35,814 nt of DNA from Bacillota bacterium (GTDB taxonomy: Bacteria > Bacillota > Clostridia > Oscillospirales > Acutalibacteraceae). A program made the translations under genes and the position numbers. Numbering within the stretch: the stretch's first letter is position 1; the number at the start of each line of letters is the position of its first letter. Positions 1 to 35,814 of this stretch are shown here, piece after piece. The stretch lies in NCBI GenBank assembly GCA_029008595.1, contig JAQXJH010000110.1, positions 1 through 35,814 on the forward strand, written 5' to 3'. Under the pieces are notes generated by a model. The model had not been told where the DNA came from. It searched no databases and worked only from the letters and a program-made list of their open reading frames with translations.

Positions 1-1307
1 GCGTCGTCGTACCATCCGTCGATCGCATGTTCGCAGTCCGGATCGCCGTCCAGCGCCCAGTCGGAACCGACCTTGCCGAAGGAGATGCTGCCGGTGTTGT
101 AGATATCATCGCCGGCCGTTGCGGCATGGTTGTTGTAAAGCACGGTTTCCGGGTTCAGAACGATCGTACCGATATTGTAGATACCGCCGCCGAGATCAGC
201 GCCGATGCCTTCCTTGTTTACCGCACCGGTACCGTTGTTCGTGATGACCGCCGCCGCGTTGATCGTAAGGTTGCAGACCGTCTGCTTCGTATAAATACCG
301 GCACCGGCATTATCCTTGATCGTTACCGTGGCTCCCTTTTCAATGGTGCTCGTATAGTTTCCGTTGCCCTGGAAGAAGATACCGGGGTTCGTTGCAGAGC
401 TGAATGCTTTGCAGCCATTTTTCTCGACGTCAAGCGTGCAGGTACCGTCCACATTGAGAACACGGGTCCACACACCGCTGTAGCCGTTGTTCGTCGCCGT
501 GAGTTTGGAATTGCCCGTCATGTCGATCCGCCATGCGGAAATACCCCAGGATCCGTTGTTGTCAAACAGAACTTCGGAACCGTTCTTGATCGCGTAATAG
601 GTTCCGTTGGAACCGTAGCCAAGGCTGTTGATAACCTTGACCTTGCTGTTATCAAAGGTCGCATAGAACGTACCGGTAAAGCCGGAACGGTTGTGGTCAG
701 AAATAAAGGTGGAATTGGTAATATTCACGTTATAGCCGCCGTCGCCGCCGTCCCATTCCAGAGCATCCTGCGTGTAATTCCGGATCGTCAGCGTTGAGCC
801 GTTCACAATATTCAGCTTATTGTTCGAGCAGAAATAAATGGCATGCTTGTTCAGATTGGTGCCGGTTGCCTCCGGATCGCCTTCCATCAGCATATCGACC
901 TCATCCAGCGTCAGGGACGCATCCTTGCTGGCGGAGATCGTCATCCAGTTCCATTCAGCCGTATAGGGCGTGGAACCGATCGCGTTCATCACAACCTTGC
1001 AGCTTTTGAAGGTGAGCGCCTTGCCCCAGAGAGCAATGCCGTACTTTGTAAAGGTGACCGTCTGCTCGCCGTTGCCCTGAATGGTCAGGTTCTTAGTCAG
1101 ATTGATCCCCTCAGTCGTGCAGTCTGTCAGCAGCTCGATGACGGCGCCGTCGGCAGCGTCGGCAATGGCTTCATCCAGCGTTGCATAGGTCGTATCGCCA
1201 ATTTTTGCCACAGCGGGCTCTTCTGCAAAAGCCGATACTCCGACAGAACAGAAAAGCAGGCAAAGAGAGACAAAAACTGCAAGATACTTTTTCCACGTTT
1301 TTTTCAT
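1..1307 (-). CDS. Secreted surface protein, 5' part only (runs off window edge); likely right-handed beta-helix/repeat-type
   Basis: Minus-strand open frame from ATG at 1307 to the window edge: MKKTWKKYLAVFVSLCLLFCSVGVSAFAEEPAVAKIGDTTYATLDEAIADAADGAVIELLTD... Clear signal peptide, Asn/Thr/Gly-rich repetitive strands, RBS GAAGGA upstream. Missing from the supplied ORF track because it lacks a stop in the window. Confidence 0.8.
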   Translation of the reverse strand, partial: MKKTWKKYLAVFVSLCLLFCSVGVSAFAEEPAVAKIGDTTYATLDEAIADAADGAVIELLTDCTTEGINLTKNLTIQGNGEQTVTFTKYGIALWGKALTFKSCKVVMNAIGSTPYTAEWNWMTISASKDASLTLDEVDMLMEGDPEATGTNLNKHAIYFCSNNKLNIVNGSTLTIRNYTQDALEWDGGDGGYNVNITNSTFISDHNRSGFTGTFYATFDNSKVKVINSLGYGSNGTYYAIKNGSEVLFDNNGSWGISAWRIDMTGNSKLTATNNGYSGVWTRVLNVDGTCTLDVEKNGCKAFSSATNPGIFFQGNGNYTSTIEKGATVTIKDNAGAGIYTKQTVCNLTINAAAVITNNGTGAVNKEGIGADLGGGIYNIGTIVLNPETVLYNNHAATAGDDIYNTGSISFGKVGSDWALDGDPDCEHAIDGWYDD

Positions 1308-1436
1308 CTTACATCCTTCTTTCATATTTTCATTGGAGACTTTGCGTTTCCAAAGCCTTTTGTCTTCATTATAGCTATAAAAGTCACAAAACGGTAACAT
1401 AATGAAAAAAACAAAAAAATTTTTGCCGCAGAAGCA

Positions 1437-1478
1437 AAAAAATCCGGGAAGCTGCAGGCGGCAGCCCCCGGATTTTCT
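1437..1478 (-). terminator. Rho-independent terminator downstream of jag (possibly bidirectional)
   Basis: Inverted repeat aatccggg-aa-gctgc..ggcagc-cc-cccggatt followed on the minus strand by a T run. Confidence 0.75.
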
Positions 1479-1494
1479 TGAAATCTGTCAGATT

Positions 1495-2556
1495 TTATTT
1501 TTTGAGATCGATCCGGCCGTACAGCGGAACCTTTTCGGCAGCCTGAGAACGTTTGGTCTCGGCGGCAGCGGTTTTCTCTTCTGCGGCAGGCGTGCTCAGC
1601 ACCTGATCCTCATCGGCAGCGCCGAAAACCGGCGCAGCGGCGGGAACCGTTTCGGGCTTTGCGCGCTCGGCGGGTGCAACGTCGCTGATCGTCGGCATGG
1701 TTGCTCCGCGCTCGGCGGCAGAGAAGAGCACCTCATCCATTTCGCTTGCCTGAACCACCGAACGAACCGGCGCATTGTTGGCCGGGCGGCCTTTTTCCGG
1801 TTTTACGGCGTGGCTGTAGCGCTCCGGCTTTGCTTCCGGATGCGGACGGCGGGCCTTTTCGCCGCGGCTGCCGGAAGAACGGCGTGCTCCGCGGCCGCGG
1901 TCGTTTCCGTCGCGTCCGGGGCGGGCAGCGGCTCCTGCGGCAGGGCCGATCACCACATGGCGGTCAAGATCGGCTCCCTCCGACCACGAGGTAGCTCCTT
2001 CGATCTCCTGCACGGCGGTGTGGATGATCCTGCGTTCATAGGGATTCATCGGCTCCAGCGAATATTTGCGGTTGGTCGCAAGTGCTTTCCGCGCCAGACG
2101 GGAAGCCAGCGCCTGCAGCGTTTTTTCGCGCTTTTCGCGGTAATTCCCGGTATTCAGCGTGATCCGGTAATATTCGTCACGCACATGGTTCGCCACCAGA
2201 CCCACCAGATACTGCAGAGCGTCCAGCGTTTCCCCGTGGTGACCGATCACGATCCCTGCGTCCTCGCCGGAAATCGTGATCACCGCGCCGTTTTCCTCTT
2301 CGGAAACGGCCAGCTCCACCCTGACGGCGCCCAGCCCCGCCAGCACTTTTTTCAGGTAATCCACCGCCAGCGCGGCCGGGGAATCCTGCACATATGCGCG
2401 GACCTTGAAGGGTTTTCCGCCGAACAGGCCGAACTTTTTCTTTTCCCCGTATTCCAGAACTTCAAACTCCACCTCGTGCGTTTCAAGCCCAAGCTCCTGG
2501 CACGCGTTTGCCAGAGCGATCTCGGCGGTAGCGCCGATTCCGATTGCTTCTCTCAT
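1495..2556 (-). CDS. jag: KH/R3H RNA-binding protein Jag (KhpB) with long disordered C-terminal tail
   Basis: MREAIGIGATAEIALANACQELGLE (Jag_N), IVIGHHGETLDALQYLV (KH GxxG), NPYERRIIHTAVQ (R3H); located after yidC. Start moved to 2556 from the ORF-track start. Confidence 0.9.
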   Translation of the reverse strand: MREAIGIGATAEIALANACQELGLETHEVEFEVLEYGEKKKFGLFGGKPFKVRAYVQDSPAALAVDYLKKVLAGLGAVRVELAVSEEENGAVITISGEDAGIVIGHHGETLDALQYLVGLVANHVRDEYYRITLNTGNYREKREKTLQALASRLARKALATNRKYSLEPMNPYERRIIHTAVQEIEGATSWSEGADLDRHVVIGPAAGAAARPGRDGNDRGRGARRSSGSRGEKARRPHPEAKPERYSHAVKPEKGRPANNAPVRSVVQASEMDEVLFSAAERGATMPTISDVAPAERAKPETVPAAAPVFGAADEDQVLSTPAAEEKTAAAETKRSQAAEKVPLYGRIDLKK

Positions 2557-2578
2557 GTTGATGCCCTCCCCATTCTGC

Positions 2579-3679
2579 TTACTTCTTTTTCTTTTGGGCG
2601 GTCTGGCCGGCGCGGGCTGCATTTCCCGTTTTGATCACCTTATCGTTGCCGTACGGTGCGGATTTTTCTGCCGGAGCCTTGGCCTTTTCCGCGGGTTTCT
2701 TCTCTTCCTGCTGCGCAGCCGCTTCGTTTGCTTTGCGCAGAGATTCAAAGGCAGCGCGGATATTGACGCTGCCGAACTTTGCAAGCATGGCGCTTTCTTC
2801 GTTTTCACGCCGCGCATAGCGCGCAGCCTCTTCCTGTGCATTCATGATCCACATATTATAATACTTGTTCATGATCACGGTCTGCAGGATCGACGCAAGG
2901 TTGGAAAAGATCCAGTAAAGGCCGACTGCACCCGGAACGGAAAATGCGATAGCCGTTGAAAAAACGGACATGAAGATCGGCATGCCCCACTTCATGCAGC
3001 CGCCGCCCGTCTGCTGCTGCGCGCTGGTCTTGTTCATGATCAGCGACATCGCCATGGAGCTGACGAAGCAGAGGATCGGAATGAGGATCAGCATGCTGAT
3101 GTTGCTGAAGCTCGGCGTTCCGAGCAGATTGATGCCGAACAGGTTGAAGGCGCCGTTGGCCAGACCGTCCAGCTCGGCGATCTCGGTGGCGTCGAAAATA
3201 TTGGAGGCCACCACCTGCTCGCGCAGAGACGCAAACTTGCTGATGAAATCCAGCTGACCGTAACCGGCCTTGTCCAGACCGACCAGCTGCAGCGCAGCGT
3301 TGACCTTATCCACCGACATATGCAGCACGCACATCAGCGGCTTTGTAATGGCGCTGTAAAGACCGATGATGACCGGAAACTGGATCAGCAGCGGCAGGCA
3401 GCCGGACATGGGATTCGCGTTTTCGCGTGCGTAAAGCTTCTGCTGCTCTTCCTGCATTTTCTGCGGATTGTTCTTGTACATCTCCTGCAGTTCCTTGATC
3501 TTCGGAGCCAGCCGCGCCTGCTTGGCAGAGGTTTTCTGCTGCTTGAGGGACGACGGAAGCATCACCAGGCGCACTGCGATCGTGAACAGCAGAATACCCA
3601 CAACGTAAACGCCGGAGATCTTGTAGCCGAAGAAGATGATGTAGCCGAACAAACTTCCAAGATAATCCAAAATATTCAT
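2579..3679 (-). CDS. yidC: Membrane protein insertase YidC/Oxa1 family
   Basis: MNILDYLGSLFG..., LKQQKTSAKQARLAPKIKELQEMYKNNPQKMQEEQQKLY, NPMSGCLPLLIQFPVIIGLY; conserved order rpmH-rnpA-yidD-yidC-jag. Confidence 0.95.
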   Translation of the reverse strand: MNILDYLGSLFGYIIFFGYKISGVYVVGILLFTIAVRLVMLPSSLKQQKTSAKQARLAPKIKELQEMYKNNPQKMQEEQQKLYARENANPMSGCLPLLIQFPVIIGLYSAITKPLMCVLHMSVDKVNAALQLVGLDKAGYGQLDFISKFASLREQVVASNIFDATEIAELDGLANGAFNLFGINLLGTPSFSNISMLILIPILCFVSSMAMSLIMNKTSAQQQTGGGCMKWGMPIFMSVFSTAIAFSVPGAVGLYWIFSNLASILQTVIMNKYYNMWIMNAQEEAARYARRENEESAMLAKFGSVNIRAAFESLRKANEAAAQQEEKKPAEKAKAPAEKSAPYGNDKVIKTGNAARAGQTAQKKKK

Positions 3680-3799
3680 AAAAGACGGTTTCCTCCCGAA
3701 TATCAGGTTCTGTATGATTGGAACAGGATGCGGAATCCGAAACGAAACCGCCCTATTGAACTTTCGCGTTTTCCGGACAGAAGGAACGCCCTTCCGCCG

Positions 3800-4048
3800 T
3801 TACGGAACTCTGTTTTTCCGCTTGAAAAAAGTAAATTCCTCCGGCACGGGGTCGAACCCGCCCGGGTGAAACGGCTGACATTTCAGCAGCCTGCAAAGCG
3901 CAAGCCAGCAGCCCTTCAGCGCTCCGAAGCGCTCGATCGCCGTAAAGGCATACTGCGAACAGGTGGGGTAAAACCGGCAGCAGGCCCTTGTGTGCGATGA
4001 AATATGTTTCTGATAAAATCGGATGAGTGCGAGCAGAATTTTTTTCAT
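3800..4048 (-). CDS. yidD: Membrane protein insertion efficiency factor YidD
   Basis: [69 protein letters not shown] is a characteristic YidD sequence. Confidence 0.95.
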
Positions 4049-4145
4049 AACGGTTCTCCGTGCGCCTTCATCCGGCGCAGCCCTGCGCGCCGTTATTTTT
4101 GGGGAAACGCGCGGCACAGCACCCCTGCGCGCCGCTGCCCCGGCG

Positions 4146-4484
4146 TTATTTTCCGAAAAGCCCGGCTTCCTTCAGCTGGCGGCGCAGAACGCGGGCAATG
4201 TCGGTGCTTTTCAGGCGGACGGTGCGTGAACGCGCAACAAAAACGATGTCAAATCCGCCGGAAGCCCCCGGCAGAACCTCGCGCGCGGCCTCCCGGATCA
4301 CGCGCCTTGCGCGGTTTCGTTCCACCGCGCAGCCGATCTTTTTGCTCGCGGTGATCCCGCAGCGCAGGCAGCCCCGCTTATTTTTCAGAACATAGGTAAC
4401 CAGGGCGGGGTCAACAAACGCCCTGCCCTTGGCATAAACCCTGCGGAAATCCCCGTTCTGATTCAACACCGCGATACTGCCCAT
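4146..4484 (-). CDS. rnpA: Ribonuclease P protein component
   Basis: [36 protein letters not shown]...[24 protein letters not shown] motif; next to rpmH. Confidence 0.95.
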
Positions 4485-4569
4485 GAAAGACCAACTCCTA
4501 ATCCTGATGACCGTGCAAAGGCATAAAGCGCGGCTGATAAAGAAAAGACCACGCAAAGGTGGTCTTCAA

Positions 4570-4704
4570 TCAGTGCGTCAGGCGCTTTCTTCCCTTAGCT
4601 CTGCGGCGGGCCAGAACCTTACGTCCGTTGCTGTCTGCCATTCTTTTGCGGAAGCCATGTTCCTTTTTGCGGTGAAGCTTCTTGGGCTGATATGTCCGAA
4701 GCAT
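4570..4704 (-). CDS. rpmH: 50S ribosomal protein L34
   Basis: 44-aa minus-strand frame [53 protein letters not shown]. Confidence 0.97.
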
Positions 4705-4751
4705 GAAAACACCTCCTTATGAGTGCTGAAAAAACTCTTTGCTAAGGTACA

Positions 4752-4781
4752 ATTATAGCTTATGATACGAGGGCCTGTCAA
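4752..4781 (-). promoter_or_regulatory. SigmaA-type promoter of rpmH operon
   Basis: Minus strand TTGACA (4776-4781), 18-nt spacer, TATAAT (4752-4757). Confidence 0.75.
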
Positions 4782-4825
4782 TAAAATTTTCGCAGAATTT
4801 TAATTTCACGCCCGGCAAACCGGCT

Positions 4826-4867
4826 GCGGGGGCAGAATCGGGTCTTTTGTCGCTTATTCTGCCCCGC
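4826..4867. terminator. Bidirectional-looking hairpin between ABC operon end and rpmH promoter
   Basis: gcgggggcagaat...attctgccccgc inverted repeat followed by tttt on the plus strand. Confidence 0.55.
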
Positions 4868-4895
4868 TTTTCCCGGTTGATACCCACCCGGATGC

Positions 4896-5549
4896 TTATT
4901 CTTCAAAGCCGCGCAGCGGTGTCAGCACGCCGCAGTCCATTTCGCAGACCGTGTCGCACAGCGCCTCAATATCCTCCGCATAATGAGATGACATCAGAAT
5001 GGTGATCCCGTCCTGGCGGCACAATTCCAGCAGCAGGGCGCGGATGTTTTCCACCCCGTGTTTGTCCAGCCCGTTCATCGGCTCGTCCAGCAGCAGCAGG
5101 GGCGGCTTTTCCATGATCGCCTGCGCAATGCCCAGCCGGTGGCGCATCCCGAGCGAGAATTTGCCGACGTGCTTTTTGCTTTCGGGGTCCAGCCCGACCC
5201 GGGCGATCACGGCGCGGATCTCGTCATCGGTGATCGTGTGTCTGATCGACGCCAGCAGCTTCAGATTTTTAAACGCGCTCAGCGACGGAATAAACCCGGG
5301 ATCCTCAATAATAATGCCGATATTCTGCGCCGCCGAAGGCTCCACCGGTTTTCCCTCTACCAGAACCGTTCCCCCGGTAGGCTGCATAAAGCCGCAGATG
5401 CATTTGAACAGCACGGTTTTTCCGCTGCCGTTCCGGCCGATTACGCCGTGGATCTTTCCTTTTTCAAACGAAACCGAAACATGGTCGAGCGCCGTAACCG
5501 TTTTGAACCGCTTGACCAGCTGATTGACTTCCACAATATATTCTGCCAT
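4896..5549 (-). CDS. ABC transporter ATP-binding protein (BcrA-type)
   Basis: Walker A GRNGSGKT, signature region FSLGMRHRLGIAQAI, Walker B LLLLDEP; start MAEYIVEVNQLVKRF with GGGGGAAA RBS. Confidence 0.92.
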   Translation of the reverse strand: MAEYIVEVNQLVKRFKTVTALDHVSVSFEKGKIHGVIGRNGSGKTVLFKCICGFMQPTGGTVLVEGKPVEPSAAQNIGIIIEDPGFIPSLSAFKNLKLLASIRHTITDDEIRAVIARVGLDPESKKHVGKFSLGMRHRLGIAQAIMEKPPLLLLDEPMNGLDKHGVENIRALLLELCRQDGITILMSSHYAEDIEALCDTVCEMDCGVLTPLRGFEE

Positions 5550-5608
5550 AAAAAATTTCCCCCTTCCGAATTCTTTTCCGAAATACCGCAGGTGCGCTCT
5601 TTTTGCCG

Positions 5609-6478
5609 TCAACGCCGGAAAACGATATCCCTGCGGCAGAACGAGATCACCGAAAGGACCGACAGCACCAGGATCAAAAAGCCCTGAACCCCGATCACAT
5701 AAAACAGGTTGGGGCCTTCCGAATTATAAGGAGCGATACTGAGAATCGAGACCCAATGATAAACGGTAAAATAATTGAGAACCGGGCCGACAAAGATCGG
5801 CCCCAGGTAAGCCGAAAAGGCCGAAACGAACAGCAAAATTCCCGCCGCCACAACGCCGCTGCCCGGCCTGACCAGCACATTGAAGGAAAGGATCAGCACA
5901 CCGGAAAAAACGCCGGTCAGCCACATCAGGAAAATGCTCAGCAGGCTGGCGGTGATGGGAGACGCGTTGTTGACGAGCGAGGCGGAGAAATATCCCCAGC
6001 CGCCGGTTATCCCGTATTTCAGAATCTCGTTCGGGTAATTTGCCAGAAGCTCGATCACGCTGCCCCATTCCGCCGCAAAGCCCATGCTGGGGAGGATCAC
6101 GATCCACGCGCCGCAGACAAAAAGAAGAGCGAGCAGCAGCGAAGCCACGGCGATGTACAAAATCTGCCCCTTGATCCACGCCGCCTTCCCGGTGCGGATG
6201 ATGACAAACGGAGCGTCGTTTTCCAAAAACGGCGCCGCACTGAACAAGAGAACGGTAAAAAAGCCGTAAGTCGTTCTCATGGCATGCCCGCCCAGAAGAA
6301 ACGGGATGATCCAGGGGGAGATCCTCATCCCCGCCGCAGAACAAAAGCTGTTGATCCACGAAAGATTCCAGACGGAATAGATCATCACGATCACCGCGAT
6401 CACATAGATCAGCGATTTGCTCCACCATTTGCCGATATTGCTGCGGACGCAGAGTATCTCTGTGCGGATATCACTCAT
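5609..6478 (-). CDS. Multi-spanning membrane protein, probable ABC permease subunit
   Basis: MSDIRTEILCVRSNIGKWWSKSLIYVIAVIVMIY..., several hydrophobic helices; translationally coupled to the neighbouring gene and upstream of the ATPase. Confidence 0.75.
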   Translation of the reverse strand: MSDIRTEILCVRSNIGKWWSKSLIYVIAVIVMIYSVWNLSWINSFCSAAGMRISPWIIPFLLGGHAMRTTYGFFTVLLFSAAPFLENDAPFVIIRTGKAAWIKGQILYIAVASLLLALLFVCGAWIVILPSMGFAAEWGSVIELLANYPNEILKYGITGGWGYFSASLVNNASPITASLLSIFLMWLTGVFSGVLILSFNVLVRPGSGVVAAGILLFVSAFSAYLGPIFVGPVLNYFTVYHWVSILSIAPYNSEGPNLFYVIGVQGFLILVLSVLSVISFCRRDIVFRR

Positions 6479-7244
6479 TTTTCTGCCTCCTTTTTGCGTT
6501 GTACTCCGCCAGAAGACCGAGCACCGTGCAGAGCACCAGCGCCGTTGCCAGCTTAGCCAGGATCGTCCAGAGCCAGTTCAGCTCACCGCCGCCCTCAATA
6601 TTGATCCCTTTTATCAGTCTGAATCTATCATAAAAGAATCCCGGTATTGTTATTACCCTTATATAAAGAAAATCCAGTACAACAGGGGATGCGATCGTCG
6701 CGAGCCTGTCCGGGACCATTGACGAAAACCAGACGGCGATGCAGGCGGTCATCGCGCCGGAAAGCCCTTTGTAAAAGCTGTCCACCAGAAGATACGGCAC
6801 TGGGGTACCAAACTTTAAAAAATTTCCGAACAGGTTTTGGTCTTCCATCAGTTCAGGAACCGTCATTGTTGTAAAAAGAACCGCATCAAACAACAGAATG
6901 CCAAAAAACACCGTACAGAACCCCGTCAGAGACGCCGTCACCCAGACGCCGCGGACGTAGCGCCGGATTCCGCAGCGAACGCTCCAGAACGGAACCGCTC
7001 CGGAATAAACATCCGCCGCGTAGCTGAGCGCAAACGGGAGCACCGGCAGGATCATATAAATTATCATGTCCACGCCGCCGCCGCCAAACGCAAAGCCATA
7101 GGCACTAAACGCATTGTTCGCTTTCCTTTTTAAAAGCAGAACTTCGCCCAGCAGAACAGCCGCCACCCCCGCTGCAGCGAGAAAAAACGCCGGCGAAAAA
7201 AAAGCGCGCCGAAAGCACGCGCGCAGGGAACCTGTTTTTTTCAT
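6471..7244 (-). CDS. Multi-spanning membrane protein, probable ABC permease subunit
   Basis: MKKTGSLRACFRRAFFSPAFFLAAAGVAAVLLGEVLLL..., multiple TM segments; overlaps both neighbours by a few bases (operon). Confidence 0.75.
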   Translation of the reverse strand: MKKTGSLRACFRRAFFSPAFFLAAAGVAAVLLGEVLLLKRKANNAFSAYGFAFGGGGVDMIIYMILPVLPFALSYAADVYSGAVPFWSVRCGIRRYVRGVWVTASLTGFCTVFFGILLFDAVLFTTMTVPELMEDQNLFGNFLKFGTPVPYLLVDSFYKGLSGAMTACIAVWFSSMVPDRLATIASPVVLDFLYIRVITIPGFFYDRFRLIKGINIEGGGELNWLWTILAKLATALVLCTVLGLLAEYNAKRRQKNE

Positions 7245-8395
7245 GTTTCTCCTCCTTCCGGGGAAAGAAGCTCCTGATCGGTTTCGATCAGCCTGCCGTT
7301 CAGCGCGTTGACAAAGAACGCATAATATTGAACTGTTTCAATCGGTTTTCCGTCCTGATCCACACCCAGTTCCGTTACTCTGACGCTGAAATTCCAGCAG
7401 GGCTGCAGCCTTTTGACAAAATCGTCTTCATCTTTGATATTGATATAACAGAATTCGCCCGAAACAACTTCTTTTTTATATGTACTGAGCTTTTCCCGGC
7501 AAATTTCGTCCACCGCACGGATCGCTTCTGCTGCCGGAACAACCTCTTTTTCTTCGATCACGCCGGAAATTTTCGGAAAATCGTAGACGTCAAGAGAAAT
7601 CGTACCGTCCCTGCCGGTGACCACCTGAACCATGTCTGTACCGGTTGCCAGCTTCGCTTCACGTATGGCTGATAAAAAGGACTGTTCCCTCCATGCGCTG
7701 TATGTTTCGTCGATCGTCCGCCGGAACAGAAACAGGTAAAAGCCTTCCTCCGAAAAACGGTATTCTTCCTCGCCGGGCGCTGCCGGATTTATTTCCGCGC
7801 GGATCTTGTTCAGGCTCCCCGGGTCCATTGCAATGGCAAGGGAACAATCCATCTCCCCCAGTCCGAGCGCCTGAAACAGCGTGTCCAGCTTTTCCAGTTC
7901 CTCCGCTATGGAAGCGAAGGAAAAATTCTTTGCCGCATCACTGTTCTGCAGAAGCTCCAGATGATGCGGACTCAGCTCAATCGTACTCAGTACTTCCGTC
8001 ATTTCCTCCTTTATTTTTTCATCCGCGCTGTAAAAATACTGAAACCCGATCCGTCCTTTTTCTTTTCCGTAAAATTCTTTTCCCCCGTCCAGAATATTCA
8101 GACATTCCTGAATCTCTCCGGAAGGAAAGGCTTTTGTATACGATACGCCGGGAGCTATTACCGTCCGTTCGCAGTTATTTTTCAGCAGAACATCACAGAG
8201 GAGCTTTTCCGAAGGCTCCCAGTTTTCCGCCCGGTAAGCAGCCGCTTTTTCCGGAGCATACAGCCCTGCCACATCCGTGACATACAGCAGTTCGTTTTTA
8301 TATATTTCATTTCCTGTTGTTGCCATACACCCGGAAAAGGAAAAGATCATACAGCAGGCCAGCAGCAGCGCCGCCACCGTATTCATTTTTTTCAA
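7241..8395 (-). CDS. Lipoprotein of unknown function, first gene of ABC operon
   Basis: (TTG)KKMNTVAALLLACCMIFSFSGC lipobox (FSGC); start inferred from AAAGGTGG RBS; 4-bp overlap with next gene. The longer ORF-track start (8440) lacks an evident RBS. Confidence 0.75.
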   Translation of the reverse strand: MKKMNTVAALLLACCMIFSFSGCMATTGNEIYKNELLYVTDVAGLYAPEKAAAYRAENWEPSEKLLCDVLLKNNCERTVIAPGVSYTKAFPSGEIQECLNILDGGKEFYGKEKGRIGFQYFYSADEKIKEEMTEVLSTIELSPHHLELLQNSDAAKNFSFASIAEELEKLDTLFQALGLGEMDCSLAIAMDPGSLNKIRAEINPAAPGEEEYRFSEEGFYLFLFRRTIDETYSAWREQSFLSAIREAKLATGTDMVQVVTGRDGTISLDVYDFPKISGVIEEKEVVPAAEAIRAVDEICREKLSTYKKEVVSGEFCYINIKDEDDFVKRLQPCWNFSVRVTELGVDQDGKPIETVQYYAFFVNALNGRLIETDQELLSPEGGET

Positions 8396-8485
8396 ACGAC
8401 TCAACCACCTTTCCTGTTTTAAGAAATAAAAATTAAACAAAAGAAAAATTTTACTGCATCGGGGAACAACTCCTTTCTTACCTTA

Positions 8486-8514
8486 AGAATAAGCTCTTCT
8501 TTCTCATTTGTCAA
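8486..8514 (-). promoter_or_regulatory. SigmaA-type promoter of lipoprotein/ABC operon
   Basis: Minus strand TTGACA (8509-8514), 17-nt spacer, TATTCT (8486-8491). Confidence 0.75.
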
Positions 8515-8763
8515 TCTATTTTCATAAAATTATTGAAATTTTTAAGTGGATTTTATCAAATTAAGCAGCCACTTCCCGGGATTTGCCGATGCCGAAATTT
8601 TATTTGCAGAATTGTGCAGGATGCCGTTTTTTTTGCCGAAAATTTGAATGAAATATTTGATGCATTCTATATTTGGAGCTTTCTTTTGAAAAGCGCTTTT
8701 TTCTCCACAAAATATATGGAACAGTACCGCTCCGATTTTATTTTTAACATCGGTGTTGAAAGT

Positions 8764-8792
8764 TTGTCAAAAATCCGATTTTGTGATATCAT
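8764..8792 (+). promoter_or_regulatory. SigmaA-type promoter of dnaA
   Basis: TTGTCA (8764-8769), 17-nt spacer, TATCAT (8787-8792). Confidence 0.65.
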
Positions 8793-8890
8793 CATATTAC
8801 ATGTTTCATTTTGTCCCGGTACGGTTTGCGGGACATGCCCTTGCCGCGCGGCAAGACAAAGAAATCTGACGTTTAAAGGGGAAAAGCAGG

Positions 8891-10201
8891 ATGGAATCTT
8901 TTCAGGAAGCCTGGGAACTGGTGTGTGAGCATTTGCGGAAACAGCTCACCGAAACCGCTTATAAATCCTGGATCACGCGGATCGAGCCGGTCAAAATGGA
9001 AGCAGGCACCGCGGTGCTCTGCGTTCCGAACATCTTTCACAAGCAGACCGTCGAAAATTTTTACATGGACCGGCTGGGAGAAGCCTTTCAGGAGGTGTTC
9101 GGTTCCCCGCTGACGGTGCGCATCATCACGGCGGACGACAACGCCAACAAGGACTCCGTCATCAACGGGATCCTTTCCGGCGGCAGCGATTATGAATATA
9201 CGTTCGAAACCTTTATCGTCGGTTCTTCGAACAAGCTTGCGCATGCGGCGTCGCAGGCAGTTGCCAACCACCCCTCCGGGGAATACAACCCGCTGCTGAT
9301 CTACGGCAATTCCGGTCTTGGAAAAACGCATCTTCTGTATGCGATCTGTGACCAGATCCACCGCAACAACCCCAGAATGAATATTGTCTATATCAAAGGC
9401 GACGATTTTACGAACGAACTGATCGACGCCATTGCGCAAGGCTCCACGATGGCGTTCCATCAGCGTTACCGTCAGGCCGACGTACTGCTCGTGGACGATA
9501 TTCAGTTCATCGGCGGCAAAACGCAGACGCAGGAGGAATTCTTCCATACCTTCAACGCGCTGTATCAGGAAAAGAAACAGATCGTCCTCACATCGGACCG
9601 GCCGCCCAAAGAGATACAGACTCTGGAAGACCGCCTGCGCACCCGGTTTGAAAGCGGCTTGCTGGCGGATATTCAGCCGCCGGATTTTGAAACGCGCATC
9701 GCCATCGTCAAACGCAAGGCCCAGCTGCTCAAGATCGACCTCAACGAGGTCGTCTGTGAATACATCGCCTCCCGCCTGAAAAACAATATCCGCGAGCTGG
9801 AGGGAGCCGTCAAGAAGATGCGCGCCTATTACTTACTGGAAAATCAGGCTCCGTCGCTCACGACCGCGCAGAAGGCGATCAGCGACATCCTCAACAACGA
9901 CCAGCCCGCGCCCGTCACTGTTTCCAAGATCATCGAAGAGGTCAGCCGCACCTTCAATGTAACGCCGGAAGATATCCGCTCCAAAAAACGCGCGGCAAAC
10001 ATCTCCCGTGCGCGGCAGATCTCCATGTACTGCGTGCGCGAGATCACGCAGATGCCCGTCACCGACGTGGGAGAGGAATTCGGCGGCCGCGACCATTCCA
10101 CCGTGATCTATGCCCTGCAGCAGGTGGAACGCCTGATGCAGCAGGATTCCAAGATCAAGGCTTCGGTGGAGGATATCGTCAAAAACATCCGTGACCGCTG
10201 A
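8891..10201 (+). CDS. dnaA: Chromosomal replication initiator DnaA
   Basis: GNSGLGKTHLLYAI Walker A, DVLLVDDIQFIGGK Walker B, C-terminal GGRDHSTVIYALQQVE box-binding motif. Confidence 0.99.
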   Translation: MESFQEAWELVCEHLRKQLTETAYKSWITRIEPVKMEAGTAVLCVPNIFHKQTVENFYMDRLGEAFQEVFGSPLTVRIITADDNANKDSVINGILSGGSDYEYTFETFIVGSSNKLAHAASQAVANHPSGEYNPLLIYGNSGLGKTHLLYAICDQIHRNNPRMNIVYIKGDDFTNELIDAIAQGSTMAFHQRYRQADVLLVDDIQFIGGKTQTQEEFFHTFNALYQEKKQIVLTSDRPPKEIQTLEDRLRTRFESGLLADIQPPDFETRIAIVKRKAQLLKIDLNEVVCEYIASRLKNNIRELEGAVKKMRAYYLLENQAPSLTTAQKAISDILNNDQPAPVTVSKIIEEVSRTFNVTPEDIRSKKRAANISRARQISMYCVREITQMPVTDVGEEFGGRDHSTVIYALQQVERLMQQDSKIKASVEDIVKNIRDR

Positions 10202-10565
10202 CCCGGTCTTTCTGCCGGAAAAAACATTCCTTTCCTTATATATAGGGAGCGGATAAAAAGTTGAGAAGTTTTCAGTTTTTCCACAAATCCGTGGAAAACG
10301 GGTGTTACCAAAAAAATTTCGGGTTCCTGATTTCTGAACATCTTTTCAACATTCCCCACAAAGTTTTCAACATTCTCGTTTATAACTTTTTCAGGTGCTT
10401 TTTTCTCCACAATTTCACGACAGCGAATCCACAGTTTCAAAAACACGTTTTACCCGCAGTATAATCAGCCGAATTTCACTTTTCCACACTTTGAACGCCC
10501 CCTAATACTAATTCTATTGATTATTATTCTTTCTTTCTTTCTAAAACGGAAACGGAGGTCTTTTT
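10202..10565 (+). other. oriC: oriC region between dnaA and dnaN: DnaA-box cluster and candidate unwinding element
   Basis: Plus-strand CCACA-core boxes TTTTCCACA (10277-10285), TTCCCCACA (10352-10360), TTCTCCACA (10403-10411), GAATCCACA (10425-10433), TTTTCCACA (10480-10488), and inverted TTTTCCACG (10290-10298); then GC-rich run and CTA-repeat AT-rich tract; gene strand divergence switches around dnaA. Confidence 0.8.
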
Positions 10566-11684
10566 ATGAAATTTACGTGCAACCGGCCGCTTTTGCAGGC
10601 GGCAGTGTCGAATGTTTCGCGCGCCGTGTCTTCCAAATCGGCGATCCCCGCGCTGGAAGGGATCCTTGTAAAAGCAAAGGGCAATCAGATCTTTCTCTGC
10701 GGCTACGATCTGGAGTTCGGCATCACAACGTTCGTAGAGGCCTCGGTGGCTGAAGAAGGCGACGTGATTTTCAGCGCAAAGCTGTTTGGCGATATCATCC
10801 GTTCCCTGCCGGACGAAACGGTAACGATCGAGGTGGACAGCAAATATTCCGCCGTGATCTCCAGCGGGGAATCCGAATTTTCCATCATCGGGATCGCAGC
10901 TTCGGAATATCCGGATCTGCCGAGCGTTTCGGGCGGCGTTTCGGTCACGATGCCGCAGAATACCCTGAAAAGCATGATCCGCCAGACGCTGTTTGCCGTT
11001 TCGACCAGCGACGCAAAGCCGGTTCATACGGGAACGCTGTTTGAGATCGGCGACGGAAGGATCCGCCTTGTCGCGGTGGACGGCTGCCGCCTTGCCATGC
11101 GGACAGAGCCGGTGCAGTGCGATGAACCGGTCAGCTTTGTCGTCCCCGGAAAAACGCTTTCCGAAGTGCTCAAGCTGATGGGCGAAGAGGATACGCCGCT
11201 TTCCGTCGGTGTTGGCCGGCGACATATCATCTTCAACATCGGCAGCTATTCCGTGATCTCCCGCCTGCTGGAAGGCGAATTTCTCGATTACAACAACGCG
11301 ATCCCGCAGAATATCAAAACGGAAGTCGTCGTTCCGACCCGCCGCTTTTCCGAGGCGGTGGAGCGCATGTCCCTCGTGGTGAACGACCGGCTGAAAAGCC
11401 CCGTCCGCTGCAGCTTCCTGTTCGACGAGATCCGTTTTTCCTGTGAAACGGCGATCGGCTGCGCACACGACCGCTTTGCAATCAAGAATATCGGCGACGA
11501 AGTGGAGATCGGCTTCAACAACCGTTATCTGCTCGATGCACTGCGCGCCGCCGAAACGGATGAAGTCCGCATTCAGATGGGCGGGCCGCTCAGCCCGATC
11601 AAGATCCTGCCGCGCGACGGGGATCATTTTCTCTTCCTTGTGCTGCCGGTGCGGCTGAAGGCGGCGGAACGCCCGATGGGCTGA
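10566..11684 (+). CDS. dnaN: DNA polymerase III beta sliding clamp
   Basis: MKFTCNRPLLQAAVSNVSRAVSSKSAIPALEGILVKA; C-terminal MGGPLSPIKILPRDGDHFLFLVLPVRL. Confidence 0.98.
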   Translation: MKFTCNRPLLQAAVSNVSRAVSSKSAIPALEGILVKAKGNQIFLCGYDLEFGITTFVEASVAEEGDVIFSAKLFGDIIRSLPDETVTIEVDSKYSAVISSGESEFSIIGIAASEYPDLPSVSGGVSVTMPQNTLKSMIRQTLFAVSTSDAKPVHTGTLFEIGDGRIRLVAVDGCRLAMRTEPVQCDEPVSFVVPGKTLSEVLKLMGEEDTPLSVGVGRRHIIFNIGSYSVISRLLEGEFLDYNNAIPQNIKTEVVVPTRRFSEAVERMSLVVNDRLKSPVRCSFLFDEIRFSCETAIGCAHDRFAIKNIGDEVEIGFNNRYLLDALRAAETDEVRIQMGGPLSPIKILPRDGDHFLFLVLPVRLKAAERPMG

Positions 11685-11736
11685 GTCGTGTTTGGCGGAG
11701 TACCGTCTGCGAATCCAGATAAAGAAGGATATTTTT

Positions 11737-11952
11737 ATGATCGAACAGATTACCATCACAACGGAATATATCCGGCTGGATGCCGCGCTGAAAATGGGCG
11801 GTCTGGCCGAAACCGGCGGGCAGGCCAAGCTGCTGATCCAGAACGGAGAGGTAACGGTAAACGGCGAGGTCTGCACGCAGCGGGGCAGAAAGCTTCGCCC
11901 GGGAGACCGGGCCGAATGCGGCGGAAAAACGGTCGGGGTTGTTGCGGCGTGA
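11737..11952 (+). CDS. yaaA: S4-domain RNA-binding protein (YaaA/RlbA-like)
   Basis: MIEQITITTEYIRLDAALKMGGLAETGGQAKLLIQNGEVTVNGEVCTQRGRKLRPGD, S4 fold, between dnaN and recF. Confidence 0.92.
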   Translation: MIEQITITTEYIRLDAALKMGGLAETGGQAKLLIQNGEVTVNGEVCTQRGRKLRPGDRAECGGKTVGVVAA

Positions 11953-13076
11953 ATGTGACCGGCCTTTTCTGGAAGAATTACCGCAACCTCCGCCAGGGGA
12001 CGATGATCCCCTGTGAGGATGTGAACGTGATCTTCGGCGAAAACGCGCAGGGAAAGACGAACCTGCTGGAAGCGGTCTGGGTCTTCACCGGCGGGCGGAG
12101 CTTCCGCGGCGCAAAGGATGAAAATCTGATCGCGTTCGGGGAGGATCACGCAAAGGCGTCGCTTTCGTTTTTTGCGGAAAACCGCGCGCAGGAATCGGAA
12201 CTGCTGCTCCGCGCGGCAAAACCGGGCGCCCCGGTGCGCAGAAGCTATACGCTCAACGGGATCGCGCAGAAAAGTCCTTCCGGCATGGTGGGAAAATTCT
12301 GCGCCTGTGTCTTTGCGCCGGTTCATCTTTCGCTGGTGGAGGCAGGGCCGGCCGAACGGCGGAAATTTTTAGACGGCGCCATCTGTCAGGCAAAGCCGGG
12401 CGCCGCGCAGACGCTCGCCCGTTACCGCCGCGCTCTGGAACAGCGCAACGCCCTGCTGAAGGAGATCGCCCGGCGGCCGTATCTGGAAAACACGCTCGAG
12501 GAATGGGACGAGGCGCTTGCCCCGCTGGGGGGAGCCGTCATCCGCGACCGCCTGTTTTACCTTTCGCAGCTGCAGCCGGCGGCGGAGGAGTTTTATTTCG
12601 GCATTTCGTCCGGCAGGGAAAAGCTTTCCGTCGCCTATGAATGTTCGTTTCCGGAACCGGAGGAGCCTTCGGACGATCCCGCAGCGTATGCAAAGGATTT
12701 TCTTTCGGCGCTGCAGCAAAACCGCCGTGCCGATCTGGCCGCCGGATTCACCACCTGCGGGCCGCACCGCGATGACTTTTCCCTCTGCATCAACGGGCTT
12801 TCCGCCAGAACCTTCGGTTCACAGGGGCAAAAACGCTCGGCGGCGCTGGCGCTCAAGCTCGGCGAAGCGGCGGTGCTCCGCAGCAATCTGGGGGAAAAGC
12901 CGGTCGTGCTGTTCGATGACGTGATGAGCGAATTGGACCGCAGCCGGCAGGATTATCTTTTCAACCGCATGAAGGGCTGGCAGATTTTTATCACCTGCTG
13001 CGAACCGGCCGCGGTGCTCCGCCTTTCCGGCGGAAAAACGTTCTGCATGAGGGACGGCGTTCTTTCGGAACAGTAA
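11949..13076 (+). CDS. recF: DNA replication/repair protein RecF
   Basis: GTG start overlapping the S4 gene stop; NLRQGTMIPCEDVNVIFGENAQGKTNLLEAV (Walker A), SQGQKRSAALALKLGEA, PVVLFDDVMSELD. Confidence 0.97.
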   Translation: MNVTGLFWKNYRNLRQGTMIPCEDVNVIFGENAQGKTNLLEAVWVFTGGRSFRGAKDENLIAFGEDHAKASLSFFAENRAQESELLLRAAKPGAPVRRSYTLNGIAQKSPSGMVGKFCACVFAPVHLSLVEAGPAERRKFLDGAICQAKPGAAQTLARYRRALEQRNALLKEIARRPYLENTLEEWDEALAPLGGAVIRDRLFYLSQLQPAAEEFYFGISSGREKLSVAYECSFPEPEEPSDDPAAYAKDFLSALQQNRRADLAAGFTTCGPHRDDFSLCINGLSARTFGSQGQKRSAALALKLGEAAVLRSNLGEKPVVLFDDVMSELDRSRQDYLFNRMKGWQIFITCCEPAAVLRLSGGKTFCMRDGVLSEQ

Positions 13077-13130
13077 AGCTCCGGCAAGCAGCGGAAGGCG
13101 GCAGGCCGAAAACAGAAAAGGAAAAAAAAG

Positions 13131-13640
13131 ATGGACAGAACAGAAGAAAAAATAGCATTCGTCTCTGTTGAAACACCGGAACAGATCGCGGAGCTGTGCA
13201 GCCTGGCAGCGGAGATCTGGCGGCAGCACTTTACGCCGATCATCGGTGCGGATCAGGTGGAATATATGCTGGAAAAATTTCAGTCCCCGGCGGCGATAAA
13301 AGAACAGCTGAAAAACGGCTACCGGTACTGGCGGTTTTTTCTCGGCGGAGAAGCGATCGGATACACCGGCGTTCATCCCGAGCCGGACAGGCTGTTTCTG
13401 AGCAAGCTTTACCTCCGGCAGGATCAGCGCGGAAAGGGCTTTGCGTCGCAGGCGATGCGGTTTCTGTCGGATTTTGCGCGGGAAAACGGCGAGCACGCCG
13501 TCTGGCTGACGGTCAACCGCCACAACGACCGCACCATTGCGGTTTACCGCCACCTCGGCTTTCAAAAGCTGCGGGAAGAAAAAAACGACATCGGCGGCGG
13601 CTTCTTTATGGATGACCTGATCCTTGAAAAGCAGCTCTGA
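13131..13640 (+). CDS. GNAT family N-acetyltransferase
   Basis: SKLYLRQDQRGKGFASQAMRFLSDFARENGEHAVWLTVNRHNDRTIAVYRHLGFQ, typical GNAT motifs. Confidence 0.9.
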   Translation: MDRTEEKIAFVSVETPEQIAELCSLAAEIWRQHFTPIIGADQVEYMLEKFQSPAAIKEQLKNGYRYWRFFLGGEAIGYTGVHPEPDRLFLSKLYLRQDQRGKGFASQAMRFLSDFARENGEHAVWLTVNRHNDRTIAVYRHLGFQKLREEKNDIGGGFFMDDLILEKQL

Positions 13641-13676
13641 AGGCCGGTGCATCGGAAAAAAGGATGATTGGAAGGA

Positions 13677-13943
13677 ATGTATCTTCATCTTGGGCAAACA
13701 ACGGTGATCCGTTCGGAAACCATTCTCGGGATCTTTGATCTGGAAAAGACGACGGTCTCCAAAACGACGCGCGATTATCTGGCGGCGGCAACGGCGGCCG
13801 GCGAAGTGGTAACGGTCTCCTATGAGCTGCCGAAATCGTTCATCGTCACGGTCGAAAACGGACGCCGCACCGTTTATATTTCGCAGATCTCCCCGTCCAC
13901 CCTGCTCCGGCGTGCCGGATTCATCGATACCATCCGTCTGTAA
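13677..13943 (+). CDS. remB: Extracellular matrix regulatory protein RemB-like (DUF370)
   Basis: MYLHLGQTTVIRSETILGIFDLEKTTVSKTTRDYLAAA...YISQISPSTLLRRAG; conserved position downstream of recF. Confidence 0.9.
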   Translation: MYLHLGQTTVIRSETILGIFDLEKTTVSKTTRDYLAAATAAGEVVTVSYELPKSFIVTVENGRRTVYISQISPSTLLRRAGFIDTIRL

Positions 13944-14013
13944 CAGAATTTTTCAGAAAACGCGGCCGGACCGGAAGGCAGAGCCGCCGAACAAGCGAGG
14001 AAGGAACCGTTTC

Positions 14014-14655
14014 ATGAAGAAAAAAATTGAAAAGGGACGGCTTGCGCGCTGCCCCTATTGCGGAAGGTTCATCAATTACTTTTTTCTTTACGATAGCAAG
14101 CATTATGATTTCGGCCATTGCTCCCACTGCGGCGGGATCTATGCGGTGCGCTATTCCGGTTGGGGCGCGGCGCTGACGTTTCTGGCGCTGGCGGCCACGG
14201 CAGCCGGCGTTTTTCTCAGCCGGCTGGCACACGGCGGCCTTCCCTCGTGGAAATTCTTTGTGCTGATGGCGCTGGTGCTGGCGGTGATCTATGTGCTGAT
14301 CCCGGTGTTTCTTCTGCCGACCAAGTGTGTGGTGGAAGGAAAGCTGGGCGGTTTTCCGGATCGGGAGTCCATGCCGGTCAGCCTGCAGCAGAAGCTTGCG
14401 AATGTTCCGGAGGAAGCCCGGAACGATTCTCTGAGCGAGGAAGCGCAGCAAATGTTTGTCGGTTTTTCGCCGGAGGATTACGACGAACCGGAAACGGCGG
14501 AGCCTGCCGCCGTTCCGGAAGCCTTTGAAGAAGAAACGCCCGTTGAAGAACCGACCATCATCGTGAACGGGCCCGCCCCGGCCGAACAGCTTTCCGCCGG
14601 GGAAAGATACCGCCGCGCGCAGAAGAACCGCGCCAGGGCGCGTCATTCCAGATAA
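14014..14655 (+). CDS. Zinc-ribbon membrane protein of unknown function
   Basis: CPYC-x19-CSHC N-terminal pair, two TM helices, acidic low-complexity tail. Confidence 0.75.
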   Translation: MKKKIEKGRLARCPYCGRFINYFFLYDSKHYDFGHCSHCGGIYAVRYSGWGAALTFLALAATAAGVFLSRLAHGGLPSWKFFVLMALVLAVIYVLIPVFLLPTKCVVEGKLGGFPDRESMPVSLQQKLANVPEEARNDSLSEEAQQMFVGFSPEDYDEPETAEPAAVPEAFEEETPVEEPTIIVNGPAPAEQLSAGERYRRAQKNRARARHSR

Positions 14656-14675
14656 CGGCCGCGAAAGGAAACGAT

Positions 14676-15098
14676 ATGGCAAAAAAGAAAAGAAAGGCAG
14701 CGCCGGCGCAGAATACGCCGGCTCCTGTTTTAAAAAAGCGATCTCCGTTTTTTGCGCTGCCGCGCTGCCCGGAATGCGGCAGAGCGATCCCCTACCGCCG
14801 GCTGGCCGCAAAACCGATGCTGTTTGCGCAGCATTGCCGGTGCGGACAGAGATTCCGCTGCCGGCCCGGGCTGGCCAGCCTGATCCTCTGGCTCGTCACG
14901 GCCCTGCTCTGCATGGGGATGATCCGCCTGGTGATCAGGGTCTCGACCGATATGATGCCGGTCTTTTTCTTTACGCTCATTTTTGTGACGGGAGCGTTTT
15001 TTCTGTATCCGTTCACGCTGCGGGCCGTCCGCTGCAGACCGAAAAAAAGACTTTACGGAAAAAACAAACCGCAGCTCCCTGAAAAAAACGAAAAATAA
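14676..15098 (+). CDS. Zinc-ribbon membrane protein of unknown function (possible paralogue of preceding gene)
   Basis: CPEC...HCRCG cysteine motif followed by two TM helices; tandem arrangement with the previous gene. Confidence 0.75.
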   Translation: MAKKKRKAAPAQNTPAPVLKKRSPFFALPRCPECGRAIPYRRLAAKPMLFAQHCRCGQRFRCRPGLASLILWLVTALLCMGMIRLVIRVSTDMMPVFFFTLIFVTGAFFLYPFTLRAVRCRPKKRLYGKNKPQLPEKNEK

Positions 15099-15149
15099 CG
15101 GCCCTGATAAGCCCACAGAGCCATTTTTAAAGAATTTTTGAAAAAAACT

Positions 15150-15178
15150 TTGGAAACCACCGTAAAATGTGTTATAAT
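15150..15178 (+). promoter_or_regulatory. SigmaA-type promoter of gyrB
   Basis: TTGGAA (15150-15155), 17-nt spacer, TATAAT (15173-15178). Confidence 0.65.
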
Positions 15179-15200
15179 AAACGCAGAAGGCTGTTTTTGA

Positions 15201-17195
<1,995 letters not shown>

Positions 17196-17223
17196 CCGGC
17201 AGGAAAATTTTCCGGAGGGTTTC

Positions 17224-17775
17224 ATGGAAGAACTGGATAAAAACATTGCTGCGCCGCAGCCGGAGACGATCTGCTTCCGGCTGACGGAAGAACAGCTTTA
17301 CCGCGCGCTGCGTTCCCGCGGGATCTTCCGTACCCAGGGCGTGCGGGCCGTTGTGCAGACCGTTCTGCTGGCGGTGCTCGGCGCAGGGTTTCTGATCTCG
17401 TATTTCTGTTATCAGGACGGCAGCGGGCTTTTTCTCGGCATCGTCAGCTTTGCGGTGATCGCCATGATCTGGCTGGTGCCGTGGCTCGGACTGCGTTCCC
17501 GCGCGCGCAGTGCAGTGCCCGGAAAGGAAGTCCGGGTCGCGCTTGCGCCGGAAAATTTAACGATCGGAGAAGGCGGAGGGCAATGGGAATTTCCGCTCGA
17601 CGGTTCCGGCTTCTTCTGGCAGACGGAGGAGCTTCTTCTGCTTGAAACCTCGTTCGGCCGCATGACCGTGATCCCCAAAAGCGCTTTCTCGCCGGAACAA
17701 CAGGAGCGGTGGTTCCCGCTGATCGCACAGAAGACCACGCCCGAAAAGCCGAAACGCAGAAAAAGAAATCCGTAA
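17224..17775 (+). CDS. Two-TM membrane protein, YcxB-like
   Basis: MEELDKNIAAPQPETICFRLTEEQLYRALRSRG..., two TM helices then beta-rich C-terminal region (WEFPLDGSGFFWQTEELLLLETSFGRMTVIPKSAF) as in YcxB-like proteins. Confidence 0.65.
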   Translation: MEELDKNIAAPQPETICFRLTEEQLYRALRSRGIFRTQGVRAVVQTVLLAVLGAGFLISYFCYQDGSGLFLGIVSFAVIAMIWLVPWLGLRSRARSAVPGKEVRVALAPENLTIGEGGGQWEFPLDGSGFFWQTEELLLLETSFGRMTVIPKSAFSPEQQERWFPLIAQKTTPEKPKRRKRNP

Positions 17776-17817
17776 CGGAACAGAATTCTGCGGCGAAGGA
17801 ACGAAGGGAGGAAAAAC

Positions 17818-18387
17818 ATGGCGTCGTTTTATGATCAGCAGCTGTTTACGGCAACGCAGCTGCTTTCTCCGGATGAATTCGAGGATAATTGGATCGTCCG
17901 CGAAAAAGCCGTCGGACGGCTGAAGTACCAGAAGCTTTTTCTGGGGATGCTGACGGTGCTGAGCCTGTTTTTTCTTTCGTTTGCGCTGCCGGATCTGGCA
18001 AAGAGCCAATGGATCCGTTCCATCACGTCGCTGACTTATGTGCTGTTCTGTATCTGTATGGCGGCGTATGAAGCCACGATCCTTCCCCAGCGGGTGCAGA
18101 TGGAAGCAGTGCGGATGTACCGCACCAATCGGCTGCTGCAGTGTGAAACGGAGCTGACCGTAACGCGGGACGGCTATACGCTGAAAAACCGCTACGAAAC
18201 GCGCACGGGCTACTGGTCCGAAACGGCCTTCTGCGCCGAAACGGAACAGAGCTTTGTGTTCTGCGGCGGGCGGGAACGCGATCCGTTGATCATTCTGAAA
18301 AATGTGATCCCCGAAGAGGAGCGGGAGCACTTTTCGGAAAAAATGCAGGAAACCTTCGCCGGACGCTACCGCCGCCTGAAACTGTAG
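17818..18387 (+). CDS. Two-TM membrane protein, YcxB-like
   Basis: LSPDEFEDNWIVREKAVGRLKYQKLFLGMLTVLSLFFL... two TM helices and C-terminal beta-rich region; same topology as 17224-17775. Confidence 0.65.
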   Translation: MASFYDQQLFTATQLLSPDEFEDNWIVREKAVGRLKYQKLFLGMLTVLSLFFLSFALPDLAKSQWIRSITSLTYVLFCICMAAYEATILPQRVQMEAVRMYRTNRLLQCETELTVTRDGYTLKNRYETRTGYWSETAFCAETEQSFVFCGGRERDPLIILKNVIPEEEREHFSEKMQETFAGRYRRLKL

Positions 18388-18409
18388 CGCAGAGAAAAGA
18401 GGGATCGGA

Positions 18410-19279
18410 TTGCAGGCAGAACTGAAAAAAGAGATCGCAGAAGACTCGCTGCTGCGGGCGGAATTTGACGCGCTGGCAAAACAGACGTTCGGAATTTCGT
18501 TCGAATCGTGGTACCGGGCAGGCTGCTGGAAGAATAATTACCGCCCCTATACGTTATTCAGCGGGGGAAAAGCGGTTTCCAACGTCTCGGTAAGCCCGAT
18601 GCGCTTCCGGCTGGACAAAACCGCCCGGAGCGCGGTGCAGCTCGGCACCGTGATGACCGGCCCGGCATACCGGAAAAACGGGCTTGCGGCCTTTCTGATG
18701 CAGACGGTTCTGCTGGAAAACCGCGCAGACTGCGACTGGCTCTTTCTGTTTGCCAACAGCAGCGTGCTGGAGTTTTACCCCCGGTTCGGCTTTGAACGCA
18801 CCCGGGAATACCGCTGTGTAAAGCCCGTTGCCGGAGGATTTGGCTCCGCCCGGCGGCTTTCGCTTTCCGATCCGGAGGAGTTTGCCCTGCTGAAGGAGCA
18901 TGCCGCGCGTTCCAATCCGTTTGCCGTGCTGCGCATGGAACAGAACTGGGAGCTGATTCAGTTTTATACGTCCTCCGTATTGCGGGACGGGGTATTTTTT
19001 GTTCCGGAGCAGGACGCCGTCGTTCTGGCGGAACAGGACGGCGAAACCATGATCTGCTACGATATTTTCTGCAGCGGGGAAAAGGATCCGGAGCAGATCC
19101 TGCGGACAGCGGCCCTTCCCGGCACGCGCCGGATCGAGCTGGGCTGGTTTCCGGCCGATACCGCCGGCTGCAGGGTGGAAAAGCTGGAAAACGACGACGA
19201 TGCGCTGTTCTGGCTGAAGGGGAAGGAAAATCCGTTTGCCGGACGGCCGCTGCGTTTTCCGTTGCTTGCGCATACATGA
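18410..19279 (+). CDS. GNAT family N-acetyltransferase (Eis-like organisation)
   Basis: TTG start; VQLGTVMTGPAYRKNGLAAFLMQTVLLENRADCDWLFLFANSSVLEFYPRFGFERTREYRC. Confidence 0.85.
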   Translation: MQAELKKEIAEDSLLRAEFDALAKQTFGISFESWYRAGCWKNNYRPYTLFSGGKAVSNVSVSPMRFRLDKTARSAVQLGTVMTGPAYRKNGLAAFLMQTVLLENRADCDWLFLFANSSVLEFYPRFGFERTREYRCVKPVAGGFGSARRLSLSDPEEFALLKEHAARSNPFAVLRMEQNWELIQFYTSSVLRDGVFFVPEQDAVVLAEQDGETMICYDIFCSGEKDPEQILRTAALPGTRRIELGWFPADTAGCRVEKLENDDDALFWLKGKENPFAGRPLRFPLLAHT

Positions 19280-19301
19280 TCGTCCGAGGGGGGTGGCCGC
19301 C

Positions 19302-19850
19302 GTGGAAGCGCCTGTCGTTTCATTTTCGTTTCTGACAACAGAAGAGGACTACTGCTGCTATCGGCTGGACTGTGCAAAGCTCAGCTGCGGCAAGCGGGAC
19401 AGAACGGCGCTGACGCTGATCGGGATCGCAATGATTCTGGGCGGAACGGCGGGCGCGGCGCTGTTTTCCCATCATTTTCTGAATTACATCGCGTGGGGTC
19501 TCTGCATCGTCACCGGATTTTTTGCGGCAGGATATTTTTCGCTGTTTGAGCCGCTGCTGGTCGCCCGGCGCGCGCAGAAGGAATATGCAAAGATCCGCAG
19601 CAAGCTTTCGGCACAGACCGTGGAGCTGTGCGAAACGGGTGTGCATATCAGAAACGACCGCTGCGACGGATTTTATCCTTATGAGATTTTACATCGGTGC
19701 ATCCGCACGGAGCACTTTTTTCTTCTGTTTTTCGGTGTGGGCGATTCGGTCGCCGTGGCGCTCCGGACGGCAAAGCCCGAAGAGCTGGAGCAGGCTTCCG
19801 CGCTGCTGCAGCGGCAGCTGAAGGGAAAATACGTCGACCGTTCGGTGTAG
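19302..19850 (+). CDS. Two-TM membrane protein, YcxB-like
   Basis: GTG start behind GAGGGGGG; two TM helices (ALTLIGIAMILGGTAGAALF, YIAWGLCIVTGFFAAGYFSLF) and C-terminal FYPYEILHRCIRTEHFFLLFFG. Confidence 0.6.
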   Translation: MEAPVVSFSFLTTEEDYCCYRLDCAKLSCGKRDRTALTLIGIAMILGGTAGAALFSHHFLNYIAWGLCIVTGFFAAGYFSLFEPLLVARRAQKEYAKIRSKLSAQTVELCETGVHIRNDRCDGFYPYEILHRCIRTEHFFLLFFGVGDSVAVALRTAKPEELEQASALLQRQLKGKYVDRSV

Positions 19851-19886
19851 AACAGCCCGGATATCTGGAAAGGGAGGAACATCGTT

Positions 19887-21059
19887 ATGACGCAGGAATT
19901 CTCCGGCCGGCAGCCCGTTTCCGTGCCCGGCGGCCCGCTGCTCATCAAACTGCGGGTCAGTGTACAGGAAAAAGAATATATCGGCGCCAACCGGCTGTTT
20001 TTACGCGCCCGCCAGAGCGCGACCCGCGTTCTTTCGATCCTTGCTGGGGTTCTGCTTGCGTTCAGCATCGGCTCGGTGGTGTTTTCGTACATAGCGTCGG
20101 GCGGGCAGGAAAACGATCTGCTGTTTTTGCTGCCGCTGCCGCTGTTCGCGCTGCTTACGCCGCTGCTGCAGCGTGCTGCCGTTTCGTTTTCGGCCCGGCG
20201 GGCGTATGAAAAGGAACCGGAATTTTCCGAACCGCGCTGCATCTGGATCTTTGACGACCGCGTGGAGTCCGTTTCCAGGAAAGGGCGTTCCGTGTTTTTC
20301 TGGAACGAAATCGGCGGCGCGGCGGAAAACGGAGAAATGCTGCTGTTGTGGTGCGGGATGCAGATCATCATCATCCCGGCCGGTGCGGTGGATTCTTCTG
20401 CCGCAGCGTATCTGCACAATCTGCTGCTGGCAAAGCTTTCTTCCCGGTTTCGCTTTTTTTCGGCGATCCGTGCGTGCGGAACACCCGATTTTCCGGCGGA
20501 GGAGCTGCCCGTTTCGCCGCTGCATGCGGCGGTATCGGCGGCTGCCGTTCCGCAGAGCGCGCAGCAGTTCCCGCCGTTTGTGCTCGACCTGCCGAACAGA
20601 GCTGTGGTAAAGGGCTGGCTGACGACCGTTGTGTTCAGCGCGCTGTTTTCGCTCTGCCTTGCCGTACTGCTGACCGCCGAATGGCAGGAATCCCTGTTTA
20701 CCGGCGCGTTTTTCTGGTGGTGCTGGGGCGCTTTCTTCGTGCTGCTGTGCGGACTAACGCAGCTGATGCTCCGGATCTCGGCCAAAAGCGCCCTGCGCGC
20801 GGAACCGCGGCTGCGCATTATGCTGATCCCGGCAGGCTTCGGCACCGACACCGGCCGCAACAGCCTGCTGACCGACTGGGCCGATGTCAGAGTGCGTGAA
20901 ACGGCTTCCGCATTTTTGATCGGCGGGATCGGCGCGCCGGGCAAACAGCTGAAGATCCGCAAGAAAAATCTTTCGCCGGAGGCTTTCGGGGAGCTGCGCC
21001 GCCTGCTGGTTCGCTGCTGCCCGGATTATAAGAGCAGCTCCGGTGTGATCCCGCGCTGA
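19887..21059 (+). CDS. Membrane protein with apparent duplicated YcxB-like module
   Basis: Two successive two-TM-plus-beta units (first around ILAGVLLAFSIGSVVF..., second around WLTTVVFSALFSLCLAVLL...) in one 390-aa protein. Confidence 0.6.
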   Translation: MTQEFSGRQPVSVPGGPLLIKLRVSVQEKEYIGANRLFLRARQSATRVLSILAGVLLAFSIGSVVFSYIASGGQENDLLFLLPLPLFALLTPLLQRAAVSFSARRAYEKEPEFSEPRCIWIFDDRVESVSRKGRSVFFWNEIGGAAENGEMLLLWCGMQIIIIPAGAVDSSAAAYLHNLLLAKLSSRFRFFSAIRACGTPDFPAEELPVSPLHAAVSAAAVPQSAQQFPPFVLDLPNRAVVKGWLTTVVFSALFSLCLAVLLTAEWQESLFTGAFFWWCWGAFFVLLCGLTQLMLRISAKSALRAEPRLRIMLIPAGFGTDTGRNSLLTDWADVRVRETASAFLIGGIGAPGKQLKIRKKNLSPEAFGELRRLLVRCCPDYKSSSGVIPR

Positions 21060-21127
21060 CCGGCCGGGAACAGAGAAGATCCTCAACGGAACGGAGCTTC
21101 CGTTTTTGAAAGGAATGGTTACAAGCA

Positions 21128-23683
21128 ATGGAAGATCAGGAACTGGAACAAAAAATAGTCAACATCGGCATTGAAAAGGAAATGAAAAAGGCGTATCTTG
21201 CCTATTCCATGTCGGTGATCGTCGGCCGCGCGCTGCCCGATGTGCGCGACGGCCTGAAGCCGGTTCACCGCCGGATCCTTTACACGATGTACGAAAACAA
21301 TATCACGCCGGATTCCGCCTACCGCAAATGCGCCGATACCGTCGGTACCGTGCTCGGCCGCTATCATCCGCACGGCGACGCTTCGGTCTACGATGCGCTC
21401 GTCCGCCTTGCGCAGGATTTTTCGATGCGTTATCCGCTGGTGGACGGCCACGGAAACTTCGGCTCCGTTGACGGAGACCCGCCCGCCGCTTACCGTTATA
21501 CCGAAGCGCGCATGGGAAAAATGTCGGTCGATATGCTGACCGATATCGAAAAGGATACCGTCGAATTTCAGCCGAACTACGACGACCGCCTGAAGGAGCC
21601 GGTGTATCTCCCCTCCCGTTTTCCGAATCTGCTTGTCAACGGTTCCACCGGTATTGCGGTCGGTATGGCGACCAACATTCCGCCGCATAATCTTGCCGAG
21701 GTCATCGACGGCATGTGCTGCCTGATCGATAACCCGGACGCTTCGCTGGACGAGCTGATGGAACACATCAAGGGGCCGGATTTCCCCACCGGCGGCATCA
21801 TCATGGGCCGCAGCGGCATCCGTGCCGCCTACGCAACGGGCCGCGGCCGCATCTATCTGCGTGCGCGCGCGGAAATTGAAGAAGAAAAGAACGGCAAAGC
21901 GCGCATCATCGTCACCGAGCTGCCGTATCAGGTGAACAAGGCGCGCCTGGTGGAATCCATTGCCGAAATGGCGAAGGAAAAGCGCATCGAAGGGATCGCT
22001 TATGTCACCGACCATTCCGATAAGGACGGAATGTGCGTGGTCATCGACGTCAAGCGCGACGCTTCTCCGCAGATCGTGCTGAACCAGCTTTACAGCTATA
22101 CCCAGATGCAGGTGACGTTCGGCGTCATCATGCTGGCGATCGTCAACGACGAGCCGAAGGTGCTGACGCTGAAGGAGATCCTGCAGAACTATATCGATTT
22201 TCAGCTCGACGTCATTACCCGCCGCACCCGCTTTGACTTGCGAAAGGCGGAGGAACGCGAGCATATTCTGGAAGGCCTGATTGTTGCGCTCGATTTCATC
22301 GACGAGGTCATCTCGATCCTTCGCGCGTCCAAATCGGTTCCCGAAGGCAAAACGGCGCTGATGGAACGGTTCGGTCTGGACGATGCGCAGGCCGGCGCGA
22401 TCGTCGCCATGCGCCTTGGTCAGCTGACCGGGCTGGAGCGCGACAAGATTCTGGACGAATCGGCGCAGCTGAAAGAAAAAATTGCCGATTTCCGCGATAT
22501 TCTTTCCAGCGAGATCCGCCGCAAGGAGATCCTGCGCACCGAATCGGTCGCGATCCGCGACAAATACAAGGACGACCGCCGCACGGAGATCGCGTCCATC
22601 AGCGGCGAAGTCGATATCGAAGACTTGATCCCGCAGGAGGAATGCGTGCTGACGCTGACCAACTTCGGCTACGCAAAGCGCCAGCCGGTCGATACCTTTA
22701 CGGCGCAGCGCCGCGGCGGCCGTGGAATCACCGGCGTGGGACGCCGCGAGGAGGACGTTGCGACGGAAATGTTCGTCTGCAATTCGCACGATTATGTGCT
22801 GTTCTTTACGAACCTCGGCCGCGTTTACCGCCTGAAGGCCTACGAGATCCCGGAGGGAAGCCGCACCTCGAAGGGAATGAATATTGCCAACCTGCTGCCG
22901 CTGGCGCAGGAGGAAAAGATCACCTCGGTGATCCGTGTGCCGCAGTTTGAGGAGGATCGCTTCCTTGTGATGGTGACGCGCCGCGGCATCATCAAGCGCA
23001 CCGACCTTTCCGCTTACAACACGGCGCGCAAGGGCGGGCTGATCGCCATCGATCTGATGGAGGGCGACGAGCTGGCATGGGTGCGCATGACAAAGGGCGA
23101 AAGCGAGCTGCTGGTCGCGACCCGCAAAGGAATGGCCATCCGCTTTGCCGAAACCGACGTCCGCGGGATGGGCAGAACGGCGCGCGGCGTCAAAGCGATC
23201 ACGCTCGGCGAAGGCGACGAGGTGGTCGGCATGGCGGTGCTCCACGCCGGGCAAAAGGTGCTCACCGTTTCCGAAACGGGCTACGGCCGCCTTTCCCCGA
23301 TCGAAAACTACCGCATGCAGTCGCGCGGCGGCAAGGGCCTGAAGAATTACCATACCGAAAAATACGGCGAGGTCGCGACCGTTCTGGTGGTCGATCCGGA
23401 AAACGACGACGTGATCATCATTTCGTCCGACGGCGTGATCATCCGCGTCTGCGCCGGAGAGATCCGCGAATGCGCCCGTCCGTCCAAGGGCGTCAAGGTG
23501 ATGCGTCTGGCCGAAGACAGCCGGGTCGTCACGCTGGCCCGCGTTCCGCACGAGGAGGGCGAGGTCACCGAAACGATTGAGGACGACGGCAGCGACGCCG
23601 ACGAGGGCGCCGAAAGCGAGGCCGAAATGGAAGCCGAAGCGGCAGAAGAAACGGATGCCGCGCCCGAAGAGGAAGAACCATAA
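21128..23683 (+). CDS. gyrA: DNA gyrase subunit A
   Basis: [36 protein letters not shown], catalytic [10 protein letters not shown], GyrA-box QRRGGRG; acidic C-terminal tail. Confidence 0.98.
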
Positions 23684-23698
23684 GCAGCGATGACCGCA

Positions 23699-23745
23699 GG
23701 GCGGCCGGAAAACGGAACAGAAGGAATTTTCCGTTTCCGGCCGCC
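23699..23745 (+). terminator. Strong hairpin downstream of gyrA
   Basis: ggcggccggaaaacggaa...ttccgtttccggccgcc inverted repeat followed by cttt. Confidence 0.7.
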
Positions 23746-23854
23746 TTTCTGCTGCGGTGAAACCGTCCGTTCCGCGGCGCCGGGCTTTGTGAAAAAGGGT
23801 TTCCGGCCCGGATCGTTCTGAAATTGCATTTCCCGAAAGGAATGTGGTCTGAAT

Positions 23855-25285
23855 ATGTCAAAAGTAAGATTCATTACGGCAATGGCTGCGGCAAAGGCAG
23901 CTCAGAATGTGCTGATCGCGGCAAAAAAGAATGCCGCGTGGCACCTGCCCGGCCGGGTCGCAAAAAAGATCATGCCGGATTTCCCCGGCGAAGAGCTGCA
24001 GCGGCCGAAAACGGTCATCGCCGTGACCGGTACCGACGGCAAGACCACCGTCTGCAACATGCTTTGCGACCTGTTCACCTCCATGGGGTACCGGGTGGTG
24101 TGCAACAACATGGGCTTCAATGCGCTCGACGGCATCAAGTCCATGCTGATTTACGGCTCCACCGTAACGGGAAAGCCGAAGGCGGATATCGGCGTGTTTG
24201 AGATCGACGAGCGCCGCACACGGCAGATGTGCGAGCTGCTGCACCCGCAGTACCTGATGGTGACCGGCCTGTTCCGCGATTCGGTCAACAACAACGCGCA
24301 CCCGGACTACATCGCCTCCATCGTCAGCAGCGGCATTCCGGCGGAAACGCAGCTGATCCTGAACGCCGACGATCTGATCTCTTCGCGGATCGCGCCGCAG
24401 GTGCCGCGCGAACAGAAGCACTTTTTCGGGCTGGACCGGCTGGAAAGCGACGTGACCCGGTGCGTGAATCTGGTCAACGACGCGCGCGTCTGCCCCGTCT
24501 GTCAGGCGCCGCTGGTCTACGATACGATCAAATACCACCATATCGGCCGCGCCCGCTGCGAAAAATGCGGCCTTGTGTCGGAAACGCCCGATGTGCTCGG
24601 CCGGCAGCCGGATCTGCCGAACAAAACGCTCACCATCCGCGAGGGAGAGACCGAAACGGTTTATCCGCTGGTGAACGACAGCATTTTCAATATGTACAAC
24701 GAAACGGCCATCATTACGCTGCTGCGCGCCATGGGTATTGCCCGCGAGCAGATTGCAGAGGCGTTTTCCAGACTGAAGGTGACCGAAACGCGCTATTCCC
24801 GCACCGAGGCCGGCTCGTGCGAGATCGTGACGCAGCTTGCAAAGGGCAAAAATTCGGTCGCCTGCTCGCGTGCGTTTGAGTACATCAAAAATCTGCCCGG
24901 CGAAAAGCAGCTGATCATCATGCTGGACGATGTGTTCGACCGCGCGTCCTCCTCGGAGGATACCGCATGGGTCTTCGACACCGATTTTGAATTCCTCAAC
25001 GATCCGCACATCCATAAGATCGTGATTGCCGGTGTGCGCCAGCGGGAATATCGCTTCCGTCTGTTGATGGCGGGCATCCCGGAAGAAAAGTTTGCCTGCA
25101 TCGACGACGAGCAGCAGACACCGGACTGCCTTTCCTACGGCGAACCGGAAATGCATTATTATGTGATCCATGAGATCTGGCACGCCAAGGTGGCGTTCGG
25201 TCTGCGCGACAAGATCCGCGAAAGGATCCTTGCTGCGGAATCAGGCGGCGCGGCGGCAGAAAAAGAAGAGGCTGCCGTGCGGTGA
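23855..25285 (+). CDS. murT: Mur ligase family protein MurT (lipid II isoglutaminyl synthase subunit)
   Basis: VIAVTGTDGKTTVCNMLCDLF P-loop, internal Cys4 zinc ribbon CPVC...CEKC, C-terminal DUF1727-like region. Confidence 0.9.
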   Translation: MSKVRFITAMAAAKAAQNVLIAAKKNAAWHLPGRVAKKIMPDFPGEELQRPKTVIAVTGTDGKTTVCNMLCDLFTSMGYRVVCNNMGFNALDGIKSMLIYGSTVTGKPKADIGVFEIDERRTRQMCELLHPQYLMVTGLFRDSVNNNAHPDYIASIVSSGIPAETQLILNADDLISSRIAPQVPREQKHFFGLDRLESDVTRCVNLVNDARVCPVCQAPLVYDTIKYHHIGRARCEKCGLVSETPDVLGRQPDLPNKTLTIREGETETVYPLVNDSIFNMYNETAIITLLRAMGIAREQIAEAFSRLKVTETRYSRTEAGSCEIVTQLAKGKNSVACSRAFEYIKNLPGEKQLIIMLDDVFDRASSSEDTAWVFDTDFEFLNDPHIHKIVIAGVRQREYRFRLLMAGIPEEKFACIDDEQQTPDCLSYGEPEMHYYVIHEIWHAKVAFGLRDKIRERILAAESGGAAAEKEEAAVR

Positions 25286-25342
25286 GCTGCCCTGCCGAAC
25301 CGGAGGGCGCAGCGTGGATTTTTGCGAAAGGATGTTGCTCCG

Positions 25343-26059
25343 ATGAAAATTGAGATTCTGTATTCCGAAGTCTGTAATCTTGCCGGGGATTCCATGAACC
25401 ACCGGTATCTGAAAAAATGCCTTCCGCAGGCGGAATTCGTGTACACCGGGCTGAACGACTCCCCTGCGTTCGCTTCCGGCGGGGTGCAGATGGTATACCT
25501 TGGGCCGATGAGTGAACACACCCAGCAGCTGGTGATCGAACGGTTGACGCCTTACCGCGGGACGATTCTGAAGCTGATCGAAGACGGAACTGTGTTTCTG
25601 TTTACGGGGAACGCCGCCGAGGTGCTGTTTGAAGAAATTTCCGACTGCGATACCGGCGAAACGCTCAAAGGGCTGGGGATCCTGCCGTTTACGGCAAAGC
25701 GCAAGCTGTTCGACCGCTTCAATTCGCTGTTCCTCGGCGAATCCGAATGGGGTGAGATCGTCGGCTTCAAGCATCAGTTTACCCAATGGTACGGCGACAA
25801 CAGCGGCTGCAGTCTGGCCCGGATGGAGCGCGGCACGGGGATCAATCCCGAAACGCCGTTCGACGGGATCCGCCGCGGCAACCTGTTTGCCACACAGCTG
25901 CTCGGCTCGGTGCTTGTGCTCAATCCGCAGTTTACAAAATATCTGCTGACGCTGCTCGGCGCAGAACCGGAACTCGCGTTCGAAGACGCCGTCCGGGAGA
26001 TGTACCGGAACCGTCTGGCGGAATTCAAAAAGCCCGAAACGCAGTTCATCGGGCATTGA
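25343..26059 (+). CDS. GatD-like class I glutamine amidotransferase fold protein, glutaminase residues apparently missing
   Basis: MKIEILYSEVCNLAGDSMNHRYLKKCLPQAEF (NLxGDxxN motif of GatD), adjacent to murT; expected nucleophile-elbow region reads FLFTGNAAEVLF and expected His region reads GNLFATQLLGSVLVLNP. Confidence 0.75.
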   Translation: MKIEILYSEVCNLAGDSMNHRYLKKCLPQAEFVYTGLNDSPAFASGGVQMVYLGPMSEHTQQLVIERLTPYRGTILKLIEDGTVFLFTGNAAEVLFEEISDCDTGETLKGLGILPFTAKRKLFDRFNSLFLGESEWGEIVGFKHQFTQWYGDNSGCSLARMERGTGINPETPFDGIRRGNLFATQLLGSVLVLNPQFTKYLLTLLGAEPELAFEDAVREMYRNRLAEFKKPETQFIGH

Positions 26060-26085
26060 AACGGGAAAAAATTTTAAATAACAGC

Positions 26086-26127
26086 CCGGGTTTTCCACAA
26101 GGTTTTAAAACTCTGTGGAAAACCCGG
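26086..26127. repeat. 42-bp near-perfect inverted repeat containing two inverted TTTTCCACA sequences
   Basis: ccgggttttccaca-aggttttaaaactc-tgtggaaaacccgg; 14-bp perfect arms with further symmetry in the loop (gttttaaaac). Confidence 0.9.
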
Positions 26128-26160
26128 CATTCTTCCGGAAAGAGAAGGGAGCGCACGGCG

Positions 26161-26943
26161 TTGAAGACAGAGGAACTGAAACAATATCTGGAGCGGATCG
26201 GGCTGGGAGAGCAGTTTTTGCCGCAGAACGGACTGCCGCTCACCGGGGAAACGCTCAGCCGGATCCAGTCGGCGCAGCTGGCCGCGATCCCATATGAAAA
26301 TCTGGATCTGCTGCGGGGGATCCCGCTGAAGCTTTCCTCCGAAGCATTATTCGATAAGCTGGTGCTCCGCCGGCGGGGCGGGTACTGCTTCGAGGTCAAC
26401 GGGCTGATGGCCCATGCGCTGCGGGCGATGGGTTTTTCGGTCACGGAATACGCCGCCCGGATGCTGTTGGGCAAAACCGAGGTGCAGGCGCGGCGGCACA
26501 GGGTGCTGCGGGTGCGCGCGGAGGACGGCGATTTTCTCTGCGACGCGGGGATGAACCGGGAAATGCAGCGCATCGCGCTGCGCATGGAGCCGGGGCTGGT
26601 GCAGAGCGACGGCGTCGCGGAATACCGGCTGGAGCAGGATGAATTCTTCGGTTGGATGCTGTACCAGCGGCTTGCCCACCATGATTTCTGGCCGGTCTAT
26701 GCGTTTACCGAGGAACCGCAGACCGATCTGGATTACGAAATGCCGTCGTTCTGGTGCGAAAAGCACCCCGATTCCCCGCTGAACAAGATCAATCGGATCT
26801 CCATCGTGCGCGGGAAGGAGCATTTTTCCATGTTCGGCGACGAGCTGATCCGCTTTGCGGACGGAACCGTTCAGGAGCGGCGTCCGGTGGCAAAGGAAGA
26901 CCAGCCGGCGCTTTTTGCGGAGCTGTTCGGGATCGCGGATTGA
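26161..26943 (+). CDS. Arylamine N-acetyltransferase
   Basis: TTG start; RRGGYCFEVNGLMAHALRAMGF (Cys), RRHRVLRV (His), LCDAG (Asp) NAT triad positions. Confidence 0.92.
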   Translation: MKTEELKQYLERIGLGEQFLPQNGLPLTGETLSRIQSAQLAAIPYENLDLLRGIPLKLSSEALFDKLVLRRRGGYCFEVNGLMAHALRAMGFSVTEYAARMLLGKTEVQARRHRVLRVRAEDGDFLCDAGMNREMQRIALRMEPGLVQSDGVAEYRLEQDEFFGWMLYQRLAHHDFWPVYAFTEEPQTDLDYEMPSFWCEKHPDSPLNKINRISIVRGKEHFSMFGDELIRFADGTVQERRPVAKEDQPALFAELFGIAD

Positions 26944-26981
26944 GCGTTGCCGGGCCGGAAGCAGGAAAGGAGCCTGACCGG

Positions 26982-27515
26982 ATGCAGATGAATTTGCGCA
27001 GAGAGACGCTTCGGCTGACGCGGACCGGAATGCTTGCCGCAGCCGCGATCGCGCTTTCGGCGGCGGAATCGCTTTTCCCCGCCCTGCCGTTTTTGCCGCC
27101 CGGCGCAAAGCCGGGGTTTTCCAACCTTGCGTGTATGCTGGCGGCGGGCAGCATGGGGCTTGGCCCGGCGCTTTCCGTGGCGGTGTGCAAGGCGCTGTTT
27201 GCCGGGCTGACCAGGGGCGTTTCCGCAGGGCTGCTCAGCCTTTGCGGCGGTCTGCTCAGCACGGCGGTGACGTTCCTGTTGCTGAAAAGCCCGCGCTTCG
27301 GTTATATCGGCATCGGGATCGCCGGGGCGGTCGGGCATAATCTGGGCCAGCTGGCCGCGGCGGCGCTGCTGCTGACACCGGCGGTGTTCGGATATCTGCC
27401 GTGGCTGCTGCTGTTTGCGGCGCTGACCGGAACGCTGACGGGTCTGCTCTTCGGTTTGCTGGAACCGCGGCTTGTGCCGCTGCTTTCCGACCGGGGAGAA
27501 CGGCGGGATGTTTGA
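26982..27515 (+). CDS. Gx transporter family protein (heptaprenyl diphosphate synthase component I-like membrane protein)
   Basis: LTRTGMLAAAAIALSAAESLFPALPFLPPGAKPGFSNLACMLAAGSMGLGPALSVAVCKALFAGLTRG. Confidence 0.75.
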   Translation: MQMNLRRETLRLTRTGMLAAAAIALSAAESLFPALPFLPPGAKPGFSNLACMLAAGSMGLGPALSVAVCKALFAGLTRGVSAGLLSLCGGLLSTAVTFLLLKSPRFGYIGIGIAGAVGHNLGQLAAAALLLTPAVFGYLPWLLLFAALTGTLTGLLFGLLEPRLVPLLSDRGERRDV

Positions 27516-27530
27516 ATTTTTGTGTTTTTG

Positions 27531-27559
27531 TTGACTTTTGTGAGCTTTCGCAGTACGAT
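27531..27559 (+). promoter_or_regulatory. SigmaA-type promoter upstream of DeoR-family regulator
   Basis: TTGACT (27531-27536), 17-nt spacer, TACGAT (27554-27559). Confidence 0.6.
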
Positions 27560-27575
27560 AAAGTACACGAAAGCT
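27543..27575 (+). promoter_or_regulatory. Inverted repeat overlapping the promoter; candidate operator or attenuator/terminator
   Basis: agctttcg-ca-gtac-gataaa-gtac-a-cgaaagct followed by tttttt. Confidence 0.6.
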
Positions 27576-27621
27576 TTTTTATTTTGCAGCCCGGCGAAGC
27601 TGCGGAAGAAAGGATGGATCC

Positions 27622-28404
27622 ATGATGCTGGCAGATGAAAGACAGCGGCTGATCTGCAGGCGGCTGCGCGAACAGGGGCAGGTGCAGGTCGGCGCGCTGG
27701 CGCAGGAGTTTTCGGTTTCCGAAGAGACCGTCCGGAGGGACATTGCCCTGCTGGAACGGAACCATCTGCTGCGCAGAGTGCATGGCGGCGCGCTGCCGGT
27801 GCAGGCCATGCGGTTGGATCCGCCGTTTGAAGCCCGCGCAGCGGAAAACCGCGAAGAACGGATGCGGCTGGGCAGAGCCGCTGCGGCGCTGGTGGGAGAA
27901 AACGAGATCATTGCAATGGACGGCGGCGTAACGACCGAAGCCATGGCCGAAGCCATGTCCGGCTGCCGCGGTGTAACGGTAGTAACGGCGTCGGTTCCCG
28001 TTCTGTGTCTTCTGATGAACAAAAAGCGGACCGGGGAGTTTGAGGGCAGCGTCTATTTTCTGGGCGGGCTGCTGGATGAACGCGAGCAGATGACCGGCGG
28101 CGCGCTGACGGCGGAGCATCTGGAACGGTTTTCGTTTGACCGTGTTTTTGTCAGCGCAACGGCGGCGGACAGCAGCGGAATTTACATGGGCACGGCGGAA
28201 AACGGCGCGCTTGCCGCCGGGATGATCGCCCGGGCAAGAGAAACCGTTCTGCTGGCCGGCAGCGAAAAGTTCGGCCGCCGCAGCGTTTACCGCTATGCGG
28301 AGCCGGCGCAGCTGAATACGCTGGTCACGGACGCCAAACAGCCGCTCCCTGCCGGGATGACCGCGGTTCTGGAGCAGAGCGGCGTCAGAATTATCATTGC
28401 CTGA
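27622..28404 (+). CDS. DeoR/GlpR family transcriptional regulator
   Basis: MMLADERQRLICRRLREQGQVQVGALAQEFSVSEETVRRDIALLERNHLLRRVHGGAL is the classic DeoR HTH signature. Confidence 0.95.
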   Translation: MMLADERQRLICRRLREQGQVQVGALAQEFSVSEETVRRDIALLERNHLLRRVHGGALPVQAMRLDPPFEARAAENREERMRLGRAAAALVGENEIIAMDGGVTTEAMAEAMSGCRGVTVVTASVPVLCLLMNKKRTGEFEGSVYFLGGLLDEREQMTGGALTAEHLERFSFDRVFVSATAADSSGIYMGTAENGALAAGMIARARETVLLAGSEKFGRRSVYRYAEPAQLNTLVTDAKQPLPAGMTAVLEQSGVRIIIA

Positions 28405-28431
28405 AAAAACGGCGAAGAAAAGAGGATTGGC

Positions 28432-29694
28432 ATGCAGAAGGAACGAAAACTGATTCATCCCCGCGCGGTCTGGCTGCTGTTTGCGCTGTGCTGGGCGGTT
28501 TATTTTTCGGCGTACCTTGCCAAAAGAAACTTTTCCGCAGCGATGACGGAGATGATCGGCAGCGGTTTTCTGGCCAAGGATCGCGCCGGGCTGATCAATA
28601 CCGTGTTTTTTATCAGCTATGCCGTCGGGCAGCTCTGCAACGGCGTGCTGGGCGATAAATTCCGCCCGCAGCGGCTCATCCTGATCGGGACGCTGCTTTC
28701 CGGCGCGTGCAATCTTGCCATGGGGGCGGTGCAGGCTTCGTGGCTGATGCTGCCGCTCTGGGCGGTGAACGGGTATGCGCTTTCGATGCTGTGGCCGCCG
28801 ATCCTGCGGATCCTCTGCGAGCTGCTGCTGACCGAGGACAAAATGCGCTGTTCGGTCAACATGTCCACCTCGGTCGCGGTGGGAACGATGGTTTCCTATC
28901 TGCTCTGCGCAGGCGAGATCTCGCTTTGGGGCTGGCGTTCCACGTTTTGGCTGGCGGGCGGCTGGATGCTGCTGATCGGCGCGGTTTGGGCGGTCGGATT
29001 TCCGCGCGTGGAAAAACGCGCCGAAGAGCTGGAGCTGCCGCAGGAGCAGCAGACGGAACCGGCCGCAAAGAGCGGAGTCCCGCTGCGGAAGATCCTGCTG
29101 ACCGCGCCGGTGCTGCTGCTTGTGATTCCGACGCTGATCCAGGGCGTTCTGCGCGACGGCGTTACCTCCTGGGTGCCGACCTATGTCAGCGAGAATTTCT
29201 GGACGGATCCGGCGTTTGCCGTCCTGATCTCCACGCTGCTGCCGGTGGTCAATCTGGCAGGGCCGTATACGGCGCGTTTTGTGCAGAAACGGTGGCTGCA
29301 TACGGAAACGGCGACCTCGGCGGCATTCTTTGCGGTGGCCACAGTGGCACTCTGCTGCCTGATCACCTTCGGAAAAAACAGCATGGCCGGGAGCATCCTC
29401 TGCTTTGCGCTGATCACCGCGTCCATGGAAGGGATCAACCTGATGATCGTCAGCCTGTTTCCGCTGCGGTTCGGAAAATACGGCCGCGCGGCGTCGGTTT
29501 CGGGCTTTTTCAATTTTATCACCTACGGCGGAACGGCGATCTCGACCTACGGCATCGGGCTGCTGGCGGAACGCTGCGGCTGGGGTTCGGCGCTGCTGGC
29601 ATGGGTGGCGCTGGCTGCCGCTGCGCTGCTGATCTGCGCTGCGCTGGCGCATGTACAGCGCGGAGAAAGAAAAAATACAGAACAAGGGCAATAA
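28432..29694 (+). CDS. MFS transporter, organophosphate:phosphate antiporter (GlpT/UhpT)-like
   Basis: YFSAYLAKRNFSAAMTEMIGSGFLAKDRAGLINTVFFISYAVGQLCNGVLGDKFRPQRLI; about 12 TM segments. Confidence 0.88.
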   Translation: MQKERKLIHPRAVWLLFALCWAVYFSAYLAKRNFSAAMTEMIGSGFLAKDRAGLINTVFFISYAVGQLCNGVLGDKFRPQRLILIGTLLSGACNLAMGAVQASWLMLPLWAVNGYALSMLWPPILRILCELLLTEDKMRCSVNMSTSVAVGTMVSYLLCAGEISLWGWRSTFWLAGGWMLLIGAVWAVGFPRVEKRAEELELPQEQQTEPAAKSGVPLRKILLTAPVLLLVIPTLIQGVLRDGVTSWVPTYVSENFWTDPAFAVLISTLLPVVNLAGPYTARFVQKRWLHTETATSAAFFAVATVALCCLITFGKNSMAGSILCFALITASMEGINLMIVSLFPLRFGKYGRAASVSGFFNFITYGGTAISTYGIGLLAERCGWGSALLAWVALAAAALLICAALAHVQRGERKNTEQGQ

Positions 29695-29707
29695 GGAGAT
29701 GGATCTG

Positions 29708-29899
29708 ATGTTCAACGGACTGGGTGTTTCTCTGGAAAATCTTTCGCGGATCTCGGACGCGCGGACGCGCTCGGTGTCTCCCGAAAACCCGACCGGAATG
29801 CGCTCGAGATCACCTGAAGCAGAAAAACTGAAACAGCACCTGCGTCAGAAGGAGAAACAGGCCAAAAACAGGCGAAATCGAGAGCAAAACATGATCTAA
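29708..29899 (+). pseudogene. Short ORF with GH172 (DUF2961)-like N-terminus fused to unrelated tail; probable gene remnant
   Basis: MFNGLGVSLENLSRISDARTRSVSPENPTG resembles the N-terminus of DUF2961/GH172 proteins, then MRSRSPEAEKLKQHLRQKEKQAKNRRNREQNMI* with no catalytic domain. RBS AAGGAG 9 nt upstream. Confidence 0.6.
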
Positions 29900-29922
29900 A
29901 TTAAAAAAATGCGAAAAAGGTG

Positions 29923-29954
29923 TTGACAAGCCCTTGCCGCCGTGGTACTATAAT
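29923..29954 (+). promoter_or_regulatory. SigmaA-type promoter of rplM-rpsI
   Basis: TTGACA (29923-29928), 17-nt spacer to TACTAT (29946-29951), overlapping TATAAT (29949-29954). Confidence 0.8.
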
Positions 29955-29966
29955 GGAGCAATTTTG

Positions 29967-29992
29967 CGGAAGTGCGCCCAACGGCGCTGCCG
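29967..29992 (+). promoter_or_regulatory. Leader hairpin upstream of rplM, candidate L13 leader-like element
   Basis: cgg-aagt-gcgcc-caac-ggcgc-tg-ccg located between promoter and rplM start. Confidence 0.4.
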
Positions 29993-30019
29993 TTTCATCG
30001 ATTATTGGAGGGAAATGCT

Positions 30020-30448
30020 ATGAATACTACCATGCCGAAAGCAGGCGAAGTTACGCGCAAATGGTATGTTCTCGACGCTGCGGGCAAGCCGCTCGGCCGC
30101 GTTGCTGCACAGGCCGCCGTTCTTCTTCGCGGCAAGCAGAAGGTCACCTTTGCTCCCCATGTGGACTGCGGCGACCATGTCATCATCATCAATGCAGAAA
30201 AGGCTGTCCTGACCGGCAATAAGCTGGAAAAGAAGGTCGCCTACCGTCACACCGGCTACATCGGCCACCTCAAAGCCGTCGGCTACAGCACGCTGATGGC
30301 GGAGCGTCCCGAAGAGGCCATGCGTCTGGCTGTCAAGGGCATGATCCCGGACACCACCATCGGCCGTGAAGCGCTCACGCGTCTTCGCATTTACAAGGGC
30401 GCTGCGCACAAGCACGAAGCTCAGCAGCCCGAAGCCTGGGAACTTTGA
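30020..30448 (+). CDS. rplM: 50S ribosomal protein L13
   Basis: MNTTMPKAGEVTRKWYVLDAAGKPLGRVAAQAAVLLRGKQKVTFAPHVDCGDHVIIINAEK. Confidence 0.97.
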   Translation: MNTTMPKAGEVTRKWYVLDAAGKPLGRVAAQAAVLLRGKQKVTFAPHVDCGDHVIIINAEKAVLTGNKLEKKVAYRHTGYIGHLKAVGYSTLMAERPEEAMRLAVKGMIPDTTIGREALTRLRIYKGAAHKHEAQQPEAWEL

Positions 30449-30464
30449 GAGGAGGACGTAAACG

Positions 30465-30866
30465 ATGTACGAGAAAGCACCTTATTTTTACGGTACCGGC
30501 AGAAGAAAGAGCTCCGTCGCTCGTGTAAGAGTTTATCAGGGTACCGGCAAGATCACGATCAACGACCGTGACATTGACGATTATTTCGGCCTCGAGACCC
30601 TCAAGCTGATCGTTCGCCAGCCGCTCAATCTGACGGAAACCGCCGATAAGTTCGATATTGTCTGCCGCGTTGCCGGCGGCGGCGTTACCGGTCAGGCCGG
30701 TGCGATCCGCCACGGGATCTCCCGCGCGCTGCTGCAGTACGACAGCGAAAACCTGCGCCCTGCGCTGAAAAAGGCCGGGTTCCTGACCCGCGACCCGAGA
30801 ATGAAGGAACGCAAGAAGTACGGTCTCAAAGCAGCCCGCCGCGCTCCGCAGTTCTCCAAGCGCTGA
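30465..30866 (+). CDS. rpsI: 30S ribosomal protein S9
   Basis: [33 protein letters not shown] ... [24 protein letters not shown]. Confidence 0.98.
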
Positions 30867-30885
30867 TTTTCCGAATCGAATGCTT

Positions 30886-30920
30886 TCAAAGGCTTCCGCA
30901 GCGGCGGGAGCCTTTGTTTT
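30886..30920 (+). terminator. Rho-independent terminator after rpsI
   Basis: aaaggcttccgc-agc-ggcgggagccttt followed by gtttt. Confidence 0.8.
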
Positions 30921-31000
30921 ATCCGGGCGGCGCAGCCGGAAAAAGGCCGCGGGAGTTTTTTCGCCCGGGTGGAAAATGTACAACGTCAGAGAGGAATATT

Positions 31001-31324
31001 ATGGAGTCCAGCTGCAGAAAAGTAACTTTCCACGAGGCGAAAGAACTGATGGACCGTCTGAAAGGATGGCTGCTGTTCGACGTGCGGGAGGAAGAGGAAT
31101 ATATCACGGGACACGCGGACGGCGCTGTCCTTTTCCCGGTGGATACCATCACCGGAACAACGGCGGCAGAGCGCATTCCGGACAAGGAGACGCCTGTTTT
31201 TCTGTATTGCAAAACGGGAGCGCGCGCAGAACTGGCCGCCGAAAGGCTTGCTGCGCTCGGTTACCGGCAGATCTATAACATCGGCAGCCTTTCGGGCTGG
31301 CCGTACGGTCTTGCCTTCGACTGA
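31001..31324 (+). CDS. Rhodanese-like domain protein
   Basis: LLFDVREEEEYITGHADGAVLFPVDTI...PVFLYCKTGARAELAAERLAALGYRQIYNIGSLSGWP; active-site Cys loop CKTGAR. Confidence 0.92.
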   Translation: MESSCRKVTFHEAKELMDRLKGWLLFDVREEEEYITGHADGAVLFPVDTITGTTAAERIPDKETPVFLYCKTGARAELAAERLAALGYRQIYNIGSLSGWPYGLAFD

Positions 31325-31408
31325 ACGCCGGCGAAAAAGCGATCAGTCTTTTGCAGTCCCCCGAACCGGATCGCAGAGCGGAAAAGGGATCGGAAAACAA
31401 CGAAAGGA

Positions 31409-32101
31409 ATGAAACGGAACATGAAAAATATCGGTATGGTCGTCGCGGTGGAGATCCAGGCGGTGCTCGACAGATACGGCGCACAGCTGGAAGAGCTTTC
31501 GTTCCCGGGGTACCGGGTGAAAAAATACAGAACGGAGCGGTACAATCTGTTCGTGCTGGACTGCGGCGCAGGCGAAATTGCCGCCGCCGCGGGAACGCAG
31601 TTTCTGATCTCGCAGTTCGCGGTGGATCTGGTGGTCAACTTTGGCGTGGTCGGCGGACTGACGGAGGAAATGCATCTGGCAAAGACCTGCATCATCGAGC
31701 GGGTCGTCCATTATGATTTTGATACCTCCGCGCTGGATCACTGCGAGGTCGGCCGCTATCTGAACTATCCCAGCATCTATATTCCCGCAACGCCGGAGCT
31801 GGTGCGGCGCGCGGTGGAGCTTTGCCCCGACCTGAAGCCGGTAACGTGCGCCTCGGGCGATAAGTTTGTGGACGGCCCGGAGCAGAAGCGGCGCCTGCAC
31901 GCGGAATTCGGCGCGGATATCTGCGAAATGGAGGCCGCCGGGATCGCGCTTACCTGCAACCGGTGCGGCGTACCGTGCCTGTTCATCAAGACCGTGTCGG
32001 ATGCGGTGACCGGCGGCGCGCAGCAATTCCTGAACCAGGTGGACGAATCGGCAGGCCTTTGCCTGGAGATCGCCGACCGGCTGATCGAAAGCATTTGCTG
32101 A
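31409..32101 (+). CDS. 5'-methylthioadenosine/S-adenosylhomocysteine nucleosidase family protein
   Basis: MKNIGMVVAVEIQAVLD, VVNFGVVGGLTEEMHLAKTCIIERVVHYDFDTSAL, ICEMEAAGIALTCNRCGVPCLFIKTVSDAV. Confidence 0.88.
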   Translation: MKRNMKNIGMVVAVEIQAVLDRYGAQLEELSFPGYRVKKYRTERYNLFVLDCGAGEIAAAAGTQFLISQFAVDLVVNFGVVGGLTEEMHLAKTCIIERVVHYDFDTSALDHCEVGRYLNYPSIYIPATPELVRRAVELCPDLKPVTCASGDKFVDGPEQKRRLHAEFGADICEMEAAGIALTCNRCGVPCLFIKTVSDAVTGGAQQFLNQVDESAGLCLEIADRLIESIC

Positions 32102-32114
32102 ACATAGCCCCCGC

Positions 32115-32161
32115 GGCGTGCTCCGGCGGCAGCTTCTGCTCCGGAGCGCGCAGTTTTTTTT
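32115..32161 (+). terminator. Rho-independent terminator after nucleosidase gene
   Basis: gcgtgctccgg...ccggagcgcgc followed by agtttttttt. Confidence 0.75.
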
Positions 32162-32350
32162 GGCCAGAAAAAATTTTCACGGAAATTCAGAAATTTCCTG
32201 TCACAAATCCTGTTTCTGAATCGTTTATATCTATGAGAGCAAAATTTTCCGGAAAAGACCGGGCAGACCATTGCTGCAAAGCCGCCCGGCAGTTTTGCGC
32301 CGTGCCAGGATCAGGCGGCAGGGCGCTGAAGAAGGAAGGGTGATCAAACG

Positions 32351-33025
32351 ATGTCAGAGCTTCAACAGGAAGAGCTTTGCCTGAAGCAGGCGCTGGAGCG
32401 TTACGAAGCAGAATATCTTGCGGAGCTTCCGGGTCAGGCGGCGCTGGAACCGATCAGATTTTCTCCGTCCTTTGAACGGAGGATGCAGAAAATGATCGCC
32501 GGGCAAAAGCGGAAATCCCGCGGCCGCATTTCGTTTCAAAACGGCATCGGGCGGCGCGCGGCCTGCGTTCTGCTGGCGTTTCTGGCCCTGCCGCTCGGCG
32601 TTTTCGGCGTCAAGGCGGCGGCAGATCCGTCTTTTCGGTTCACCGTATACGAAACATTTTCCACGCTTGTTTTTCCGTCTGCTCAAACCCATGAATCGGA
32701 GTATCGTGAGCCTGCCTTTCTGCCGGAGGGCTTTGAACAGACCCGGCAGGTCCGTTCGCCGGCCGGATTTTATACGGTGTACCGGAATGCATCCGGCGAT
32801 TATTTTTCGATCGAGCAGAGCACGCTGGACAACGCCGTCCATAATCTGGACACGGAAAACGCGCGGACGGAAGAGGTATCGGTCGGCGGGTATGGCGGGA
32901 TTTTTATTCAGAAGGATTCCGGCAATATCCTCGTCTGGAACGATACGCGGAACACGTTTCTGATGATCGGGAATCTTTCGCAGGGCGATATGATGCAGAT
33001 CGCCGGATCGCTGAGCAGCCCGTGA
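32351..33025 (+). CDS. Single-pass membrane protein, DUF4367-like ectodomain
   Basis: N-terminal cytosolic segment, one TM (ACVLLAFLALPLGVFGVKAAA), ectodomain EPAFLPEGFEQTRQVRSPAGFYTVYRNASGDYFSIEQST resembling DUF4367. Confidence 0.65.
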   Translation: MSELQQEELCLKQALERYEAEYLAELPGQAALEPIRFSPSFERRMQKMIAGQKRKSRGRISFQNGIGRRAACVLLAFLALPLGVFGVKAAADPSFRFTVYETFSTLVFPSAQTHESEYREPAFLPEGFEQTRQVRSPAGFYTVYRNASGDYFSIEQSTLDNAVHNLDTENARTEEVSVGGYGGIFIQKDSGNILVWNDTRNTFLMIGNLSQGDMMQIAGSLSSP

Positions 33026-33192
33026 CCGGAACGGGAGTTTGAAAAGGCGGCTCCGGCAGCTTCCGCCCCGCTGCCGCGCGGTTCCGAAAAAATTTTTATC
33101 GCTGCGGCAAAAACCGTCACATTTCGCCTCCGTAATTCGTTATAATCAATGCGGTGTTTTAAAAACACCAAAAGTACAGGAGGATGATAAAA

Positions 33193-33651
33193 ATGACGGG
33201 AAAAAGAATTTTGTGTGCGGTTCTCTGCTGTGTGATGCTGATCGCCGGTCTGCCAATGGCGTCGTATGCCGAGGAGAGCGCTCCGGCGGCGTCCGTGTCG
33301 GAAGAAACCTTTGCCGTGCCGGACGGCGCCTCTCCGTATTACATCTATACGAATACGCTGACGGCGTCGCTTTCGATCAGCGATGGGAAGACGACCTGCA
33401 CCGCGGTGCTTTCGGGGCATTCCGGAACGATCAAAACGGTGATGATGCGGGTGTATCTGGAGAAAAAGACGCTCTGGTGGTGGAATGAGGCCGACAGCTG
33501 GACGCAGCTGTATACCGATGATTATTGCTATTTCTCCCGCCAGATCGCAGCCGGCAGCGGAACGTACCGTCTTCATGTGGTGGCGACGGTAACGGGAACC
33601 GACGGCGGCAGCGAAGAGGTTTCCGCCTACAGCAGTGAGGTCAAGGCCTGA
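33193..33651 (+). CDS. Small secreted protein of unknown function
   Basis: MTGKRILCAVLCCVMLIAGLPMASYAEES signal peptide; beta-rich domain; AGGAGG RBS. Confidence 0.75.
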   Translation: MTGKRILCAVLCCVMLIAGLPMASYAEESAPAASVSEETFAVPDGASPYYIYTNTLTASLSISDGKTTCTAVLSGHSGTIKTVMMRVYLEKKTLWWWNEADSWTQLYTDDYCYFSRQIAAGSGTYRLHVVATVTGTDGGSEEVSAYSSEVKA

Positions 33652-33788
33652 TCCCGCTGCCGTTCCTGCCCGCTCTCTTCGGAACGGGAAACGGCATGAC
33701 GGAAAAGCCGAAACCCTCGCTTTCCCCCGCAGCGGCAGGGAGACCGGTCAGGCGCGGCCGGAAAAACGAACAGATGCTGATCGCAAAG

Positions 33789-33822
33789 ATACCCTGCAGG
33801 ATCCCCGGATCCCGCAGGGTAT
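33789..33822 (+). terminator. Hairpin downstream of the secreted-protein gene
   Basis: ataccctgc-a-ggatcc-cc-ggatcc-c-gcagggtat; poor T tract. Confidence 0.45.
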
Positions 33823-33868
33823 TGTGTTATCGGAGGCGGTTGTTTTCTTTGCGCGGAGATCTTCCGGT

Positions 33869-34444
33869 TTATGCGTTGAAATACATGTCATAAACGATAT
33901 AACCGTGTATACCGGCCAGGGAGCCTTCATAGGTCTCCTGACACATCATGCATCGCGGTTCCTTCATCGGATATCCGCTTGTCGGGAAAATATGATATTC
34001 TGAGGACGTCCGGAATCCGACCCGGTTGTAGAAACGGTAATTTCCTTCAACGGTTATTCCTTTATAGCCCGCCTCTCTCACCTTCTCAATTCCCATCGTC
34101 AGCATGGCAGTTCCGATTCCCTGACGAAAATAATCGGCATGAACCGATACAGGCGCCAGCATAACGATCCCGGAGTTTGTTTCATCATGATGGCCGCCTT
34201 CTCTGGAAGGCGACAGCGGAAATTTCGAAAACAAGAAATGACCGACCACCTTGTGATCCAATTCCGCAACAAAGGACAATTCCGGAATATAATATTTCGA
34301 ATCCCTGATTTCCTCTACCAATGCAATAATATCGGTTCCGTCGGAATAGTCTGTCCCTTCCTGAAAGGAACGCAGGATCAGAGAAATAATGCTCTTGTAA
34401 TCCCTGTGTTCTTCCGGACGGATCGTGATCTTCCCGTTCGTCAT
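33869..34444 (-). CDS. GNAT family N-acetyltransferase
   Basis: MTNGKITIRPEEHRDYKSIISLILRSFQEG ... VMLAPVSVHADYFRQGIGTAMLTMGIEKVREAGYKGITVEGNYRFYNRVGF; RBS GGAGAGG. Confidence 0.92.
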   Translation of the reverse strand: MTNGKITIRPEEHRDYKSIISLILRSFQEGTDYSDGTDIIALVEEIRDSKYYIPELSFVAELDHKVVGHFLFSKFPLSPSREGGHHDETNSGIVMLAPVSVHADYFRQGIGTAMLTMGIEKVREAGYKGITVEGNYRFYNRVGFRTSSEYHIFPTSGYPMKEPRCMMCQETYEGSLAGIHGYIVYDMYFNA

Positions 34445-34641
34445 ACGGATATTCCCTCTCCTTGTCTCAAATTTGTATTTTGCCGTGCAGATACCGGTTG
34501 ATTTCATTATTTCATTGTTCCGCTGAATACAGTATACCATAAAAATGTCAAAAAGCTATTGCGGATGCAACTGCGGGTGCATTTTCCCGGCACGATACAT
34601 ATATATAATAGAAAGGATCTTTTGAGGGGAAGTGAGCCGGT

Positions 34642-35814
34642 GTGACGATTCTGGTGGTGCAAAGCGGCGATACGGTCGCGGCGATCGCGCGGCGGTACGG
34701 GATCTCGCCGCAGCGGCTGATCGCGGATAACGGGCTGGAGCGGCCCGGGCAGCTGACGCCCGGCCAGGCGCTGCTGATTCTGCAGCCGGAACAGGTCTAT
34801 ACCGTCCGTTCCGGCGATTCCCTGTTTTCCATCGCGCAGAAATTCGGAACGACGCCGTCCGCGCTGTTGAGGAATAATCCGTGGCTGACGGCGGAACCGG
34901 AGCTTCTGCCCGGCCGCGAGCTGACCGTTCGCTTTACGGAAGAGCCGCAGAGGCCTGCGCGGATCAACGGTTACGCTTATCCGAATATTTCGCAGACGCT
35001 TCTGAAACGGGAGCTGCCGTTTTTAACGACCCTCACCATTTTCGGATACGGATTTACCGATTCCGGCGAGCTGATCGAACCGGACGACGAGCCGCTGATC
35101 CGGCTGGCAAAGCGGTTCGGCGTCGCTCCGGTGCTGCTGCTTTCCTCCATTACCGAAACGGGAAACTTCAGCTCCGAACGCGCCGCCCGGCTGTTTGAGG
35201 AACCCGAACTGCAGAACAAAGTGCTTGACGGGCTGGTGCAGGTGATGCATCAGAAGGGATACCGCGGGATGGATATCGATTTTGAATATGTCCGCCCCGA
35301 GGATGCCGACGCCTTTCTGGCGTTCATCCGGAACGCTGCCGGCGTGATGCACGAAAACGGCTTTTTTGTTCATGTCGATCTTGCGCCGAAGACCGCCGCC
35401 GGGCAGAAGGGGCTGCTCTATGAGGCACACGATTACGCGGCGATCGGCGCGGCGGCAGATACGGTCCTGCTGATGACGTATGAGTGGGGATACACCTATG
35501 GGCCGCCGATGGCTGTTGCGCCGGTCGATCAGGTGGAACGCGTGGTGCGCTATGCAAAAACGGAGATCCCGACCGAAAAGATCCTGCTGGGGATCCCGAA
35601 TTACGGTTATGACTGGACGCTGCCGTTTCAAAAGGGTATCACCCGCGCCGTCACAATAGGAAACCAGTATGCAATTGTTCTGGCGGGGCGGTACGGCGTG
35701 CCCGTGCAGTATGACGAAACGGCACAGTCGCCGTTTTTTACCTATCGCAGCGCGGGCAGAGAGCATGTGGTCTGGTTTGAGGATGTGCGCAGTATCCGGG
35801 CGAAGCTGCAGATC
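34642..35814 (+). CDS. LysM-LysM-GH18 protein (SleL/YaaH-like), truncated at window edge
   Basis: GTG start; MTILVVQSGDTVAAIARRYGISPQRLIADN..., YTVRSGDSLFSIAQKFGTTPSALLRNNP (2 LysM), GMDIDFEYV (GH18 DxxDxE-type motif). Confidence 0.88.
   Translation, partial: MTILVVQSGDTVAAIARRYGISPQRLIADNGLERPGQLTPGQALLILQPEQVYTVRSGDSLFSIAQKFGTTPSALLRNNPWLTAEPELLPGRELTVRFTEEPQRPARINGYAYPNISQTLLKRELPFLTTLTIFGYGFTDSGELIEPDDEPLIRLAKRFGVAPVLLLSSITETGNFSSERAARLFEEPELQNKVLDGLVQVMHQKGYRGMDIDFEYVRPEDADAFLAFIRNAAGVMHENGFFVHVDLAPKTAAGQKGLLYEAHDYAAIGAAADTVLLMTYEWGYTYGPPMAVAPVDQVERVVRYAKTEIPTEKILLGIPNYGYDWTLPFQKGITRAVTIGNQYAIVLAGRYGVPVQYDETAQSPFFTYRSAGREHVVWFEDVRSIRAKLQI

Follow-up and report, generated by a model that had tools for sequence, protein, structure and literature searches.

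What does a murT-gatD gene pair do when its GatD appears to have lost the residues of a glutaminase? This question is raised by a contig of a Bacillota bacterium of the family Acutalibacteraceae (GenBank assembly GCA_029008595.1, contig JAQXJH010000110.1), the whole 35,814-nucleotide stretch of which is referred to here as the window. An earlier note, made from the letters of the window, had claimed that the gene immediately downstream of murT is GatD-like, and similarity search, fold and gene order uphold this. The reading frame of the gatD-like gene, with its ATG start and stop, is as given earlier; the two genes are adjacent, and MurT carries MurT_C and Mur ligase middle domains. In phmmer searches, the GatD-like protein matched S. 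aureus GatD (5n9m/6gs2, E about 2e-11) and streptococcal GatDs (E 1e-4 to 7e-4), and NCBIfam GatD models matched it at 2.5e-12 and 2.9e-7, with scores far under the curated equivalog cut-offs (47.1 vs 450 bits and 30.1 vs 400 bits); no Pfam match was obtained for this protein. Its AlphaFold2 model (pLDDT 92, pTM 0.90) had S. aureus GatD 5n9m as the top match among solved structures (Foldseek E 8.6e-20, TM 0.85), and phmmer, AlphaFold2 and Foldseek agree on the GatD fold, which is a CobB/CobQ-like glutaminase fold. By sequence and modelled fold, the product is a true, divergent GatD. Read by eye, a gyrA-like gene and an arylamine N-acetyltransferase-like gene flank murT-gatD (Table 1).

Table 1. 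Features of the window and of related loci; handles beginning with L denote loci outside the window
Feature	Position	Strand	Basis or remark
gyrA-like gene	21128-23683		read by eye
murT-like gene, 476 aa Mur ligase with GatD-like partner	23855..25285	+	Pfam MurT_C 1.2e-22; S. aureus MurT 7q8e E 3.7e-41
MurT P-loop GTDGKT, residues 59-64	24029..24046	+	catalytic Lys present
MurT loop RDSVNNNAH, residues 141-149	24275..24301	+	equivalent to S. pneumoniae loop 135-143 facing GatD
MurT Cys4 zinc ribbon CPxC...CxxC, residues 213-238	24491..24568	+	four Cys present
MurT Asp369, third triad residue (S. aureus D349, S. pneumoniae D355), kept	24959..24961	+	alignment
gatD-like gene, 238 aa pseudo-glutaminase	25343..26059	+	ATG 25343, stop 26059; phmmer, AlphaFold2/Foldseek
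Pro55, at oxyanion-hole Gly60 position (S. aureus numbering)	25505..25507	+	alignment to S. aureus GatD
TGNAAE motif, residues 88-93, in place of ICGGYQ	25604..25621	+	alignment
Arg125, equivalent to S. aureus GatD R128 (glutamine capture), kept	25715..25717	+	alignment
Leu187, at catalytic His189 position (S. aureus numbering)	25901..25903	+	alignment
Arylamine N-acetyltransferase-like gene	26100-26943		read by eye
Second MurT/GatD pair of the source genome (contig C117)	L002:638-2772	-	Cys and His missing from GatD
murE genes of the source genome, mDAP motif DNPR and atypical SNSPRFE	L294:1201-2712, L278:1447-2898		
EctB-like diaminobutyrate transaminase by or near Cys-less pairs	L071:2659-3957, L090:2940-4187, L038:468-1784		
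ATP-grasp (PF14397) loci	L038:3169-4167, L055:3054-4049, L060:6279-7382, L056:2889-3908, L093 copy		
Fused canonical MurT and GatD, Ellagibacter	L175:448-2859		one reading frame

Alignment to S. aureus GatD placed Gly89 at the position of the nucleophile Cys94 and Asn90 at that of G95, and put Leu187 at H189; the absence of the nucleophile and the replacement of the catalytic His by Leu, both proposed earlier, were thus confirmed. The alignments put no other Cys or His in register with the site. In the AlphaFold2 model, the nucleophile-elbow arrangement is preserved, with strand 84-88, helix 89-95 and the Gly at the turn. The loss of the oxyanion Gly, the retention of the capture Arg, and the clade-wide scale and repeated origin of the change had escaped the earlier note. 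The window pair resembles the MurT/GatD lipid II isoglutaminyl synthase of S. aureus, S. pneumoniae and S. pyogenes (PDB 6gs2, 6fqb, 9sq9) in its murT-gatD order, ligase core, Cys4 zinc ribbon, GatD fold and capture Arg, but differs from it in lacking the nucleophile Cys, catalytic His and oxyanion Gly, in a changed GatD-facing MurT loop, and in having TGN[AS]xE for ICGGYQ. Judged by these residues, the pair belongs to the MurT/GatD fold family but lacks the features that define a glutaminase. Papers on MurT/GatD emphasise the conservation of Cys and His (PMC5871853, PMC3266927), and no description of a Cys-less GatD class was found in the literature searched, an absence that does not itself prove novelty.

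The ligase core of the window MurT is intact. MurT residues K59, N85, E110, D112, E113 and R304 (S. pneumoniae numbering) were invariant in 111 of 111 MurTs beside Cys-less GatDs, and K59, N85 and D112/E113 are required for the activity of S. pneumoniae MurT (PMC6085368). The zinc-ribbon Cys residues were invariant across the Cys-less set of the window's family. The change of N to D at residue 61 is nearly unique to the window copy, and the third-triad Asp is gone from most relatives, being D in 12 of 56.

The loss is clade-wide. Among 200 genomes of the Acutalibacteraceae, 71 had MurT_C, at 75 places, and 73 distinct GatDs were read, comprising 16 canonical proteins with Cys and His, accompanied by the MurT Asp, and 57 Cys-less proteins, with Gly (55) or Ser (2) at the Cys site, no His in any of them, and a mostly conserved TGN[AS]x[ED] motif. 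Counted by genome, the Cys-less type occurred alone in 55 of the 71 (two of which were typed by the MurT tree, their GatD not having been read on the contig), the canonical type alone in 16, and both in none. In a careful MurT tree of the family, a well-supported branch (100/95) set the canonical sequences, together with those of S. aureus and S. pneumoniae, apart from the rest, and the Cys-less MurTs comprised subfamily A, which includes the window, subfamily B and one divergent pair; the window MurT is a long branch, and two divergent family members form a separate one. Scores against a profile of the Cys-less MurT alignment separate the types too poorly for a census by score only. The loss of all glutaminase residues, together with the long branch of the window MurT, might suggest a decaying or purely regulatory remnant with no catalytic output, but this is highly improbable given the clade-wide retention, the conserved TGN[AS]xE motif, dN/dS values of 0.05 to 0.18 for the estimable pairs (the remaining pairs being saturated at synonymous sites) and the maintenance of duplicate copies within one genome. 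The dN/dS values therefore indicate that the Cys-less pairs are working genes; with the family-wide conservation, they also rule out sequencing error, chance or local decay.

Residues were further tallied over three groups, with 66 canonical and 114 Cys-less GatDs. The oxyanion Gly60 was present in 65/66 canonical vs 2/114 Cys-less proteins, and the capture Arg128 in 65/66 and 105/114, respectively. In S. aureus GatD, free glutamine is bound by R128, without which there is no glutaminase activity (PMC5871853); its retention without hydrolysis suggests that a ligand is still bound by Cys-less GatDs, the capture site of which is still under constraint. The MurT loop 135-143, which faces GatD in S. 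pneumoniae (PMC6085368), has changed from the canonical RDQxDR[FY]GE to RD[QS]xxRN[GA]H in the Firmicutes Cys-less type, with Asn at 141 in 70/72 and His at 143 in 63/72, and the actinobacterial Cys-less loop is without Arg135. Both large clades, Firmicutes and Microbacteriaceae, have lost Cys94 and the oxyanion Gly60. His189 was lost in all 73 Firmicutes Cys-less GatDs vs kept in 31 of 41 actinobacterial ones, and because most Microbacteriaceae copies retain His189 and MurT D355, the two clades lost the glutaminase site in different ways.

The actinobacterial copies came from a family whose wall chemistry has been described. In type B walls of the Schleifer-Kandler types, an amino acid sits on the alpha-carboxyl of D-Glu, the same carboxyl that canonical MurT/GatD amidates, and diaminobutyrate (Dab) is a wall amino acid of several Microbacteriaceae. 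A scan of named genomes with MurT included at least about 10 true MurTs, the general GTNGKT motif having drawn other matches as well; in Cryobacterium shii (Microbacteriaceae), LAVGTGWELL replaces LAICGGYQLL. Of 60 Microbacteriaceae genomes sampled, 47 had a GatD match, and a Cys-less copy was present in 41 of these 47, the canonical type alone in six and both types in two; that this is a type B family is taken from papers on its described members. For example, the peptidoglycan of Clavibacter is B2gamma, with D-Dab linking D-Glu to D-Ala, although some of its muropeptides have amidated D-Glu (PMC9603630), and those of Rhodoluna and Subtercola are B2beta (PMC4156110) and B2gamma (PMC5945732), respectively. 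Two of the 41 genomes (G237 and G259) had odd, non-actinobacterial-looking pairs (L330 and L331), possibly from contamination or transfer. In an order-level control that included Microbacteriaceae, 16 of 19 genomes with MurT were canonical and three, including C. shii, Cys-less. Erysipelotrichaceae, in which Erysipelothrix and Holdemania are type B (PMC4062643), gave 26 canonical and 16 Cys-less loci in a family survey; beyond this count, the genome RUG14838 had two Cys-less pairs.

A MurT tree of 106 rows contained two changes of Cys state, with support of 100 for the actinobacterial clade and 99 for the Firmicutes clade, and a quick MurT tree from wider class sampling gave about six Cys losses, made up of two radiations and four small losses, in some of which the His was retained. 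On these trees, the loss of Cys in Firmicutes is independent of that in Microbacteriaceae.

We propose that the pair consists of a MurT ligase and a pseudo-glutaminase that couple an amino acid, instead of glutamine-derived ammonia, to D-Glu, a reading to which we assign a probability of roughly one half. With ATP, MurT would activate the alpha-carboxyl of the D-Glu in stem position 2; its substrate, we infer, is a lipid-linked precursor of the wall, as it is in S. aureus. Its GatD-like partner would no longer generate ammonia from glutamine but would be structurally obligate, probably binding the amino acid through the retained capture Arg. Through its amino group, the bound amino acid would become attached to D-Glu, giving not D-isoglutamine but a D-Glu that bears an amino acid at its alpha-carboxyl, for example the residue that begins a type B (2 to 4) bridge. 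This reading was built on the observed loss of glutaminase residues, the ligase core, the clade-wide conservation, the repeated origin and the co-occurrence with type B walls. Of the options raised in the earlier note, a different function in the wall is the best supported, given that this loss has become fixed in a family of which the peptidoglycan bears an amino acid at the alpha-carboxyl of D-Glu. The ATP-dependent activation of a carboxyl is shared with MurC to MurF, the use of an amino-acid nucleophile being the likeness proposed here; unlike those ligases, MurT has no N-terminal UDP-binding domain and requires a GatD-like partner, and the carboxyl extended would be the alpha and not the gamma one. 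No enzyme is known to us that makes the type B bridge on D-Glu, and none was found in the literature searched. Tentatively, and at somewhat lower confidence, we suggest that Cys-less MurT/GatD may be this missing enzyme: it would add to the D-Glu alpha-carboxyl the amino acid with which the bridge starts, Actinobacteria and Firmicutes having each, by convergence, turned an amidotransferase into an amino-acid ligase. Counter to the amino-acid reading are the six canonical-only Microbacteriaceae genomes and the two with both types, the mixed Erysipelotrichaceae, the amidated D-Glu of Clavibacter, and, in the window genome, a DNPR MurE without diaminobutyrate transaminase.

The earlier note had also suggested free ammonia. 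In this reading, MurT would amidate D-Glu as an ammonia-dependent isoglutaminyl synthase, GatD being structural only. S. aureus MurT paired with the laboratory mutant GatD C94G can still use NH3 or NH4Cl to amidate lipid II at pH 8.5 (PMC3266927, Table 2), and GatD is needed whatever the nitrogen donor, MurT without GatD being inactive (PMC3266927); since C94G GatD supports MurT, a dead GatD can serve, and the partner is needed structurally. The natural replacement of Cys is mostly Gly, the identical change to that in C94G, although the natural proteins have also lost the His, the oxyanion Gly and other residues of the pocket, and purifying selection acts on them; this replacement, like the intact ligase core, fits ammonia-dependent amidation. 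Amidation by NH3 with C94G GatD was seen solely at pH 8.5, however, the C94G complex with ammonia being inactive at pH 7.5 (PMC3266927). In addition, the ammonia model leaves the retention of the capture Arg unexplained and does not account for the change having become fixed in Microbacteriaceae, whose target carboxyl bears an amino acid; we consider this model, the chief rival of the amino-acid reading, rather unlikely. The amino-acid nucleophile is favoured over free ammonia because of the type B correlation, the kept capture Arg, the altered loop that lies between the two sites and the link with Dab.

This last link comes from neighbouring genes. A diaminobutyrate-2-oxoglutarate transaminase gene adjoins or is near murT-gatD in four subfamily A loci, and EctB-like genes by or near Cys-less pairs are listed in Table 1. 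Counted over whole genomes, subfamily A had the transaminase in 16 of its 31 genomes, as against 14 of the 169 others and none of the 16 canonical genomes (Fisher p 8e-8, with genomes counted as independent despite their relatedness). This coincidence, together with Dab being a wall amino acid of several Microbacteriaceae, is suggestive but no proof, and diaminobutyrate is a candidate for the coupled amino acid only in those relatives that encode its transaminase. Five subfamily A pairs have beside them an ATP-grasp protein (PF14397, associated with sugar transfer), which in some cases is accompanied by an asparagine synthetase and an aminotransferase. Such neighbours, and the separate long branch of the two divergent family members, might indicate that the pair has left peptidoglycan for another substrate, such as a lipid-linked sugar or an intermediate of capsule or secondary metabolism; but MurT shows no variation at the acceptor-carboxylate Asn (N85) or at the residues that bind Mg and ATP, and the neighbours of one Cys-less subfamily (helicase, comF-like and mreB-like genes, by sequence) are those found at canonical loci, suggesting an orthologous position, so that a substrate outside peptidoglycan seems improbable. 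A diamine-adding role, as in Selenomonas, was set aside, no MurT_C having been detected in the one Selenomonadaceae genome searched.

In the source genome of the window (2.28 Mb, 161 contigs, 99.1% complete), a second MurT/GatD pair was found on contig C117, and no further pair. It belongs to another subclade of subfamily A, with 40% identity to the window pair in GatD and 33% in MurT, and its GatD reads TLATGNAFELFG and ATYLLGPLL, both Cys and His being missing. No intact GatD was found in the assembly in a search to E 10; within the limits of the assembly, this excludes a second, intact gatD, the C117 copy being itself Cys/His-less. Two murE genes are present in the genome, of which one encodes the mDAP motif DNPR and the other the atypical SNSPRFE, and several relatives have MurEs of the DN[SC]RFE type. 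The MurE motif was uninformative as to type B walls, DNPR or DN[SCP]RFE occurring in canonical and Cys-less genomes alike. Diaminobutyrate transaminase was absent from the source genome at the threshold used, and with this and the DNPR MurE, type B cross-linking in the window organism is uncertain; the combination of an mDAP-type and a second, atypical MurE suggests that its product may be a side-branch instead of a bridge.

A murT-gatD pair is commonly taken as a marker of D-isoglutamine peptidoglycan, an inference that may fail because many pairs of Clostridia and most of Microbacteriaceae are without the glutaminase residues. Substitution of D-Glu influences NOD sensing and susceptibility to lysozyme and beta-lactams, and organisms carrying Cys-less pairs include gut commensals. 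The Cys-less murT-gatD thus offers a specific gene pair to test for type B bridge building.

Other variants of the pair were also observed. One genome (G398; loci L391 and L392) has a canonical pair and a second pair in which GatD has Gly for Cys and keeps the His; two GatDs (L379 and L383) keep the Cys and have Asp for the catalytic His; and in Ellagibacter, a canonical MurT and GatD are fused into one reading frame.
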